Shown piece by piece: positions 1 to 64,000 of a stretch of DNA of 64,000 bases. Source of the DNA: Clostridia bacterium (GTDB taxonomy: Bacteria; Bacillota; Clostridia; Oscillospirales; CAG-272). Position 1 is the first letter of the stretch. Each line of letters starts with the position of its first letter. The position numbers and the translations under genes are program-made. The DNA is taken from positions 74,035-138,034 of the forward strand of contig JAFVQU010000011.1 of NCBI GenBank assembly GCA_017504625.1, given 5' to 3'. The notes under the pieces were generated by a model. The model did no database searches. It was not told the DNA's origin and saw only the letters and a list, made by a program, of their open reading frames with translations.

Positions 1-19
1 TTTTAGGTGGAGAAAAGGA

Positions 20-952
20 ATGAGAATTGTTCTTTCCGACAAAAAGCTCAACATGGACAAACTGCCCGCCGACGTAGAGGTCAGGGAGGTTTCATATAAG
101 GAGCTTGACAAATATGCGAACAATCCCGACGTTGTCGCGATAGCAGGATCAAGAGCTATGGCAATAAGGTGTGCAGACCTTGAATTGCCCTCGCTCAAGC
201 TTTTTCAGCTTACAAGCGCGGGATTTGACGGCGTCCCTTGTGAAAGATTCGCGAAAAAAGGAATTGCCGTTGCAAACGCAGGCAACGTTTATTCCGCACC
301 GATAGCCGAAACTGTGGTTTTCGGTATTCTTTCGGCGGCGAAAAAATTACGCCCGAATATAAACAACAGACACTTTAAGCTGATGCGCGGATACAATCTT
401 ATTACCGAGCTTCAGGACAAACGCGTTTTGATAATGGGCGCGGGAAATATAGGTACTGCGGTTGCCAACAGGCTTTCAGGATTTGACATGATAATCGACG
501 GTTATGATCCTTATTGTGCCGAAAAACCGCAATATAACCGTATTCTTCGTAATACGGAGGAGCTTTACTCGGCAGCGGGCGAATACGATTATATCGTTTC
601 AACCATGCCCGACAACGAGCAGACGCGAAGGTTTGTCGGGGCAGAGCTTATTTCCAAGCTCAAGCAATCCGCCGTTATTGTAAACGTCGGCAGAAGAGCT
701 GTCTTTGACGAGGACGCACTCTACCGTGCGCTTAAAGCTAAAGAAATTGGCGGTGCGGTGCTTGATATGTTTGAAAAGCTACCTAATCCGATAACAAATA
801 AATTCCGCAGATTGAAAAACGTTATGGTGTTGCCCGGAGTTGCCGCTATCTCCCGTGAGGTAAATGAAAGACTTTCGGAACACATGACAAACAACATTAT
901 CGCCTCGCTTTGCGGCGAAGAAATTTCAAATGTGATCAACGGAGTGAGATAA
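20..952 (+). CDS. D-2-hydroxyacid dehydrogenase-like NAD-binding protein
   Basis: 310 aa with the fold of the D-isomer-specific 2-hydroxyacid dehydrogenases. A Rossmann motif GAGNIG lies near residue 140 and the NVGRRAVFDEDAL segment matches the family signature (NxGRGxxVDExAL). The family normally uses Arg, Glu and His. The Arg is present, but the usual EP after LDVF reads KLP and the usual PH reads PG (LPGVAAIS), so the Glu and His appear to be missing. It may have lost or changed activity. A ribosome site GAAAAGG precedes the ATG. It is the first complete gene of the polysaccharide operon, and the next gene starts 3 nt later, so a role in making a sugar or polyol precursor is inferred. Confidence 0.8.
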   Translation: MRIVLSDKKLNMDKLPADVEVREVSYKELDKYANNPDVVAIAGSRAMAIRCADLELPSLKLFQLTSAGFDGVPCERFAKKGIAVANAGNVYSAPIAETVVFGILSAAKKLRPNINNRHFKLMRGYNLITELQDKRVLIMGAGNIGTAVANRLSGFDMIIDGYDPYCAEKPQYNRILRNTEELYSAAGEYDYIVSTMPDNEQTRRFVGAELISKLKQSAVIVNVGRRAVFDEDALYRALKAKEIGGAVLDMFEKLPNPITNKFRRLKNVMVLPGVAAISREVNERLSEHMTNNIIASLCGEEISNVINGVR

Positions 953-954
953 TC

Positions 955-1911
955 ATGTTTTTTAGCGTTGTTATACCCGTTTATAACGTAGAGAAGTATC
1001 TTGGAGAATGTGTTGACAGTGTTCTTTCTCAGAGCTTTGGCGATTTTGAGCTTATACTCGTTGACGACGGAAGCAAGGATACGAGCGGTGCTATATGCGA
1101 CGAGTATGCCGCGCGCGACTCTCGAGTTAAGGTCATCCATAAGGAAAACGGCGGTCAGTCAACCGCAAGAAACCGAGGAATTGAGGCGGCGAGCGGAGAA
1201 TTTGCGATCTTCCTTGATAGCGACGATATGTTTTGCGATAAAAACTTTTTGTCCGACGTATATAACGCGGCGAAAGAGAATGACGTTGTGGTTTTCCGTT
1301 ATTGTAAATATTATGAGAATGGTCGAGTTGATGAATGCGGCATAAGCCTCAAGGATATTGATTGTGGCGAGAAGGTCGACTTCTTGTCCCGACTCGTAAG
1401 GCGTGACGCTTTCTTCTGCTCGTGCTGGTCAAAGGCCACTCGTATGAGTATTCTTAAAGATAACAATATCATTTTCGATGAAAGCCTTTCCTGCGAGGAT
1501 ATGGATTGGTATTTCAACGTAGTATCACACGCAGAGAAATTCGTCGCGATTGACAAGCCATACGTTTATTACAGACAGAGAGAAAATTCGGTGACCTCAT
1601 CGTTTAAAAAGAAGAGTATTACCGACTACATATACACCGTAGAAAAATGGCGTGACAATTTTGAAGCGATAGAGGACGAACGGGAAAAAGAAGTTATGCT
1701 TTCCGCCCTCGCAAAGCTCTATTGCAACCTGCTTATATCTTACTCAAGACATAGCGATAAGCTCAAGGACTGCAGAAAGAAGATTTTTTCTTTCAAGGCT
1801 CTGCTTTCCTATAAATTGAATCCAAGAACTGCGAAGATTTATAAATTCTCAAAAGCGTTCGGACTTGGACTTACTTGCATTGCATTAAACATTCTCGGAA
1901 AGATGAGGTAA
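955..1911 (+). CDS. family 2 glycosyltransferase
   Basis: 318 aa from the ATG at 955; a longer reading starting at 910 would overlap the previous gene. The N-terminus is a classical GT-A fold: SVVIPVYNVEKYL, then VDDGSKD, then ENGGQSTARNRG, and the metal-binding FLDSDD (DxD) near residue 87. The C-terminal third is basic and probably membrane-associated, as in capsular GT2 enzymes. It would transfer a nucleotide-activated sugar onto a lipid-linked intermediate at the inner face of the membrane. Donor and acceptor cannot be deduced. Confidence 0.9.
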   Translation: MFFSVVIPVYNVEKYLGECVDSVLSQSFGDFELILVDDGSKDTSGAICDEYAARDSRVKVIHKENGGQSTARNRGIEAASGEFAIFLDSDDMFCDKNFLSDVYNAAKENDVVVFRYCKYYENGRVDECGISLKDIDCGEKVDFLSRLVRRDAFFCSCWSKATRMSILKDNNIIFDESLSCEDMDWYFNVVSHAEKFVAIDKPYVYYRQRENSVTSSFKKKSITDYIYTVEKWRDNFEAIEDEREKEVMLSALAKLYCNLLISYSRHSDKLKDCRKKIFSFKALLSYKLNPRTAKIYKFSKAFGLGLTCIALNILGKMR

Positions 1912-1916
1912 AAAAA

Positions 1917-3194
1917 TTGAAGGACCCCAAGGTTTTGGTCGTAGGAATAAACCCGTGGATAGATAATACGGGAATAAATACTCTTATCAATTTCTTTGAT
2001 GGTTGGGGTAAGGAGTCGCTTGCGCATATTTATACTCGCGCAGGGCTGCCCAATACAAAAATATGCGACCGTTTCTTCAGAATTTCCGAGCCCAAGGTGT
2101 TAAGAAGCCTTCTTAAAAGGGGAATTGAGACGGGCGAGGTAGTAACAAACTGCGAAAATGCACCTCAAAAGTCCGATGACGAGAAAATATACAAGAAAAA
2201 GCGCGGATATTTCACCGCGCTATGCCGAGAAGCCGTTTGGTTGCTCGGCAAATGGAAAACTTGTGAGCTCGATACCTTCCTTGATGAATACGGCGCCGAT
2301 GTGCTTTTCTTCCCCGTGTATTCCAACGTTTACATGTGCCGTTTGCAGAATTATATCGCGAAAAGACTAAAAAAGCCGGTAATTCTTTATTCGTCAGACG
2401 ACAATTATTCGTATAAGTCTGTTCCCAAAACCCCTTTTTCACTTTTGCACAGATTCTGGCTCAGATTTGAGGAAAAGAAGCTTTTTGCGAGTGCAAGCAA
2501 GGTCATGGTCATCACCCCTAAGCAAAAGGAGGAGTATGACAGAATATTCGATACGGATAGCGTAGTGCTCACAAAGGGCGTGGATTTTTCGCAATATCCT
2601 TTCGTCAGCAAGGAGCTTTCTGATCCTATAAAGATCGTGTATACGGGCAAGCTTATAATTGGAAGATGGAAAACGCTTGCAGCTATCGCCGAAGCACTCG
2701 GTGAGATAAATAAGGACAGGCGTAGATTTGAGCTTGATATATACACGACCGATGAGCCGACTGACAAGCAAAAAGCCTTACTTAACAGGAACGGAAGTCA
2801 GGTAAAGGGCGCGCTCACGCTTTCCGAGGTTCAGAGAGTGCAGGCGGAGGCGGATATTCTTGTATTCGTTGAAAGTCTTGAGAGAAAATATAAAAATGTG
2901 GCAAGGCTCTCGTTTTCTACTAAAATAACCGATTATCTTAAAAGCGGTAAGTGCATTTTGGCAATCGGAGGCGACGACATAGCGCCGATAGATTATTTTA
3001 AACGCTACGATTCAGCGATTGTTGCAACGTCGTATGATGAAATAAAAGAAAGATTAAAGAAAATTTCTTCCGATACGGATGTAATAGTTCAATATGCCAA
3101 GAAAGCGTACCACTGCGGCAGAACGTATCACGAGAAGAATAAGACGAACCGGCTACTAAGAGAAACGATAAATGAAGTCAGTAAGAATCAGTAA
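1917..3194 (+). CDS. GT-B type glycosyltransferase
   Basis: 425 aa if started at TTG 1917, which has GAGG about 10 nt upstream and lies 5 nt after the previous stop. An ATG at 1875 would overlap that gene by 37 nt and lacks a good ribosome site. The protein opens with KVLVVGINPWIDNTGINTLI. It has a GT-B C-terminal half: VYTGKLIIGRWKTL, then ADILVFVESLERKYKNVARLSFSTK, a donor-domain pattern. It looks like a GT1/GT4-family transferase for surface polysaccharide. The EX7E motif is not clear, so the family call is tentative. Confidence 0.7.
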   Translation: MKDPKVLVVGINPWIDNTGINTLINFFDGWGKESLAHIYTRAGLPNTKICDRFFRISEPKVLRSLLKRGIETGEVVTNCENAPQKSDDEKIYKKKRGYFTALCREAVWLLGKWKTCELDTFLDEYGADVLFFPVYSNVYMCRLQNYIAKRLKKPVILYSSDDNYSYKSVPKTPFSLLHRFWLRFEEKKLFASASKVMVITPKQKEEYDRIFDTDSVVLTKGVDFSQYPFVSKELSDPIKIVYTGKLIIGRWKTLAAIAEALGEINKDRRRFELDIYTTDEPTDKQKALLNRNGSQVKGALTLSEVQRVQAEADILVFVESLERKYKNVARLSFSTKITDYLKSGKCILAIGGDDIAPIDYFKRYDSAIVATSYDEIKERLKKISSDTDVIVQYAKKAYHCGRTYHEKNKTNRLLRETINEVSKNQ

Positions 3195-3208
3195 AAAAAG
3201 GATATAAA

Positions 3209-4261
3209 ATGAACGCCTTGAAAGAAAGAAAAACCTACACCGCTCTTGATGTAGGAAAATTCATATGCTCGCTTGTAATACTGTTTTACCATTATTTTAG
3301 TGAGCACGGCCCGCTTCCGGGACTTTTGGACGAAGCCTTGTCGCTTTACGCAGTTGCTGTTGCGCTGTTTATGGTCATAAGCGGATTTCTGACTTACAGA
3401 AAGCTTGAAACCATCGAAAACTATGCCGATCGCAAGAAATACGTGTTCAAGCAGGTAAAGCGCATATTCACGGTATATCTTCTGTGGAGTATTCCTTATC
3501 TCGCGTACACTATCGGAAGATGGGATTTTAACTCTATCACTGCCGCGTTTGTATTTAAGCAGATACGGCACTGGATATTTGGTTCTACTTTCTATACTAT
3601 TTGGTTTATGCCTGCATTAGGCTTCGGGCTTCTGCTTAGTTTCTTTCTGGTAGAGAAGCTGCCGAAAAAATTGGTATACACTTTAGCGGCCATTTGTTAC
3701 ACGATTTCTGCTCTCACATTGACGTACTCGTTTTTTGGAAAGCTTATTCCCGGATACGCAGCTGTGTCGAGCATTCTCAACACGTGGCTTGGTGGCACAA
3801 GAGGTTGGCTTGTATTTGCTTTTCCCTTGCTTATGCTTGGCAGAGCTATGGTGAGGATAGAGCAAAAGCTTAATTGGAAGATAATGGCGGCACTTTCGGT
3901 AGTGTCTATGTTGGGGCTTTTGGCAGAGGCTTTGATATTGAGAAGCATAGCGGGTCATACGGGCATAGATACGACTTTTATGATGATACCTGTGTCATTT
4001 TGTATATTGGGCTTTTTGATAAGCTTCAATTTACCGTCGGGAAGCTATTCGGTATTCATGAGAAGTATGAGCGTGTTGATCTTTATGACACAGAGATTAT
4101 TTTTGACAGTTATTCCCGATATCATGCCCACTGCTCTTTATGCGGCGATATTCAGCAATATTTATGTTGGCGCGCTGGTAGTGTGCGGTACTACTGTCAT
4201 TTTCTCGGTGGTTATAATTTTGCTAACTAAAAATTTTAAGTTTTTAAAGTATTTATATTAA
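3209..4261 (+). CDS. acyltransferase 3 family membrane protein
   Basis: 350 aa with about ten hydrophobic segments. The opening ALDVGKFICSLVILFYHYFSEHG carries the conserved His-containing first helix of acyltransferase-3 (OafA/YrhL-like) proteins. Later come the VISGFLTYRK and FWLMPALGF-like segments (here IWFMPALGFGLLLSFFL). Such proteins move acetyl or other acyl groups across the membrane onto sugars. The gene starts 14 nt after its neighbour with GGATATAAA just upstream. It probably decorates the polymer or a lipid-linked unit. Confidence 0.85.
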   Translation: MNALKERKTYTALDVGKFICSLVILFYHYFSEHGPLPGLLDEALSLYAVAVALFMVISGFLTYRKLETIENYADRKKYVFKQVKRIFTVYLLWSIPYLAYTIGRWDFNSITAAFVFKQIRHWIFGSTFYTIWFMPALGFGLLLSFFLVEKLPKKLVYTLAAICYTISALTLTYSFFGKLIPGYAAVSSILNTWLGGTRGWLVFAFPLLMLGRAMVRIEQKLNWKIMAALSVVSMLGLLAEALILRSIAGHTGIDTTFMMIPVSFCILGFLISFNLPSGSYSVFMRSMSVLIFMTQRLFLTVIPDIMPTALYAAIFSNIYVGALVVCGTTVIFSVVIILLTKNFKFLKYLY

Positions 4262-4281
4262 TTTTCTATAGGAGGTACGTG

Positions 4282-5490
4282 ATGAAGGTTTTGCAGATAA
4301 ACGCCGTTTACGGTGTTGGAAGCACGGGAGTTATCGTGCGCGATATACACGAGATGTGCATGAAAAAAGGAATAGAGTCTTACGTCGCGTATTCTACCTC
4401 TAACGTGTCGCTCGAAGAAATTAAAAATGGCTATCAAATTGGAAACGCGCTTGATAAAAAGCTTCACGCGATACTTTGCAGAATAAACGGGAAGCAGGCA
4501 TATTTTTCTCGTGGTTCGACAAAAAAACTTATCAAGCATATAAAAGAGATAAGGCCCGATGTGGTGCATCTTCACAATTTGCACAGTAATTATATCAATT
4601 TGAATATGCTCTTGGATTTTTTGGGAAAAGAGGGTATTGCGGTTGTTATAACTCTCCACGACTGTTGGTTCTTTACAGGGGGATGCTTCCACTATACAAG
4701 CGTAGGCTGTGACAGGTGGAAAAAGGAGTGTGGTAACTGCCCCAAGAAAAAAAAGGATACCCCTGCGTATTTTCTTGATAAATCGGCACGTATTCTCGCT
4801 GACAGAAAAAAACACCTAGGTAGTATTAAGAAGCTTACTGTTGTCGGAGTATCCAAATGGATAACCAATGAAGCCAAAAGTACGTTTTTGGGAGAAAAAG
4901 AGTGTATTACCATAAGTAATGGGGTTGATACTGACTTTTTCAATCCCTGCGCGTCTGATATTCGCCGTGAACTTGGTATTGAGGATAAATTTGTAATTAT
5001 GGCAATTGCTAATAAGTGGTTGTTGCCCATAAACAGAGAAACTTTAAAGATTGTGTCGGAAGGAATCGATGCTGATTCTGTCATAGTAATGATAGGCTGT
5101 AGCGATGCCGATAAGGACAGGCTACCCGCAAATGTAATTCCGTTGAGCTTTGTTCGTGATAGAGATAGGATGCGAATAATCTACTCAATGGCTGACGTAT
5201 TTGTGAATTGTACGAGAGAAGAATCGTTTTCACTTGTGAACGTTGAAGCGCAAGCTTGCGGCACGCCCACAATAACCTACAACAATACAGGCGCGTGCGA
5301 AACCGTAGACGGAGTTTGCGGATTTGCCGTTGAAACCGGTAATGCCAATGCGCTTGTTGAGGCAATAAAGCTTGTGAAAAGCGATACGACGGGTGAACTT
5401 TCAACTAGGTGCAGAGAGCACATGCGCAAGCATATGGACAAAAATAAAAACTATTTAAAGTATATTGAATTATACGAGCGATTGGGGTAA
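4282..5490 (+). CDS. family 4 glycosyltransferase, WcaC-like
   Basis: 402 aa from ATG 4282, which is 6 nt after GGAGG; a GTG directly upstream is a worse start. The first half has VLQINAVYGVGSTGVIVRDIHE and then HLHNLHSNYINL. Next is a Cys-rich stretch, LHDCWFFTGGCFHY...CDRWKKECGNCPKKK, typical of colanic-acid-type GT4 enzymes and possibly metal-binding. The C-terminal EESFSLVNVEAQACGTPTI is the GT4 EX7E nucleotide-sugar motif. It should add one sugar of the repeat unit at the cytoplasmic face. Confidence 0.9.
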   Translation: MKVLQINAVYGVGSTGVIVRDIHEMCMKKGIESYVAYSTSNVSLEEIKNGYQIGNALDKKLHAILCRINGKQAYFSRGSTKKLIKHIKEIRPDVVHLHNLHSNYINLNMLLDFLGKEGIAVVITLHDCWFFTGGCFHYTSVGCDRWKKECGNCPKKKKDTPAYFLDKSARILADRKKHLGSIKKLTVVGVSKWITNEAKSTFLGEKECITISNGVDTDFFNPCASDIRRELGIEDKFVIMAIANKWLLPINRETLKIVSEGIDADSVIVMIGCSDADKDRLPANVIPLSFVRDRDRMRIIYSMADVFVNCTREESFSLVNVEAQACGTPTITYNNTGACETVDGVCGFAVETGNANALVEAIKLVKSDTTGELSTRCREHMRKHMDKNKNYLKYIELYERLG

Positions 5491-5492
5491 GC

Positions 5493-6719
5493 ATGTTAAA
5501 AAAGAAGCAAAGCATAGGATTTTATGAATGTATAATTGATCTGATATTTATAGTGTTTTTTGCGGCGCACTATCTTTTGCCGTCATTTTATATGGTGTTC
5601 TATATTCCTATGGCAGTCGCTCTCGTGTATTGTCTATATATGAGCATCAGAGGTTACCGAGTCGGAATTCATCTCGTGTGGCTTTTAGCGGTTGTATTGT
5701 GTCTTGCCGTGGTGTATACCGTTTTGACGGATACTAAGACTATTTCAGCAGATGTTGACAATGGCGAGTTTAAGCAATTTTTTTCAAAGTTCAATCAATA
5801 TCTGATGATGTATTTCCCCCTATTGCTATCATTTAGGCTGATCAAGGTTTATTCAAGAAAGATCAAGACAATTCCCCTTGTTGTTATTTCCTTGATATTT
5901 GTGTACGTATTTGGAAAAACCTTTGTAGAAATATGGACAAATCCGGGTGTAACGCGACATTGGGGAGATTTTACGGGACTTGCGGGGCAAAACATCGGCT
6001 CGTATGACTTTGTTTATGCTGTTCCAATCATCATATGCGTTTTGGCATCATGTAACAAAAAGTTTAGCAAGATTGGAAAAATTATAAACGTATTCTCGAT
6101 AATCCTGATGTTTATATTCTTGATAAATGCAGATTACACGTTGGCACTTTTGATTACTCTTGTTGGAGTAATTTTGGTTGGATTCTCCAATATAAAATCC
6201 CCGGTAAACAAGTTTATCTACGTTCTCATATGCTTAATATGCGTTACGATTATACCGAGTGTGCTGAAGCTAATGTATACATATCTTCCTGCGGGAGATA
6301 TTTCATTGAGAGTAAAGGAAATATACAACTTTGTTTCGTCGGGTGATTCAAGCGGATATAATTTGAACAGTAGACTCTCACTGTACAGAGCCACACTTCA
6401 GGCGTTTGCCAATAGCCCCATTGTTGGAAACAGATACTTGGATTTTGACGGTCACGGTACCTTTATTACCGTGCTGTCCGATACGGGAATTATGGGAGCA
6501 ATTCCCATGTTTATTCTTTTGTTTGCGGCAAGAAAATACGTGAAGAATATATTAGGAGAGCACAATAAAGTATTTACACCCGTATTTATCGTATTCGTGC
6601 TTATGGGTATAGTTAATCCTATACATGCGACCGATGCGCTTTCCTTTACTATGTGGTGCGTCGCCCCTTTAATAATAGATTATTTCTTTAATAAGGAGAA
6701 TATCACTGATGAAAAATAA
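5493..6719 (+). CDS. Wzy-like O-antigen/capsule polymerase
   Basis: 408 aa, almost entirely hydrophobic with ten or more predicted membrane segments. A larger soluble loop (about residues 275-310: GDISLRVKEIYNFVSSGD...LNSRLSLYRATLQAF) resembles the periplasmic/extracytoplasmic loop of Wzy and O-antigen ligase proteins. Sequence identity in this family is low, so the call rests on topology, that loop and its place among glycosyltransferases and a flippase. It would join repeat units outside the membrane. It starts 2 nt after the preceding stop, and its last 11 nt overlap the next gene. Confidence 0.75.
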   Translation: MLKKKQSIGFYECIIDLIFIVFFAAHYLLPSFYMVFYIPMAVALVYCLYMSIRGYRVGIHLVWLLAVVLCLAVVYTVLTDTKTISADVDNGEFKQFFSKFNQYLMMYFPLLLSFRLIKVYSRKIKTIPLVVISLIFVYVFGKTFVEIWTNPGVTRHWGDFTGLAGQNIGSYDFVYAVPIIICVLASCNKKFSKIGKIINVFSIILMFIFLINADYTLALLITLVGVILVGFSNIKSPVNKFIYVLICLICVTIIPSVLKLMYTYLPAGDISLRVKEIYNFVSSGDSSGYNLNSRLSLYRATLQAFANSPIVGNRYLDFDGHGTFITVLSDTGIMGAIPMFILLFAARKYVKNILGEHNKVFTPVFIVFVLMGIVNPIHATDALSFTMWCVAPLIIDYFFNKENITDEK

Positions 6720-7701
6720 TTGGAAAATTGATGTTCCCGTGCTGCTTATTTTCTTTTCAAGATATGAAACCTTTGAAAAAGTTTTTGAGGCGGTAAGACA
6801 GGCACGCCCAAGTACACTCTTACTTTGGCAGGATGGTCCCAGAGAGGACAGAGAGGACGATATAGAGGGAATAGAGGAGTGCCGCAAGATCGCGGAGAAT
6901 ATAGATTGGCAGTGTACTGTATATAAGACCTATAATGAGAAAAATATCGGATGCGATCCGTCGACTTTTATGGCACAGAAATGGGCATTCTCTTTGGTTG
7001 AACGGTGCATCGTTCTTGAAGATGATATGGTTGCCGATGAATCATTTTTCTATTATTGTAAAGAACTGTTGGATAAGTATGAAAATGATCAGAGAATAAA
7101 CCACATTTGTGGTATAAACTTTTTTGGTGAGCTTAAGGAGTGTCCCAACGACTATTTCTTTGCTTATAATGGCACAGGCGCATGGGCAAGCTGGCGCAGG
7201 ATTGCCGAGGAGTGGGATGAAACCTATTCGTTCCTTGATAAAGAGTATTATATTAAGAATTTAAAAGGTAGAGGCAAGAAGCTTTTTGCGGCAACCTATA
7301 GGGTTGCTCTTGATAGAAGAAGCAGAGGAAAGGCATATTGGGAAACGATACTTGGAATGAATTGTATGCTCAATAACAGATTTGTTATCATTCCTAAGCG
7401 AAATATGGTGACCAATATCGGATTGGATGAAAAATCGACCCACGCCACTAATCCGAAACTTCTGCCCAAAAAGGTTAGACGCTTGTTCAATATGCCTTCC
7501 CATAAGCAAACCTTCCCATTAAAGCATCCGGAATATATAGTATTGGATAATGATTATTATAAAAAGATGTGTAAGTTGTGTGGATACGATAGTAAATGGG
7601 CGAAATTAACTGATAACATAGGCTATTTGTTCAAATGCATAATATACGGAGAATTCGGTAGGATATTTAAGGCGGGCTTAAGAAGAATTAAGAAGAAATG
7701 A
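6709..7701 (+). CDS. GT-A glycosyltransferase, hemolysin/HlpA-like group
   Basis: 330 aa. The protein opens with PVLLIFFSRYETFEKVFEAV. ERCIVLEDDMVADESFFYYC follows, an acidic E-D-D metal-binding motif near residue 105, and then GTGAWASWRRIAEEWDE. This layout is known from annotated 'glycosyltransferase/hemolytic protein HlpA-like' genes in polysaccharide clusters. The DPSTFMAQKWAF segment fits the nucleotide-sugar-binding half. The gene overlaps the polymerase by 11 nt, so the two are probably translationally coupled. The acceptor is unknown. Confidence 0.75.
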   Translation: MKNNWKIDVPVLLIFFSRYETFEKVFEAVRQARPSTLLLWQDGPREDREDDIEGIEECRKIAENIDWQCTVYKTYNEKNIGCDPSTFMAQKWAFSLVERCIVLEDDMVADESFFYYCKELLDKYENDQRINHICGINFFGELKECPNDYFFAYNGTGAWASWRRIAEEWDETYSFLDKEYYIKNLKGRGKKLFAATYRVALDRRSRGKAYWETILGMNCMLNNRFVIIPKRNMVTNIGLDEKSTHATNPKLLPKKVRRLFNMPSHKQTFPLKHPEYIVLDNDYYKKMCKLCGYDSKWAKLTDNIGYLFKCIIYGEFGRIFKAGLRRIKKK

Positions 7702-7716
7702 TTTTAGGAGAATAAA

Positions 7717-8790
7717 ATGCTACTTTCAATTATCATTCCGGTATATAATCTCGAAGCTTACATAGGACGTTGTCTTGATAGCTGCCTTGCCCAGACGGTG
7801 CAAGGGGGATGCGAGATAATTTGCGTTAACGATGGCTCAATGGATAATTCCTTGTCAGTGTTACGTGAGTATGAGAGTAAATATCCTAATATCCGTGTAA
7901 TAGACAAGCCAAATGGCGGAGTTTCCTCTGCGAGAAATGCGGGGATCCGTGAGGCAAGAGGCGACTATATCTGGTTTATCGACGGAGATGATTGGATAGC
8001 GGACGGAAGCTGTGAAATGATCGAGAGCATATTGAACGGAGCGGAGGTTTCGCCTGATTGCGTTCTGTTTTCCTATAAAATTATGTCGTCATACTCGAAC
8101 AAAAGCGTGGTGGGCGAAAAATATGATGTGGAAATTCTTGGGCAATACGGTGATTTTAAAAACAACTATTCCAGTTCATCCTGTTGCCGCTGGATAAAAA
8201 AAGATATTATACTCCATAATTCCATGTTCTTCGATGAGAAAATGAAATATAGCGAGGACACGTTGTTTTTGGCAAGATTTTATACTCTGTGTAAGACAAC
8301 GGTTGCCTTTAATGCTCCCATATATTATTATTTTCAGAGATCGCAGTCAGCAATGAACAACGTAAATGCGGTTGCTCATTGCTACTGTATGTTAAAGCTT
8401 TGCTCGGAATATGAGAAAATGAATGTATCAGCCAAGGACGAGCTGGTTAAGAAAAAAACAAAAAACGCATATATCAGATCGATGCAGAACTGTTGCCGAG
8501 ATTTATGCATTTATTGTAACGACTTTTCCTTCGTCAAAGTATTTATGAAAATTTTGAAGAAGAACAGGCGGTATCCCTTCGGTATTGATAGCAAACAGTT
8601 TAAAAGGGATAAAAAACAAAGCTTTAAGAACGATCTAATGAACTGGTTTTTCGGCCTTTTGTCATTTGAACCATATTTCTGGATATGTTGGTTCCTTTGC
8701 GGTATAGCATTTAAATCAAAACGCACACAAAAATTCAGCCTTGAAGCTTTCAATGATGTTTTAAATATAAATGGAGAATGTAATGAGTAA
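7717..8790 (+). CDS. family 2 glycosyltransferase
   Basis: 357 aa, ATG 8 nt after TTAGGAG. It has the clear GT2 N-terminal order LSIIIPVYNLEAYIGRCLDS, VNDGSMDNS, PNGGVSSARNAG and FIDGDDW (DxD). The C-terminal part is basic with a hydrophobic stretch (WFFGLLSFEPYFWICWFLCG) that could anchor it to the membrane. It is a second GT2 of the operon and is only moderately like the one at 955. Its last 8 nt overlap the licD-like gene. Confidence 0.9.
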   Translation: MLLSIIIPVYNLEAYIGRCLDSCLAQTVQGGCEIICVNDGSMDNSLSVLREYESKYPNIRVIDKPNGGVSSARNAGIREARGDYIWFIDGDDWIADGSCEMIESILNGAEVSPDCVLFSYKIMSSYSNKSVVGEKYDVEILGQYGDFKNNYSSSSCCRWIKKDIILHNSMFFDEKMKYSEDTLFLARFYTLCKTTVAFNAPIYYYFQRSQSAMNNVNAVAHCYCMLKLCSEYEKMNVSAKDELVKKKTKNAYIRSMQNCCRDLCIYCNDFSFVKVFMKILKKNRRYPFGIDSKQFKRDKKQSFKNDLMNWFFGLLSFEPYFWICWFLCGIAFKSKRTQKFSLEAFNDVLNINGECNE

Positions 8791-9589
8791 ATATAAGGTT
8801 GGCGAATACGATATGGAGGTTGTCCACGACAGGATGCTCCAAATAGCAACCGAGGTTGACAGAATTTGTCGAGAGCAGGGATTAAAATGCTCGCTTTACG
8901 GTGGATCGATTATTGGTGCGGTACGTCATAATGGATTTATCCCGTGGGATCATGACATTGATATGTGTATGCCACGTAAGGATTATGACAGGTTTGTTAA
9001 ATATATGATGAAGCACCCGAACGAAAAGATATTTTTCAGTAACTATAACTCTGAGAAAAGATATCCTAACAGTTGGGGAAAGGTCAGACTTAACGGAACT
9101 GTTTTTCTTGAAAGAGAGCTTGCGCCTATCAAGGAGCTGCATCAGGGCGTGTTTATTGATCTGCATCCCATAGATAATATCATTCCTTGCTTCTTGAATA
9201 TTCAGGTTAGGTTTGCTATGTTCTGGTCTTGCGTCGGAAAGGTGAAAAGTGGGATATATGCCGGGTCGGAGAAGAAAAGAAAGGTTTATAGGTTTTTTTC
9301 TTGGATGCCTTACGGAATTATTAACACCTTCCGTGGTTTTGGAATGAAGATGTTCAAGCATTTTCCTACAAAATACGTTTATAAGGTGTCGCACCCTAAC
9401 AATGGTATTTATCCCATCCCTCGTGCCACCTTTGAGGATCTTATGGAGCACAAATTTGAGGATAAAAGCTTCTTTATCCCGAAGAATTATGATGAATTTT
9501 TGACCAAAAGATACGGCAACTATATGGAATTTCCTCCCGAGTCAGAGGTCTATGAGTGCTGTTCCACTATAATTGAATGTAATTTGTAA
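8783..9589 (+). CDS. LicD family phosphotransferase
   Basis: 268 aa from ATG 8783, which has GGAG 6 nt upstream; ATG 8771 in the same frame lacks a ribosome site. The core CSLYGGSIIGAVRHNGFIPWDHDIDMCMPRKDYDRF is the LicD signature with the nucleotidyltransferase-type DxD pair. LicD proteins add phosphocholine or other phospho-alcohols to surface glycans, using CDP-activated donors. That fits the CDP-glycerol-type genes further along the operon. Confidence 0.92.
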   Translation: MSKYKVGEYDMEVVHDRMLQIATEVDRICREQGLKCSLYGGSIIGAVRHNGFIPWDHDIDMCMPRKDYDRFVKYMMKHPNEKIFFSNYNSEKRYPNSWGKVRLNGTVFLERELAPIKELHQGVFIDLHPIDNIIPCFLNIQVRFAMFWSCVGKVKSGIYAGSEKKRKVYRFFSWMPYGIINTFRGFGMKMFKHFPTKYVYKVSHPNNGIYPIPRATFEDLMEHKFEDKSFFIPKNYDEFLTKRYGNYMEFPPESEVYECCSTIIECNL

Positions 9590-9625
9590 TTTCCCAATCG
9601 ATTATTGCAAACAGGAGAATATTCA

Positions 9626-10780
9626 ATGAAAAAACTATTTCTGAAGCTGTATAAGATGCTCATAAAAATACTTTGCTTTCTTCCAATGAAAAATATCATA
9701 GTTTTCGAAAGCAATCCCGACTATGCGTGCAATACATATCCCGTTTTTAAGTATATAAAAGAGCATTGTCAAGAGTATAAATGCGTTTGGATGGTGAATG
9801 AGGGAATTGAAAAGCATCCATTGGCGGACGAAATTGTTTATATAAACGGAAAAGGCTTCAAAAATAAAATTAAAAAAATATATATATGTTTGCTTGCAAA
9901 GGCCTTTGTTTCTTGCAACAGATATCAGAAAAAATATAGAGAAGATCAGATATCCCTATTCCTTACCCATGGCAGTAAAACAAAAAAAACCCGTGGAATT
10001 TATGAGATGGGTGACAAGGTCGATTATATCCTTGTGCAGTCGCATTTCTTTGACGACATAATCTGTTATGAATATAATGCTAAACCTGAACAGCTCTTGT
10101 ATCTCGGTTTTCCTAGAAACGACTATTTTTATCAAGAACTTGGTTTGGATGCAGAAAAGCTTGAGCTTCCAAAGGATAGCCAATACGTTATATGGCTTCC
10201 TACGTTCAGGAAAACAATCGGAGGAACAGATAAAGAAACGGCGCAGACCAATATCGGAATACCTCTAATATACAGCGTAGATGCCTTACAAAAAATAAAC
10301 GATTATTTGAAAGAAAAAAATTTGTATATCATTTACAAGCCTCATCCCGCTCAGAATATTGCGCTTTTGAAAGCGACTTCGCTTTCAAATATCAAAATAA
10401 TCAACGACAAGTTTTTAAGTGAACGAGGACTTCAGCTTGCACAGGTGCTTGCGGGATCATCAGCGCTTCTTACTGACTATTCCTCGGTTTTTTTTGACTA
10501 CATACTTTTAGACAAGCCCATCGGTACTACTACCGACGATATTGATGCTTGGAAAGAAAGCCGTGGCTTTGCATTTGATCTTGACGCTATGTACGATAAG
10601 AGTACTGAGAGATTGCCCGACCTTGATTCCTTAATAGGATTTCATGATAAGACTTTATCAGGAGTTGATGAAAAGCGCGACGGCAGATGTGAAGTGCGAG
10701 ATCTTACCAATACCTATTTTGACGGAGATAGCTCCAAGAGAGTAGTTGACTTTTTGATGGAGAAGATAAATAAAAAATGA
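9626..10780 (+). CDS. CDP-glycerol:glycerophosphotransferase family (TagB/TagF-like)
   Basis: 384 aa from ATG 9626, preceded by AGGAG at an 8-nt spacing; the in-frame ATG 9605 has none. Family marks are FLTHGSKTKKTRG (substituting for the W-HG motif), YLGFPRNDYFY, WLPTFRKT, IYKPHPAQ and SSALLTDYSSVFFDYILLDKP. Members polymerise or prime polyglycerol- or polyribitol-phosphate chains on membrane-linked acceptors. It lacks long membrane helices, as expected for a peripheral enzyme. It ends in an ATGA overlap with the following acyltransferase. Confidence 0.9.
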   Translation: MKKLFLKLYKMLIKILCFLPMKNIIVFESNPDYACNTYPVFKYIKEHCQEYKCVWMVNEGIEKHPLADEIVYINGKGFKNKIKKIYICLLAKAFVSCNRYQKKYREDQISLFLTHGSKTKKTRGIYEMGDKVDYILVQSHFFDDIICYEYNAKPEQLLYLGFPRNDYFYQELGLDAEKLELPKDSQYVIWLPTFRKTIGGTDKETAQTNIGIPLIYSVDALQKINDYLKEKNLYIIYKPHPAQNIALLKATSLSNIKIINDKFLSERGLQLAQVLAGSSALLTDYSSVFFDYILLDKPIGTTTDDIDAWKESRGFAFDLDAMYDKSTERLPDLDSLIGFHDKTLSGVDEKRDGRCEVRDLTNTYFDGDSSKRVVDFLMEKINKK

Positions 10781-11811
10781 TGATAGTTTTTGTAATTGCT
10801 CTCGCAGCAATTTGCGTATATAAAATCAAATTTTCAAGCTTTCATGACGATTATATGAGTATTCCCGCAACCAATTCGATCAAGGGAATATTTGCGGTAA
10901 TAATATTGTTTTCGCATCTCAGAAGTTATATAACGCTTACTCCAAATTTGGGAAATAAAATATTCATTATATTTCTGAATATCCTTGGTCAGCTTATGGT
11001 TACTATGTTCTTCTTCTATTCGGGCTTTGGAATAATGGAGTCTTGGAGGAACAAAGAGAATTACTATAAAGGTTTTTTGAGGAAAAGAGTATTAAAGACG
11101 CTGGTTCATTTTGATATTGCGGTTCTGTTGTTTTTGATGGTAGGATTGTTGATCGGTAAGACGTATCCTTGGCAGAATTACGCTTTTTGTTGGATCGGAT
11201 GGGAGTCTATCGGTAACTCCAACTGGTTTATCTTTGTTATTCTCATTTTGTACGTCGTAACTTTCATTTCAATGAAATTAGCGACATTAAAAAAGGGCAA
11301 AGAGCAGGTGGTTTTGATAATATCAGTCTGTCTTATGTCCGTAGTCCTGTGGGTAACGTTGTTTTTCACCAAGAGTAGTATTTGGTGCAATACACTGCTG
11401 TGCTATCCTATAGGAATGCTGTATTCATTGATAAAGTCGAAGATCGACGATATAGTCCAAAGCAATAAATATATTTACTATTTTTTGTTGGCAATCACAT
11501 CCGTCGTTTTTGGCGCATTGTACCTTATGAGAGGAAACGTTGTGGTTTACAGTGTTATGGCTTGCGCATTTGTGGTGTTAGTAACACTTATTACGATCAA
11601 GGTGCAACTGAACAATAAGGTTTTGCGTTGGTTGGGTAAGTATGCGTTTTCAATATATATCTTGCAAAGACTGCCAATGATATTATTAAAGCATTTAGGA
11701 CTTGCGGAAAATTTGTGGCTTTTCTCAACTGTTTCAATAGCAGCAACGCTTTTCGTTGCTTTTGCGTATCAAAAATGTACGGATTTGGTTGATAAAAGAC
11801 TGTTTAATTAG
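10777..11811 (+). CDS. acyltransferase 3 family membrane protein
   Basis: 344 aa, ten or so hydrophobic helices, starting in a 4-nt overlap with the previous stop. NSIKGIFAVIILFSHLRSYI contains the conserved His of the first acyltransferase-3 motif, and FFFYSGFGIMESW the second. The C-terminus KYAFSIYILQRLPMILL is also typical. It is a distinct second member of the family in this operon. It presumably esterifies a different position or acceptor. The substrate is unknown. Confidence 0.8.
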   Translation: MMIVFVIALAAICVYKIKFSSFHDDYMSIPATNSIKGIFAVIILFSHLRSYITLTPNLGNKIFIIFLNILGQLMVTMFFFYSGFGIMESWRNKENYYKGFLRKRVLKTLVHFDIAVLLFLMVGLLIGKTYPWQNYAFCWIGWESIGNSNWFIFVILILYVVTFISMKLATLKKGKEQVVLIISVCLMSVVLWVTLFFTKSSIWCNTLLCYPIGMLYSLIKSKIDDIVQSNKYIYYFLLAITSVVFGALYLMRGNVVVYSVMACAFVVLVTLITIKVQLNNKVLRWLGKYAFSIYILQRLPMILLKHLGLAENLWLFSTVSIAATLFVAFAYQKCTDLVDKRLFN

Positions 11812-11821
11812 AAGATTAAAG

Positions 11822-11914
11822 GACGGAAAAGAAAAAATCGGCTTCACCGACGGAATTTACGATATGTTCCACGTCGGGCATGTTAATATATGTATAGATA
11901 TTCAAGGGGAATAA
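11822..11914 (+). pseudogene. N-terminal remnant of a TagD-like cytidylyltransferase
   Basis: Thirty codons and a stop that no complete gene explains read DGKEKIGFTDGIYDMFHVGHVN and then run into unrelated residues. The core IGFTDGIYDMFHVGHVN is the nucleotide-binding HxGH motif region of glycerol-3-phosphate cytidylyltransferases. It is also very close to the start of the intact gene at 12966 (LGYTQGAFDMFHIGHLN). There is no start codon in frame. It looks like the cut end of an older cytidylyltransferase gene, broken just after its HxGH motif where the 11917-13403 gene pair begins. Confidence 0.75.
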
Positions 11915-11916
11915 CA

Positions 11917-12969
11917 ATGAGTTTAAAATCTGTTTTGAAAAATAGTTACTGGCAGATAAGAAAAAGGCGGTTTATGCGCTCACAGCCGAACACTTTTAAT
12001 ATAAGCAAGAGAAAAATGCGTAAGGCATATAGATACGGATTTACTCCGGAAGAGTACGTTATTTATGATTTAGACAATAATCCACACACCGATTATTTGT
12101 CAGAATTTGATCGTATGATGTTTAGAGATCAAATCAAAAATGAACGAATTATTGTTGACAATAAAATTGTATGCTACAGTATTTTGCGTAATTTTGTAGA
12201 TGTAAATACAATATATGCGTATAAGCTTCATGGCGATGTCCAATGTACAATGCTTGAGAAGAGTGTAGAACAAAACAGTCTTGTGGATTTGCTTATGAAG
12301 TTGGGAAAACTTGTATATAAAAAAATATCCCTTGGCGGCGGTAAGGGGTTTAAATTGCTTGAATATACAGGTGATGGATTTTTTATTAACAGAACACCTT
12401 GTAGTCAATCGGATGTAGAAAATTTGTTTTGCAGCACTGATAACTATTTGGTTGAGGAATATTGTCAGCAGTCTGAATTTGAAAATAAGTTGTTTCCTTA
12501 TTCAGTCAATACAATAAGGGTGATAACAGTTATACATAAAAATAAAACGATAGAGCCAATTCTATCTATGCAACGCATGGGAGTAGACGCAGAGAAATGT
12601 GTAGATAATGCATGTGCAGGCGGTCTTTATGCAGAGATTGATGTGGAAACCGGTGTGCTATCCGCTGCGCGAAGTCACGCCAAGGAGCACATTGCTCACA
12701 GTTATAGTAATCACCCTGTGACAATGACGCAAATTGCAGGTTCAATCATTCCCAATTGGTCGAGTATCGTAAATCAAGTTGTGGAGCTACACTCAAAATT
12801 ACGTTTTACAGGCCTTCAATTTATTGCCTGGGATATTGCATTGACTGATGAAGGTATCAAAATTATTGAGGCAAATGCTTCATGCAGCATGGATTTTGCT
12901 CAAACGTTTTCAGGTCAGAAAAATGGTAAAATCGGCGCATGGATGAAGGAATGGAGATATATAAAATGA
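11917..12969 (+). CDS. sugar-transfer-associated ATP-grasp protein
   Basis: 350 aa from ATG 11917, with AAGGGGAAT upstream; the in-frame ATG at 11890 lies within the remnant. KKISLGGGKGFKLLEYTGDGFFINR is the glycine-rich ATP-grasp loop. LVEEYCQQ and IRVITVIHKNKTIEPILSMQRMG follow, and the C-terminal FIAWDIALTDEGIKIIEANASCS matches the ATP-grasp Mg-binding strand. Proteins of this group sit in capsule operons and probably ligate a carboxylate to an amine. The base composition looks more AT-rich than its neighbours, consistent with a transferred pair together with the next gene. Confidence 0.8.
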   Translation: MSLKSVLKNSYWQIRKRRFMRSQPNTFNISKRKMRKAYRYGFTPEEYVIYDLDNNPHTDYLSEFDRMMFRDQIKNERIIVDNKIVCYSILRNFVDVNTIYAYKLHGDVQCTMLEKSVEQNSLVDLLMKLGKLVYKKISLGGGKGFKLLEYTGDGFFINRTPCSQSDVENLFCSTDNYLVEEYCQQSEFENKLFPYSVNTIRVITVIHKNKTIEPILSMQRMGVDAEKCVDNACAGGLYAEIDVETGVLSAARSHAKEHIAHSYSNHPVTMTQIAGSIIPNWSSIVNQVVELHSKLRFTGLQFIAWDIALTDEGIKIIEANASCSMDFAQTFSGQKNGKIGAWMKEWRYIK

Positions 12970-13403
12970 AAAAATATAAACTTGGATATACACAAGGGGC
13001 CTTCGACATGTTTCATATAGGTCATTTGAACCTGTTGAAAAATGCCAAGACGCAATGCGATAAACTTATTGTTGGGGTTAATACGGACAATCTGATTTGC
13101 AAGTACAAGAATAAACATACTGTCATAAAACAAATTGACAGGGCAGAAATCATTAAGGCAATACGCTATGTAGATGATGTTATATTGGTTGATACACTTG
13201 ACAAATTGGAATTATGGCAGGACATACAATTTGATGCGATTTTTATTGGCGATGATTGGAAGGGAAACGAAAGGTGGCAAAACACAGAAAAAGTACTGTC
13301 TGAAAAGGGTGCAGATGTTGTATATCTTACATATACTCACGGTATTAGCTCAACTATGTTGAGGGATCAATCGGACGAGAAAATCTCGGATAATAACGAG
13401 TAA
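12966..13403 (+). CDS. glycerol-3-phosphate cytidylyltransferase-like enzyme (TagD family)
   Basis: 145 aa starting in an ATGA overlap with the ATP-grasp gene. TQGAFDMFHIGHLNLLKNAK holds the HxGH catalytic motif, VGVNTDNLICKYK follows, and THGISSTMLR matches the family RTxGISTT signature. The length is normal for TagD or other short cytidylyltransferases. It should make a CDP-alcohol (CDP-glycerol or similar) from CTP, which would supply the CDP-using LicD and TagB/F-like proteins. Whether the substrate is glycerol-phosphate or a related phospho-polyol cannot be told from sequence. Confidence 0.88.
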   Translation: MKKYKLGYTQGAFDMFHIGHLNLLKNAKTQCDKLIVGVNTDNLICKYKNKHTVIKQIDRAEIIKAIRYVDDVILVDTLDKLELWQDIQFDAIFIGDDWKGNERWQNTEKVLSEKGADVVYLTYTHGISSTMLRDQSDEKISDNNE

Positions 13404-13446
13404 AATCAGCATAGTTTATAAAGTGTCTTGTTAATGGGAGTTTTTA

Positions 13447-14901
13447 ATGAATAATAATGATTATTTAAAATCTAAAACTTTATCAGGCCTTTTATGGATG
13501 TATATGGAGCGCATTGGGGCTCAGGTCGTGAGCTTTGTTGTATCAATAGTTCTTGCCCGACTGCTGATGCCCGAGGAATATGGTGTTATTTCCATAGTAC
13601 TTGTATTCATAAATATTTGCAACATATTTGCAACGGGTGGATTCGGCAAGGCGCTGGTGCAGAAGAAGGATGCGGATGACGTTGATTTTTCGTCTGTATT
13701 CTATTTCAACCTTGCGATTTCAACGTTCCTTTACTTAATTCTGTTCTTTACAGCACCGATTATTTCAAGTTTTTACGATATGCCTATACTTACACCTGTT
13801 ATAAGGGTTATGGGTATCCGACTTATTATTACTTCGTTTAACTCGGTGCAGCACGCAAAAACCACAAAATCGATGCAGTTTAAAAAGTATTTCTTCTCCA
13901 CTCTTGGAGGAACGATATTATCTGCTGTGATAGGAATAGTTCTTGCTTACCGTGGATTCGGTGTGTGGGCGTTGGTCGCGCAATATCTTACTAATACGAT
14001 CACTGATACGATTATACTCTTTTTTACGGTAAAATGGCGTCCAAAACTTTGCTTTTCATTTTCCAGATTAAAGGTTCTGTTGAGTTTTGGTTGGAAAATA
14101 CTTGTTGGAGGCTTGGTCGATACGCTTTATGAGGACTTTAGAAGTCTATATATAGGAAAGCTTTATTCTGCAACGGACTTAGCTTATTATTCGCGCGGAC
14201 AGAGCTATTCAAACCTTATTGTTACCAATGTAAATTCAAGTATTTCGAGCGTTTTGTTTCCGGTAATTTCAAAGGTACAGGATACAAAATCAAGTGTTAA
14301 AGCAATCACCAGAAGGGCGATAAAGACAAGCTCGTACATTCTCACTCCAATGCTTATGGGGATGGCAGTAGTTGCAGAGCCGTTAGTTTTGGTTCTTCTT
14401 ACAGAAAAGTGGCTTCCTTGTGTGCCATATTTGCAGATTTTATGCATCAATGGTGCGCTGATTCCAATACATACGGCAAATGTTCAGGCGATGAATGCGG
14501 TGGGAAGAAGCGATCTGACCTTGAAACTTGGAATCGTAAAAAAGGTTTTCGGATTTACAATGGTTTTGATTTTTGCAAGAATAAGCGTTATGGCAATGAC
14601 ATATGCAGGCCTTGTAACGGCATTTGTTTCATTGCTGGCTAATACGATACCAAATAAAAAGCTGTTTGGATATGGATTTTTCGAGCAGGTAGCAGACATT
14701 ATACCATGTTGGCTTATGTCGGGCACGATGATGCTCGGAGTGTGTGGAGTATCCTTTATTCCGTTTGGAAACGTCTATCTTGAACTTGCGGTTATGGTAT
14801 TGACCGGAGTTTTGATATATGTTACACTTTCAATAATATTCAAGGTTGAAAGCTTTACCTATATTTTAAAGACAATTAAAGGATTTTCCAAAAAGAAATA
14901 A
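13447..14901 (+). CDS. Wzx-like polysaccharide flippase (MOP superfamily, PST family)
   Basis: 484 aa with 12-14 hydrophobic segments. SGLLWMYMERIGAQVVSFVVSIVLARLLMPEEYGVISIV is the diagnostic N-terminus of the PST flippases, and FGKALVQKKDADDVDFSSVFYFNL follows as expected. It would move the completed lipid-linked repeat unit across the membrane for polymerisation by the Wzy-like protein at 5493. The ATG at 13447 follows GGGAGTTTTTA. A 43-nt gap separates it from the cytidylyltransferase gene. Confidence 0.92.
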   Translation: MNNNDYLKSKTLSGLLWMYMERIGAQVVSFVVSIVLARLLMPEEYGVISIVLVFINICNIFATGGFGKALVQKKDADDVDFSSVFYFNLAISTFLYLILFFTAPIISSFYDMPILTPVIRVMGIRLIITSFNSVQHAKTTKSMQFKKYFFSTLGGTILSAVIGIVLAYRGFGVWALVAQYLTNTITDTIILFFTVKWRPKLCFSFSRLKVLLSFGWKILVGGLVDTLYEDFRSLYIGKLYSATDLAYYSRGQSYSNLIVTNVNSSISSVLFPVISKVQDTKSSVKAITRRAIKTSSYILTPMLMGMAVVAEPLVLVLLTEKWLPCVPYLQILCINGALIPIHTANVQAMNAVGRSDLTLKLGIVKKVFGFTMVLIFARISVMAMTYAGLVTAFVSLLANTIPNKKLFGYGFFEQVADIIPCWLMSGTMMLGVCGVSFIPFGNVYLELAVMVLTGVLIYVTLSIIFKVESFTYILKTIKGFSKKK

Positions 14902-14922
14902 ACTCATAGAGAGGTGGTTGTT

Positions 14923-15834
14923 ATGTTCCGTTGGCCCTATGAATGGCGAAAAAAAGAGGGGTGTCCATTTAAGATACCGCATCTTGCAGGAGCAATATAT
15001 AAGTGGGATTGCTTTGTAGAAAATTTATATATTAAAGGCGCAAAACTACCCCAAAACGGAGTTTGGAAGGGTGAGCCGAGGTCTGAAACGCTGACCGTTT
15101 CACTCACCACGTTTCCGGCAAGAATTGAAGCCTGTTATTACGCGATAAAATCTTTGATGATACAGGACTATCAGGCCGACCGAATAGTTTTATGGCTTGC
15201 TGAAGAGCAGTTCCCGGATAAGAAGCTGCCCGAAAAATACAATGAGCTGATAGAGCGCGGACTCGAGGTGCGTTATTGCGATGATCTTCGTTCACATAAG
15301 AAGTACTACTATGCTTTGCAGGAGCAAAAGTCAAACGAGCTTGTCGTAACCTATGACGATGATATTATTTACGAGTGCGATTCATTGTCAAAGCTTATGA
15401 GATACCATCGTAAATATCCCGGTTGCATCATTTGCAACAGGGGGCATCATATTACAAGTGAAAACGGCAAGATAGAAACGTATCGTAAATGGCGTATTTG
15501 CTCGCTCGAGGGTGTTGATTCGCCATCAGAGAAGATCATGCCTTCTACAGGTGCAGGATGCCTATACCCGTATGGAGTTATGCCTAAAACTACCTTTGAT
15601 AAAGAAAAGATCAAGCAATATGCCCTTACTGCAGATGATATCTGGATGTGCTTTAACCGCCTTTCTGTGGGGGTCAGTGTCGTGAAGACACGAGAAAAAA
15701 ATGCAATTCTTTGTAACGTTTATAGCAGTCAAACAGAGGCATTGACAACGGTTAACGATATTGGCCACGAAAATGAGAGAACAATCGAACGCCTGCAAGG
15801 ATTATTCCCGGGCGTGATTGAAAAATGTGTATAA
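14923..15834 (+). CDS. GT-A glycosyltransferase-like protein
   Basis: 303 aa from ATG 14923, 8 nt after GAGAGG; the GTG at 14914 is part of that ribosome site. SLTTFPARIEACYYAIKSLMIQDYQADRIVLWL is a GT-A start, VVTYDDDIIYECDSLSKLMRYH gives the DxD metal motif near residue 142, and ADDIWMCFNRL lies near the C-terminus. This pattern is common in uncharacterised glycosyltransferases of capsule loci. The substrate is unknown. It is directly followed by the acetyltransferase. Confidence 0.75.
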   Translation: MFRWPYEWRKKEGCPFKIPHLAGAIYKWDCFVENLYIKGAKLPQNGVWKGEPRSETLTVSLTTFPARIEACYYAIKSLMIQDYQADRIVLWLAEEQFPDKKLPEKYNELIERGLEVRYCDDLRSHKKYYYALQEQKSNELVVTYDDDIIYECDSLSKLMRYHRKYPGCIICNRGHHITSENGKIETYRKWRICSLEGVDSPSEKIMPSTGAGCLYPYGVMPKTTFDKEKIKQYALTADDIWMCFNRLSVGVSVVKTREKNAILCNVYSSQTEALTTVNDIGHENERTIERLQGLFPGVIEKCV

Positions 15835-15845
15835 GGTGATTGATT

Positions 15846-16391
15846 ATGGGAAAGGTAAAATACTTTTTTAGTATATTACGTGGTGAGTGTATGGGACATA
15901 AATTGGGTGTTTTCGGTGGTTTCAAAAAACGCCTCAGTGTCTATGGCAAACTTCGTGTTATCAGAGAAAGTGGTAAAGCAGAACTTGGACGTTACGTAAA
16001 GCTTTATCCTAATGTAAAGATCAGCCTTTGCGGAGAAAAGGATAAGCTGACAACCCTTAAAATAGGCAATAACGTGGCAATAGGCGACAGAACCGAGATA
16101 CACGTTGGAGAATACATCGAAATTGGGGATAATACTCTTATCTCTTGGGACTGTTGCATAATGGACCGAGATTACCATAAATTTGACGGCGATGTTGAGA
16201 TAAAACGTCCTGTGAAAATAGGAAACAAAGTCTGGATAGGTTGTAACTGTCTTATCATGAAGGGCGTGACGATTGGTAACGGTGCTGTGATTGCCGCGGG
16301 CTCGGTTGTTACAAGAGATGTTCCTGATGGCGCGCTTGTTGGAGGTAATCCGGCGAGAATTATTCGCGAAAATGTTACATGGCAGCCCTAA
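15846..16391 (+). CDS. hexapeptide-repeat (LbH) acetyltransferase
   Basis: 181 aa from ATG 15846, with AAGGTGATTG upstream. The protein has left-handed beta-helix hexapeptide repeats ([58 protein letters not shown]) and ends [11 protein letters not shown], as in maltose/galactoside acetyltransferase-like O-acetyltransferases. The region around DRDYHK would hold the catalytic His. It probably acetylates a sugar or nucleotide sugar of this polymer. Confidence 0.9.
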
Positions 16392-16444
16392 ATGCTTACA
16401 TATCAGAAAATACAAGTAAATAAATAATTTGGGGGACAAATAAA

Positions 16445-17485
16445 ATGGGACTCTTTACAAATAAAACATTACTAATAACTGGCGGCACGGGAAGCTTTGG
16501 CAACGCAGTGCTTAACAGATTTCTTAAGACCGACATTGGTGAGATAAGAATTTTCTCGCGCGATGAGAAGAAGCAAGACGATATGCGTCACGATTTTCAG
16601 GTCAGAATGCCCGAGGTGGCAGAGAAGATCAAGTTTTATATCGGCGATGTGCGCGATATTCAATCGGTCAGAAACGCTATGCACGGCGTTGATTACATAT
16701 TCCACGCGGCAGCGCTCAAGCAGGTGCCCTCGTGTGAGTTCTTCCCGATAGAAGCGGTCAAGACCAATGTGCTGGGCACAGAAAACGTGCTTACTGCGGC
16801 TATTGAGGCGGGAGTTAAGAACGTAGTTTGCCTTTCTACTGACAAGGCGGCTTATCCCGTAAACGCGATGGGTACCAGTAAGGCTATGATGGAGAAGGTG
16901 ATCGTCGCAAAGTCGAGAACGGTCAGCCCAGATAAGACCAAGATCTGCTGTACACGTTACGGAAACGTAATGTGCTCACGCGGCTCTGTAATTCCGCTTT
17001 GGATCGATCAGATCAGAGCTGGCGCGCCTATCACCATCACCGACCCCACGATGACGAGATTTATTATGTCGCTTGACGAGGCGGTCGATCTCGTGTTGTT
17101 CGCATTTGAGAACGGCGAGAGCGGTGACATTCTCGTTCAAAAAGCACCTGCTTGTACTATCAAGACGCAGGCAGAGGCAGTATGTGATCTCTTTAGCGGC
17201 GATAGGGAAAAGATCAAAATAATCGGTATCCGTCACGGAGAAAAGATGTACGAAACCTTGCTTACAAACGAGGAATGCGCTAACGCGATCGACATGGGTA
17301 ACTTCTATCGAGTTCCTTGTGACAAGCGCGGACTAAACTACGACAAATACTTTAAAGAGGGCGATACCGAGAGAAATACCCTTACTGAATTCAATTCGCA
17401 CAATACCGAGCTTCTTGACGTTGAGCAGGTCAAGGACAAGCTTTTCGCACTTGCATACATAAAAGAAGAAATTAGCAAAGGATAA
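16445..17485 (+). CDS. capE: UDP-GlcNAc 4,6-dehydratase/5-epimerase, CapE type
   Basis: 346 aa short-chain dehydrogenase. GGTGSFG (residues 13-19) binds NAD(P). The active region LSTDKAAYPVNAMGTSKAMMEK has Met in the place of the usual Tyr (MxxxK), which is known for CapE/WbjB-like enzymes. RDEKKQDDMRHDF and RYGNVMCSRGSVIPL are further family blocks. CapE carries out the first step from UDP-GlcNAc to UDP-L-FucNAc. The next two enzymes of that pathway (18675 and 19868) follow, separated by one unrelated gene. A ribosome site GGGGGAC precedes the ATG. Confidence 0.92.
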   Translation: MGLFTNKTLLITGGTGSFGNAVLNRFLKTDIGEIRIFSRDEKKQDDMRHDFQVRMPEVAEKIKFYIGDVRDIQSVRNAMHGVDYIFHAAALKQVPSCEFFPIEAVKTNVLGTENVLTAAIEAGVKNVVCLSTDKAAYPVNAMGTSKAMMEKVIVAKSRTVSPDKTKICCTRYGNVMCSRGSVIPLWIDQIRAGAPITITDPTMTRFIMSLDEAVDLVLFAFENGESGDILVQKAPACTIKTQAEAVCDLFSGDREKIKIIGIRHGEKMYETLLTNEECANAIDMGNFYRVPCDKRGLNYDKYFKEGDTERNTLTEFNSHNTELLDVEQVKDKLFALAYIKEEISKG

Positions 17486-17491
17486 AAAATA

Positions 17492-18673
17492 ATGTTATCA
17501 AGCTTTAAATTGGGCATATTGACGCTGATCAATAATGCCTTAAAGGGCGAGCAAAATCTCTTACCCGAGGATTTTGACTACTCAAAGCTGTATAAATTTT
17601 CCGTAAGACAACAGATCATGCCGCTTATTTATTATGGCGGTTCAACAAATCCTGTGTTTGTTGCGAATGACATTGATGGAAAGCTTCGTTCTTCAACTAT
17701 CTATGCGGCAGTAGTCAGTGAGCATCAGACACTTGAGGTCAATAAGGTCTGTGGCTTCTTTGATGAAAATGGCATCGACTATATGAGATTAAAGGGATTT
17801 GGAATCAAAAAGCTTTACCCGCGCGAGGAAATGCGAATTATGGGAGATGCTGACATACTCATACGTGAGAATCAAATGCCAATGATTGAACAGCTTATGG
17901 TCGATCTTGGTTATACACATGTTTTGACGAGCGACCATGAATGGACTTGGGTAAAGGGTTCCGTAAAGATTGAGCTTCACAAAAGGTTAGTCCCTACATA
18001 TAGCAAGGACTTCTATTCTTATTTTGGCGATGGTTGGTTTCTTGCGAATAAAAAGGAAGAAAATCGATGCGAGTACTATATGAAGGCTGAGGATGAGTTT
18101 GTCTATTTGTTTACTCATTTTGCAAAGCACTACAGATATTCAGGTATCGGTATAAAGCATACGGTTGATCTTTATATGTTTATGAAGACCTATAAGGATC
18201 TTGATTACAAATATATGAGATCGTCGTTTAAGAGCTTGGGTTTGCTCAAGTTTTATGATAACATATGCAAAATGTTAGATGTTTGGTTTAATGGTGCAGA
18301 GTGTGACGAATTGTCTGAATTTCTCACCAACAAAATTTTTGCAAACGGCGCATACGGCACGCTGACGGCGACTTTGAAATCCGAGGCCGTAGTGCTTGCA
18401 AAGGGAACTAATGCAAAGGGTGCTAAACGCAAGAAGATGATTAGACTTATATTCCCAACCTACGAAAATATGTGTCCCACATATTCATGGATCAAGGGAA
18501 AACCGTGGCTCTTACCTTTGGCATGGATATATCGTTTTATTGTTGTACTGCTTTTTAAACGCGACAAGATCAAGGCATATAAAAAGGATATGAAAGTCAT
18601 AAGCAAAGAAAATATAGACGCGTATCAAGCGGAGCTTAATTTTGTTGGATTAGACTTTAACTATGAGGTGTAA
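17492..18673 (+). CDS. nucleotidyltransferase-fold protein (NTP_transf_5-like)
   Basis: 393 aa. YMRLKGFGIKKLYPREEMRIMGDADILI carries the GDxD-type motif of the NTP_transf_5 group of minimal nucleotidyltransferase-fold proteins, and VKIELHKRLVP and THFAKHYRYSGIGIKHTVDLY match later blocks of that group. Function is unknown. Members often sit in capsule or peptide-synthesis clusters and may modify a sugar, lipid or peptide. Its place inside an otherwise standard UDP-FucNAc gene trio suggests a step specific to this polymer. Confidence 0.75.
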   Translation: MLSSFKLGILTLINNALKGEQNLLPEDFDYSKLYKFSVRQQIMPLIYYGGSTNPVFVANDIDGKLRSSTIYAAVVSEHQTLEVNKVCGFFDENGIDYMRLKGFGIKKLYPREEMRIMGDADILIRENQMPMIEQLMVDLGYTHVLTSDHEWTWVKGSVKIELHKRLVPTYSKDFYSYFGDGWFLANKKEENRCEYYMKAEDEFVYLFTHFAKHYRYSGIGIKHTVDLYMFMKTYKDLDYKYMRSSFKSLGLLKFYDNICKMLDVWFNGAECDELSEFLTNKIFANGAYGTLTATLKSEAVVLAKGTNAKGAKRKKMIRLIFPTYENMCPTYSWIKGKPWLLPLAWIYRFIVVLLFKRDKIKAYKKDMKVISKENIDAYQAELNFVGLDFNYEV

Positions 18674-18674
18674 G

Positions 18675-19871
18675 ATGAAAATACTTGTAACAGGAGCGTA
18701 CGGCTTCGTCGGGAAAAATCTTTGCGCCGCTCTGAAAAACATCAGGGATGTCAAGGATAAGACGAGAGGCGTTGCAATTGAGGAAATATACGAGTACGAT
18801 ATAGACACTCCCGAAACGGTGCTTGACGAGGCGTGCGAGAATGCGGACTTCGTCTTTAATCTCGCAGGTGTCAACCGTCCGCAAAGCAGCGAGGAGTTCA
18901 TGCAGGGCAATTTTGGCTTTGCAAGCCTTCTTCTCAATAAGCTGAAAGAGAAGAAAAACACTTGCCCCGTAATGCTTTCCTCGTCAATTCAGGCTACGCT
19001 TATCGGACGTTACGATAGCGACTACGGTCGCAGTAAAAAAGCGGGAGAGGAGCTGTTTTTCTCATACACGGAGGAAACCGGCGCAAAGGTGCTCGTCTAC
19101 CGTTTCCCCAACCTTTTCGGCAAGTGGTGCAGACCGAACTACAATAGCGCGGTTGCAACATTCTGCAACAATATTGCCAACGATCTGCCTATAACAGTGA
19201 ACGATCCCGCAGTTACACTTGAATTGCTCTATATCGACGATCTTATTGACGAGATGATCGCCGCGCTTGGGGGCAGAGAGCACCGTTGCGAGTTTGACGG
19301 CGTCAACACCGTGCTTTGCGAGGGCGGAAGATATTGCGCCGCGCCCGTGACGCATAAAGTTACGCTTGGAGAGATAGTTTCCTTGCTTGAAAGCTTCAGA
19401 GCGCAAACTGAAACGCTCGTCATGCCCGAAATTCCTGAAAACAGCTTTGCAAAGAAGCTTTATTCGACCTATTTGTCGTATCTTCCCAAGGAAAAGGTTG
19501 CTTTTCCTTTAAAGATGAATATTGACGCTCGCGGATCATTTACAGAGCTGCTCAAAACCGAAAAATGCGGTCAGTTCTCGGTGAATATCTCAAAGCCCGG
19601 CATCACGAAGGGTCAGCACTGGCATCATACAAAGTGGGAATTTTTCATCGTCGTAAGCGGACGCGGACTTATTCAGATGCGCAAAATAGGCTCTGACGAG
19701 GTACTCAATTTCGAGGTCAGCGGTGAGAAAATAGAGGCAATACATATGCTCCCCGGATATACGCATAACATAATAAATTTGTCGGATACCGACGATCTCG
19801 TGACGCTCATGTGGGCAAACGAGCAATTCGATCCGTCACATCCCGATACTTTTTTTGAGGTGGTAGAATGA
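18675..19871 (+). CDS. capF: UDP-FucNAc pathway reductase, CapF type
   Basis: 398 aa from ATG 18675, with GAGGTG upstream. The N-terminal half is a short-chain dehydrogenase (VTGAYGFVGKN at residues 5-15; SDYGRSKKAGEEL with YxxxK; VYRFPNLFGKWCRPNYNS). The C-terminal quarter is a cupin: GQHWHHTKWEFFIVVSGRGLI, with metal-binding His residues. This two-domain order is that of CapF/WbjC, which epimerises and reduces the CapE product. It overlaps capG by 4 nt. Confidence 0.93.
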   Translation: MKILVTGAYGFVGKNLCAALKNIRDVKDKTRGVAIEEIYEYDIDTPETVLDEACENADFVFNLAGVNRPQSSEEFMQGNFGFASLLLNKLKEKKNTCPVMLSSSIQATLIGRYDSDYGRSKKAGEELFFSYTEETGAKVLVYRFPNLFGKWCRPNYNSAVATFCNNIANDLPITVNDPAVTLELLYIDDLIDEMIAALGGREHRCEFDGVNTVLCEGGRYCAAPVTHKVTLGEIVSLLESFRAQTETLVMPEIPENSFAKKLYSTYLSYLPKEKVAFPLKMNIDARGSFTELLKTEKCGQFSVNISKPGITKGQHWHHTKWEFFIVVSGRGLIQMRKIGSDEVLNFEVSGEKIEAIHMLPGYTHNIINLSDTDDLVTLMWANEQFDPSHPDTFFEVVE

Positions 19872-21052
19872 ACATTAAACTTGATTACTCAGACGTTTCC
19901 TTTAAGGACAACGGTAAGCTTAAGCTTCTCATAATCGTTGGCACGCGCCCCGAGATAATTCGTCTTGCGGCGGTAATTAACAAGTGCCGCAAATATTTCG
20001 ATTGTGTTCTTGCGCACACGGGTCAGAACTATGACTACAACCTCAACGGCGTGTTTTTTAAAGACCTAAAGCTCGACGCCCCCGAGGTTTATATGGATGC
20101 CGTAGGCGACGACCTTGGCGCAACGGTCGGTAATATTATAAACTGCTCGTACAAGCTTATGGCGACGATAAAGCCTGACGCTCTGCTTATTCTCGGCGAC
20201 ACAAACTCTTGCCTTTCTGCAATTGCGGCAAAGAGATTGCATATTCCGATTTTCCACATGGAAGCAGGCAACAGATGCAAGGACGAGTGCTTGCCCGAGG
20301 AAACCAACCGCCGTATCGTCGATATAATCTCCGATGTCAATCTCGCGTATTCCGAGCACGCGCGCAAGTATCTCCACGAGTGCGGACTGCCCAAGGAGAG
20401 AGTTTACGTTACTGGCTCGCCTATGGCAGAGGTGCTCCGCGCAAATCTCGATGAGATAAAGGCAAGCGACATTCTCTCAAAGCTTGGACTTGAAAAGAAA
20501 AAGTACATACTCCTCTCGGCGCACAGAGAAGAGAATATCGACACCGAAAAGAACTTTTTGTCGCTCTTCGGTGCGATAAATAAGCTAGCAGAGAAGTACG
20601 ATATGCCTATTTTGTACTCCTGTCACCCCAGAAGCAGAAACAGACTTGATGCAAGCGGATTTGTGCTTGACGGACGAGTTATCCGCCACGAGCCTCTTGG
20701 CTTCCACGATTACAATTGCTTGCAGATGAACGCTTTTGCCGTTGTGTCGGACAGCGGAACGCTTCCTGAGGAAAGTTCATTCTTTACGAGCATAGGCGAG
20801 CCTTTCCCCGCGGTCTGCATCCGCACATCGACCGAGCGCCCCGAGGCGCTTGACAAGGCGTGCTTCGTGCTTGCGGGAATTGATGAAAAGAGCCTTCTCC
20901 AAGCCGTCGATACCGCAGTTACGATGACCGAGCTCGGCGACCACGGAATTCCCGTGCCCGACTACGTCGAGGAGAACGTATCAACCAAGGTCGTAAAGAT
21001 CATCCAATCCTACACCGGAGTGGTAAACAAAATGGTGTGGAGAAAGTTTTGA
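19868..21052 (+). CDS. capG: UDP-N-acetylglucosamine 2-epimerase type, CapG (last step to UDP-L-FucNAc)
   Basis: 394 aa, non-hydrolysing UDP-sugar 2-epimerase fold. Key blocks are VGTRPEIIRLA, HTGQNYDYN, GDTNSCLSAI, HMEAGNRCKDECLPEETNRR, ISDVNLAYSEHARKYL, SAHREENID and DSGTLPEESSF. With CapE- and CapF-type genes upstream it most likely completes UDP-L-FucNAc rather than UDP-ManNAc. The start overlaps capF (ATGA). It is the last gene of the polysaccharide operon and is followed 8 nt later by a strong terminator. Confidence 0.93.
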   Translation: MNIKLDYSDVSFKDNGKLKLLIIVGTRPEIIRLAAVINKCRKYFDCVLAHTGQNYDYNLNGVFFKDLKLDAPEVYMDAVGDDLGATVGNIINCSYKLMATIKPDALLILGDTNSCLSAIAAKRLHIPIFHMEAGNRCKDECLPEETNRRIVDIISDVNLAYSEHARKYLHECGLPKERVYVTGSPMAEVLRANLDEIKASDILSKLGLEKKKYILLSAHREENIDTEKNFLSLFGAINKLAEKYDMPILYSCHPRSRNRLDASGFVLDGRVIRHEPLGFHDYNCLQMNAFAVVSDSGTLPEESSFFTSIGEPFPAVCIRTSTERPEALDKACFVLAGIDEKSLLQAVDTAVTMTELGDHGIPVPDYVEENVSTKVVKIIQSYTGVVNKMVWRKF

Positions 21053-21060
21053 TAATTGAA

Positions 21061-21089
21061 AAAGCTATCGCGTCAGGCGATAGCTTTTT
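21061..21089 (+). terminator. intrinsic terminator of the polysaccharide operon
   Basis: A perfect 11-bp stem (AAAGCTATCGC at 21061-21071 with GCGATAGCTTT at 21077-21087) with a 5-nt loop, running into TTTTTG and then TTTTATG. It lies 8 nt after the capG stop. Confidence 0.92.
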
Positions 21090-21132
21090 GTTTTATGATA
21101 AAACATTTTACAACCTTTTATCATCTGTTTTT

Positions 21133-21216
21133 TTATCTCCCTTTAAGCTCTTGAAGGCGGTTGGCGGCATATTCTGCATCTAGATCGAATTCATATTTTT
21201 CTCCTGCGTTTTCTTA
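21133..21216 (-). pseudogene. possible remnant of a small minus-strand gene
   Basis: Within a 318-nt gap, the minus strand is open for 26 codons between two stops and reads ENAGEKYEFDLDAEYAANRL followed by QELKGR. The composition looks protein-like and ends naturally. No start codon exists in this frame, while an overlapping ATG hits a stop after four codons. It may be the tail of a lost gene. The rest of 21090-21309 shows nothing recognisable. Confidence 0.3.
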
Positions 21217-21309
21217 ATAGTGTGCGTGTTTTACCGTGCGTTATACAGATATTGTCGCTAAAAACTTACATTTGAGCTTGAGATGTTGCGAAAAAGCGAC
21301 ATCTTATGC

Positions 21310-21338
21310 TTTACAACGCGGCAAAAATATGGTATGAT
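21310..21338 (+). promoter_or_regulatory. sigma-A promoter of the WYL regulator gene
   Basis: TTTACA (21310-21315), a 17-nt spacer and an extended -10, TGG then TATGAT (21333-21338). The expected start is near 21345, about 26 nt before the ATG. It follows the terminator at 21061, so a new transcription unit begins here. Confidence 0.75.
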
Positions 21339-21370
21339 TATATTGTCGACAAAAACACCGAAGGGTAAAA

Positions 21371-22369
21371 ATGGTATACCAAATGAAAAATAACGAGAAA
21401 TTAAATCGCATAAGACCGCTAAAAATCTGGGAGATACTCCAGCGAGAGACCGACGAGGATCATCCCATCGGAACAGAGGAGCTTCGCGCAAGGTTGCTTG
21501 AGTGCGGCATTGAGGCGCACAGAACGACGATATACGAGGACATCAGGCTGCTCAACGAGTGTGGCTACGAGGTAATGTCGCGTCGCGGAAGAAGTAACCA
21601 ATACTACGTCGTGGACAGAAGCTTTTCAAATCCCGAGATACATATCCTCCTTGACGCCGTGCAGGCGGCAAGCTTTATTACCGAGAAGAAAACGGGAGAG
21701 CTTGTAGACAAGATCGCGCAGCTTGCGGGCAGTCAGAAGGGACTTGTACTCAAGAGCAATATCGTGCAGTTCAACACCGCAAAAAGCTCGAACGAGAGCA
21801 TATATTACAATGTGAACGAGATTGTAAGCGCGATAACCAAGCATCAGAAGATAATATTTCTTTATTTTGATTACGACACGAATCACAACAGAGTTTACAG
21901 GCGCGACGGTCATCACTACGTAGTAAGTCCGTTTGCCACGGTCTTTGCCGATGGACACTATTATCTCGTCATATACGACAAGAGATACAACAAGATGACA
22001 AATTACCGTATCGACCGCATGGAGCGGGTTGAGATTATAGACGAGCTTGCCGACACACCGCCCGATGAGCTTACCTTTGATATTGCAAACTATAAAAAAT
22101 CGCTCTTTGGTATGTTTGCAGGAAAGACGACAAAGGTATCAATCGAGGCAGATCATACGCTTGTAGACGCGGTTTTTGATCTTTTTGGAGAAAAAACAAA
22201 AATCCTTTCAAGTGGGGATAAGAGCATAAGATTTTCCGCCGACGTGCAGATAAGCCCGCTCTTTTTTGGTTGGTGCTGCTCATTCGGCGACAAGCTCCGC
22301 GTATTAGCGCCCGAATCGGTAAAGGAGGAGCTTAAAGAGTATACCGCGCTTGTTGGAGGGCAGTATTAG
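21371..22369 (+). CDS. WYL-domain transcriptional regulator
   Basis: 332 aa. The N-terminal winged helix-turn-helix (about residues 15-75: RPLKIWEILQRETDEDHPIGTEELRARL, then HRTTIYEDIRLLNECGYEVMSRRG) is the HTH_11 type. A WYL domain occupies about residues 140-230 (IFLYFDYDTNHNRVYRRDGHHYVVSPFATVFADGHYYLV), followed by the C-terminal WYL extension (KVSIEADHTLVDAVFDLFG). WYL regulators respond to nucleic-acid or nucleotide ligands and often control DNA-damage, RNA-repair or defence loci. Here it heads the locus that ends with the Ro-like protein, so control of that locus is the best guess. Confidence 0.9.
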   Translation: MVYQMKNNEKLNRIRPLKIWEILQRETDEDHPIGTEELRARLLECGIEAHRTTIYEDIRLLNECGYEVMSRRGRSNQYYVVDRSFSNPEIHILLDAVQAASFITEKKTGELVDKIAQLAGSQKGLVLKSNIVQFNTAKSSNESIYYNVNEIVSAITKHQKIIFLYFDYDTNHNRVYRRDGHHYVVSPFATVFADGHYYLVIYDKRYNKMTNYRIDRMERVEIIDELADTPPDELTFDIANYKKSLFGMFAGKTTKVSIEADHTLVDAVFDLFGEKTKILSSGDKSIRFSADVQISPLFFGWCCSFGDKLRVLAPESVKEELKEYTALVGGQY

Positions 22370-22459
22370 AATACAGGCACTTTGGCTTTTGTCAAGCAAA
22401 ACGGCACCGTAACCGTTGGGATGATAGGCATACGTTGAATAAAAAAGAGAGGTTTCATA

Positions 22460-22903
22460 ATGAAATGGTATGACGTAATACTTTGGCAACCGTATATTGA
22501 TTATTTTGAGAGCGATCCCGATTTTGATATTGATTCAAATGATAATGACAGTATCTTCTCTCACTTCAGCGATACTGTAAGGGGATTGATATTTGCTTAC
22601 GTAACAAGAGAACATCCTACCTCCAAAATGCCATTGGGTGCGTACGGTGAGGCGGGCTATCTCTCCTATATGCAGGCAGATGATTGCGATAAGGATTTCG
22701 AAAAAATATGGCAGTCAATACCGTGTGATGAGGGAAAAAGCAGATACGAGCTTGATCCCGAATTGTTATCTCCTCCGCAGCTTGCACTTTTGATCATTTA
22801 TCCGTTTGCATCTCGCACGGATGAAAAGGTTGAGGTGGCTTTTGCAAAACGAGGGGACTTGAAGAGGTATATACTTAAACTCAAAGGAAAAGTAAAAAAA
22901 TGA
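22460..22903 (+). CDS. unknown protein
   Basis: 147 aa, soluble and acidic in the first 40 residues (YFESDPDFDIDSNDNDS), basic at the end (KRYILKLKGKVKK). I do not recognise a family. The ATG follows AGAGAGG at normal spacing. It overlaps the next gene by 4 nt (ATGA), so the two are probably co-translated. Its position between WYL regulators suggests a part in the same system. Confidence 0.75.
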   Translation: MKWYDVILWQPYIDYFESDPDFDIDSNDNDSIFSHFSDTVRGLIFAYVTREHPTSKMPLGAYGEAGYLSYMQADDCDKDFEKIWQSIPCDEGKSRYELDPELLSPPQLALLIIYPFASRTDEKVEVAFAKRGDLKRYILKLKGKVKK

Positions 22904-23283
22904 TTCCGAGAATATACTACTACCGCGGCGACGGAAGTCTTTATAACGAGGATGAGCTGAGCCGCAAGACACTCCGAAATATAAACGGGATGCTTGTCAG
23001 ATGCTTTATGCAGAACGGCAGCATACAAATAGGATATGCGGAGCCTTACAGAGCAAGTCTTGAATCGGGACGTGATTTTGAAAGCGAGCCGATGATGTAT
23101 CTTTGGACTTGGGACAATATAGACGAGACCAGCCATACTCTGATCGGCGACGATATCACGAAATTCAGCCAGACGCACACACCTGTAAGAATAGACAGAA
23201 TCGCGAGGATTGACGCGATACTGTACTCAAACCCGCGTTGGGGAGGGCGTCTTACAAACAGATTTTACGCGGGAGAAACCTAA
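22900..23283 (+). CDS. unknown protein
   Basis: 127 aa, translated from an ATGA overlap with its neighbour. It opens MIPRIYYYRGDGSLYNEDEL and contains MLVRCFMQNGSIQIGYAEPY and ARIDAILYSNPRWGGRL. The alternating beta-strand pattern suggests a small beta-rich domain, possibly SH3- or Sm-like, but no family motif is visible. Probably a partner of the preceding protein. Confidence 0.75.
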   Translation: MIPRIYYYRGDGSLYNEDELSRKTLRNINGMLVRCFMQNGSIQIGYAEPYRASLESGRDFESEPMMYLWTWDNIDETSHTLIGDDITKFSQTHTPVRIDRIARIDAILYSNPRWGGRLTNRFYAGET

Positions 23284-23315
23284 GCTAACTATCAAAATGA
23301 GGGGAGGGCGGATAT

Positions 23316-24584
23316 ATGTCGAATTACAGTGAGCTTATCAAAAACTTTGAAAAGATAAGGGCTTACATGCGTGATTTTTACGTCTACGGCTTTAAAAAGC
23401 GTGACGATTACAGCGAAAAAAGCACAAAAAGCGCGCGATCCTACGACGACGAGCGCCGCAGAATTGAAAGCTGGCTTGGCGATCATATGAGCTTTGTGCG
23501 TACTCCCGAGGGTAAAAATGTTTTTATCTCGATCGACAGCCGCACCATAAGACATAATCCGTTTTTCAACGCTTGGAAAGCAAAGAGCTTTACCGACGGT
23601 GATATAACACTTCATTTTATTATTTTTGACATCCTTCACGAGCCTTCGATCAGCAGGACGGTAACCGAGATAATGCGCGAGATCGATGAGAAATATCTTT
23701 CGGGCTTTAATAAGCCGATGATGTTTGACGAGTCAACTATCCGTAAAAAGCTTAAGGAATATTGCGAGGCTGGAATAATCGAGTCGCAAAAGGAAGGTCG
23801 AAGGGTTTATTACCGCCGCGCAGAAAACACCGACGTGTCGGATCTTGAGGACCTTTTGCATTATTTCTCCGAGGCGGTGCCTTGCGGCGCTATCGGCTCC
23901 TTTCTGCTTGACAAGACCGAGTCTGATACCGATACGTTTACCTTCAAGCATCACTACATAACCGGCGCGATAGACAGCGGCGTTATGGCGGCGCTTTTCA
24001 CCGCTATGAGAGAAAAGCGCGCGGTCACGGTGTCAAACCTCAGCCGCCGCCGCGATCTGCCTCGCCGTAACCGAATCATACCGCTCCGATTCTTTATCAG
24101 CGTTCAGAGCGGTAGGCAGCATCTGATTGCTTATCTTCCGGAATATAATCATTTTCAATCCTATCGCGTTGATTATCTTTCTCAGGTCAAGCTTGAGGAT
24201 GTTACGCCGCGCTTTGACGAGCTGCGCTCCGAGCTTGACAGGATGCAGGGCAAGATGTGGGGTGTAAGCGTAAAACGTAACAAGTGGGGAGAGGATCGCC
24301 TTGAGCACGTTGAATTTACCGTGAAGGTAGATGACGGCGAGGACTTTATCGTCAAGCGCTTGTACAGAGAAAAGCGCGTGGGTGAGATCGAGATGATAGA
24401 CGCGCATACGTATCGTTTTACCGCGGACGTCTATGATTCAAGCGAGATGGTTCCGTGGATCAGGAGCTTCATCTGCCGAATAACCGATATGAAGTTTTCA
24501 AACAGATCACAGGAGAACAAGTTCAAGGAGGATCTTGATGCTTTGTACTCCATGTACGGCGTAAGGGAGGAGGACGAGGCATGA
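23316..24584 (+). CDS. WYL-domain protein
   Basis: 422 aa. The N-terminus (YSELIKNFEKIRAYMRDFYVYGFKKRDDY) is followed by a winged-helix-like region near residues 90-170 (FDILHEPSISRTVTEIMREID; STIRKKLKEYCEAGIIESQKEGRRVYYRR). The WYL core is near residues 225-300 (AMREKRAVTVSNLSRRRDLPRRNRIIPLRFFISVQSGRQHLIAYLPEYNHFQSYRVDYL). The gene ends in an ATGA overlap with the next WYL gene. Pairs of long WYL proteins like this are known beside DNA- or RNA-related defence genes. It is probably a ligand-sensing regulator or effector. Confidence 0.88.
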   Translation: MSNYSELIKNFEKIRAYMRDFYVYGFKKRDDYSEKSTKSARSYDDERRRIESWLGDHMSFVRTPEGKNVFISIDSRTIRHNPFFNAWKAKSFTDGDITLHFIIFDILHEPSISRTVTEIMREIDEKYLSGFNKPMMFDESTIRKKLKEYCEAGIIESQKEGRRVYYRRAENTDVSDLEDLLHYFSEAVPCGAIGSFLLDKTESDTDTFTFKHHYITGAIDSGVMAALFTAMREKRAVTVSNLSRRRDLPRRNRIIPLRFFISVQSGRQHLIAYLPEYNHFQSYRVDYLSQVKLEDVTPRFDELRSELDRMQGKMWGVSVKRNKWGEDRLEHVEFTVKVDDGEDFIVKRLYREKRVGEIEMIDAHTYRFTADVYDSSEMVPWIRSFICRITDMKFSNRSQENKFKEDLDALYSMYGVREEDEA

Positions 24585-25492
24585 TATTCAGCGAGCTTTA
24601 TTCCGCGTATTATAATACCGTGGCGGCTATTATTTCACGCATAATTGACGGAGAGCATTCCGAAAAGGAATTACAAATGATAGTTGCCGAGAGAGCGTTT
24701 GGCGAGAGCGTGCTGACAATTATCCCCTCGCTAAAAAACGAGAAATGGCAGCTTGTTCATCATGATATGACTACGTCACTTGAGCATAAGCCGACAATGC
24801 CCTTGACAACTCTGCAAAAGCAGTGGCTGAAGGCGATCTCGCTTGATCCGAGATTTAAGCTCTTTGACGTGAAATTTCCCGACCTTGAGGGCGTGGAGCC
24901 CCTCTTTACGTCCGAGGACTACCACGTATACGACAAATACAGCGACGGCGATCCCTTTGAGGATGAGGAGTATATAAGACAGTTTAAGGTGATCCTTGCG
25001 GCGATCAGACAGGGAACTCAGATAAAATTTGAGATGGTTAACCGCAACGGAAAAACCATGTATATCAGATGTCATCCGATTCGTCTTGAATATTCAGAAA
25101 AGGATGATAAGTTCAGACTTGTTACAGCCGGTTGGCGCGCGATATCAACGGTCAATCTCTCGAAGATAAGAGCCTGCGTTCATTACACGGGTCCAAGAGA
25201 GCTTGACGGTGAGGAGCGCGAGGCGATATACGACACGGTAACGGTTAGGGTGCTTGATGAGCGCAACGCGCTTGAGAGATTTATGCTCCATTTTGCTCAT
25301 TTTGAAAAGCAAGCCGAAAAGCTTGATAAAAAGAACTATCTCGTGAGAATTAAATACGATCACAATGACGAGTCCGAAATGGTAATAAGAATTCTGTCCT
25401 TTGGACCTATGGTAGAGGTCTTGGGGACGGACTCGTTCAGAAATTTGATCATACAAAAGCTAAAAAAACAAAGAAACTGCGGACTCAAATAA
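24581..25492 (+). CDS. WYL-domain protein
   Basis: 303 aa. The N-terminal half is helical (AIISRIIDGEHSEKELQMIVAERAFGES; TLQKQWLKAI). A WYL-like core lies near residues 145-215 (AAIRQGTQIKFEMVNRNGKTMYIRCHPIRLEYSEKDDKFRLVTAGW). No clear DNA-binding helix is seen at the N-terminus, unlike the regulator at 21371. Its start overlaps the previous WYL gene, so the two may form a heteromer. The stop codon lies in the loop of the terminator that follows. Confidence 0.85.
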   Translation: MIFSELYSAYYNTVAAIISRIIDGEHSEKELQMIVAERAFGESVLTIIPSLKNEKWQLVHHDMTTSLEHKPTMPLTTLQKQWLKAISLDPRFKLFDVKFPDLEGVEPLFTSEDYHVYDKYSDGDPFEDEEYIRQFKVILAAIRQGTQIKFEMVNRNGKTMYIRCHPIRLEYSEKDDKFRLVTAGWRAISTVNLSKIRACVHYTGPRELDGEEREAIYDTVTVRVLDERNALERFMLHFAHFEKQAEKLDKKNYLVRIKYDHNDESEMVIRILSFGPMVEVLGTDSFRNLIIQKLKKQRNCGLK

Positions 25493-25510
25493 GAGTTCGC
25501 AGCTTTTTTT
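25477..25510 (+). terminator. intrinsic terminator overlapping the WYL gene end
   Basis: CTGCGGACTC (25477-25486) pairs with GAGTTCGCAG (25493-25502), with one G-T pair, and runs into seven T. The loop contains the TAA stop of the preceding gene. Confidence 0.88.
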
Positions 25511-25512
25511 CC

Positions 25513-25541
25513 GTGAAAAAGAGCTTTTAAGATGGTAAAAT
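25513..25541 (+). promoter_or_regulatory. promoter of the AAA+ ATPase gene (copy 1 of a duplicated module)
   Basis: GTGAAA (25513-25518), 17-nt spacer, TGG then TAAAAT (25536-25541). The surrounding TTCGCAGCTTTTTTTCC and GGTAAAATG are repeated almost exactly at 26754-26800, in front of the RNA array. Confidence 0.7.
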
Positions 25542-25607
25542 GTAGAAAAATTGGATTGCTACGGTGATCGCGTCTGATTTTTATCAAAAAACGGAGGTGA
25601 TACATAT

Positions 25608-26744
25608 ATGAAGATTATTAAATCGGGTGATACCTACAATTTTTATGATGACAGTATAAAAATGTACGATAAGCTTCCGCCCGGAGCATATACTGTTGAG
25701 TACGATGAGAAGAGTAATTCCTGCTATCTTTGCGACCACGCAGAGATCGCTGTTACTGAAAAGCTATACGGTGTGCAGGATGAAAAAATCGAAAAGGTGC
25801 TTGACGCATTTGGAGAATTTGAGCGCAGTCTTGGAGTCTTACTCAGCGGAGACAAGGGAATTGGCAAGACGATGTTTGCAAAAAAGCTCTGTCAGAGAGC
25901 TTGCGAGGGAGGAATGCCGGTTATTCTCGTTGAGGACGATTATCCGCAGTTAGTAAGATTTCTTGAGAAAATTGATCAGGAGTGTGTCGTACTGTTTGAC
26001 GAATTTGAAAAAACATTTTATGCGTGCAAGAACGGTTATTATGACGATGATGACGAAGAATGGGAGGAAACCCGCCAGGCAGGACTTTTAGGACTTTTTG
26101 ACGGTACGTCTGGTGGCAAAAAGCTCTTCGTCGTCACCTGTAACGATCTCGAAAGACTTGATCAGTACTTGATCAACCGTCCGGGAAGATTTCATTATCA
26201 TTTCGTATTCGAATATCCGACAGAGGCGGAGATAGAGGAATATCTGACGGATAAGATCAAGGAAAAATATCGCAGTGAAATTCCAAAGGTTATATCATTT
26301 TCAAAGAGAGTGCCGCTCAATTATGATTGCCTCAGAGCAATTGTATTTGAGATCAACAGAAGGGCTAAATTTGAGGATATTATTTCCGACCTTAATATTT
26401 TAAATATTGAAAAGCTTGAATATGACGTAACACTTCACTTTGAGAACGGCAAAAGACTTCATAATAAGAGGTATGTGATCGATCTTTATGACGAAAATAA
26501 TCCGTTTGGCTGGGTTCCGTTATATAACGAGTCAGGTCATCAGATAGTAGAGGTAAAATTTAATAAATCAAAAATCACATACGACATCAATAACGACGTA
26601 ATAGCAATTATGGCATCGGGATTTAAATTGGATTTTGATGACTTCGATGAGGATGAAAGAGAGGTGGCGACATACAGAAGGCTTAAGCCTACCCGTATAA
26701 CGTTTGAAAGAAGTAAGTCGAAAAATCTTCACTATTTTGGATAA
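25608..26744 (+). CDS. AAA+ ATPase
   Basis: 378 aa. Walker A GDKGIGKT is near residues 82-89. Walker B VVLFDEFE is near 127-134. A sensor-1-like FVVTCNDLERL is near 175 and an arginine-finger-like NRPGRFHYH near 190. The N-terminal 75 residues and the C-terminal 150 residues match nothing I know, and the tail ends in a basic stretch. It lies in a separate unit between the WYL genes and the RNA array. It could remodel an RNA-protein complex of the Ro-like protein. That partnership is inferred from gene order and the shared promoter module. Confidence 0.88.
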   Translation: MKIIKSGDTYNFYDDSIKMYDKLPPGAYTVEYDEKSNSCYLCDHAEIAVTEKLYGVQDEKIEKVLDAFGEFERSLGVLLSGDKGIGKTMFAKKLCQRACEGGMPVILVEDDYPQLVRFLEKIDQECVVLFDEFEKTFYACKNGYYDDDDEEWEETRQAGLLGLFDGTSGGKKLFVVTCNDLERLDQYLINRPGRFHYHFVFEYPTEAEIEEYLTDKIKEKYRSEIPKVISFSKRVPLNYDCLRAIVFEINRRAKFEDIISDLNILNIEKLEYDVTLHFENGKRLHNKRYVIDLYDENNPFGWVPLYNESGHQIVEVKFNKSKITYDINNDVIAIMASGFKLDFDDFDEDEREVATYRRLKPTRITFERSKSKNLHYFG

Positions 26745-26770
26745 AAGACTGTTTTCGCAGCTTTTTTTCC

Positions 26771-26799
26771 GTGAAAAATGCGGAAAAAGGTGGTAAAAT
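26771..26799 (+). promoter_or_regulatory. promoter of the structured-RNA array (copy 2 of the module)
   Basis: GTGAAA (26771-26776), 17-nt spacer, TGG then TAAAAT (26794-26799). The predicted start, about 26806-26809, coincides with the first base of RNA unit 1 (AAAGGCGC). The upstream TTCGCAGCTTTTTTTCC repeats the 3' half of the terminator at 25493 without its left arm, so this looks like a copied DNA segment. Confidence 0.72.
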
Positions 26800-26809
26800 G
26801 AGGTCATGA

Positions 26810-26905
26810 AAGGCGCAGACAGCAAGAAGTTTACGATAGACATCGGAGTTAGATTCCGCAAGTCGTCGGGTTCATAGCCCGGAGGTTAGTAAAAAAATGC
26901 GCCTT
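26810..26905 (+). ncRNA. Y-RNA-like unit 1 with tRNA-like arms
   Basis: The closing stem AAGGCGCA pairs perfectly with TGCGCCTT (26898-26905). The box GACAGCAA follows the 5' arm. Inside are three arms in tRNA order. The first is D-like, GTTT/AGAC at 26829-26841. The second is a 7-nt anticodon-type loop GTTAGAT with U at the second place between CGGA and TCCG (26844-26858). The third is T-like, TCGGG/CCCGG with loop TTCATAG (26866-26882). The universal A58 is replaced, so it is a mimic, not a working tRNA. Confidence 0.8.
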
Positions 26906-26910
26906 GAGTC

Positions 26911-27000
26911 ATTCTTGTTGCAATCGAAGCGAATGGGAATTAGAGTGTTAGGCATTGTGACCTTTCTTGACAATTTGATTTGTGTCGTTGCAACAAGAAT
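26911..27000 (+). ncRNA. structured RNA with 13-bp closing stem (no ACAGCAA box)
   Basis: ATTCTTGTTGCAA (26911-26923) pairs perfectly with TTGCAACAAGAAT (26988-27000). Inside, ATTGT and ACAAT form a second hairpin. It fills the space between units 1 and 2 and lacks their common motif. It may be a different RNA class of the same precursor. Confidence 0.6.
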
Positions 27001-27001
27001 A

Positions 27002-27108
27002 AAGATGCCGACAGCAATATTTACATATCCATTTCTCCCATAGGGAGAGCTGCCCGTTAAGCAGAAGACGAGCGGAGTGAAAGGCCCGCATGGTGTAAAC
27101 GGCATCTT
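27002..27108 (+). ncRNA. Y-RNA-like unit 2 with tRNA-like arms
   Basis: The stem AAGATGCC pairs with GGCATCTT (27101-27108), and the box reads GACAGCAA. Arms are TCTCCC/GGGAGA (27034-27048), then CTGC/GCAG with a 7-nt loop CCGTTAA (27050-27064), then GCGG/CCGC (27072-27089). The last arm shares GCGGAGTGAAA with unit 6. The preceding and following bases keep the AAAG...CTTG frame. Confidence 0.78.
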
Positions 27109-27116
27109 GTAATATA

Positions 27117-27199
27117 AAGGCGCGTACTGCAATTCAAAGGTCGGCAAAAGTCTTCTAAGCTTTATAGCCATGCGCATTTGCGCACATATACCGCGCCTT
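27117..27199 (+). ncRNA. Y-RNA-like unit 3
   Basis: The stem AAGGCGCG pairs with CGCGCCTT (27192-27199). The box is diverged, TACTGCAA. A small hairpin TGCGCATTTGCGCA lies near 27170-27183. A tRNA-like set of arms is not evident. Confidence 0.7.
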
Positions 27200-27236
27200 G
27201 CTTACGAGTATAAGCGCGTTCGCGATATACTATATA

Positions 27237-27354
27237 AAGATACGAACAGCAAACAAAAGCCATGACATTTTTGAAAAATGATATAAGCGAAGGCGAGGGT
27301 TCCTGTCTTGAAAACAGGCCAACCTTAGCCGAGGAACTTAAAAAATCGTATCTT
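27237..27354 (+). ncRNA. Y-RNA-like unit 4 with anticodon-like arm
   Basis: The stem AAGATACG pairs with CGTATCTT (27347-27354), and the box reads AACAGCAA. CCTGT/ACAGG with loop CTTGAAA (27302-27318) is an exact anticodon-arm shape, with anticodon position UGA. It sits on a longer stem formed by GGCGAGGGTT and AACCTTAGCC. Another hairpin (CATTTT/AAAATG) lies near 27265-27280. At 118 nt it is the longest unit. Confidence 0.78.
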
Positions 27355-27359
27355 GAAAA

Positions 27360-27511
27360 TACACCGTTATAATTTTTAGACGAGGGTGCTGAACATTCAC
27401 TGACGGTGTATGACACCGTTATATTCCCCAGCCTCGCTTGCTGGGCAATCACTGGCGGTGTAACACCGCTATATTATCCCGTCTTGCTAACGGGACTATC
27501 ACTGGCGGTGT
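27360..27511 (+). repeat. three tandem 50-nt hairpins with ACACCG/CGGTGT stems
   Basis: Copies at 27360-27410, 27413-27461 and 27463-27511. Each begins (T)ACACCGYTATA and ends TCACTGRCGGTGT(A), so the ends pair. The inside differs: copies 2 and 3 have inner stems CCCAG/CTGGG and TCCCGT/ACGGGA with unrelated sequences. The period is 50-52 nt. They separate units 4 and 5 and form a second RNA family within the array. Confidence 0.75.
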
Positions 27512-27518
27512 ATTTCTA

Positions 27519-27598
27519 AAGACGCATACAGCAAACGGACTTGTCAGGTAAGTTCTGACCCGCGCCGCATGGCTGCGAAATTCATGAAAATGCGTCTT
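27519..27598 (+). ncRNA. Y-RNA-like unit 5 with anticodon-like arm
   Basis: The stem AAGACGCA pairs with TGCGTCTT (27591-27598), and the box reads TACAGCAA. GTCAG/CTGAC with a 7-nt loop GTAAGTT (27543-27559) is anticodon-arm-like, with U at the second loop place. It is followed by a GCC/GGC hairpin. Confidence 0.76.
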
Positions 27599-27600
27599 GA

Positions 27601-27651
27601 GCATCGCAGATATGCAGACGAATGTTGCCGTTGTTAGCATATCTGCGGTGC
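27601..27651 (+). ncRNA. structured RNA hairpin between units 5 and 6
   Basis: GCATCGCAGATATGC (27601-27615) pairs with GCATATCTGCGGTGC (27637-27651) over 15 positions with one G-T pair, around a 21-nt loop. It lacks the ACAGCAA box. Confidence 0.55.
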
Positions 27652-27670
27652 AACCAAATAATTTGTCATA

Positions 27671-27780
27671 AAGATGCACACAAACAGCAATAAAACCTGC
27701 TCTTTAGTCCCTTGAGGGACGCTTGCTTTCGGGGCAAGAGGCGCGGAGTGAAATTCTCCGTATGAGCTATGATGCATCTT
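27671..27780 (+). ncRNA. Y-RNA-like unit 6, cloverleaf-like tRNA mimic
   Basis: The stem AAGATGCA pairs with TGCATCTT (27773-27780), and the box AACAGCAA comes after four extra bases. Three arms stand in tRNA order: GTCCC/GGGAC (27707-27720); CTTGC/GCAAG with 7-nt loop TTTCGGG, anticodon position UCG (27722-27738); and CGGAG/CTCCG with 7-nt loop TGAAATT (27744-27760). The T-loop lacks TTC, so it would not be a normal tRNA. Confidence 0.82.
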
Positions 27781-27787
27781 GTTATAA

Positions 27788-27864
27788 AAGGCGCAGACAG
27801 CAATGTAATAAGCTGACGAACGGGGAGGAGCAATCCGACACTGATCGATGAAAAAATGCGCCTT
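27788..27864 (+). ncRNA. Y-RNA-like unit 7 (short)
   Basis: The stem AAGGCGCA pairs with TGCGCCTT (27857-27864), the same sequence as in unit 1, and the box reads GACAGCAA. At 77 nt it is the shortest. The inside shows no clear cloverleaf. Confidence 0.74.
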
Positions 27865-27870
27865 GTTATA

Positions 27871-27939
27871 TGGAGGGCAGTTTCTGCGAGAATGCAAGAG
27901 TAGATCTCTTGAGGGGAGGTTCACGGCCTCCGCCCTCCA
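27871..27939 (+). ncRNA. tRNA-shaped element between units 7 and 8
   Basis: TGGAGGGC (27871-27878) pairs with GCCCTCCA (27932-27939) like an acceptor stem. CAAGA/TCTTG with loop GTAGATC (27895-27911) is anticodon-arm-like (AGA). GGAGG/CCTCC with loop TTCACGG (27915-27931) abuts the acceptor exactly as a T-arm does. The D-arm is only TTCT/AGAA, there is no D-loop GG, and A58 is C. It is a degenerate tRNA or a mimic. Confidence 0.68.
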
Positions 27940-27945
27940 CACAAA

Positions 27946-28042
27946 AAGGCACCAACAGCAATTGTTGAATAGCTTAGTTGGTTAAAGCAGAGGACTGAAA
28001 ATCCTCGTACGCGAGTTCGACTCTTGCATCAAACGGTGCCTT
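27946..28042 (+). ncRNA. Y-RNA-like unit 8 carrying a tRNA-Phe-like module
   Basis: The stem AAGGCACC pairs with GGTGCCTT (28035-28042), and the box reads AACAGCAA. Inside is an almost complete tRNA body: D-arm GCTT/AAGC (27972-27988), anticodon arm GAGGA/TCCTC with loop CTGAAAA, anticodon GAA (27990-28006), and T-arm GCGAG/CTTGC with TTCGACT (28011-28027). The acceptor (TGTTGAA at 27963 with ATCAAAC at 28028) forms only four pairs. The RNA ends in the Y-type outer stem instead. A tRNA finder could misreport this as tRNA-Phe. Confidence 0.85.
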
Positions 28043-28081
28043 GTATTAAAGAAAAATTTATCACGAAAAGGAGTGAGCTTA

Positions 28082-29539
28082 ATGTTAGAATATTTGAAGA
28101 ATGAAGCAAACAAGACTTATACCGAAAACGGTGCGGCAACCTATGCCACCACGAATTCAGATTGTCTTGATCTCTTTGCAACTATCGGCGCTTTGCGCAG
28201 AGAAAGCGAGAGCGAGATAATTACACGTTTTATCCGCGCATACAGCGAAAACAGAGATATAGCAATGAAGCTCCTCTTTTTCGCAAGAGATATCCGCGGC
28301 GGACTTGGCGAGCGCCGTGTTTTCAAGGTAATTCTCGGCTGGCTCGCGGAAAATGAGCCTGCAACTCTTCGCAAGAATATTGAATTCGTTGCAGAATACG
28401 GTCGCTTTGACGATCTTCTCGTGCTTATGAATACCCCCTGCGAGAAGGATATGCTTGAGGTTTTACATAAGCAGTTTTTGAGTGACGTAAAGGCACTCAA
28501 GGAGGGAGGCGAGGTCTCGCTTCTCGCAAAGTGGTTGCCCTCGGTAAATGCGTCGAACAAGGAAACGGTTTTGTGTGCGAAAAGAATTGCAAAATACTTT
28601 GGCATGAACGACGCAAGCTATCGCAAGGCTCTCGTTGCTCTCCGCGCGCATATTCGCATCATCGAAAACAATTTGCGCGAGAAGGATTATACCTTTGACT
28701 ACTCAAAGCAGCCCTCAAAGGCTATGTATAAATACCGCAAGGCGTTTATCCGCAACGACGGAGAGAGATACGGCGAGTTTATAAGTAAAGTGTCAAGCGG
28801 AGAGGTAAATCTTAATGCAAAAACACTGATGCCCTACGAAATAATTACCCCCTTTTTCAACGGTGGTGTCAGTGACGAGGAAAGAGCCGCGATCAATGCT
28901 ACCTGGCTTTCTCAGGAGGACTTCGGTAACAACGAAAATGCGATTGCTGTAATAGATGGCTCGGGATCAATGTACGGCTGGGGAAATCCCAAGCCCATTA
29001 CGGTTGCCCTCTCGCTCGGTATCTATTTTGCCGAGAGGAATACGGGTGCGTTCAAAAATCACTTTATCACCTTCTCAACCAACCCTAAGCTTGTTGAGAT
29101 AAAGGGTGAGGATATTCTTGATAAGGCTCGTTACTGCAGTAGCTTTAACGAGATCGCTAATACCAATATCCAAAAGGTGTTTGAGCTGATTCTTAATACG
29201 GCAAAGAAAAATCACGTGCCTCAGGATGAGCTTCCTCAAAAGATCTATATCATCTCGGATATGGAATTTGACTATTGCACAAACGATGCATCCTTGACCA
29301 ATTTTGAGTATGCGAAGAAGCTCTTTGAGAACGCAGGCTACAAATTACCCGACATCGTTTTCTGGAACGTGGCGAGTCGCAACCGTCAACAGCCCGTCAC
29401 CAAGAACGAGCAGGGAGTAGCTCTCGTTTCGGGATTTACGCCCAGACTCTTTTCAATGGTAGCGGGTGGCAAACTGAATCCTTACGCATTTATGCTTGAG
29501 GTGGTAGAGAGCGAGAGATACGCTAAAATTGTAGCATAA
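28082..29539 (+). CDS. Ro60-like RNA-binding protein (TROVE/DUF2828 type with vWA domain)
   Basis: 485 aa from ATG 28082, 8 nt after AAGGAG; a GTG at 28073 is inside that ribosome site. The N-terminal about 280 residues are helical repeats with LLFFARDIRGGLGERRVFKVIL and PSKAMYKYRKAF, blocks of the DUF2828/TROVE group. A vWA domain follows, with MIDAS DGSGS near residue 295 and ISDMEFDYC later. Ro-type proteins form rings that bind Y RNAs and damaged or misfolded RNAs. The gene starts 40 nt after RNA unit 8, the arrangement expected for a Ro protein and its Y RNAs. Confidence 0.87.
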   Translation: MLEYLKNEANKTYTENGAATYATTNSDCLDLFATIGALRRESESEIITRFIRAYSENRDIAMKLLFFARDIRGGLGERRVFKVILGWLAENEPATLRKNIEFVAEYGRFDDLLVLMNTPCEKDMLEVLHKQFLSDVKALKEGGEVSLLAKWLPSVNASNKETVLCAKRIAKYFGMNDASYRKALVALRAHIRIIENNLREKDYTFDYSKQPSKAMYKYRKAFIRNDGERYGEFISKVSSGEVNLNAKTLMPYEIITPFFNGGVSDEERAAINATWLSQEDFGNNENAIAVIDGSGSMYGWGNPKPITVALSLGIYFAERNTGAFKNHFITFSTNPKLVEIKGEDILDKARYCSSFNEIANTNIQKVFELILNTAKKNHVPQDELPQKIYIISDMEFDYCTNDASLTNFEYAKKLFENAGYKLPDIVFWNVASRNRQQPVTKNEQGVALVSGFTPRLFSMVAGGKLNPYAFMLEVVESERYAKIVA

Positions 29540-29546
29540 ATATTTT

Positions 29547-29576
29547 AAGGGGGCATGATGCCCCCTTTGTTTTTTG
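29547..29576 (+). terminator. intrinsic terminator after the Ro-like gene
   Basis: AAGGGGGCA (29547-29555) pairs with TGCCCCCTT (29559-29567), 3-nt loop, followed by TGTTTTTT. Confidence 0.9.
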
Positions 29577-29589
29577 AAAGGAGAATGAA

Positions 29590-30270
29590 ATGGAATTAAA
29601 AATTAACGACGGTTTGTATGCGCTATGCGCGAGAACTGATATTTACATTCAAGAAATAGAAGAATATATTGAGATGCACAAGATAAGTCCTGATGAAATA
29701 TCATATACTGCCACAATGCTCGTTGAAAGATACCAATTTGAAATACAGGATTTCATATTGGAACACGAAAGAAAGCCACTTTCACACGAGCTTGTATGCT
29801 CTAATTGGATAGAGCTGTTTGACCTCTTTATTTCAAAAGGACTTAATCCCAATCTTGTTATAAGTGATAGAGAGGGATCGTGGTATAATATTATGGATGC
29901 GCTTTTCAGTGTGCGAAACGGGGAAATTTCGCTACCAATACTGAAGAAATTGCTGGAGATTGGCGGAAATCCCAATTTAATGCTTTATGATGAAACGTTA
30001 TTTGATAGAGTAGATTTTGAAATTGTTTTTGGCGCTGTTGAGCAGGAAGATAGAGAATTTTATGATATTTGGGTCAAATTCTGGCTTTTACTTATGGGTT
30101 ACGGCGGTAGATTAAGCAATGGACATGATGCATTGAAATTAAAAAACGGAAACTCATATGAAATATTTAAGAATTATGAACGCCTATCGTTCAATCTTGA
30201 ATTCACAAATGAAGATTGGTATATGCATATTTTTTTAAAGGATAGTGGAGAAGAGATCGCATTTTTATAA
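29590..30270 (+). CDS. ankyrin-like repeat protein
   Basis: 226 aa. Two ankyrin-type repeats are visible: LFDLFISKGLNPNLV and, about 60 residues later, ILKKLLEIGGNPNLM. The rest is acidic and soluble, with no signal peptide. The ATG follows AAAGGAGAATGAA. The function is unknown, probably protein binding. It lies behind the terminator of the Ro-like gene and may be an independent single gene. A terminator hairpin begins 20 nt after its stop. Confidence 0.75.
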   Translation: MELKINDGLYALCARTDIYIQEIEEYIEMHKISPDEISYTATMLVERYQFEIQDFILEHERKPLSHELVCSNWIELFDLFISKGLNPNLVISDREGSWYNIMDALFSVRNGEISLPILKKLLEIGGNPNLMLYDETLFDRVDFEIVFGAVEQEDREFYDIWVKFWLLLMGYGGRLSNGHDALKLKNGNSYEIFKNYERLSFNLEFTNEDWYMHIFLKDSGEEIAFL

Positions 30271-30290
30271 GCGGATTAAATATTATGCAG

Positions 30291-30317
30291 AAAAGGTCAG
30301 GGATTTCCTGACCTTTT
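30291..30317. terminator. terminator hairpin, copy 1 of a dispersed repeat
   Basis: AAAAGGTCAGG/CCTGACCTTTT with a 5-nt loop, after the ankyrin-like gene. The ten bases before it (TATTATGCAG) are also shared with copy 2 at 30814. Confidence 0.88.
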
Positions 30318-30418
30318 GTATGAATAAATCACTTTATAAACTGCTGGATATATTGTTGACATTTATTGATAAAAATGATATGCTTATATTACGTAAGTGT
30401 AAAAAGGGAGTTTGCAAA

Positions 30419-30733
30419 ATGACAAAAATTTATAACAAGCTTGTCCGTGACAGAATACCTGAAATAATTGAAGCATCGGGCGCAAAATGTAATACAAAAA
30501 TTCTGTCCCATGAGGAATATATCAAAATGATCGACGCAAAGCTCGACGAGGAGCTTGCCGAATACCATGCCGATCAAAATATCGAGGAGCTTGCCGATCT
30601 TCTGGAGCTTATCCGCGCCGCCGCCATCGCTCGTGGATATACTCTTGAAGAGCTTGAATCTGTCAGAGTAGAGAAAGCGAAAAAACGCGGAGCGTTCAAT
30701 GATAAAATATTTTTGATTGAGGTTGAGGAATAG
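30419..30733 (+). CDS. MazG-like nucleoside triphosphate pyrophosphohydrolase
   Basis: 104 aa from ATG 30419, preceded by AAAGGGAG; a longer reading from 30245 would cross the terminator at 30291 and the previous gene. YNKLVRDRIPEII is the start of the PRA-PH/MazG-like group. KLDEELAEYHADQNIEELADLLELI carries the EExxE...ExxD metal-binding helices. It should hydrolyse (d)NTPs or related nucleotides to monophosphate and pyrophosphate. These small 'house-cleaning' enzymes occur singly in many Firmicutes and also in phage-defence regions. Confidence 0.88.
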   Translation: MTKIYNKLVRDRIPEIIEASGAKCNTKILSHEEYIKMIDAKLDEELAEYHADQNIEELADLLELIRAAAIARGYTLEELESVRVEKAKKRGAFNDKIFLIEVEE

Positions 30734-30813
30734 TTTGATTATATAGCCGAACTAATTATTTTCTAAAATTCAATACCGTGCCTGCATAACGTCGCAGGCA
30801 TCATATTATGCAG

Positions 30814-30840
30814 AAAAGGTCAGGAATTTCCTGACCTTTT
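30814..30840. terminator. bidirectional terminator hairpin, copy 2
   Basis: AAAAGGTCAGGAA/TTCCTGACCTTTT in the gap between the MazG-like gene (+) and the AraC gene (-), which converge here. A second, weaker hairpin (TGCCTGC/GCAGGCA) sits at 30779-30800. Confidence 0.88.
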
Positions 30841-30890
30841 CTGTTATTTCGGTAATTAAGAATTTGATATTGAAATTGGGGCGTCTATTG

Positions 30891-31685
30891 TTATGTGAAA
30901 TACGTGCTTTGATGCTCTTTTTTGAAGTGTGTAGGCGATAATCCGATTTTGGATTTGAAAACTGACGTTAGATATTGCTGATTTCTAAATCCGCAACGCT
31001 CTGCAATATCTGAAAGGCTGAGGTCAGCGGTTATCAGTAGGTTTTTTGCTATATTTATCCTATGCTCAACAAGATAATCGTGAGGAGTTATACCGCACAC
31101 CTCGGTAAAGATGGAGTGGAAGTAGTTTGGACTTAGATTCACGTCCTTAGCTATATCAGAGAGCTTTATCTGCTCGCAAAAATGCTCTTTTATATAGCTT
31201 TGTGACTGCATAACGATTCGACGCTTGTAGGAGCTTGCTTTTTGAGCACTGTTCGCCTCCTCAAGTATCAAGGAAATATACGTCAGCAGCTTACCCTGCA
31301 ATAAAATCTCGTTGCGCTCTGCATACGTATGGAGCATTATGATTTCATCAAGGAGTGCCAGTGCCTCAAATGAGCGATATACGCGGAAATACTTCGGTGC
31401 CGCTTTAAGCATATCGGCAAGCTTACCCTCGGCGTTAAATTTAACAAATTTTGTTTTAAAGGGAAGCTCACTGTTTCGCACGTCACCGGGCGAGCAAATA
31501 TGCACGTAATTTTTCTTGACGTGATAGATATTATCGTTGAGGAAAATGTTATTTCCTTCTTCAAGGAAGTATTCTATTTCAAAGGTAGTGCAGGTGCGCT
31601 TAGGTGTCATTTTAATTGGCCCGAACGAGTTGCTGTCGAAATATCCGCAGACAAGTCTTGACGGGAGTGTGAATTGATTTGACAT
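30891..31685 (-). CDS. AraC-family transcriptional regulator
   Basis: 264 aa. The N-terminal half is a cupin-like sensing domain (IYHVKKNYVHICSPGDVRNSELPF). The C-terminal 100 residues hold two helix-turn-helix units (IKLSDIAKDVNLSPNYFHSIFTEVCGITPHDYL; SLSDIAERCGFRNQQYLTSVFKSKIGLSPTHFK), the standard AraC DNA-binding domain. It is divergent from the DUF5107 gene at 31814 and most likely activates that sugar-use block in response to a carbohydrate. Confidence 0.93.
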   Translation of the reverse strand: MSNQFTLPSRLVCGYFDSNSFGPIKMTPKRTCTTFEIEYFLEEGNNIFLNDNIYHVKKNYVHICSPGDVRNSELPFKTKFVKFNAEGKLADMLKAAPKYFRVYRSFEALALLDEIIMLHTYAERNEILLQGKLLTYISLILEEANSAQKASSYKRRIVMQSQSYIKEHFCEQIKLSDIAKDVNLSPNYFHSIFTEVCGITPHDYLVEHRINIAKNLLITADLSLSDIAERCGFRNQQYLTSVFKSKIGLSPTHFKKEHQSTYFT

Positions 31686-31734
31686 GTTAACTCCACAATC
31701 GTAAGATTTTATAAAAATACAGTTCCTTTTTGTA

Positions 31735-31763
31735 TTGAAAATGTTAATGTAAGTATCTATAAT
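31735..31763 (+). promoter_or_regulatory. sigma-A promoter of the DUF5107 gene cluster
   Basis: TTGAAA (31735-31740), 17-nt spacer, TATAAT (31758-31763). The start would be near 31770, about 44 nt before the ATG. It lies in the AraC/DUF5107 divergent gap, where the regulator should bind. Confidence 0.85.
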
Positions 31764-31813
31764 TAAAGTATAACACTATATCTATCAAAAGTCAAGTGAA
31801 AGGAAGAATTATT

Positions 31814-34800
31814 ATGAATCAATTAAAAGCAACAGTTACGGTTGAAAAGCTTATTTTGCCGACTTATCTTGAGCCTGCGGCAGAAGAGCTTCCCATGTTT
31901 GCAGAAAACAGAGTTCACCAGCGTTCAAGCGGCGATCCCTATCCTAACAAAATCGTTTCCGCAGTTGACCGCGTAAATCGCGTTGACAAGGAGTACACTA
32001 TCGTAGTTCTTGAGAACGATTACGTAAGAATTGAGGTTCTCCCCGAGATAGGCGGCAGAGTATACAGCGCACTCGATAAGACCACGGGATACGATTTCTT
32101 CTACAAGCAGCACGTTATCAAGCCCGCGCTTATCGGCGTGCTTGGCTCCTGGGTTTCAGGCGGCGTTGAGTTCAACTGGCCATTCCACCACCGCGCATCC
32201 GGCTACATGCCCTGTGACTACGCCGTTGAGGAATATCCCGACGGAAGTGTTGCATGCCATCTTTCTGAGCATGATCCCATTGACAGAATGAAGGGAATGG
32301 TAAGCATCGTGCTTAAGCCTGACGCGAAGTATTTTGAAACCAGAATGCGCCTCTACAACCGTACCGATACAAGACACTCGTTCTTGTGGTGGGAAAATGC
32401 GGCAGTTCCGGTTGACGAGAACTACCAGATCTTCTTCCCTCAGGACGTAACGTACGTTAACTTCCACTACCTCAAGTCGCGCATAACATTCCCCGTAGCC
32501 GCTAACGGCGTGTTCAACGGTATTCCAATGCAGGAGGCAAGAGATATCTCCTGGCACAAGAATACTAAGGAGGCGACATCTTACTTTGCAACCGCATCTG
32601 ACTACGACTTCTTCGGTGGCTACGACCACGCAAAGAAGTGCGGTGTAGTACATATCGGTGACCACCACATCTCTCCCGGTAAGAAGATGTTTACCTGGGC
32701 ATATAACCAGCTTTCAAAGTCTTGGGAAAATGCGCTTACCGATACTGACGGTCAGTATGCAGAGCTTATGGCAGGTTCTTATTCCGATAACCAGCCTAAC
32801 TTCTCTTGGCTCGCTCCTTATGAGACCAAGGAGTTCTCTCAGTACTGGTATCCTATCTCCGAGATCGGTGTTCCTACCTTTGCTAACCTCGATTGCGCGC
32901 TTCGCATTGATCATGAGGCAGGCAAACTTCTCGTTCAGCCTTGTAGCGTATACGAGAATGCACAGGTAAAGGTTTACGATAACAATAACGTTTACCTCTG
33001 CGAAACGGTTACTCTTACTCCCGATAAGTGCGTTTCCTTCGAGCTTGCAAATCTTCCCGAGTATGTTTCCGTTGTGGTTGTTGCAGCTAACGGTAAGACC
33101 GTTGCTAAGTATACAGAGCAGAAGTTTGACGAGCATAATATGCCCGAGCCCATCACCGATATGCCCGTTGCAGAGAACATGAACTCCGCACAGGATCTTT
33201 ACATTGCAGGCGTTCACGTAGATCAGTACAGAGATCCCGCTGTAAAGCCCGACGCATATTGGAGAAGAGCACTTCAGCGCGACAGACGTCATATTCCTTC
33301 GCTTATTGCTATGGCTTCCTACGAGCTTTCGAACGCAAGATTTGACGAGGCAAAGAAGTACGCAGAAAGAGCAATCGCAGAGCTTACCACGTACAACACC
33401 CGCACCGAGAGCGGCGAGGCATACTATGTTTACGCGCAGATCCTCGAGGCTTGCGGCGAATTCAAGAAGGCATACGACTTCTACTATAAGGCAGCATACG
33501 CTGCAGACGCTATTGCAAAGGCAATGACAAGAATTGCACTTCTTGACATCAGACTTTGTGATTACGTTGAGGCTGAAAGACACGCAAACTGGGCACTTGA
33601 CTACGGCAGAAACAACTCGCTTGCAACCGCGGCTCTTATCATTGCTCTTAAGGAGCAGGGTAGAGCTGACGAGGCGGATAAGATTGCAAAGGCACAGCTT
33701 GCCGAGGACACTCTCGATCACCTTACTCGTTACATCAGCGGTTGTGAGGACTTCTACGGTGTTCTTTGGAGCGATCCTGCCGAGACCTGCCTTGACCTTG
33801 CAAGCGACCTTGACATTATGGGCAGATACGAAGATGCTCTCGCGCTTCTCGAGGGACTCTGTTCCGCTTGCCCCGATAGCCGCATAAAGATGGTTTACTA
33901 CGCACTCGCTCACTTTGCACAGAAGTGCGGTAAGGATAACGCAAAGTACCTCGCTGAAGCAGTAAATGCTCCCGTTGGTAAGGCATATCCCTCTCGTCTT
34001 TTCGAGATGCAGATTCTTGAGGCGCAGGATAGCGCAGATGCAAAGCTTATGCTTGGTTGCATCCTCTACCACAAGCGTCAGTATGAAAAGGCAGCGGCTC
34101 TCTTTGAGGCATGCCCCGATTCCTATATCGCAAAGCGTAACCTCGCTGTTGCATATTATAGCCACTTGGGCCGCCACGAAGAAGCAAAGGCTCTTATGCT
34201 CTCCCTCGTAGCAGAAAGACCCAATGACGGCGAGCTTCTTTACGAAACCGTTGTTCTTCTTAATAAGATGGGCTGTCCCGCAAGCGAAAAGATCGACCTT
34301 ATCCTTGCTAACAACGGAAAGCGTGAGGACATTCGCGTTGAGCTTGCAAAGGCATACAACCAGAACGGTCAGTATGATGAGGCAATAAACACACTTATGG
34401 AAAATGACTTCGTTCCTTGTGAGGGCGGTGAGCACGCGATCGCTGACCAGTATATGTACGCATATCTCTGCAAGGGAATTAACGAAATGAAGGCTGGCAA
34501 CTTTGAGGCGGCTCTTGAGCTTCTTATATTTGGTCAGGTTCTTCCTCAGAGCCTTGGCGCTGGTATCTGGAACCACTGCAAGTATATTCCTATGCGCTAC
34601 CGCGCGGCACTTTGCCTTGAGGCACTTGGCAGACAGGCAGAGGCAGAGGAGATCTATCGTTACATCGCAACAACCGAGATCGAGTACTTCTCCAACATGC
34701 ACCTCCCCGAGCTTCCTTACTATCAGGCACTTTCCTACGACAGACTTGGAGAGAGCTTCAAGGCACGTAGCCTTATCACCAAGTACAGAAGAGCTTGGAG

Positions 34801-35011
34801 CACGTTTGAGGACGTTGTTGACAACGGCTTCTTCGCAACCACCCCCTTCTTCATGCCCTTCATTGAAGAGCCCAAGAAGCTTCGTCGTGCAAAGGCGCTC
34901 TACTTCAACGGTCTTATCGATCGTTACCTTGGTCTTGATGCTGAGGCAGACAAGAATATGGCAGAGAGCTTCAGCCTTAACAACGACAACCTCTTTGCAA
35001 AGATAATGTAA
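31814..35011 (+). CDS. DUF5107 domain protein with tetratricopeptide repeats
   Basis: 1065 aa from ATG 31814, preceded by AAAGGAAG; an upstream GTG at 31796 is less likely. Residues about 1-350 form the DUF5107 domain (ENDYVRIEVLPEIGGRVYSALDKTTGYDFFYKQHV), a galactose-mutarotase-like beta-sandwich fold. From about residue 490 on there are many TPR-like helices (ARFDEAKKYAERAIAEL, FKKAYDFYYKAAYA, QYEKAAALFEACPDS). No signal peptide is seen, so it acts in the cytoplasm, probably on an imported glycoside. Codon use is strongly biased, implying high expression. Confidence 0.88.
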   Translation: MNQLKATVTVEKLILPTYLEPAAEELPMFAENRVHQRSSGDPYPNKIVSAVDRVNRVDKEYTIVVLENDYVRIEVLPEIGGRVYSALDKTTGYDFFYKQHVIKPALIGVLGSWVSGGVEFNWPFHHRASGYMPCDYAVEEYPDGSVACHLSEHDPIDRMKGMVSIVLKPDAKYFETRMRLYNRTDTRHSFLWWENAAVPVDENYQIFFPQDVTYVNFHYLKSRITFPVAANGVFNGIPMQEARDISWHKNTKEATSYFATASDYDFFGGYDHAKKCGVVHIGDHHISPGKKMFTWAYNQLSKSWENALTDTDGQYAELMAGSYSDNQPNFSWLAPYETKEFSQYWYPISEIGVPTFANLDCALRIDHEAGKLLVQPCSVYENAQVKVYDNNNVYLCETVTLTPDKCVSFELANLPEYVSVVVVAANGKTVAKYTEQKFDEHNMPEPITDMPVAENMNSAQDLYIAGVHVDQYRDPAVKPDAYWRRALQRDRRHIPSLIAMASYELSNARFDEAKKYAERAIAELTTYNTRTESGEAYYVYAQILEACGEFKKAYDFYYKAAYAADAIAKAMTRIALLDIRLCDYVEAERHANWALDYGRNNSLATAALIIALKEQGRADEADKIAKAQLAEDTLDHLTRYISGCEDFYGVLWSDPAETCLDLASDLDIMGRYEDALALLEGLCSACPDSRIKMVYYALAHFAQKCGKDNAKYLAEAVNAPVGKAYPSRLFEMQILEAQDSADAKLMLGCILYHKRQYEKAAALFEACPDSYIAKRNLAVAYYSHLGRHEEAKALMLSLVAERPNDGELLYETVVLLNKMGCPASEKIDLILANNGKREDIRVELAKAYNQNGQYDEAINTLMENDFVPCEGGEHAIADQYMYAYLCKGINEMKAGNFEAALELLIFGQVLPQSLGAGIWNHCKYIPMRYRAALCLEALGRQAEAEEIYRYIATTEIEYFSNMHLPELPYYQALSYDRLGESFKARSLITKYRRAWSTFEDVVDNGFFATTPFFMPFIEEPKKLRRAKALYFNGLIDRYLGLDAEADKNMAESFSLNNDNLFAKIM

Positions 35012-35103
35012 TCGGGCAAGTCCCATTTTACCGATAATATTTATGTCTACGCGGGAGCTTCAGTTTTCTGGAGCTTCCGCACAGCGACAGAATGGAGATC
35101 ATT

Positions 35104-36507
35104 ATGGAAAGATTAAAGAGAATAGGAAAGCTTGAGCCTCGTCATTCGCTTGACGTAAAGGAGTCCCCTATGGGACTTGGCATGGAAAAGCTTGACCGCG
35201 ATGCTTTCGATCCCGAAAAGGTATATGATAAGGTAGCCGCACTTGGCGTAAAGTGGATAAGAATCCAGTCGGGTTGGCAAAAGACTGAGAGGGAAGAGGG
35301 AGTTTACGATTTTGCTTGGCTTGACAGTCAGGTAGATAATCTTATCTCTCGAGGACTTACTCCTTGGCTTTGCCTTTGCTACGGAAACACTCTTTACGAT
35401 GACGTTGCAAAGCAGTATTTCGGCTCGGTCGGTTGTCCCCCTATAAGAGATGAGCGCGCGTACAATGCGTGGCTTAAATACGTTGGCGAAACAGTAAAGC
35501 ATTTCGCCGGCAGAATTCAGTATTACGAGGTTTGGAACGAGCCTGAGGGAACCTGGACCTGGCGTCCCGGTCCAAACGCCAACGAATATGCGGAGTTTTG
35601 CATAAAGACCGGAAAGGTCATCAAGGAAAGCGATGCAAACGCAAAGGTGATGGTCGGCTCGCACTATCAGGACTCGCTTGTGGTATTCAACAATGAGTTT
35701 GCGGCAGGCATGCTTGAGTATGCAGATGCCGTGACCTATCACACCTATCATTATGACGAAACTATGTCTATGCAGAGAGCGTTGGCGCTCAAGGCACTAA
35801 CAAAGCACTATGGCAAGGACATCGAGGTAGTTCAGGGTGAGATGGGCTCGCAGTCCAAGAGCGGCGGAAACGGTGCTCTTAATTGGATCAGAACAAATCA
35901 GGATATGCAGACGAAGTATCTTCTTCGCCACGTCGTGGCAGAGGTAATGTCGGGTGTCAAGTTCACCTCGTATTTCTCCTGCGTTGATATGGCAGAGAAT
36001 CTTGATGCAAAGGCGGGCGGCCCTATTACCACTTGCGGATATTTCGGCCTGCTCGGCGCGGAATTTGACCGTAATACAGGCACGCTTGTAGGCGACTATT
36101 ACGAGAAGCCCTCGTATTACGCATTCCAGAATCTTTGCAAGCTCTTTGACGAAAAGATAACTCCCGAATATATTCCTGTTATTTTCTCTCCTCGTGGCTC
36201 ACTCCGAATCAACGGTGCGGACTGTGCTACCAGAGATATTATCTGGGGCGGACTTTCCAAGGCGAACGGCGGCAAGGCGTTTGCATACTGGAATTCTACA
36301 AACATGATCACCTGTCAGGGCTTTGACGGCACCGTAACCTTTGAGATTTCGGGCGTTTCGGGTCCTGTAAGACTGATAGATCCTATGGACGGCTCGATCT
36401 ATGAGCTTGGTCACGACATTATGAAGGATGCAGGAAACGGACTTTATCTGTTCGAAAATATTCCTTGTAAGGATTATCCTCTTATCCTTACCTTTGGAGA
36501 ATTCTGA
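35104..36507 (+). CDS. clan GH-A glycoside hydrolase (GH39/GH5-like)
   Basis: 467 aa from ATG 35104, with GGAG upstream. A TIM-barrel glycosidase: GVKWIRIQSGWQKTEREEGVYDFAWLD, then RIQYYEVWNEPEGTW with the acid/base Glu in WNEPE (about residue 150), and IEVVQGEMGSQS with the probable nucleophile Glu (about residue 245). A small beta domain follows at the C-terminus. There is no signal peptide, so the substrate is an imported oligosaccharide. The exact sugar is unknown. It lies in the operon after the DUF5107 gene. Confidence 0.82.
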   Translation: MERLKRIGKLEPRHSLDVKESPMGLGMEKLDRDAFDPEKVYDKVAALGVKWIRIQSGWQKTEREEGVYDFAWLDSQVDNLISRGLTPWLCLCYGNTLYDDVAKQYFGSVGCPPIRDERAYNAWLKYVGETVKHFAGRIQYYEVWNEPEGTWTWRPGPNANEYAEFCIKTGKVIKESDANAKVMVGSHYQDSLVVFNNEFAAGMLEYADAVTYHTYHYDETMSMQRALALKALTKHYGKDIEVVQGEMGSQSKSGGNGALNWIRTNQDMQTKYLLRHVVAEVMSGVKFTSYFSCVDMAENLDAKAGGPITTCGYFGLLGAEFDRNTGTLVGDYYEKPSYYAFQNLCKLFDEKITPEYIPVIFSPRGSLRINGADCATRDIIWGGLSKANGGKAFAYWNSTNMITCQGFDGTVTFEISGVSGPVRLIDPMDGSIYELGHDIMKDAGNGLYLFENIPCKDYPLILTFGEF

Positions 36508-36530
36508 TCTTTTTGTAAAGGAGAATTCGC

Positions 36531-37901
36531 ATGAAAATAAATTACGGCATTAAATGTGGCGCAGTTCTTCAAAGAAATGAAAACAATCTTTGTAAGTGTA
36601 TCTTTGGAGCGGACACTGTTGGTGAGATCAAGTCTTCACTTGGTAACATAGTGAAAACTGATGATGGGGCTTATCTTCTTACGGATATTCCTACGGGTGG
36701 TCCTTATGATGTAACCCTGTCTGATAATGAGGGGAGTGTAACGCTTTCCAATATCTATGTCGGCGATCTCTGGCTTTTGGCAGGACAGTCGAATATGGAG
36801 GGCTCGGGCAAGTGGAGAGAAAAATATCAAAAATATGATGCTGATCCCTCGCCCACAGTTCGCGCATACTATATGAACGAGTCTTGGGGCGCGGCAAAGA
36901 GCCAGCTTCATCAGCTTTGGGAGTCGCATGATCCTCAAATTTCGGTAAGCTTCAGAAATGATCGCAAAAACTCGCGCTGGGGGGCAGAATACCCCGAGAT
37001 TCAGAACAACGGCGTAGGTCCCGGACTCTTTTTTGCTCTTGAAATGCAAAAGAGAATGGGCGGTGTGCCGCAGGGCGTTATTCCTTGCGGAGTTGGCGGC
37101 TCGGGTCTTTGGCAGTGGAATCCCGAGGGAGAAAATAACCTTTATAGCGCGGCAGTGCGCCGCTTCCGCGAATGCGGAGGAAATGTAAGGGGAATCTTCT
37201 GGCATCAGGGCGAGGCACAGGCTATGGGATGCGCATTCCCGACCTTTATCTTTGAGATGGAGCGTCTTATCTCGGGCATGCGCCGAGATTTTGGCGCAAA
37301 TATCCCGATAGTGCAGGTACAGCTTAATAAGTACGTTGCCGCAAGTCCCGCGACCGATCAGTCGTGGAATATAATTCGCGAAATGCAGAGAACGCTTGGC
37401 GAGAGAATAGAAAACCTTGCAACCGTTTACTCTCTTGACCTTGATATAGACGACCTTGTGCATCTTGCAAGCGAGGGACACGAAATACTCGGCGCACGCG
37501 CGGCAGAGGCTATGTGTGTTCTTATAGGTGAAGGTGGAGAGCCCTCACCCGAGTTCGATTCCTTTGAGGTAATACAGGACGACTACGTGCCTTTCTTTGC
37601 TAACGTTCGTGTTAACTTTAAGAATATCGTTGGCGAATTGTGTGCCGAGGGAGTTCCGTCGGGATTCTACATTCTTGACGGCGAAAGTGGCTCGCCGCTC
37701 CGCGCTATTTCAAGAACCTGTCTTGAGGGCAATTCGGTGCGCGTTAAGGTCGAGTTTGACATAGACAAGCTTGGAGAATATTACGTCGGATATGGCTACG
37801 GCAACAACTTCTATTGCAATATCACGGATAGCGCAAAGAGAAGCATACCCGGATTCGGCCCGCTTAAAATAAACGACTATCTGAAAAAGGAGAGTAACTG
37901 A
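36531..37901 (+). CDS. sialate O-acetylesterase-like (SASA family) esterase
   Basis: 456 aa. LWLLAGQSNMEGSGKW contains the GQSNMEG block with the catalytic Ser. GVIPCGVGGSGLWQWNPEG and GIFWHQGEAQAMG are the next family blocks. DLVHLASEGHEILGARAAEAM has the C-terminal Asp/His. The C-terminal part is a beta-sandwich. Such enzymes remove acetyl esters from sugars, including plant glycans. No signal peptide is evident, so it would act on imported material. Its stop overlaps the next start (TGATG). Confidence 0.88.
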   Translation: MKINYGIKCGAVLQRNENNLCKCIFGADTVGEIKSSLGNIVKTDDGAYLLTDIPTGGPYDVTLSDNEGSVTLSNIYVGDLWLLAGQSNMEGSGKWREKYQKYDADPSPTVRAYYMNESWGAAKSQLHQLWESHDPQISVSFRNDRKNSRWGAEYPEIQNNGVGPGLFFALEMQKRMGGVPQGVIPCGVGGSGLWQWNPEGENNLYSAAVRRFRECGGNVRGIFWHQGEAQAMGCAFPTFIFEMERLISGMRRDFGANIPIVQVQLNKYVAASPATDQSWNIIREMQRTLGERIENLATVYSLDLDIDDLVHLASEGHEILGARAAEAMCVLIGEGGEPSPEFDSFEVIQDDYVPFFANVRVNFKNIVGELCAEGVPSGFYILDGESGSPLRAISRTCLEGNSVRVKVEFDIDKLGEYYVGYGYGNNFYCNITDSAKRSIPGFGPLKINDYLKKESN

Positions 37902-39526
37902 TGGAAAAGATTTATCAAAAGGGAATAAAGCTTGAGAGTAACACCTATTACAAGGCAGACGCTCCTCGCTACGATATTTACCCCGAGAATTGCGTTTACA
38001 CCAACGATAATATGTACTTCTCGTACACCAAGGCAGAGGTAAAGGATATGCCCGTGGCATTCTTCCTTAAGGATCTTGAGAACGTTACTCTTGATTTCTG
38101 CGGTGCAACTATCGTTTTGCACGGCAAGATCACCCCTTATATAATTGACAATTGCAAGAACATCAAGCTTAAGAACTTCAAACTTGACTACGACCGTCCC
38201 TTCTACACGCAGGCACACGTGCTTGAGTGTGACTCAAGGCACATGAAGGTTCGCATCGACGACGGTTTCAGATACAGAGTTGAGAACGGATATCTTTACG
38301 CGGTAAGCGATACGTGGGAGAAGAACCTTAACTTCAATGACTGCCTGCTCTGGCTCTTTGACAGAACGGGTGAAAAGGAATATCCTATTATCCTTAGCCT
38401 TTTCGGCCCCGAAATATTCCCTTGGGAAAATCCCCCTATGCCTATCGGTCAGATCCTCGTTGAAGAGGACGGCGATTGCCTTATCTTCAAGGGCAACTTC
38501 CCTGAGAGCTGGGACGTAAACAACGGCAACAACAGTCTTGTATTTACCCATGAGGCACGCGATAAGTGCTCTGTAATTGCGGTTAATTCCGAGGATATTT
38601 ACTTCGAGGATTTCATTCTTATTCACGGCGCGGCATACGCGATCATGGGTATGAACTGCAAGTATATGTACTTTGATAATTTCAGTATGTATATGAATTA
38701 CGAGGGCAACGGCAGACTTGTTACAAACAACGCCGATGGCATTCACTTCTTCAACTGTAAGGGTGAATTCGTATTCAAGAATTCCTATATGGAGGGTCTT
38801 CTCGACGATACCGTTAATATTCATAATAACTATCTCAATATTGCAGATGTTGACGGTGACAAGCTTACCTGCCGTTTCGTAGGCAAGGCAGTGCAGATCG
38901 AGTGTCCTGTATTTGCGGAGGGCGACAAGATCGCTATCTACCGTGGCAGAACGCAGGAGAAGAAGGGCGAGTACACCATTAAGAACGTGCATCTTGACTT
39001 TGAAAACGACCAGTTTGTGTTTACACTCGACCGCGAGATAGATGGCGGAATAGTTGCAAACGACGTTATCGAAAATCTCTCGGGTCATCCCAATATCTTA
39101 ATTGAGAATTGCGAGTTCGGTCGCTTCCGCGGAACTATGCGTTTGCAGAGCCGCGATAAGACTATCGTGAGAAACTGTAAATTTAACAATAAGAGCGAGT
39201 CTATCATCTTTACCGGTGACACTACCTATTGGTATGAGTCCGGCCCTGTAAACGACTTCCTTATTGAAAACTGCAGCTTCCCCTACACACATTGTGGCGC
39301 AAGAATCAGATTCTTTGGTGAGGTTGAGTATACCGAGGCAGAGAAGTACTACCACAGAAACGTAACTGTTAGAAATTGCTATTTCGACCAGGGCTGGGTA
39401 GCTACTCTTAACCACGTTGATAATTTCGTGTTTGAAAACAATATCTCAAACGGCAAAATGATGATCAGCGCAAATGCCTGCGGTGAGCTTAAGATCGACA
39501 AGGACGTTCATCTTCACAGATCGTGA
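37901..39526 (+). CDS. right-handed beta-helix protein, GH110-like
   Basis: 541 aa. The N-terminus has VTLDFCGATIVLHGKITPYIIDNCKNIKLKNF, a start typical of parallel beta-helix enzymes. The centre has MEGLLDDTVNIHNNYL, which resembles the DD(A)xNxH motif of GH110 alpha-1,3-galactosidases. The C-terminal part has repeated short strands (ILIENCEFGRFRGTM; FLIENCSFPYTHCGAR). It is probably a galactosidase or related lyase for the same substrate as its neighbours. The GH110 link rests on one motif and is tentative. Confidence 0.75.
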   Translation: MEKIYQKGIKLESNTYYKADAPRYDIYPENCVYTNDNMYFSYTKAEVKDMPVAFFLKDLENVTLDFCGATIVLHGKITPYIIDNCKNIKLKNFKLDYDRPFYTQAHVLECDSRHMKVRIDDGFRYRVENGYLYAVSDTWEKNLNFNDCLLWLFDRTGEKEYPIILSLFGPEIFPWENPPMPIGQILVEEDGDCLIFKGNFPESWDVNNGNNSLVFTHEARDKCSVIAVNSEDIYFEDFILIHGAAYAIMGMNCKYMYFDNFSMYMNYEGNGRLVTNNADGIHFFNCKGEFVFKNSYMEGLLDDTVNIHNNYLNIADVDGDKLTCRFVGKAVQIECPVFAEGDKIAIYRGRTQEKKGEYTIKNVHLDFENDQFVFTLDREIDGGIVANDVIENLSGHPNILIENCEFGRFRGTMRLQSRDKTIVRNCKFNNKSESIIFTGDTTYWYESGPVNDFLIENCSFPYTHCGARIRFFGEVEYTEAEKYYHRNVTVRNCYFDQGWVATLNHVDNFVFENNISNGKMMISANACGELKIDKDVHLHRS

Positions 39527-39556
39527 TCTACCAATAATTTATAAACTCAAAACAAG

Positions 39557-39584
39557 AAAAGGTCAGGAATTTCCTGACCTTTTT
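39557..39584. terminator. bidirectional terminator hairpin, copy 3
   Basis: AAAAGGTCAGGAA/TTCCTGACCTTTT between converging genes (37901 + and 39656 -). The bases after it (CGTTTTAAATAGTTTA) match those after copy 4 with two changes. Confidence 0.9.
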
Positions 39585-39655
39585 CGTTTTAAATAGTTTA
39601 AGATAAGTGGCTTTGAATAGTGAATTTTAGAAGCGCATAATCGTTATTCTTTATC

Positions 39656-40444
39656 TTACTCCTTACTTGAATTTGTTAAATAAGCTTTTTGCAGATCACT
39701 TGGAGTTTGATTGCTTAGAGCTTTAAAAATTCTATTGAAGTTCCTGATGCTTCCGAAACCGCACTCGCTTGCAATTGAAGACATTGAGTTTGAGGTGTCT
39801 TTTAACAGCCTGCACGCGTATTCAAACCGGAAGAGGTTTATTATTTTTTTGAAGTTCATATTAAAGCACTTGTTAAACAACGTTGAAAAATAGTGATATT
39901 CATAATTCAAGCTTTTTGCTACCATCGTCATAGTTATTTCGGTGTTGATATGGTCGGAAATGTAGTTTATAACTTCCTTTATAAATTTGACGTCTTGGTC
40001 GGCGTGTATTACGGTTGCGTTGCTTAAAAGCTCTGAACAGACGATGTTCAATCCGGCAATTCTTAAATATCTATCAATTGGCTTTTCGTGAAAAAGCAAT
40101 GTCCTTAATATTTCTTCCGATTGAACAGAGCAGGTAAACTTTGAAAACTGTTCGTTCTTATGTTCATTTGCAAAGGTTGGTATAAAATCCTCGCTGAAAA
40201 CACCGACCCATATTTTAGAGTGGCTGTCAACCACAAAGGAGTGCGGGCAATACGGAGGGATTAATATCATTTCTGATTGAGCAAGTGTCACGGTTTGAGT
40301 GTTAACCTTAACGTCTATTGCCCCTGACATCGTATAAATTAACTCATAATTGGCATGAAAGTGCAGTGAATATTTTGTATCGCAATAAATAAAGGCATTG
40401 TTGTTGTAATTCCCGAGGGAATTACTTGGCTGATGATATAACAT
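39656..40444 (-). CDS. AraC-family transcriptional regulator
   Basis: 262 aa. The N-terminal cupin (YSLHFHANYELIYTMSGAIDVKVNTQ) has His and Glu residues of the sugar pocket. The C-terminal two-HTH domain is TMVAKSLNYEYHYFSTLFNKCFNMNFKKIINLFRFEYACRLL and SSIASECGFGSIRNFNRIFKALSNQTPSDL. AGGAG lies 7 nt before the ATG on the minus strand. It is divergent from the glycyl-radical activase and probably controls the block 40529-46867. Confidence 0.93.
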   Translation of the reverse strand: MLYHQPSNSLGNYNNNAFIYCDTKYSLHFHANYELIYTMSGAIDVKVNTQTVTLAQSEMILIPPYCPHSFVVDSHSKIWVGVFSEDFIPTFANEHKNEQFSKFTCSVQSEEILRTLLFHEKPIDRYLRIAGLNIVCSELLSNATVIHADQDVKFIKEVINYISDHINTEITMTMVAKSLNYEYHYFSTLFNKCFNMNFKKIINLFRFEYACRLLKDTSNSMSSIASECGFGSIRNFNRIFKALSNQTPSDLQKAYLTNSSKE

Positions 40445-40476
40445 AAAATCTCCTAAAATCTTAACTTTTGTCTATA

Positions 40477-40505
40477 ATTATATAATATATTTCTTGAATT
40501 GTCAA
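40477..40505 (-). promoter_or_regulatory. consensus promoter of the AraC gene
   Basis: On the minus strand a perfect TTGACA (40500-40505), 17-nt spacer and perfect TATAAT (40477-40482). The start is near 40470. It overlaps the opposing promoter at 40494-40522. Confidence 0.85.
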
Positions 40506-40522
40506 TAGTGGTATGCTACAAT
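40494..40522 (+). promoter_or_regulatory. promoter of the glycyl-radical activase gene
   Basis: TTGAAT (40494-40499), 17-nt spacer, TACAAT (40517-40522). The expected start lies at about 40529, which is the A of the proposed ATG. The -35 regions of the two divergent promoters are side by side, so only one polymerase can bind at a time. Confidence 0.6.
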
Positions 40523-40528
40523 TTAGGT

Positions 40529-41269
40529 ATGGAAGGCATAGTTTTTTCAATTGAAGAATTTTCTGTTTATGACGGCCCCGGTATACGTTCCACAGTTTTT
40601 TTAAAGGGATGTCCAATGGCGTGCGAATGGTGCCATAATCCTGAGGGACAAAGCTTTGATGCGATGAATTTTGACGGCAGAACGATCGGCAAAAAGTATT
40701 CTGCAAGTGAGCTTTGTTCAAATTTGTTAAAGAACGCGGACGTATTTAGCTTTAGTGGCGGAGGCGTCACATTTTCGGGCGGAGAGCCCCTTGCTCAAAG
40801 TGATTTTTTGATCGAGTGCTTGCAAGCATTAAGCGGAAAGGTGAATAGGGCAGTTCAAACGTCAGGCTTTGCAAGTGAAAAGGTATTTTCGTCTGTTTTA
40901 AGGCATTGTGATTACGTGCTTTATGATCTGAAATTAATTGATGATGATTTGCATCAAAAACACGTCGGCGTATCGAACAAAACAATCTTAAAAAATTATA
41001 ACACGCTTGCAAATAGCGGAGTGGATTTTATAACGAGAGTACCGCTTATTCCGACTGTTACCGATACGGTGGAAAATCTGACCCGAATTGCTGAATTAAT
41101 GATTCAAAATAACGTAAGGAAGGTCGAGCTTTTGCCGTACAACAAAATGGCGGGGGGAAAATATAGGCTGGTGGGTAAAAACTATTCGCCGAGCTTTGAC
41201 GAGAATGTGGAGCCCAACCCCAGAATTGAGATATTTGAGAAGCATGGCATAGCCGTAAAAATTTTATAA
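40529..41269 (+). CDS. glycyl-radical enzyme activase (radical SAM, PflA-like)
   Basis: 246 aa from ATG 40529, chosen because family proteins begin just before GIVFSIEEFSVYDGPGIR; an in-frame TTG 30 nt upstream lies in the promoter. GCPMACEWCHNPEG is the radical-SAM CxxxCxxC cluster motif (CxxxCxxC near residues 28-36). SGGGVTFSGGEPLAQ binds S-adenosylmethionine. There is no extra ferredoxin-type Cys insert, so it resembles PFL activase more than the longer activases. It installs the glycyl radical in the enzyme encoded next. The ribosome site is weak. Confidence 0.9.
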   Translation: MEGIVFSIEEFSVYDGPGIRSTVFLKGCPMACEWCHNPEGQSFDAMNFDGRTIGKKYSASELCSNLLKNADVFSFSGGGVTFSGGEPLAQSDFLIECLQALSGKVNRAVQTSGFASEKVFSSVLRHCDYVLYDLKLIDDDLHQKHVGVSNKTILKNYNTLANSGVDFITRVPLIPTVTDTVENLTRIAELMIQNNVRKVELLPYNKMAGGKYRLVGKNYSPSFDENVEPNPRIEIFEKHGIAVKIL

Positions 41270-41280
41270 GGGGTGTTTAT

Positions 41281-43229
41281 ATGACTGACAAGGTAAAATT
41301 ATTATTAAATGACTTGAATTCCAGAAACTATCGAAGCGCAAGAACGCCATGCGACGTTATTCCCGAAACATTTGAGGAAAGGGTAATTAAAGATGTACCT
41401 TTGCTTTTCGAGAACGATGATTTTGGGTTTAATCGCGGTCTGAAGATCAAATTAAAAAGCGGCCCCGGTAACGTTAGCCCTGACTATTATTCGGTTTTGA
41501 ATAAAGGCTTTGATTTGATTATTAAAAACATCGAAACCGCTATTCAAAATGAAAATGATAACGAAAAAATCGAGTACGGCAAGGTAACTATCGACAAATT
41601 GTCCGTTTGCATACAAAAGTGTGATGAGTATCGCGAATATGCAAAAAGCAAAGGCAATAAAAAGCTTTATGAGGCTTTAAAGCGTATCCCGAGAAAACCT
41701 GCTGAAAATTTATATGAAGCGTTAGTTTTTATTAAGCTTTGCATATATTTTCTTCGTTGGCAAGGCTTTGACCATTTGGGTTTCGGTAGGTTTGATAAGG
41801 GACTTTATCCGTTTTATTTGAAAGAGAAGCAAAACGGTGTCAGCGACAAGCAGATATTGTCTTTGATAGAGGAGTTCTTTATTTCTATCAATCGCGATAC
41901 CGATTTGTACGCAGGTGTTCAAATGGGTGACAACGGTCAGTCAATGGTCTTGGGCGGAGTTGACGAAAACGGAAAAACCGATTACAACGAGCTTAGCAGT
42001 ATTTGCCTGGACGCTTCCTGTGAGCTTTCACTTATTGACCCTAAGATAAATCATAGAGTAAACAAGAACACTCCAATCGAGATTTATGAAAAAGCAACCC
42101 TTTTAACAAAGAGAGGCTTGGGATTCCCTCAGTATTGTAACGATGACGTTGTAATAAAGGGACTTGTTAACCTTGGCTACGATAAAAAGGATGCGGTGAA
42201 TTACAGCGTTGCGGCTTGCTGGGAATTCCTCATTCCGGGATTAAGCGCAGAAGCTCCTAACATAAGCACGTTCAGTTTCCCGCTGATCATAAACAACGCA
42301 GTTCATAAGTATTTGCTGACGGAGGATTCCTTTGACGGATTTATGCTCAAGGTCAAGAGATCAAATTCGAGTGCGAAAGAATAAGAAAAGAAAAAGAAGG
42401 ATTCAAAATAGCACCCAGCCACTTGCTTTCCGTATTTATTGACGCATGTGCTGAAAGACTGACGGATATGTGGTGCGGCGGTGCAAAGTATAAAAACTTT
42501 GGCTGTCACGGAGTGGGAATTGCAAACGCATCCGATGCGCTTGCCGCTATCAAGCAAAGAGTTTATGAGGAAAAATCCATTTCAAAGCAATGCTTGATCG
42601 ACGCCTTGAACGCTAACTTTGAAGGCTATGAAAACGAGCGAAATCTATTGCTTTCGTCGCCGAAGATGGGAAACAACGACGATTACGTCGATAGCTTGTC
42701 CGTGGAAATAATGGAAGCGTTCGCTGATAATATGAATAACAAGCCAACGACGTGGGGCGGTGTTTGGAGAGCGGGCACAGGCTCTGCGCACAATTACTAT
42801 CTTAGTGCAAAGCTATGTCCTGCAACCGCTGACGGAAGAAAGGCATACGATTATTTTCCGTCAAGCTTTTCTCCCGCGCTTGAAGTAAAAACGGCAGGTG
42901 TGTTGTCGGTAATAAAGTCTTTTACTAAACACGATTTATCAAATATAATAAACGGCGGACCTTTAACTATTGAGGTACACGATTCTACCTTGCGCAATGA
43001 AGAGGGAATTAAGAAAATGGCTATGCTGGTCAAATATTTTATAGATAACGGTGGCCATCAGCTTCAATTAAATTCTGTCAACAGAGAAACGCTGATCGAT
43101 GCTCAGATTCACCCTGAAGATCACCTGAATCTGATAGTCAGAGTTTGGGGCTGGAGTGGATATTTTGTTGAGCTCGACAGAGTTTATCAAGATCACGTTA
43201 TAAGAAGACTTGAATACGGCTCTTTATAA
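41281..43229 (+). pseudogene. glycyl-radical enzyme (pyruvate formate-lyase family) with a frameshift
   Basis: Frame 1 runs from ATG 41281 to a stop at 42384 and holds the N-terminal part. It includes AACWEFLIPG, with the catalytic Cys (about residue 313) and Glu in a CxE motif. The remainder continues in the next frame, open from 42336 to 43229. It ends in LIVRVWGWSGYF, the glycyl-radical loop (RVxG). Adding one base near 42357 would join both halves into about 649 aa (KEIKFECERIRKEKEG...). No slippery heptamer is seen, so I favour a mutation or a read error. Without repair the enzyme is inactive. Confidence 0.82.
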
Positions 43230-43256
43230 AAAATATCAATTAAAGAGGACGAAAAA

Positions 43257-45062
43257 ATGAAAAATTTTAGCTTGAAGCAATGCAAAACAACTGAAGGATT
43301 TTTTGCCGATCTGCAGAAGATGAATGCGGAGGTGACGATGAATGCGGTTTATAAGCGTTTCAAGGAAACCGGAAGGCTTGATGCATTAAAGTGTAAAAGG
43401 TTGGATATAAAGACCCATAGATTTTGGGATTCTGACGTTGCAAAATGGTTGGAGGCGGCTGCCTATTTGCTTTCAAGATGGGAAGATCCGCAGATCAGAG
43501 CGTGGTATAATGAGGCCGTAGAGGACATTATAGCCAACCAGCAGGACGGAGGATATTTTAATAGCTATTTTCAGGTGTACGAGCCCGAAAATATTTTCAC
43601 GAATCGTGACGGACACGAGCTTTATTGCGCCGGGCATTTTTTTGAGGCGGCAGTTGCGTCTAAACAGTATTTGAATGACGACAGACTTTTGAGGTTCGCA
43701 GACAGATTCGTTGATTACATATACGAGCGGTTTGTGGAGAAGAAGGACACTGCCTTTACCACACCCGGTCATGAAGAGATCGAGCTTGCGCTATTTCGAC
43801 TTTATGAGCTTACATCTGAAGAGAAATACAAGGAGCTTGCGCAATTTTTCCTCAATATGAGAGGCTGTGCTGAAGATCCGGACGTGTTTGCCGGCAGCGA
43901 TTACTCGCAAAGCCATTTGCCCGTGCGCAAGCAAACTGAAGCTAAGGGACACGCCGTAAGAGCGCTCTATTTGTACACTGCTATGTCAGATATGGCAAAA
44001 CTCAACGAAGACGAAGAGCTTAAAGCCGCGTGTGAAAGCTTGTTTGACAACATCGTCAGCAAAAAAATGTACGTTACCGGTGCAACCGGAAGTACGTATA
44101 CGGGAGAGAGATTTTCAAGCGCTTACGATTTGCCAAACGAAAAAGCGTATGCCGAAACCTGTGCCGCAATAGCGCTTGTACTGTTTTGCGACAGAATGTT
44201 AAGAATAACCGGAGAGGCAAAATACGGACACGTTATAGAGCGATGCCTGTACAACGGATTTTTGGCGGGAATCTCGCTTGACGGAAATTCATTCTTTTAC
44301 ACAAATCCCCTTGAGGTTTCTCTTGAAAAAGCTCGATATAATAGAGAACAAGCGCCTGCGGCAAAAGAGTGGCTGCCCATTATAGAGCGAGTGGAAATGT
44401 TCCGTTGCTCATGCTGTCCCCCCAATGTATGCAGATTTTTGGAGCTAATACCCTCGTATATCTGGTATGAAAATGACGGTGAATTGATTTTGTCGCAGTT
44501 GATCTCGTCAAACTTGCAAGGAGAAAACGTAGAAGCAAGTATTATTTCTGATTTCCCAAAAAGCGGAAAGGTTTGTGTGAAAGTCAATTCTCACGGTAAA
44601 AAGCTCCGTTTGAAAATACGCATACCCGAATGGTGCGATAAGATGTTTGATAATGCGGAGGATGGTTACCTTTGCTTTGAGAGAGCTTTTGACGGGGAAG
44701 AGATTGTTATAGATTTCGCGATGACGATTCGAAAGATCTATCCCAATTCTCTCATTAACGATAACGCGGGAAAGGTCGCTCTTTCTTACGGCCCGCTTAT
44801 ACTTTGCGCCGAGAGCGTAGATAACGCTGTTCCGTTATCTTCAGTGCGCGTTGGCGAGGTTTCGGGAGCAAGTGTAGACCTTTCACTTGAAAATCAGAAA
44901 TTTATAAAGGCTATTGTCCCCATTGAATATCTTGTTGATAATAAAAAGCTGTACGGATATGAAAAACCCGAAAGCAAATCGGCATGTTTAAATTTGATTC
45001 CTTATTACGCATGGGGAAATAGAGAGGAAACAAGTATGAAAATTTGGTTTGTAGAAAAATAA
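43257..45062 (+). CDS. GH127 beta-L-arabinofuranosidase-like protein (DUF1680)
   Basis: 601 aa, an (alpha/alpha)6-barrel. The C-terminal VEMFRCSCCPPNVCRFLELIPSYIW carries the Cys-rich zinc/nucleophile motif (E...CSCCPPN) of GH127. Further blocks are FNSYFQVYEPENIF (QDGGYFNSYF), ATGSTYTGERFSSAYDLPNEKAYAETCAAIALVLF and YGPLILCAE. No signal peptide is seen. These enzymes release beta-L-arabinofuranose, for example from hydroxyproline-linked plant glycans. The ATG follows AAAGAGGACG. Confidence 0.92.
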   Translation: MKNFSLKQCKTTEGFFADLQKMNAEVTMNAVYKRFKETGRLDALKCKRLDIKTHRFWDSDVAKWLEAAAYLLSRWEDPQIRAWYNEAVEDIIANQQDGGYFNSYFQVYEPENIFTNRDGHELYCAGHFFEAAVASKQYLNDDRLLRFADRFVDYIYERFVEKKDTAFTTPGHEEIELALFRLYELTSEEKYKELAQFFLNMRGCAEDPDVFAGSDYSQSHLPVRKQTEAKGHAVRALYLYTAMSDMAKLNEDEELKAACESLFDNIVSKKMYVTGATGSTYTGERFSSAYDLPNEKAYAETCAAIALVLFCDRMLRITGEAKYGHVIERCLYNGFLAGISLDGNSFFYTNPLEVSLEKARYNREQAPAAKEWLPIIERVEMFRCSCCPPNVCRFLELIPSYIWYENDGELILSQLISSNLQGENVEASIISDFPKSGKVCVKVNSHGKKLRLKIRIPEWCDKMFDNAEDGYLCFERAFDGEEIVIDFAMTIRKIYPNSLINDNAGKVALSYGPLILCAESVDNAVPLSSVRVGEVSGASVDLSLENQKFIKAIVPIEYLVDNKKLYGYEKPESKSACLNLIPYYAWGNREETSMKIWFVEK

Positions 45063-45097
45063 TCTTGGCGAAAGAAAAGTTGATAAGGAGATACATT

Positions 45098-46867
45098 ATG
45101 TCCGAAAAGAAAATGCCGCGTCCCGAATACCCAAGACCGCAAATGAAGAGAAATAATTGGATAAATCTCAACGGTGAGTGGGACTATTCTACTGACAGAG
45201 GAATGTCCGGAGTAGAACGAGGACTTCCGAACGGTGATAATTTTGGCGAGAAGATAATCGTACCTTTTTGCCGCGAGAGTGAGCTGTCGGGCATTGGCGA
45301 CAAGGACTTTTGTTCTTGTGTGTGGTACAAGAAGATAGTGACTCTGCCGTCCGATTGGCAGGGAAAGCGTATAAAGCTCCATATCGGTGCTTGTGATTTT
45401 AGGACTGAGGTGTGGGTGAACGGCAAATATATCGGCGAGCATCGCGGCGGCTACGTTTCGTTTTCCTTTGAGATCACGAGCGCACTCTGCGTGGGAGACA
45501 ACGTTATCGTAATTCGCGCCGAGGACGACACAAGATCGTCAAGACAAGCCTCGGGAAAGCAAAGCATGACCTATGCATCTGCGGGCTGGCATTATACAAG
45601 GACCACGGGTATCTGGCAGACGGTCTGGCTTGAATGCTTGCCTCAGCACTATATAGACAAAATGAAATTCTATCCTCACATTGACAGTCCCGCGCTTTAT
45701 GCCGAGATATATTCAACCGATTCCAACGGCATGGAGGTTACCGCCGTTGTAAGCTATGAGGGCAGGGAGGTCGGACGTGCAACAAAAAGTGTAAAATGCG
45801 GCGTTGCCAAGCTCAACATTCACCTCTCGGAGCTTCATTTGTGGGAGGTTGGTAACGGCAGACTTTACGATATTACTTTGACCATGGGAGAGGATAAGGT
45901 CGAAAGCTATTTCGGCATGAGAGAAGTTGATTGCAAAAATGGCATTATGTACCTTAACGGAAAGCCGGTATTCCAGCGACTTGTGCTTGATCAAGGCTTT
46001 TACCCCGATGGGATCTATACCGCACCGACCTATGAGGCACTTAAGCATGACGTTGACATATCTATGGATCTTGGATTTAACGGCGCGCGTCTTCACCAAA
46101 AGGTCTTTGAGCCGCTCCTCCTTGAATATTGTGACCGCAAGGGATATATCGTTTGGGGCGAGCATGCCAACTGGGGAATGGCACATAGCGGCGATGCAGC
46201 CTTTGCAGAATTTACGATGGAGTGGAGCGAGATAATCGAACGAGATTTCAATCATCCTGCCATCATTGGCTGGTGTCCTCTTAATGAAACTACTTATGAT
46301 ACTGATCCGCGCTTGACGGCAAAGCTTGCCAAGATCACACGCGCGTACGATAACACAAGATTGTACATCGACGCGTCGGGCTGGAAGCACGAGGAGGGCA
46401 TTACCGATATCATGGATTGGCACGATTACGATCAGAATCCCGTGACGTTCAAGGAGAGATATGACGCTCTGCTTGGTGATGGCACGGTCAACGCACACTC
46501 ACACTTCCGTGGCAGAGACATGGTGTATAACATAAAGCCTACCTTTGTCAGTGAGTATGGTGGTACATGGTGGTCGGATACTCAAAAGAACGGCGGTGGA
46601 TATGGCGGAGGCGTTTGGAGTGCAGGCTCGCAAAATACCGGCTGGGGATACGGCAAGTGCCCACAGAGCGAGGAGGAGTTCAAATATCGTTTCAAGGGAC
46701 TTACTGAGGCGTTGCTCTTCAACCCCATGATGGGCGGACTTTGCTATACTCAGCTGACCGACGTTGAACAGGAGCAAAACGGACTCTATACATATGACAG
46801 AAAGCTGAAATTTGATGCGGAATTCTTCAAAGCAGTCCTCTCACAGAAGGCGAAAATTGAAGAATGA
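45098..46867 (+). CDS. family 2 glycoside hydrolase (beta-galactosidase/glucuronidase type)
   Basis: 589 aa from ATG 45098, with AAGGAG 9 nt upstream; the in-frame ATG at 45044 lies inside the GH127 gene. The N-terminal jelly-roll (INLNGEWDY; AGWHYTRTTGIWQTVWLE) is followed by the immunoglobulin-like and barrel domains. VWGEHANWGMA and IIGWCPLNETTYD give the acid/base Glu. FVSEYGGTWW gives the nucleophile Glu. No signal peptide. It should cleave a beta-linked galactoside, glucuronide or similar sugar. It is the last gene of this operon. Confidence 0.92.
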   Translation: MSEKKMPRPEYPRPQMKRNNWINLNGEWDYSTDRGMSGVERGLPNGDNFGEKIIVPFCRESELSGIGDKDFCSCVWYKKIVTLPSDWQGKRIKLHIGACDFRTEVWVNGKYIGEHRGGYVSFSFEITSALCVGDNVIVIRAEDDTRSSRQASGKQSMTYASAGWHYTRTTGIWQTVWLECLPQHYIDKMKFYPHIDSPALYAEIYSTDSNGMEVTAVVSYEGREVGRATKSVKCGVAKLNIHLSELHLWEVGNGRLYDITLTMGEDKVESYFGMREVDCKNGIMYLNGKPVFQRLVLDQGFYPDGIYTAPTYEALKHDVDISMDLGFNGARLHQKVFEPLLLEYCDRKGYIVWGEHANWGMAHSGDAAFAEFTMEWSEIIERDFNHPAIIGWCPLNETTYDTDPRLTAKLAKITRAYDNTRLYIDASGWKHEEGITDIMDWHDYDQNPVTFKERYDALLGDGTVNAHSHFRGRDMVYNIKPTFVSEYGGTWWSDTQKNGGGYGGGVWSAGSQNTGWGYGKCPQSEEEFKYRFKGLTEALLFNPMMGGLCYTQLTDVEQEQNGLYTYDRKLKFDAEFFKAVLSQKAKIEE

Positions 46868-46932
46868 TAAAAAAGCACAGTTAAATGGCTAATTTCACAT
46901 AGCCCAACAAATTGACATTTAACAAAAAAAAT

Positions 46933-46960
46933 AAAAGGTCAGGAAAATCCTGACCTTTTT
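46933..46960. terminator. bidirectional terminator hairpin, copy 4
   Basis: AAAAGGTCAGG/CCTGACCTTTTT with an AAAAT loop variation, between the GH2 gene (+) and the cotJC fragment (-). Flanks match copy 3. Confidence 0.88.
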
Positions 46961-47000
46961 CGTTTTGAATAATTTACAGATTGGAAAAATCTTTTCGCAA

Positions 47001-47237
47001 CTAGTTCTGTCCCTTAAACACCCCGCGCTCACAACCCTTGTCAAAGCTCGGGTTGAAGGCGTAGAAGTTCTTTGAGTTAAGATTGTCCTGCGTTACGCGG
47101 ATGGCGTCGCCGAACCTCTGATAATGCACGATCTCGCGTTCACGAAGGAACTTTATGGGCTCCTTGATGTCGGGATCATCAACAAGGCGCAGTATATTGT
47201 CGTAGGTCACGCGTGCCTTTTGCTCTGGTGCTATCGG
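47001..47237 (-). pseudogene. cotJC: 3' fragment of a cotJC / manganese-catalase-like spore coat gene
   Basis: On the minus strand 47237-47001 reads PIAPEQKARVTYDNILRLV and goes on through DDPDIKEPIKFLRERE, VHYQRFGDAI and a normal C-terminus (FNPSFDKG...). This is the last third of the CotJC/manganese-catalase family, which is about 190 aa. The expected N-terminal ferritin-like helices with metal ligands are absent. A stop codon precedes PIA at 47240. The break lies 20 nt from the end of the serine recombinase gene, as if an element had inserted here. Confidence 0.85.
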
Positions 47238-47256
47238 CTATAGGATACTTTTTGCT
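47237..47256. other. probable left attachment/junction of an integrated element
   Basis: cotJC similarity stops at about 47237 and the recombinase gene ends at 47257. The crossover must lie here or just inside the cotJC fragment. The partner site is not in the window. Confidence 0.55.
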
Positions 47257-48816
47257 CTAAAACTTCCAACAGATATTAATGCCGATTTCCTTTTTACTTA
47301 AAGGGTTTCGCGTGATTATAACTTTGTCAATGAGAGCCTCTGTCATCTCGCGTGTGAGGTGATTGGGATAGACGTATTTTTCAATGATTTTTTTGCGGTC
47401 GTCACCTGCATCAAGACGCTCGTCGATGCCGTCAATTTTCTTCTTTACGGCGGCTATTTCTTCCTCGACGCGGCGGACGTCTTTCTTTATGTCGCAGGAG
47501 AGCGCAATGAAATCCGACTCGCTGATTATGCCTTTAACCTTGTCCATGTACAAGTCACGAACACCCTTGGAGAGCTGTTCGTGCGACTTTTCCAATGCCG
47601 ACAGGGAAGAAGAAAGCTCCTGCTTTTGTTTCTTAAGTGTCGCGGAAAACTCGATGCTTCGCTCAAGCTCGTCGAGGTTCAGATATTCGTCGGTGATTTT
47701 GTTAAGCTCGCCGATAACGATCTTTTCAAGCGTGTTGACGGGAATAAAACAACCATTGCATGCGCCACGTGATACGTGTCGTGTCGCGCATTGAAGATAG
47801 TATCTGCCGTGATTTTTTGAGGAGCGCATCGTGTACCCACATTCTCCACAAACTGCCTTGCCGGCAAATATACCTACCGTTCCTGTTATGAACGGCTTGG
47901 CGCGCTCAGAAAGCCTTGATTGCACCCTTTCCCACAAGTCACGGTCGATGATTGGTTCGTGAGTCCCCTCAACGACATACCAATTCGATTTCGGGCGAGG
48001 TTTTACCTCTTTGGTTTTGAAAGAGATACTGCCGCTCCTACCTTGGATCATGTTGCCGATATACATTTCGTTTGACAACATGCTCGATATTGCGGGATAA
48101 CGCCACATCGTACTGTTCTTCGTCTTTGCCGGTTGATATCTGAGTCCGCATAATCGCTTGTATTCCGTCGGATTGGGAATGCCACGCTCGTTGAGAATTC
48201 GCGCTATCGCCGTTCTGCCGTAGCCTTGATCGTAGAGTGAAAACACTTCACGTACAACCTCGGCGGCAATGTCGTCGACGATCAAATGCCCCTTGACGTT
48301 GGGATCCTTCATATATCCGTACAGCGCAAACGAGCCAATGTGTAAGCCCTGACGTCGCTTGTTTTCAAGCACACTTTTGATGTTGTCTGACATATCTTCA
48401 AGATACCACTCGTTGACAAGACCGTTGATTTGGCGGCTTTTTTTATTGCCCTTGTTGTCTGTATCCGCGTTGTCTACGATACTCACGAAGCGGATTCCCC
48501 ATAAAGGGAAGAGCCCGTGTATGTATTTTTCAACAAGCTCAAGCTCGCGCGTAAATCTTGACTGTGTCTTGCAAAGCACTATGTTAAACTTGCGCGCCTG
48601 CGCGTCGGAAATCAAGCGTTTAAACTCGGGGCGGTTGCGGTCAGCACCGGTATAGTCATCGTCACTGTAAATGTCGTAGATCTCCCAACCGTTCTTCAAG
48701 GAATGCTCGATAAGCATATTCTTTTGATTTTGAATACTTTCGGAATCGTCTGTGTCGTTGCGTTTGTTTTTGTCCTCCTCGGACAAGCGACAGTAAATCG
48801 CTACTTTTTGGTTCAT
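47257..48816 (-). CDS. large serine recombinase/integrase
   Basis: 519 aa. The N-terminal resolvase domain has the catalytic Ser12 in YCRLSEED and later DDDYTGADRNRPEFKRL. The recombinase domain follows (NKRRQGLHIGSFALYGY). Next is a zinc-ribbon with CGECGYTMRSS...YYLQCATRH...C, then a coiled coil (residues about 395-470, ELSSSLSALEKSHEQLSKG). AAGGAGGACCAG precedes the ATG. Enzymes of this type integrate and excise phage-like or conjugative elements at specific genes. The adjoining truncated cotJC is the likely target. Confidence 0.95.
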   Translation of the reverse strand: MNQKVAIYCRLSEEDKNKRNDTDDSESIQNQKNMLIEHSLKNGWEIYDIYSDDDYTGADRNRPEFKRLISDAQARKFNIVLCKTQSRFTRELELVEKYIHGLFPLWGIRFVSIVDNADTDNKGNKKSRQINGLVNEWYLEDMSDNIKSVLENKRRQGLHIGSFALYGYMKDPNVKGHLIVDDIAAEVVREVFSLYDQGYGRTAIARILNERGIPNPTEYKRLCGLRYQPAKTKNSTMWRYPAISSMLSNEMYIGNMIQGRSGSISFKTKEVKPRPKSNWYVVEGTHEPIIDRDLWERVQSRLSERAKPFITGTVGIFAGKAVCGECGYTMRSSKNHGRYYLQCATRHVSRGACNGCFIPVNTLEKIVIGELNKITDEYLNLDELERSIEFSATLKKQKQELSSSLSALEKSHEQLSKGVRDLYMDKVKGIISESDFIALSCDIKKDVRRVEEEIAAVKKKIDGIDERLDAGDDRKKIIEKYVYPNHLTREMTEALIDKVIITRNPLSKKEIGINICWKF

Positions 48817-48839
48817 ATTCTGGTCCTCCTTATGGACAA

Positions 48840-48852
48840 GAACATACTATTA
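48840..48852. promoter_or_regulatory. 13-bp inverted repeat, arm 1 (operator candidate)
   Basis: GAACATACTATTA, the exact reverse complement of TAATAGTATGTTC at 49008-49020. It sits just downstream of the recombinase promoter, at about +5 to +17 of its transcript. Confidence 0.6.
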
Positions 48853-48863
48853 CCTCCACGCCC

Positions 48864-48893
48864 ATTATACCACAGATGACGTGTCATTGTCTA
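48864..48893 (-). promoter_or_regulatory. promoter of the serine recombinase gene
   Basis: On the minus strand TAGACA (48888-48893), 18-nt spacer, TATAAT (48864-48869). The spacer contains ATGACACGTCAT, an almost perfect palindrome, and arm 1 of the inverted repeat lies at the start of the transcript. Confidence 0.7.
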
Positions 48894-49008
48894 TGTTTTT
48901 CGACGAGTTTTTTTCGGAACGCTCGATAATACCGCGCCAGATGAGCTCGTATCTCTTGGCGGAAATCTCGCCGTCGTTGTATGTGCTGGTTACATTGTAG
49001 TTTGGCAT
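48865..49008 (-). CDS. 47-residue microprotein upstream of the recombinase
   Basis: Minus-strand ATG at 49008, stop at 48865. It begins MPNYNVTSTYNDGEISAKRY and continues ELIWRGIIERSEKNSSKN. The amphipathic middle (AKRYELIWRGIIERS) looks like a short binding helix. AGGAG is present, but 12 nt from the ATG. I recognise no family. It ends inside the recombinase promoter and its start overlaps arm 2 of the inverted repeat, so it may be an excision or control factor. Confidence 0.6.
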   Translation of the reverse strand: MPNYNVTSTYNDGEISAKRYELIWRGIIERSEKNSSKNIDNDTSSVV

Positions 49009-49020
49009 AATAGTATGTTC
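49008..49020. promoter_or_regulatory. 13-bp inverted repeat, arm 2 (operator candidate)
   Basis: TAATAGTATGTTC, exact inverse of 48840-48852, covering the start codon of the microprotein. Confidence 0.6.
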
Positions 49021-49102
49021 TCCTTTTAGTGGTTAAGTTTATTACATTATACGCATTGCATATTGAAAGTGATGAGTATAAGTAATAGGGTGCAATAGAT
49101 GT

Positions 49103-49639
49103 TTATCTATTTTCGCGTCCTTTACGCGCTAAACCGCGCACCTCGTTGAGAGGCTTTATCTCCTTATCACGAAACTTGTACTTAGACATAATTTCTTCGC
49201 GCTCCAACTCGGGACGACGATCAGCGAGTGCGGCGTAGAATGCAAGAGTTATTTCGTACTTAGCGGCAATTTCGACAAGAGTATCGACAATCATTTCAGA
49301 TTTGATCTCGCGAAGATCGTTGCGATACATCTCGTATCTAATTCCTGCATTTGGACTATGATTTTCAAAATAGTTTACGACGAGAACCTCGGCGGCTTCG
49401 TTGTCATAGATAATAAGTCCTTTTTTGATTAGTGAGTCAAAAATCTCGCGGAACTTCTCTTCTTTTAATCCGAGAACTGGCGCGTGAATTTTCAAAGGAA
49501 AAGGAAACGCGGAAAGTTCGGACGAGAATCTTGATGTGATTACGTAAATGTAGACGTATTTTTCTGCCGCCTCAAGATCGAAGAAATACTTGTGGGCCTC
49601 CCAAAGCCCGGTTGACACATTGCGATACATTGATGGCAT
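49103..49639 (-). CDS. unknown protein, possibly phage replication-type winged helix
   Basis: 178 aa. Residues 15-75 (KYFFDLEAAEKYVYIYVITSRFSSELSAFPFPLKIHAPVLGLKEEKFREIFDSLIKKGLIIYDNEAAEVLVV) have the helix pattern of a winged-helix replication-organiser N-terminus. VVNYFENHSPNAG follows. The C-terminal region is basic (ARKGRENR). GGAGGGCAATTAT lies before the ATG. Similarity to the phage replisome-organiser type is only suggestive. It may act on the repeats upstream. Confidence 0.6.
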   Translation of the reverse strand: MPSMYRNVSTGLWEAHKYFFDLEAAEKYVYIYVITSRFSSELSAFPFPLKIHAPVLGLKEEKFREIFDSLIKKGLIIYDNEAAEVLVVNYFENHSPNAGIRYEMYRNDLREIKSEMIVDTLVEIAAKYEITLAFYAALADRRPELEREEIMSKYKFRDKEIKPLNEVRGLARKGRENR

Positions 49640-49680
49640 ATAATTGCCCTCCTTTAAATTAGTATTTTAGACGTGCAAAA

Positions 49681-49890
49681 TAGCACCATATAAATTATGT
49701 CAGATGGGTGAAGAAATACCGTTATGCTTTGTTGTAGTGACCTCTCAATTATAATTATGACGGATAGGTGGTGCAAAAACGGTATGTTTTGTTGTAGTGA
49801 CCTCTCAATTATAATTATGACGGATAGGTGGTGCAAAAACGGTATGTGTTGTTTGGTGTCGTCTTGTCTATAATTATGAGAGATAGGAAT
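49681..49890. repeat. 60-bp tandem repeats with a minus-strand promoter in each unit
   Basis: The units 49741-49800 and 49801-49860 agree over their first 48 bases with a period of exactly 60. A diverged copy lies before (49681-49740) and half a copy after. On the minus strand both central copies contain TTGCAC, 17-nt spacer, TATAAT: the -10 boxes are at 49748-49753 and 49808-49813, and the -35 boxes at 49771-49776 and 49831-49836. They precede the gene at 49639. Confidence 0.85.
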
Positions 49891-49919
49891 AGGAGTTATA
49901 ATATTAGTGATAACTCGCG

Positions 49920-50100
49920 TGTTCGTTGTGTATGTGTCGCGTGCGCGTCGCACGTGCAACGCATAAGCGCCGCGCCGGGGTATGGGAATGGCTGCGGTAT
50001 GGGAGCGGAATGGGTTAGGGAACGGTCCTCGGAATATGGGACGGGAGCGGATTGGGAAGTGGGCGCGGAATTGGTTTCGGGTAAGGGCTTTGGTAGCTTC
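49920..50100 (+). other. G-rich, low-complexity stretch
   Basis: This stretch holds many short G runs on the plus strand (TATGGGAATGG, GTATGGGAGCGG, AATGGGTTAGGG, ATATGGGACGGG). GC content is far above the AT-rich flanks. Two overlapping reading frames here look like composition artefacts. Intramolecular G-quadruplex formation is possible. The rest of 49640-50219 shows no gene. Confidence 0.5.
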
Positions 50101-50219
50101 ATTAGACAGATGCTTGTATAGGTACAAATAAGGAGATGTAAATAGAACATATGAGGGTAAGGATAGTTATCATAAAGTATGTTCATACATAGAGGGTAGT
50201 TACACCATTTAAATGCGTT

Positions 50220-50251
50220 AATTTGATCATTTGCAATAAAATGATCAAATT
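50220..50251. promoter_or_regulatory. 13-bp inverted repeat operator before the Fic gene
   Basis: AATTTGATCATTT (50220-50232) and AAATGATCAAATT (50239-50251) are perfect inverses separated by 6 nt. The right arm ends 4 nt before the -35 box, an ideal operator position. Confidence 0.75.
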
Positions 50252-50255
50252 GATG

Positions 50256-50284
50256 TTGACAAACGATATAAATGATGATATAAT
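50256..50284 (+). promoter_or_regulatory. consensus promoter of the Fic/type I restriction operon
   Basis: TTGACA (50256-50261), 17-nt spacer, TATAAT (50279-50284). Start near 50291, about 30 nt before the Fic ATG. Confidence 0.88.
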
Positions 50285-50320
50285 AAAAAATGAATAGAAA
50301 TAACGTAATGCGAGGTTTAT

Positions 50321-51379
50321 ATGCGTAATTACAACTACAAGCATAAATGGCAAAAATTACTCACCCCTGAGGTGGTATCTTTGTTAACACAGATCCACGA
50401 GTACAAGGGTGAGCAAACACTGTTTATAGAAGCAAAAGCCGACACGCTTACACAGCTTGTCGAGATTGCAAAAATACAAAGCACAGAGGCTTCCAATAAG
50501 ATTGAAGGAATTTACACATCCGACGAGCGACTTAAAAGCCTTGTGACAAATAAAACGACACCGAGAACGAGAAACGAGCAGGAAATAGCGGGATATCGAG
50601 ACGTTCTTGCTACCATACACGAAAGTCATGATTTCATACCCGTGAAGCCTTCAATTATCTTACAGCTCCATCGCGATTTGTATAAATTCAGCGGCAAGTC
50701 GATTGGCGGCTCGTATAAGGGAAGTGATAATGTGATCGCTGAGGAAGATAGCGAGGGCAACAAGCATATTCGCTTTCAACCCGTGCCTGCTTTTGAAACT
50801 CCCGGCGCAATAAGCGCAATATGCGAGGCGTTTGATGAGATGATATCGCAAACCGATGCCGATCCGCTTCTCATAATACCAATGTTTATACTTGACTTCC
50901 TCTGCATTCACCCCTTTAATGACGGCAACGGCAGAATGAGCCGACTGCTTACGCTTCTGCTTCTTTACCGCGCGGGTTATATCGTCGGTAAATATATCAG
51001 TATCGAAAAAATGATAGAGCAGAGCAAAGAAACCTATTACGAGGCTCTTCAGAACAGCTCAGCAAATTGGCACGAGGATGAAAACGATTATATCCCCTTC
51101 GTACAGTATACGCTTGGCGTAGTTGTTGCCGCATATCGAGAGTTTTCTTCAAGAGTAAAGAGTACGGCAACAAGCAACATGTCTAAACCCGAGCGCATAA
51201 AAGAGATCATCAAAGAAACTCTCGGTAAAATAACAAAAACCGAGATTATGGAAAAGTGCCCCGATATCAGTCAGGTTACAGTGCAAAGAGCGCTTAACGA
51301 CCTGGTTACAAGCGGAGATATTTTGAAAATTGGCGGTGGACGTTATACCGCATACACGTGGAATCACGGAAAGGAATAA
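50321..51379 (+). CDS. Fic family protein with C-terminal helix-turn-helix
   Basis: 352 aa. The Fic motif HPFNDGNGR is complete (residues about 197-205). EASNKIEGI near residue 55 fits the N-terminal inhibitory helix (S/T-xxx-E-G/N), so it would be a self-inhibited class. The C-terminal 70 residues (IKEIIKETLGKITKTEIMEKCPDISQVTVQRALNDLVTSGDILKI) form a winged helix. Fic enzymes transfer AMP or related groups onto proteins. Here it is the first gene of the restriction operon, 3 nt before hsdM, and it may regulate the operator at 50220. Confidence 0.92.
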   Translation: MRNYNYKHKWQKLLTPEVVSLLTQIHEYKGEQTLFIEAKADTLTQLVEIAKIQSTEASNKIEGIYTSDERLKSLVTNKTTPRTRNEQEIAGYRDVLATIHESHDFIPVKPSIILQLHRDLYKFSGKSIGGSYKGSDNVIAEEDSEGNKHIRFQPVPAFETPGAISAICEAFDEMISQTDADPLLIIPMFILDFLCIHPFNDGNGRMSRLLTLLLLYRAGYIVGKYISIEKMIEQSKETYYEALQNSSANWHEDENDYIPFVQYTLGVVVAAYREFSSRVKSTATSNMSKPERIKEIIKETLGKITKTEIMEKCPDISQVTVQRALNDLVTSGDILKIGGGRYTAYTWNHGKE

Positions 51380-51382
51380 AAA

Positions 51383-52879
51383 ATGATTACAGGCGAGCTT
51401 AAAAATAGAATTGACGGACTTTGGAACGTATTTGCGGCAGGAGGACTTGTTAATCCTCTTGACGTTATAGAGCAGATTACCTATTTGATGTTTATACATG
51501 ACCTTGACGATACCGATAATATGCGCGCAAAGGAAGCGGTTATGCTGGGGCTTCCTCACAAGAGTATTTTTGCCGATAAGGTAAAGGTTGGCGATCGCGA
51601 GATCGACGGAAATCAGCTTAAGTGGTCGGTATTCCATGATTTTCCCGCAGCAAAAATGTATTCTACCGTGCAGGAATGGGTATTTCCGTTTATCAAAGGG
51701 CTTCATGACGATAAGGATAGCGCATATTCCAAATATATGGACGACGCGATCTTTAAGATCCCCACGCCCTTGCTCCTCGACAAGATAGTATCCGCGCTTG
51801 ACGATATCTATGCGCAGATGGCGCAGATAAAGGATAGCGACATACGCGGCGACGTATACGAGTATCTTCTTTCTAAAATTGCGCAGTCGGGATTGAACGG
51901 TCAGTTCCGTACACCCCGTCATATTATTCGTATGATGGTCGAGCTTATGGATCCTAGCGCCGACGAGGTTATCTGCGACCCCGCTTGCGGTACGTCGGGA
52001 TTTCTTGTTGCCACAGGTGACTATCTCAAAGAAAAGCGCAAAGAGGAGATCTTTTTTAACAGACAGAAAAAGGCGCACTATATGAACGGCATGTTCCACG
52101 GCTACGATATGGATAGAACTATGCTCCGTATCGGCGCGATGAATATGATGACGCACGGTGTGGACAACCCCTATATCGAATACCGTGATAGCTTGTCCGA
52201 TCAGAACGCGGATAAGGATAAATATTCGCTGATTTTTGCAAATCCCCCCTTTAAAGGAAGCCTTGACTATGATACCGTTTCTGCGGATCTTTTGAAGGTA
52301 TGTAAGACCAAGAAAACAGAGCTGCTATTTCTCGCGTTAATGCTTCGTATGCTTCGCGTGGGCGGTAGATGCGCTGTTATCGTTCCCGATGGCGTACTGT
52401 TCGGTTCGTCTACTGCTCATAAGGCTATTCGCAAGGCGATAGTTGATGACAACCGCCTTGAAGCCGTTATTTCCATGCCGTCGGGCGTGTTTAAGCCCTA
52501 CGCAGGCGTTTCCACGGGAATTCTGATCTTCACCAAGACAGGACACGGCGGCACAGACAAGGTTTGGTTCTACGACATGCAAGCCGACGGATTCAGCCTT
52601 GACGATAAGCGTACTGAGGTCAAGGAGAACGACATTCCCGACATTGTCGCGCGATTCCACAACCTTGAGGCAGAAACCGACCGCGCACGCACCGAAAAAT
52701 CCTTCTTCGTACCCAAAGACGAGATCGTGCAGAACGAGTATGACCTCTCTATCAATAAGTATAAAAAGACCGAATATAAGCCTGTGGAGTATGCCTCCAC
52801 CGCCGAGATCATGGCAGAGTTGCATGAGTTGGAGATCGAGATAACCAAAGGACTTGCGGAGTTGGAGGAATTACTTTAA
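51383..52879 (+). CDS. hsdM: type I restriction-modification DNA methyltransferase subunit
   Basis: 498 aa. The N-terminal HsdM_N helical domain is followed by the methyltransferase domain with the S-adenosylmethionine motif DPACGTSGFLV (about residues 200-210) and the catalytic NPPF (about 287). LLFLALMLRMLRVGGRCAVIVPDGVLFGS is a further block. It methylates adenine in the recognition site together with HsdS and forms the restriction complex with HsdR. It shares a TAATG overlap with the next gene. Confidence 0.95.
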   Translation: MITGELKNRIDGLWNVFAAGGLVNPLDVIEQITYLMFIHDLDDTDNMRAKEAVMLGLPHKSIFADKVKVGDREIDGNQLKWSVFHDFPAAKMYSTVQEWVFPFIKGLHDDKDSAYSKYMDDAIFKIPTPLLLDKIVSALDDIYAQMAQIKDSDIRGDVYEYLLSKIAQSGLNGQFRTPRHIIRMMVELMDPSADEVICDPACGTSGFLVATGDYLKEKRKEEIFFNRQKKAHYMNGMFHGYDMDRTMLRIGAMNMMTHGVDNPYIEYRDSLSDQNADKDKYSLIFANPPFKGSLDYDTVSADLLKVCKTKKTELLFLALMLRMLRVGGRCAVIVPDGVLFGSSTAHKAIRKAIVDDNRLEAVISMPSGVFKPYAGVSTGILIFTKTGHGGTDKVWFYDMQADGFSLDDKRTEVKENDIPDIVARFHNLEAETDRARTEKSFFVPKDEIVQNEYDLSINKYKKTEYKPVEYASTAEIMAELHELEIEITKGLAELEELL

Positions 52880-53310
52880 TGGCAAAGAAAAAAGAAAAAC
52901 CGCAGATTATAAATAATATTCAAGAACTTAATCTTGAAATTGACTATGATAAGCTTGCAGAAGCGATAGTGAAGGCAGAGGAAGAATTTCAAAAGAAGAA
53001 AAAGAGGCCTAATAAATTTCGAGCTATCGGAAAATCAATTTTCAATATGACAGTTTCGGTTGTTGCAGTCTTATTGTTAATTGGTGTGATAATAGCTGTT
53101 TGGTCACAGCCAGCACTTAAAGAGGTGTTAAATGTTTTTGAGTCTATTCAGATTACCGGTGTTTTAGCAATTTTTGCAATTTTACATATTTTTTCTGCGA
53201 TTGAATGTTGGAAAGACGATGATGAAAATGCTATTGCAACTTTTAATAATAATATAGCTCTATTTGCATTGATTGTTGCATTGATAGCACTTTATAAGGG
53301 GGTAAGGTAA
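52879..53310 (+). CDS. unknown membrane protein between hsdM and hsdS
   Basis: 143 aa. It has a charged N-terminal helix (IDYDKLAEAIVKAEEEFQKKKKRP). Three hydrophobic segments follow (about residues 57-76 VSVVAVLLLIGVIIAVW; 90-107 ITGVLAIFAILHIF; 122-138 IALFALIVALIALY). There is no known motif. It overlaps hsdM by one base and hsdS by one base, so it is translated as part of the operon. A type I system needs no membrane protein, so it may be a linked defence or toxin-like factor. Confidence 0.8.
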   Translation: MAKKKEKPQIINNIQELNLEIDYDKLAEAIVKAEEEFQKKKKRPNKFRAIGKSIFNMTVSVVAVLLLIGVIIAVWSQPALKEVLNVFESIQITGVLAIFAILHIFSAIECWKDDDENAIATFNNNIALFALIVALIALYKGVR

Positions 53311-54485
53311 TGGCGAGATTGGGTGATATAGCAACAGTAATAACAAAAGGCACTACCCCTACATCAATCGGTTTTACTTTTCAAAATGAAGGTATAAATT
53401 TTGTGAAAATTGAGAGTGTTGACGAAACCGGCAATTTCATTTGCGATAAGTTCGACCACATAAGTGCTGATTGTCATAAAAAACTTAAAAGGTCGCAGCT
53501 ACAGGAGAATGATATTCTGTTTTCCATAGCAGGAGCTATTGGCAGAACGGCTATTGTAACTAAAGATATCCTTCCAGCAAATACAAACCAAGCACTGGCT
53601 ATTATACGAATACCACAAGGTATTATAAATTACTCATTTCTTTTATACATATTGCAGTCCTCGGTAGTGCTTGAACAAGCCGAAAAGAAAAAACAAGGCG
53701 TGGCACAATTAAATTTGTCACTGAAAGATATTGGTGACTTTATAATTCCCGATATTCCTTTAGCAGAACAGCAAGAGATAGTCGATAATCTTAATAAGGT
53801 CAGCAACCTGATATCTCTCCGCAAACAGCAACTTTCAAAATTGGACGAGCTTGTAAAATCCCGATTTATCGAGATGTTCGGCAACCTTGTTATAGGCGAC
53901 AAAATCAGCGAAAACAAGCATAAGGTTGGCGAGATAGCAAGTGTAACAAAATTAGCGGGTTTTGAGTTTACCAAGTATATTCAATATAAGGAGCAAGGAG
54001 ATATTATCATGCTTCGTGGCTTGAACTGCAAGAAAGGCCACTTGGTATTAGACGATATCAAATGGATCGATAAAGAAACATCTGACCTCCTGCCTCGATC
54101 CAAATTGTATTATGGCGATATTTTGATGACATACGCAGGCACAATCGGTGATGTTGCAATGGTGGATGCTGACAATAAATATCATCTTGCACCGAATGTA
54201 GCAAAGATAACATTAACCGATAAAATGGCGTACAACCCTGTGTTCGTAATACACCTGTTCATGTACACCAACGATTATATAATGACCTTTGCATCCGTGG
54301 TGGCTCAAGCATCTATCAATATGGAGAAAATACGAAATTTCGAGTATTATTTTCCTTCTGCTGCACAACAAAACGAATTCGCAGCCTTTGTCGAACAGAC
54401 CGACAAATCGAAATTTGAAATTCAGCAGAGCCTTGAAAAGCTCGAAACACTAAAAAAAGCTTTGATGCAAAAATATTTTGGGTGA
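53310..54485 (+). CDS. hsdS: type I restriction specificity subunit
   Basis: 391 aa with two target-recognition halves, each ending in a conserved helix. The first opens RLGDIATVITKGTTPTSIGF and ends LAEQQEIVDNLNKVSNLISLRKQQLSKLDELVKSRF. The second opens VGEIASVTKLAGFEFTKYIQYK and ends AAQQNEFAAFVEQTDKSKFEIQQSLEKLETLKKALMQKYFG. Each half reads one part of a split DNA target. The sequence itself does not reveal the target. Confidence 0.95.
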   Translation: MARLGDIATVITKGTTPTSIGFTFQNEGINFVKIESVDETGNFICDKFDHISADCHKKLKRSQLQENDILFSIAGAIGRTAIVTKDILPANTNQALAIIRIPQGIINYSFLLYILQSSVVLEQAEKKKQGVAQLNLSLKDIGDFIIPDIPLAEQQEIVDNLNKVSNLISLRKQQLSKLDELVKSRFIEMFGNLVIGDKISENKHKVGEIASVTKLAGFEFTKYIQYKEQGDIIMLRGLNCKKGHLVLDDIKWIDKETSDLLPRSKLYYGDILMTYAGTIGDVAMVDADNKYHLAPNVAKITLTDKMAYNPVFVIHLFMYTNDYIMTFASVVAQASINMEKIRNFEYYFPSAAQQNEFAAFVEQTDKSKFEIQQSLEKLETLKKALMQKYFG

Positions 54486-54499
54486 GGTGAGAAAGAATT

Positions 54500-55528
54500 A
54501 TGCCAAAATTTACAGTGCCTGTGGGCAAAGAGCCTAAAGGAGAGTGTAAAATACTTTTTATTATCGGAAACGGATTTGATCTCGGATTGGGAATGAAAAC
54601 ACGTTATTCGGACATGTATGAATCTTATATAAATTCTAAATCCAAATCAGAATCAATAAAAGCATTTAAGGTTCGCTTATCAAACGATATTAAGTATGAA
54701 AACTGGTCAGATTTTGAAATGGCAATGGCAAAAAAAGCAAATGATTTTTCGAGTGAAAATGAATTTGTTGAGTGTATTAGAGATTTCAAAAAGCATATGG
54801 CCGATCATCTGGAAAGGGAGACACAAAACAAAGTCGAAAAATTAGGTCAAGTAGCATTTACAGAACAAAGAGATGTTATGTGGGAATCAATAACAAACTT
54901 TGAATATGGGCTTATTCCTAATGATGTAAAAGAAATCAAAAGGATAAGAGGGGATAAAGATCTTACACATAGTTTCTTAACTTTTAATTATACTAAGATC
55001 TTTGATTATTTGTTGCGTTTTGTAAATATATATGATTATCCGTTACACATCCATGGCACATTGGGCGAAGATATTGTGACAGGAGTGGATGGAGATGATC
55101 AATTAGTGCCAACAAAATATAAGATTACAAGAAAAACTGAACGGGCTTTTATCAAACCAAAGTTCAACGAATCTTTTGATGTGGAACGCATCAAACAAGC
55201 CGCAAATATGATAACAGAAAGCAACATAATATGTAGTTATGGGTTCTCTTATGGACAATCCGATAGAATGTGGCTCAACTTAATATCACAATGGCTATTA
55301 GCTAATGCCGGGCATCATTTAGTAGCATTTATGTATGATGATACTCTGTACGACAAAATCAATCCCGACATAAGAATGGACGCCGAAGAAGAGAAAAAAA
55401 TTGAGTTGTTAAAAAAACTTGGTTTGAGTGATAATGATGAGATTTTTAAACAAGTACACATACCTGTAGGATATGATATATTTGATATCAACTTTGACAA
55501 AACAGAGGCAAGTTTACAGCCAGTATAA
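54500..55528 (+). CDS. AbiH-family abortive-infection-like protein
   Basis: 342 aa. ILFIIGNGFDLGLGMKTRYSDMYESY is the N-terminal signature of AbiH (NGFDLAhglkTsYsDf). Later blocks are ENWSDFEMAMAK, FLTFNYTKIFDYLL, HIHGTLGED and IICSYGFSYGQSDRMWL. AbiH proteins are linked to phage-abortive infection, though the biochemical action is not known. It lies in the type I operon 14 nt after hsdS, so it is probably expressed with it. Confidence 0.9.
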   Translation: MPKFTVPVGKEPKGECKILFIIGNGFDLGLGMKTRYSDMYESYINSKSKSESIKAFKVRLSNDIKYENWSDFEMAMAKKANDFSSENEFVECIRDFKKHMADHLERETQNKVEKLGQVAFTEQRDVMWESITNFEYGLIPNDVKEIKRIRGDKDLTHSFLTFNYTKIFDYLLRFVNIYDYPLHIHGTLGEDIVTGVDGDDQLVPTKYKITRKTERAFIKPKFNESFDVERIKQAANMITESNIICSYGFSYGQSDRMWLNLISQWLLANAGHHLVAFMYDDTLYDKINPDIRMDAEEEKKIELLKKLGLSDNDEIFKQVHIPVGYDIFDINFDKTEASLQPV

Positions 55529-55569
55529 ATAAGTAAAAACAATAAAAATTTGCATTAAAGAGGTAAATC

Positions 55570-55689
55570 ATGACCAACTTTGATTTCCTAAAAGCTACCC
55601 CCGATTTTGACACGTTTGCAGACGTAGCGATATCGGCGGAGAAAATATTACATATCGACGTGGATGCCTGTGTAACGCATTTGAGTTAA
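55570..55689 (+). pseudogene. truncated duplicate of the hsdR start
   Basis: 39 codons from ATG 55570 read MTNFDFLKATPDFDTFADVA and so on. They match the real HsdR start at 56386 over the first 34 residues with two changes, then end in VTHLS and a stop. DNA identity is about 90 percent over 110 nt. It is a broken copy of the 5' end of hsdR, with the gene at 55748 between the two copies. Confidence 0.9.
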
Positions 55690-55747
55690 GGAAGGTTAAA
55701 AAGTTTAAAAATCAAAATATTATAATTATTGAATAAAGGAGAATAAA

Positions 55748-56362
55748 ATGGAGTTTATAAAAACTGTTTGGTGTTGGTTACGTGTAAACTGGTTAGATGT
55801 TTCACTTATTATAGTAGGAGCGTCAGCATTTTTTACATATTACTGTGAAATTAAAAGGAAAAGAAAAACAGCAGCAACTATAATAATTAACCAGATCAAG
55901 GAAATTGATGAAGCTATTTTGCAATTGCAAAAAGCGGAGGCTTTAAATACAACAGTAATATATAAATCTAAGGCAATTATGTCTGAAAACTATTGGACTA
56001 AATACCGACATTTGCTTATAAGAAAATTATCACCAGTTCAAATTTCTACAATTGAAGTTTTTTATTCACAGGCGGAAGAAATTGAAAAATCAAGATTGTC
56101 GGTTTGTAATGAAATTCTCGCCACGTTTAATAATAAAGAACTTGTCTACCAATTAAAGGTTGCCGAAGAAATTATTAATACAGGCGGATTCGCTGGGAAG
56201 AAATCACCACTTTATGAATATTATAAATCTAGAGCAACATATATATCCAAACTTCCAATGTCTTATTTAACAGATAATTTGAGAACATTTAGAAGATTGG
56301 TTGACACGCCTGATGGAATAGATATATACAAAAAATTAAAAAAGCTCTCATATTTAAAATGA
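55748..56362 (+). CDS. unknown membrane-anchored protein inserted before hsdR
   Basis: 204 aa. One N-terminal membrane helix (WLDVSLIIVGASAFFTYY, about residues 16-33) is followed by a basic KRKRKT stop-transfer. A long helical, probably coiled-coil cytoplasmic region follows (TIIINQIKEIDEAILQLQKAEAL). There is no known motif. The ATG follows AAAGGAG. It looks like a small passenger gene, possibly a defence effector, carried between the repeated hsdR starts. Confidence 0.75.
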   Translation: MEFIKTVWCWLRVNWLDVSLIIVGASAFFTYYCEIKRKRKTAATIIINQIKEIDEAILQLQKAEALNTTVIYKSKAIMSENYWTKYRHLLIRKLSPVQISTIEVFYSQAEEIEKSRLSVCNEILATFNNKELVYQLKVAEEIINTGGFAGKKSPLYEYYKSRATYISKLPMSYLTDNLRTFRRLVDTPDGIDIYKKLKKLSYLK

Positions 56363-56385
56363 TTTTTGTAAAAAAAGGAGGCCAT

Positions 56386-59300
56386 ATGACCAACTTTGAT
56401 TTCCTAAAAGATACCCCCGATTTTGACACGTTTAGTGACGTGGCGATATCGGCGGAGAAAATATTACATATTGACGTGGATGCCTGCGCCATCAACTGTC
56501 GGCGCGCGATGGAGTTCGCGGTCAAGTGGATGTACTCTGTGGACAAGGATCTCGATATTCCTTGCGAGAGTAATCTGCAAAGGCTGATAAATGCCGAGGA
56601 ATTCCGCGCGATCGTCGGGCAAGACGTTTGGAAGCGCATGGATATTGTCCGTCAGATAGGCAATAGTGCGGCGCACGGCGGCAAAAAGGTCACAAAGGAC
56701 GAGGCGGAGCTTTGCCTTGAAAACTTATTTGTCTTCCTTGATCTTGTGGCATATTTCTACGCGCCCGAGTATGAGGAGCAGAAGTTTGACAAGTCCTTGC
56801 TTGAATTGACTATTGACGAGGCATTGTCCTTCGTGCCTGACACCGATATTGACGTTAACAAGTTAATTGAGGAAAACAAGGCGATGAAGGACGAGCTTAC
56901 CGCCCGCCGAGCAGAGCAGCAGCAGACCTATGTTCCAAAGCCCCTTGAACTTTCCGAGTACAAGACGAGAAAGATCTACATCGACTACATGCTTCGCGAT
57001 GCGGGCTGGGTCGAGGGTAAGGACTGGCTCAACGAGGTCGAGCTTTACGGTATGCCCAACAAGAGCGAGGTCGGTTATGCCGACTATGTGCTCTATGGTG
57101 ATGACGGCAAGGCACTTGCAGTCCTTGAAGCGAAGCGCACATGTGTAGACGTTTCTAAGGGCAGACAGCAGGCAAAGCTTTACGCCGACCTTTTGGAGAA
57201 GAAATACGGTCGCAGACCGATCATTTTCCTTTCAAACGGCTTTGACACGCGCATATGGAACGACAAATATTATCCCGAGCGCAAGGTGGCATCTGTTTAT
57301 TCCAAGCGCGATCTTGAAAAGCTTTTCAATCTCCACACTATGCGGATAAGCCTCAAGAACGTGTCGGTAGACAAATATATTGCGGGACGTTACTATCAAG
57401 AGGGAGCAATCAAGGCGGTTTGCGAGGCGTTTGATAAGAAAAATCGCCGCAAGGCGCTTCTCGTTATGGCAACCGGCTCGGGTAAAACGAGAACGGTTAT
57501 CGCGCTCTGCAAGGTGTTGCTTGATCACGGCTGGGTGAAGAATATTCTGTTCCTTGCCGACCGAAATTCGCTTGTTACACAGGCAAAGCGTGCTTTTGTG
57601 AATATGCTACCCGATCTCTCGGTGACTAATCTCTGCGAGGACAAGGAGAATTTTGACGCGCGTTGCGTATTCTCGACCTATCAGACGATGATGAATTGCA
57701 TTGACACGGTCAAGGACGAGGATGATAAGAAGCTTTTTACAGTCGGTCACTTTGATCTTGTCATCGTTGACGAGGCGCACCGCTCAATTTATAACAAATA
57801 CAGAGATATATTCAACTATTTCGACGCACCGCTGGTGGGTCTTACCGCCACGCCCAAGGACGAGATCGATAAAAATACATACGACATATTTGAAATGGAG
57901 CCCAATATACCTACCTACGCATATGAGCTTTCACAAGCCGTCACCGACGGATATCTCGTTGATTTTATGTCTGTAGAGAGTAAACTGAGATTTATCGAGC
58001 AGGGAATTGTGTACGATGATCTTTCCGACGAGGATAAGCAGGCATACGAGGACACCTTTGAAGACGAAAACGGTGAGTTGCCCGAAAGAATTGCGTCGTC
58101 TGCCCTTAATGAGTGGGTATTTAACGAGGATACCATTCGTCAAGTGCTTCATATTCTTATGAATGACGGTCTACGTGTTGATTACGGAGAAAAGCTCGGT
58201 AAAACGATCATTTTTGCGAAAAATCACGAGCATGCTGAGAAGATTCACGAGATATTCGGCAAGGAATATCCCCATCTTCCCGGTTACACCAAGGTTATTG
58301 ACAACTATATGACCTATGCGCAGAGCGCAATCGATGAGTTTTCTGATCCAAAGAAAATGCCGCAGATCGCTATCTCGGTAGATATGCTTGACACAGGTAT
58401 CGACGTTCCCGAGGTACTCAACCTTGTGTTCTTCAAAAAGGTGATGAGTAAGGCAAAGTTCTGGCAGATGATAGGTCGTGGTACACGTCGATGTGACGGT
58501 CTTATCGACGGCAAGGATAAGGACAAGTTCTATATCTTCGATTTCTGCGGGAACTTTGAGTTCTTCCGTATGAATAACGGCAAGCCGACTGCTAATCAGA
58601 TGGCTCTGCAGGGAGCTATATTTAAACTAAAGGCCCAAATTGCTTTTAAACTGGAAGGTCTAGAATATCAAACTCCCGAGCTTATCTCGTTCCGCAAATC
58701 CTTGGTCGACGATATGGTTCGCAAGGTTAGTGAGCTGAACAGGGATAATTTTGCCGTCAGACAGCATTTACGTTACGTAGAGCGATATTCTAACGTTGAT
58801 AGCTACAATATACTGACTTATGAGGATACGCTATCAATGGCGGAAGAGCTGGCACCTCTGATTACTCCCGACGAGGACGAGGCTTCTGCGGTTCGCTTTG
58901 ATGCGCTTATGTACGGCATTGAGCTTGCATATCTCGCCGGTAAGAAGTATGCACGCGCACATACTGATCTGTATAAAAAAGTCAGCGGAATAGCAAGTGT
59001 GGCGAATATACCTGAGATCATGGCGCAGTCTGAGCTGATAAATAAGATTTTGCATACAGATTATCTTGAGAATGCCGGCATCAACGAGTTTGAGTATATT
59101 CGTGAGCATCTTCGTGATTTGATGAAGTATATTCCGAGAACGGGTGTGAAGTATATTACAAATTTTGACGACGAGATTTTGTCGACCGAGTGGAATGAAT
59201 CTAATCTGGAGAGCGATGATCTTCAAAATTATAAGGCAAAAGCTGAGTTTTATATCCGTCAGCATCAGGACGAGGATGCAATTGCCAAGTTGAAGTGGAA

Positions 59301-59682
59301 TGTTCCGCTTAACGAGGAGGATGTAAAATCTCTCGAGCGTATTTTGTGGAGCGAGGTTGGTAGCCAGAATGATTATAAAACCGAATATGGTGAGAAGCCT
59401 CTTGGAGAATTTGTGCGTGAAATCGTTGGCCTTGATATGTCTGCAGCAAAGGAGGCATTTGCTGAATTTCTGAACAATGTAAACCTTGATGCAAGACAGA
59501 TTTATTTCGTTAACCAGATCGTTGAGTATATTGTTCATAACGGTGTGATGAAGGATATGTCGGTTCTCTTGGAGCCTCCGTTTACCGACAAGGGTAGCAT
59601 TGTAGATGTGTTTACAGATGTTTCGATTTGGATGGGAATTAAAAACGTAATTGATCAGATAAATGCCAACGCAGCGGCGTAA
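56386..59682 (+). CDS. hsdR: type I restriction endonuclease subunit
   Basis: 1098 aa from ATG 56386, with AAAAAGGAGG upstream; the in-frame ATG 56359 lacks one. The N-terminal about 130 residues are a DUF4145-like domain (INCRRAMEFAVKWMY). A nuclease core follows with ADYVLYGDDGKALAVLEAKR (D...ExK, about residues 232-250). Then come helicase motifs: ATGSGKTRT (about 361-369), VDEAH, GLTATPKD and the arginine-rich QMIGRGTRRCDG. Finally there is the EcoEI-type C-terminal domain. It cuts unmethylated DNA after ATP-driven translocation. Confidence 0.95.
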   Translation: MTNFDFLKDTPDFDTFSDVAISAEKILHIDVDACAINCRRAMEFAVKWMYSVDKDLDIPCESNLQRLINAEEFRAIVGQDVWKRMDIVRQIGNSAAHGGKKVTKDEAELCLENLFVFLDLVAYFYAPEYEEQKFDKSLLELTIDEALSFVPDTDIDVNKLIEENKAMKDELTARRAEQQQTYVPKPLELSEYKTRKIYIDYMLRDAGWVEGKDWLNEVELYGMPNKSEVGYADYVLYGDDGKALAVLEAKRTCVDVSKGRQQAKLYADLLEKKYGRRPIIFLSNGFDTRIWNDKYYPERKVASVYSKRDLEKLFNLHTMRISLKNVSVDKYIAGRYYQEGAIKAVCEAFDKKNRRKALLVMATGSGKTRTVIALCKVLLDHGWVKNILFLADRNSLVTQAKRAFVNMLPDLSVTNLCEDKENFDARCVFSTYQTMMNCIDTVKDEDDKKLFTVGHFDLVIVDEAHRSIYNKYRDIFNYFDAPLVGLTATPKDEIDKNTYDIFEMEPNIPTYAYELSQAVTDGYLVDFMSVESKLRFIEQGIVYDDLSDEDKQAYEDTFEDENGELPERIASSALNEWVFNEDTIRQVLHILMNDGLRVDYGEKLGKTIIFAKNHEHAEKIHEIFGKEYPHLPGYTKVIDNYMTYAQSAIDEFSDPKKMPQIAISVDMLDTGIDVPEVLNLVFFKKVMSKAKFWQMIGRGTRRCDGLIDGKDKDKFYIFDFCGNFEFFRMNNGKPTANQMALQGAIFKLKAQIAFKLEGLEYQTPELISFRKSLVDDMVRKVSELNRDNFAVRQHLRYVERYSNVDSYNILTYEDTLSMAEELAPLITPDEDEASAVRFDALMYGIELAYLAGKKYARAHTDLYKKVSGIASVANIPEIMAQSELINKILHTDYLENAGINEFEYIREHLRDLMKYIPRTGVKYITNFDDEILSTEWNESNLESDDLQNYKAKAEFYIRQHQDEDAIAKLKWNVPLNEEDVKSLERILWSEVGSQNDYKTEYGEKPLGEFVREIVGLDMSAAKEAFAEFLNNVNLDARQIYFVNQIVEYIVHNGVMKDMSVLLEPPFTDKGSIVDVFTDVSIWMGIKNVIDQINANAAA

Positions 59683-59689
59683 ATTGGAA

Positions 59690-59757
59690 AGTCCGACTAT
59701 GATAAAACAAGAATTTATTGAGTACTGCTTTAGCACATTTGGTACATTGTCGGACTC
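59690..59757. repeat. imperfect inverted repeat after hsdR
   Basis: AAGTCCGAC near 59689-59697 and GTCGGACT at 59750-59757 are inverse copies, with outer bases TTGG and CCAA also pairing. About 52 nt lie between. There is no T run, so a simple terminator is unlikely. It may be a small structured RNA or an element end. The rest of the 235-nt gap shows nothing. Confidence 0.4.
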
Positions 59758-59917
59758 TCCCAACTAAATTGTGAAATCCTATGTTAATGTCAGCTTGGAA
59801 ACAACAAAATTATCTATACCAAGGTCAACAAGGTAACTGATAATTTGTTTTGGACACAATCTAAAAAATACATTTAAAAGGTAATAAGCTGCCAATACGA
59901 AATAAATGGGAGGAAAT

Positions 59918-60958
59918 ATGCCACTACAAATAATCAGACAAGACATAACGAAAATGCGTGTTGACGCCATTGTCAATACGACCAATGAAGAGATGGTTGG
60001 ATACAGTGGCGTTGATCTCGCCGTACATACGATCGCTGGCCCCGAGCTTGATGCGGAGTGTGAAACACTTGCACCGCTCGGCCTTGGACAAGCGAAGATA
60101 TCTGGCGGATACAGACTTCCTTGCAAGTACGTCATACATACGTCGGGGCCAATCTGGCGCGGCGGTTTGTTTGGTGAAAGCACCATTCTGCGCTCTTGCT
60201 ATATGGAATCGCTCAAGCTTGCTGTCAAGCATGGGTGCAAGACTGTAGCATTCCCGCTTATCAGTGCGGGTGTGTATCAGTATCCCAAGGATCATGTCTT
60301 GAAGTTTGCTATCCAGACGATAACCGAATTCCTCTTTGATAATGAGCTGACCGTCTACCTTTGTGTATACGACAAGGAAGCGTATACGTTTAGTCAGAAG
60401 CTTTTCAATGATATTCAATCGTTTATTGACGATGAATACGTCGACGAACACGACAAGGATTATTTTGATGAGTATGATGACGATGAGGAGGATGATTCGA
60501 CAAGCGAGTTCATGTTCTCAATGAGCTACGCTCCTCGTGCGATCATAGCGCGCTCCGATTCTCCTTGCTCATCCGTTGAGGGCAAGACGTTAGACGAATA
60601 CGTGGATCAGCTTGACAGAAGCTTCCAAGAGATGCTTTTTGACTTGATTGATAAAAGTGGTATGCGCGACGTTGAATGCTACAAGAAAGCCAACGTTGAT
60701 AAGCGCATATTCTCAAAAATCAAGAGTAACAAGGATTATCGCCCTTCAAAGCAGACCGCAGTTGCTTTTGCAATTTCACTGAAGCTCGATCTGGATACTA
60801 CCCAAGAGCTTTTGGCGACGGCAGGAATGACGTTGTCACGAAGCAACAAATTTGACAAGATCATCCGTTATTTTATCCACAACGGAATCTACGATATTTT
60901 TGAAATCAACGAGGCTCTCTTCGAGTTTGATCAGATGCTTCTCGGAAGCGGTATGTAA
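59918..60958 (+). CDS. macro-domain protein with helical C-terminal domain
   Basis: 346 aa from ATG 59918, with GGGAGGAA upstream. Residues about 1-160 form a macro domain. They include IIRQDITKMRVDAIVNTTNEEM, with the ADP-ribose-binding IVN and GVDLAVHTIAG, then YVIHTSGPIW and VAFPLISAGVYQYPKD. After an acidic linker (DEYDDDEEDD) the last 110 residues are helical and HTH-like (YKKANVDKRIFSKIKSNKDYRPSKQTAVAFAISLKL). Macro domains bind or remove ADP-ribose. The next two genes suggest an ADP-ribose-linked module. Confidence 0.88.
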   Translation: MPLQIIRQDITKMRVDAIVNTTNEEMVGYSGVDLAVHTIAGPELDAECETLAPLGLGQAKISGGYRLPCKYVIHTSGPIWRGGLFGESTILRSCYMESLKLAVKHGCKTVAFPLISAGVYQYPKDHVLKFAIQTITEFLFDNELTVYLCVYDKEAYTFSQKLFNDIQSFIDDEYVDEHDKDYFDEYDDDEEDDSTSEFMFSMSYAPRAIIARSDSPCSSVEGKTLDEYVDQLDRSFQEMLFDLIDKSGMRDVECYKKANVDKRIFSKIKSNKDYRPSKQTAVAFAISLKLDLDTTQELLATAGMTLSRSNKFDKIIRYFIHNGIYDIFEINEALFEFDQMLLGSGM

Positions 60959-60997
60959 AGTCCCCCGACAAGCGACCTTTTTTAAAACGGAATAATG

Positions 60998-61038
60998 TAT
61001 AATGTGGTTGTAAGGCAGAGATGCCCGACAACCACATT
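60998..61038 (+). promoter_or_regulatory. -10 box and hairpin before the vWA gene
   Basis: TATAAT (60998-61003) has no strong -35. AATGTGGTTGT (61001-61011) pairs perfectly with ACAACCACATT (61028-61038), so the transcript would begin with a stem-loop or the DNA holds an operator. The vWA gene starts 23 nt after it. Confidence 0.5.
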
Positions 61039-61060
61039 TATTTTTTTGGAGGATTTTGAT

Positions 61061-61711
61061 ATGGCAGAGAAGATTAAAAACGGAATTACAGAGCTTGTAT
61101 TTATTATCGACCGTAGTGGGTCTATGGCGGGACTTGAGACGGATACGATTGGCGGTTTTAACTCAATGATAGAGCAACAAAAGGAGCTTGACGGCAAGGT
61201 CTATGTTTCCACAGTGCTTTTTTCTAACTATTCCAAGGTTATTCACGATCGCGCGGATCTGCACGAGATTCAGCCTATGACATCAAAGGATTACAGAGTT
61301 AGCGGCAGTACGGCGTTGCTCGATGCGATAGGCGGTGCGATTCATCACATAGGTAACGTGCACAAGTACGCTCGTCCCGAGGACGTGCCCGAAAAGACAA
61401 TGTTTATCATTACTACCGACGGCATGGAGAATGCGAGTCACAAATATAGCAGTGAAAAGGTTAAGCAGATGATTCGCCGTCAGGAAGAGCGCTACGGTTG
61501 GGAATTCCTTTTTGTCGCAGCAAATATCGATGCGGTAGAAACCGCAGAGCATATAGGAATCCGTCGCGAGCGCGCGGCAAACTACCGTCACGACTCCAAG
61601 GGCACAGAAACGCTCTACTGTGCGATGAGCGCAACGGTTGCCAATTACCGCAAGAATGCGGCCGTGGCTGATAACTGGGCAGAGGAGCTTAATAAAGAGG
61701 AGGAAAAATGA
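61061..61711 (+). CDS. von Willebrand factor A domain protein
   Basis: 216 aa from ATG 61061, preceded by GGAGG; a longer frame from 60995 runs through the hairpin. ELVFIIDRSGSMAGLE carries the MIDAS DxSxS, SGSTALLDAI the conserved Thr, and IITTDGMENAS the Asp. The domain fills the whole protein. A metal-dependent adhesion or assembly role with a partner is likely. It overlaps the ADP-ribosylglycohydrolase gene by 4 nt (ATGA), which ties both to one operon. Confidence 0.9.
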   Translation: MAEKIKNGITELVFIIDRSGSMAGLETDTIGGFNSMIEQQKELDGKVYVSTVLFSNYSKVIHDRADLHEIQPMTSKDYRVSGSTALLDAIGGAIHHIGNVHKYARPEDVPEKTMFIITTDGMENASHKYSSEKVKQMIRRQEERYGWEFLFVAANIDAVETAEHIGIRRERAANYRHDSKGTETLYCAMSATVANYRKNAAVADNWAEELNKEEEK

Positions 61712-62661
61712 TGGATAGAAATCTGTATTTAATGAAATCGGTTATGATAGGTCACGCGGTTGGTGACGCACTTGGAGTGCCGGTAGAATTTGCATCAAGA
61801 GAGGAGCTTGAAAATGCTCCCGTCACCGATATGGAGGGCTATGGAACCTATCCTATGCCCGCAGGCGCTTGGTCGGATGATACAAGCATGGCACTTGCCG
61901 CGCTCGATAGTTTAGCGAAGGGAAGAGCCGACTGGGACGAGATTATGCAAAACTTCGGCCGGTGGCTCAGCGAGGATGCCTACACCCCCACAGGAGAGTG
62001 CTTTGATGCCGGCAGAACCTGCGTAAGTGCGATCCTCAACTATTTCAAGAATAAAATGCCCTACAATAAATGTGGCGAATCCGACGAGCATTCTAACGGC
62101 AACGGCTCGCTGATGCGAATCCATCCGTTTGTGTTGTATGCATATGTCAAAGAGCTTCCGTTTGCCGAGTGGATTGACTTGATCAAGAGCGCCTCCTCGT
62201 TAACTCACGCGCATGAGCGCTCTGTTTTGGGATGCTTAATATATGCTTTCATACTGCTTCATCTATGCAACGAGCAGAGCATAGGCTCGTTAAAGCTTGG
62301 ACTAAGACGTGCAGAGTGTCATTTAAGGGAATATAAAGAAATATCACACTATCAGCGCATTTTTGAGCCCGATTTTGATAAGCTTCCCACAGATGAAATA
62401 AAGAGCTCGGGCTATGTCGTAGATACGCTCGAAGCAGCATTGTGGTGCTTGCTGACTACCGATAATTATAAAGACTGTGTTCTCAAGGCGGTCAATCTCG
62501 GTGATGATACCGACACCGTCGCCGCAGTCGCGGGAGGTCTTGCCGGAGCGCTCTACGGCTATGATGCAATACCTGAGGAGTGGCGAAATACGCTCATCAA
62601 GCGCGAGTATATTGAAGAGATGTGCGAAATAGCGTACGAAAGTTGGGTTAAATATTTTTAA
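61708..62661 (+). CDS. ADP-ribosylglycohydrolase family protein
   Basis: 317 aa; ATG 61708 or 61711. IGHAVGDALGVPVEF is the N-terminal glycine-rich segment. AWSDDTSMALAALDSL has the first metal-binding Asp pair (about residue 55). NGNGSLMRIHPF and VNLGDDTDTVAAVAGGLAGALYG (about 262-285) complete the di-metal site. Such enzymes (DraG/ARH type) remove ADP-ribose from proteins or nucleic acids. It pairs naturally with the macro protein two genes upstream. Confidence 0.93.
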   Translation: MMDRNLYLMKSVMIGHAVGDALGVPVEFASREELENAPVTDMEGYGTYPMPAGAWSDDTSMALAALDSLAKGRADWDEIMQNFGRWLSEDAYTPTGECFDAGRTCVSAILNYFKNKMPYNKCGESDEHSNGNGSLMRIHPFVLYAYVKELPFAEWIDLIKSASSLTHAHERSVLGCLIYAFILLHLCNEQSIGSLKLGLRRAECHLREYKEISHYQRIFEPDFDKLPTDEIKSSGYVVDTLEAALWCLLTTDNYKDCVLKAVNLGDDTDTVAAVAGGLAGALYGYDAIPEEWRNTLIKREYIEEMCEIAYESWVKYF

Positions 62662-62865
62662 AATAAATGAACTATTTAAAATGTATTGATTGATTTTTAT
62701 TTCCCAAAACTAACTAAAGTTTGATTTGTGATAAATTTAAAGCTCATTTTTGAGCAATTGACGACTGAGTTTTGGTATAACTTTTACGACCTTTGTTTTG
62801 GTAGCAAAAAGAGCAGAGAAGATGAAGAAATACTGATGAATAGACAGCCTCCATATTGATTTTCA

Positions 62866-62893
62866 AAAGGACCGCTCTGCAGAGCGGTCCTTT
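62866..62893. terminator. 28-bp perfect palindromic terminator
   Basis: AAAGGACCGCTC (62866-62877) pairs with GAGCGGTCCTTT (62882-62893) around TGCA, followed by ATTTTAT. It can stop transcripts from both directions. It lies between the ADP-ribosylglycohydrolase gene (+) and the DUF6809 gene (-). The 204 nt before it show no gene. Confidence 0.88.
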
Positions 62894-62958
62894 ATTTTAT
62901 ATATGCAAACTCCCTAGTGTGGGCATTACATCGCTCTAATGTGAGCTGTTCAAATCAT

Positions 62959-63240
62959 TTATTCAATATTAAATCTTTCCAACAGCGCTTCCATTGTTGT
63001 TCGAATACCAAGTCGATAGGCATAAGCGAAGAGTGCTTCCTCACCTAGCCTAACGTACTCGGTTGTACACGATTCCAGCTTCTCAAATACTTCAAGCTGT
63101 GAGTCGTTAAGGATATTGTATAGCTTTGTCTTGTGTCGCAGCATGTATTCAAGTAAATTTGTATATTCTTCAGTTTGCGGGCGGCAGTCTTCTCGCGGTC
63201 TTACGTTGCCATACCATAATTCTTTAGCGATATCTATCAT
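62959..63240 (-). CDS. DUF6809-like small protein
   Basis: 93 aa from the minus-strand ATG at 63240, which has GGAGG 6 nt upstream. A longer frame starting at 63414 begins inside the promoter. IDIAKELWYGNVRPRED is the family start (I-E-LYYGNI-P), and EEALFAYAYRLGIRTTMEAL its end. Proteins of this group are small, helical and of unknown function, and are common in Firmicute accessory regions. Confidence 0.8.
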   Translation of the reverse strand: MIDIAKELWYGNVRPREDCRPQTEEYTNLLEYMLRHKTKLYNILNDSQLEVFEKLESCTTEYVRLGEEALFAYAYRLGIRTTMEALLERFNIE

Positions 63241-63267
63241 ATTTCCTCCAATCAGATTTTGAGAGAA

Positions 63268-63302
63268 AAATACCGCCACATAAACAAAGAAAAAGTGGCG
63301 GT
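63268..63302 (-). promoter_or_regulatory. attenuator-like hairpin in the DUF6809 leader
   Basis: On the minus strand ATACCGCCAC and GTGGCGGTAT (10 bp) surround a U-rich loop, then TTTTCTC follows, as in an intrinsic terminator placed 28 nt before the gene. A second hairpin (CCCTGC/GCAGGG) and a run of eight or nine G lie just upstream of it in the same leader. Confidence 0.55.
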
Positions 63303-63385
63303 ATCTCCCCCCCCTGCCAAGCAGGGATTTATTAAAACAAAACAAAAAGGAATTTAAGAATCGGCCTTCCGCCTCATCTGCCTTT

Positions 63386-63414
63386 ATTATACCACAAAAA
63401 CGCACATCTGTCAA
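63386..63414 (-). promoter_or_regulatory. consensus promoter of the DUF6809 gene
   Basis: On the minus strand TTGACA (63409-63414), 17-nt spacer, TATAAT (63386-63391). The leader to the ATG is about 140 nt, unusually long, and contains the hairpins described above. Confidence 0.85.
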
Positions 63415-63613
63415 ACCGCATACCCCCTCTAATGCCTTTTATATAAAGAAAAACGGACTTTTTTCATAAAATCAAAAATATTTTTTATTTTTTGTAAGAT
63501 TTCGGACTTCAAAGCATTATTTTGTCGGTTGTGGTAGATGGCCATCTTACATAATTATATTGAAGGCCTGATAACAGGTCTATCTTATACATTATTGGAG
63601 GATCAAAACAATC

Positions 63614-64000
63614 ATGGAAAACAAAAACAACACAATTAACTACCTGAACAGTTCGAACGCATTGAACGTGTGTCCCGTATGCGGTAATGCCGCATACGAA
63701 ATCGAAACCGAGTATGCTATGCATCACGTCGGATGTATCCATTGCGGCATCAGCCGAGGTATAAGCAATGACATCATGGTCAATGATGATATCGCCGAAG
63801 AAATAAGGATCCGCGCACGACGCGAATGGAACGAGCGTTGCCTCGACAGCTACTACACTGAAGAGGCGTTAGAGGTGCTCGGTATACGTGACGGAAACTA
63901 TGTCCTTATTGACAACAGGACGAGTACGATCGTTAAAGTTGTGCCCAGTGTGACGGCGGCGAAGGATTATATCCTTGAGCACAACGATGTCGCATTCCGT
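63614..64000 (+). CDS. zinc-ribbon protein, Lar-like at its start (runs off the window)
   Basis: At least 129 aa from ATG 63614, with TTGGAGG 15 nt upstream; no stop before the window end. CPVCGNAAYEIE...VGCIHCGISRG gives two CxxC pairs for zinc, followed by ARREWNERC, the W-N-x-R pattern of Lar-like (restriction-alleviation) zinc ribbons of phages. The rest (YTEEALEVLGIRDGNYVLIDN) is unknown. The 373 nt before it hold the DUF6809 leader and otherwise no gene. Confidence 0.65.
   Translation, partial: MENKNNTINYLNSSNALNVCPVCGNAAYEIETEYAMHHVGCIHCGISRGISNDIMVNDDIAEEIRIRARREWNERCLDSYYTEEALEVLGIRDGNYVLIDNRTSTIVKVVPSVTAAKDYILEHNDVAFR

What the first reader, a model, noticed from the sequence alone, without database searches (positions are those of the whole stretch)
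26810..28042. Array of eight Y-RNA-like units upstream of a Ro60-like gene
Seen: 1.23 kb without protein genes holds eight units. Each starts AAAG plus a variable 5' stem and an ACAGCAA box, and ends in the exact complement plus CTTG. The stems are AAGGCGCA, AAGATGCC, AAGGCGCG, AAGATACG, AAGACGCA, AAGATGCA, AAGGCGCA and AAGGCACC. All are perfectly complementary to their 3' partners despite changing at several positions, so compensatory change supports a real RNA helix. Known: bacterial Ro proteins are encoded beside one or two Y RNAs, and bacterial Y RNAs can carry a tRNA-like module. Inferred: this is a multi-Y-RNA bank for the protein at 28082. I know of no described array of this size.
Basis: partly seen in the sequence, partly recalled or inferred. 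Interest (0 to 1): 0.96.

Follow-up and report, generated by a model that had tools for sequence, protein, structure and literature searches.

The report
Ro-protein bank of RNA mimics
Next to a gene for a Ro-like RNA-binding protein, a gut bacterium carries a row of small RNA genes that share one handle but carry different copies of tRNA anticodon loops and ribosomal RNA hairpins, probably baits in a tRNA-damage and RNA-repair system.

Summary
The array is real. Eight units (26809-28043) share a covarying terminal stem and an ACAGCAA box (ACTGCAA in unit 3). The same units precede the homologous gene in 66 of 76 loci (177 units; controls 0-4). The gene is DUF2828+DUF7788, a distant Ro60-like protein that is not a Pfam TROVE member. 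Its neighbours across loci are two WYL regulators, RtcB ligase and RlaP, so this is an RNA-repair operon. RtcB and RlaP were not found in the window's own genome.

37 of 138 units hold an exact natural anticodon loop in a hairpin (shuffle mean 0.5). Window units show Met-, Arg-, Ser- and Phe-type anticodon arms, and unit 5 copies 23S helix 71 (31 of 34 positions). In phage and plasmid relatives with the same handle, the tRNA-like unit has the permuted YrlA-type order (4 of 4). In the bacterial arrays it runs D-anticodon-T (25 against 1), so the anticodon faces outward.

I think they are decoys or baits for RNases that cut tRNA and rRNA. The anatomy is well supported; the function is inferred, and 69 of 177 inserts are unassigned. 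Verdict: a new variant of the Ro/Y-RNA kind, of high interest.

The parts
23316..24584 (+). WYL-domain regulator A
   Evidence: Pfam WYL; homologue near the Ro-like gene in 37 of 70 loci clustered
24581..25492 (+). second WYL-like regulator B
   Evidence: no Pfam hit (homologue in L009 none either); PADLOC WYL model E 7.5e-11; homologue in 33 of 70 loci
25498..25550 (+). operator/promoter-like copy 1, CGCAGCTTTTTTTCCGTGA then TGGTAAAAT
   Evidence: exact 19-mer occurs twice in the window, expected 0.02; sequence read
25608..26744 (+). AAA ATPase gene preceded by the same operator; a homologue lies at the same place in L010
   Evidence: Pfam AAA; clustering in 2 of 70 loci
26750..26808 (+). operator/promoter-like copy 2, ending just before AAAG of unit 1
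   Evidence: conserved in L003, L009, L010, L011, L054
26809..26906 (+). unit 1: Y-like stem and box; anticodon arm TCGGG-TTCATAG-CCCGG resembling initiator tRNA-Met of the same genome (loop differs from it at two positions)
   Evidence: host tRNA-Met
26907..27000 (+). inter-unit hairpin with 13-nt perfect arms
   Evidence: z -3.9
27001..27109 (+). unit 2: longer class with a UGAAA T-loop-like hairpin; arm CTGC-CCGTTAA-GCAG read by eye
   Evidence: not recognised as a mimic by script
27116..27200 (+). unit 3: box ACTGCAA; arm AAAGT-CTTCTAA-GCTTT, natural Arg(TCT) loop
27236..27355 (+). unit 4: arm CCTGT-CTTGAAA-ACAGG, natural Ser(TGA) loop
27358..27512 (+). three tandem hairpins of about 50 nt; two have 7-nt loops
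   Evidence: z -3.4 to -5.0
27518..27599 (+). unit 5: copy of 23S rRNA helix 71, 31 of 34 aligned positions
   Evidence: helix name recalled
27601..27651 (+). inter-unit long hairpin
   Evidence: z -6.5
27670..27781 (+). unit 6: longer class; arm CTTGC-TTTCGGG-GCAAG (T33, not one of the 62 natural loops)
27787..27865 (+). unit 7: short unit, target of mimicry unknown
   Evidence: best rRNA score 24, not above controls
27868..27944 (+). free-standing tRNA-like element with acceptor-like stem GGAGGGC/GCCCTCC; L010 has a full tRNA-Phe at the same place
   Evidence: (z -3.5)
27945..28043 (+). unit 8: Y-like stem enclosing a near-complete tRNA with Phe(GAA) anticodon arm, no CCA end
   Evidence: Rfam tRNA 46.3 bits; ARAGORN; alignment A2
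28082..29539 (+). Ro-like protein, DUF2828 + DUF7788 (vWA-like, DGSGSM), 485 aa

Best explanation
The locus encodes a Ro-like ribonucleoprotein with a bank of interchangeable RNA subunits. Each RNA has a constant handle (8-bp terminal stem plus ACAGCAA box), which I infer the DUF2828-vWA protein binds, and a variable insert; many inserts present a copy of a site of the translation apparatus: a tRNA anticodon arm, alone or in a near-whole tRNA, or a 23S rRNA hairpin. I infer that these inserts are decoys or baits for ribonucleases (anticodon nucleases and rRNA-cutting toxins of rivals, phages or the cell's own systems): the enzyme binds or cuts the mimic instead of the real tRNA or rRNA, and the Ro-like particle with RtcB and RlaP, where present, keeps or repairs the cut RNA, while the WYL regulators switch the operon on through the shared operator. 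Shown by sequence: handle, covariation, mimic inserts, operon partners, repeated operator. Inferred: transcription as small RNAs, binding to the protein, decoy action, sensing.
For: Handle conserved and specific: 177 units in 66 of 76 loci; pattern AAAGRYRYNNACAGCAA gives 26 hits in the 8 gene-bearing genomes of 117, all within 1.7 kb upstream of the gene, and 14 scattered hits in 11 of the 109 others, against 12 hits of the reversed pattern over all 117. Anticodon mimicry: 37 of 138 units carry one of 62 natural anticodon loops in a hairpin of at least 4 bp (200 shuffles mean 0.5, max 4; reverse complement 2); 75 of 138 have a T33/R37 7-nt hairpin (100 shuffles mean 11.9, max 22; the 75 include a few that are not anticodon arms, such as the helix 71 piece of unit 5). 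rRNA mimicry: arrays against 23S/16S of one genome (G509), hits of 26 bits or more: sense 13, antisense 0, reversed sequence, both strands, 5; 34 bits or more: 6, 0, 0; of the 13, six lie at 23S 1871-1911, four at 884-944 and three elsewhere; pattern for helix 71 upstream: + 6 (5 clear copies; L042 doubtful), - 0, reversed 0. Orientation: D..T 25 units against T..D 1 of 177; in phage and plasmid units with both arms T..D 4 of 4. Variable part is the anticodon arm: column identity 0.55 there, 0.93 handle, 0.77 D, 0.84 T (alignment error lowers the 0.55). Operon: RtcB in 25, RlaP in 7, WYL-A in 37, WYL-B in 33 of 70 loci by clustering, confirmed by Pfam on 5 RtcB, 3 RlaP and 3 WYL-A members. Four phage or plasmid relatives (L128-L131) sit beside 9-17 tRNA genes and, in L129, a tRNA-splicing ligase. 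Hughes et al. [quoted passage not shown]
Against: No transcript, binding or activity data. 69 of 177 units show no recognised mimic by my patterns and 21 more show only a T arm. At the level of single units the rRNA signal is weaker: a score of 26 or more in 10 of 177 sense, 0 antisense, 4 reversed. Three of the six strong helix 71 copies (L013, L015, L032) lie between the units that my scan called, not inside them. The window's own genome has no RtcB or RlaP, so repair by them is not needed for the array to persist. The sarcin-ricin loop, a classic toxin target, gave no hit. PMC7790460 reports that YrlA was not cut by the nuclease they studied. Only one genome's rRNA was used as reference.
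Confidence: 0.45

Rival explanations
1. Adaptor model, as for YrlA and PNPase: each insert docks the Ro-like ring onto a different tRNA- or rRNA-binding partner (nuclease, modification enzyme, ligase), so the bank sets what the particle works on; no decoy action.
For: Known YrlA tethers Rsr to PNPase and is a substrate of tRNA-modifying enzymes (PMC8394870 passage); D and T arms are both kept in 25 units.
Against: The anticodon arm, not the elbow or acceptor, is what varies and is presented outward; a T arm of the TTCRA kind is seen in 41 of 177 units only.
Confidence: 0.25
2. Sacrificial sensor: cutting of a mimic makes an RNA end that a WYL regulator or the Ro-like protein detects, inducing the operon; protection by titration is minor.
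For: Two WYL regulators and a shared operator before the array and the AAA gene; the Salmonella RNA repair operon is regulated by damaged tRNAs (PMC7790460 title and passages).
Against: One sensor RNA would suffice; up to eight units and a wide range of loops are not explained.
Confidence: 0.13
3. Repair chaperone: the mimic holds or templates damaged tRNA/rRNA pieces so that RtcB can join the correct ends.
For: RtcB and RlaP neighbours.
Against: Mimics are sense copies, not complements (no antisense hit of 26 bits or more); own genome lacks RtcB.
Confidence: 0.07
4. Relics: tRNA and rRNA fragments captured between Y-like handles and drifting without function.
For: Many units have damaged or no tRNA arms.
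Against: Exact natural loops in hairpins about 70 times above shuffles; some loops come without the rest of the tRNA (34 units with a natural arm and no T arm); the same 23S site recurs in several loci and in a system with a 43% identical protein (L070).
Confidence: 0.08

Closest known systems
Bacterial Ro60 (Rsr) with YrlA/YrlB Y RNAs
   Same: Small RNAs with a stem joining 5' and 3' ends beside a Ro-like vWA protein; tRNA-like inserts; association with RtcB
   Different: Protein is DUF2828+DUF7788, not Pfam TROVE; many units per locus; handle box ACAGCAA; anticodon arm presented instead of the D/T/acceptor arms reported for YrlA (PMC8394870 passage); 23S rRNA copies
Phage DUF2828 'Ro-like RNA binding protein' (PHROG 850) with ACAGCAA units
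   Same: Homologous protein (682 of 50,697 phage records) and the same box-and-stem handle in 9 of 11 phage/plasmid loci scanned
   Different: Phage units are few, simple or permuted tRNA-like (T..D, 4 of 4); several of the phages carry ordinary tRNA genes beside them
rsr-yrlBA-rtcBA RNA repair operon of Salmonella
   Same: Ro-like protein, Y RNAs and RtcB in one operon; damage-responsive regulator (PMC7790460 passages)
   Different: WYL regulators here (RtcR/CARF and RtcA were not searched for); a bank of units instead of two Y RNAs

Membership tests
Ro60/Rsr (TROVE, PF05731) | match to the TROVE profile | tested here: not met
   no PF05731 in the window protein, none among the 21 families listed for 40 members at E up to 1, 0 in own genome
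Ro60/Rsr (TROVE, PF05731) | C-terminal vWA domain | tested here: met
   DUF7788 in 40 of 40; VWA_2 in 28 of 40 at E up to 1, best 0.0002, window 0.023 and below Pfam's cut-off there; DxSxS invariant in A1; half-profile match to TROVE E 5.7e-6
Ro60/Rsr (TROVE, PF05731) | N-terminal helical-repeat ring | tested here: inconclusive
   whole profile E 4.2e-6, but N-half alone E 0.019; structure prediction switched off
Bacterial Y RNA | encoded beside a Ro-like gene | tested here: met
   66 of 76 loci
Bacterial Y RNA | stem formed by 5' and 3' ends | tested here: met
   covariation
Bacterial Y RNA | tRNA-like domain of YrlA type (D, T, acceptor) | tested here: not met
   D..T 25, T..D 1 of 177 units; met in 4 phage or plasmid units
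Bacterial Y RNA | Ro-binding sequence motif and binding to Ro | not testable with these tools
   no bacterial Y RNA family was hit in Rfam even in stretches beside seven TROVE genes; binding needs the bench
RNA repair operon | RtcB ligase in the operon | tested here: inconclusive
   25 of 70 loci by clustering, Pfam on five of them; absent from the window's genome
tRNA gene | cloverleaf with mature ends | tested here: not met
   in the window only unit 8 reaches Rfam tRNA; it lies inside the Y-like stem and has no CCA

The most novel reading that the evidence does not exclude
The array is a heritable, fast-changing repertoire of target copies: a bacterial immune-like memory against RNases, in which new anticodon or rRNA mimics are captured behind a fixed Ro-binding handle as new toxins are met, and the RNP uses them as decoys that are repaired and reused.
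Probability: 0.17. Interest if true: 0.97.

Novelty: new variant of a known kind. Interest (0 to 1): 0.88.

Why it matters
Why bacteria and phages keep Ro proteins with tRNA-mimicking Y RNAs next to RNA-repair enzymes is an open question. An array that shows the anticodon loops of many tRNAs and specific 23S hairpins behind one handle turns the vague idea of tRNA mimicry into a testable one: each such insert names a likely target, so single units can be tested against single nucleases. It also extends the Y-RNA idea to the large DUF2828 family and gives a searchable signature (AAAG-stem-ACAGCAA ... stem-CTTG).

Tried and rejected
Rfam: only tRNA in unit 8; weak hits (E 2-4) to unrelated families rejected. 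That Rfam is silent is no evidence against Y RNA, since at gathering thresholds it finds only tRNA at seven TROVE loci and at eight phage or plasmid loci too. PDB profile search with the Ro-like family: only a chance TubR hit at E 0.58. NCBIfam and PADLOC had no family for the Ro-like protein at E 0.001. The raw 7-nt hairpin tally was contaminated by T-loops, and its reverse strand was also rich; replaced by the test. A parser for the anticodon arms of A2 mis-paired several rows and was not used for counts. Unit 7 and the units without a recognised mimic (69 of 177) were not assigned. L066 -1868 as an H69 copy, L012 -100 as a copy of 23S 900-945 and L011 -392 as a 16S decoding-region copy are by eye only and not claimed. 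CRISPR-like or mobile repeats: rejected, since only the ends repeat and they covary. Sarcin-ricin and 16S decoding-site copies: none at threshold. Loci without a unit by script (10 of 76): L009 (array displaced upstream), L050, L067, L073 (little or no upstream DNA), L052, L070, L076 (variant boxes, seen by eye), L060 and L072 (unclear), L077 (viral contig, none in 2 kb). Of 13 phage and plasmid records read, two (L127, L132, 60-63% identical) were not in the 11; L127 has no box in its 1.9 kb upstream, L132 has four units 1.4-1.8 kb upstream. Eight downstream units on the minus strand were my orientation error. Three of the 177 units are longer than 150 nt and may be false pairings.
Full report
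Observation. The window holds eight units between 26809 and 28043. Each begins AAAG, has a variable stem, the box ACAGCAA (ACTGCAA in unit 3), a variable insert and the exact complement of the stem followed by CTTG. Between units lie further hairpins (26907-27000, 27358-27512, 27601-27651, 27868-27944).

Is it chance? No. I took the homologous gene's loci: 7 of the 116 relatives other than the window's own genome, 68 loci from a collection of one genome for each of 84,980 species and one viral contig. Counting 76 loci, the window included and duplicates L001 and L002 left out, a relaxed scan of 2 kb upstream finds 177 units in 66 loci; the reverse complement gives 3, the reversed sequence 1 and ten shuffles 0-4. 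A strict scan of 1.5 kb gives 138 units ending in CTTG; 20 dinucleotide shuffles gave none (run before three loci were turned round, when the count was 130). Without selecting for pairing, the unit's own 3' partner follows in 127 of 163 sites while a foreign partner follows in 3.4% of 23374 cross tests. In alignment A2 (25 units) 8 of 16 predicted pairs have changes on both sides that keep the pair, and in A4 (16 units) 15 of 23.

Specificity. The pattern AAAGRYRYNNACAGCAA was searched in 117 genomes: the 8 genomes with the gene have 26 hits, all within 1.7 kb upstream of it; 11 of the other 109 genomes have 14 scattered hits, about as many as the 12 hits of the reversed control pattern over all 117.

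The protein. It is DUF2828 plus DUF7788, in all 40 aligned members, with an invariant DxSxS motif. It is not a TROVE member by Pfam. A profile of seven TROVE proteins from the same phylum, which itself matches Ro60 1YVP (3e-32) and Rsr 2NVO (9e-32), matches it over 383 columns at E 4.2e-6; split in halves, the vWA half carries this (5.7e-6) and the N-terminal half is weak (0.019), while five column-shuffled controls give 0.11-0.73. So it is Ro60-like in layout and distantly akin; the ring was not shown.

The inserts. The key finding is that many inserts are copies of working sites of the translation apparatus. From 99 tRNAs (40 of the window's own genome, and 59 outside the arrays in 11 fetched loci) I took 62 anticodon loops. 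Of 138 units, 37 contain one of these exact 7-nt loops closed by at least 4 bp; 200 shuffles average 0.5 with a maximum of 4, and the reverse complement gives 2. 75 of 138 have a 7-nt hairpin with T33 and a purine at 37, against 11.9 in shuffles; a few of the 75 are not anticodon arms. Among them the loops are of many kinds: GAA (Phe) 12, CAT (Met) 7, TCT (Arg) 5 and others. In the window: unit 1 an initiator-Met-like arm (compare host tRNA-Met), unit 3 Arg(TCT), unit 4 Ser(TGA), unit 6 a TCG arm, unit 8 Phe(GAA) in a near-complete tRNA. One unit of L054 has a Lys(TTT) arm and an exact initiator-Met loop. In the tRNA-like class the handle and the D and T arms are conserved (0.93, 0.77, 0.84) while the anticodon arm is not (0.55, lowered somewhat by misalignment).

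rRNA copies. The window's genome assembly shows no rRNA genes, so I used 23S and 16S of the genome of L061. Arrays against rRNA: 13 sense hits of 26 bits or more, none antisense, 5 in reversed sequence; 6, 0 and 0 at 34 bits. Six of the 13 lie at 23S 1871-1911, which I recall as helices 70-71 (window unit 5, L012, L013, L015, L022, L032), four at 884-944 (L008 twice, L013, L032; L014 and L015 have matches there at 25.6 bits, below the cut, and L029 by pattern) and three elsewhere. In the window, L012 and L022 the helix 71 copy lies inside a called unit; in L013, L015 and L032 it lies between called units. A pattern for the copy finds 6 sites on the + strand in 2 kb upstream, none on the - strand or in reversed sequence; the L042 site is a poor copy, and L070 is a system whose protein is only 43% identical. 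Against this, the unit-level test is weaker: 10 of 177 units score 26 or more sense, 0 antisense, 4 reversed, and 69 of 177 units have no mimic that I recognised.

Operon. Clustering 937 ORFs of 70 loci gives WYL-A in 37, WYL-B in 33, an RtcB family in 25 and RlaP in 7 loci; Pfam confirms RtcB on five examples, RlaP on three and WYL-A on three, while WYL-B rests on a PADLOC model. The window has the two WYL genes (23316-25492) but no RtcB or RlaP, nor has its genome. A 19-bp element CGCAGCTTTTTTTCCGTGA followed by TGGTAAAAT stands before the AAA gene and before the array, exact in both, expected 0.02, and is conserved in relatives, so the array probably has its own regulated promoter, starting near AAAG of unit 1.

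Phages. 682 of 50,697 phage records and 4 of 72,556 plasmids encode a relative, named Ro-like RNA binding protein in several mycobacteriophages. I read 13 of these records. In the 11 scanned the box ACAGCAA occurs 29 times on the gene's strand within 1.5 kb and never on the other; 9 of 11 have box plus stem. Of the other two, L132 has four units 1.4-1.8 kb upstream and L127 has no box. L128-L131 lie beside 9-17 tRNA genes and L129 has a tRNA-splicing ligase; L133, L134, L135 and L138 show no tRNA annotated in the stretch read. Where a phage or plasmid unit has both T and D arms the order is T..D (4 of 4: L130, L131, L136, L139), a permuted design in which D, T and acceptor arms face outward, the arms reported for YrlA (PMC8394870 passage). 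In the bacterial arrays it is D..T in 25 units and T..D in 1 (arms recognised by simple patterns). The array RNAs are thus turned round: they show the anticodon.

How it may work. The most likely reading is decoy or bait for RNases that cut anticodon loops and rRNA hairpins, inside a Ro-like particle of an RNA-repair operon. Hughes et al. 2020 (PMC7790460, passages read) propose for YrlA that its tRNA-like domain might competitively inhibit an anticodon nuclease, and also report that YrlA itself is not cut by it. Rivals are an adaptor role, a sacrificial sensor, a repair chaperone and relics; none is excluded by sequence alone.

Novelty. In the held papers I found no array of this kind (searches; listings and a few passages read). 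Chen et al. 2014, Burroughs and Aravind 2016 and the review of Sim and Wolin 2018 were not held; from memory the first describes Y RNAs near Ro60 in over 250 bacterial and phage species, at least one per species resembling tRNA. So Y RNAs with tRNA-like parts are known; the anticodon-presenting, multi-identity bank with rRNA copies and the ACAGCAA handle appears new. I file it as a new variant of a known kind.

Noticed in passing
25498-25550: The AAA ATPase gene 25608-26744 has the same operator and -10-like sequence as the array; it may belong to the same regulon.
   Followed up: partly
L008:1303-1378 and L010:7796-7871: Full tRNA-Phe genes, with CCA in the sequence, lie inside the arrays; L009, L054, L069 and L016 hold tRNA-like genes with anticodons such as AAA and AAT that bacteria rarely use (rarity recalled).
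   Followed up: partly
L130 -1472, L131 -888, L136 +2278, L139 -562 relative to the gene start: Phage or plasmid Y-like RNAs with permuted tRNA parts (T arm, acceptor, D arm) and the same handle.
   Followed up: partly
L028, L066, L039, L051, L057, L058: The Ro-like gene lies near clusters of ordinary tRNA genes in several bacterial loci (up to 20 within the fetched locus).
   Followed up: no
A4 class units (window 27670-27781; L013, L016, L023, L029, L062): The longer unit class mostly has a UGAAA T-loop in place of TTCRA, and six of its 16 members have an anticodon-like loop ending in G38, seen in 1 of 99 natural loops.
   Followed up: partly
L070 (Erysipelotrichaceae): A protein only 43% identical is preceded by about five units with variant boxes, seen by eye; one matches the 23S helix 71 pattern and one looks like an Asp(GTC) arm.
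   Followed up: partly
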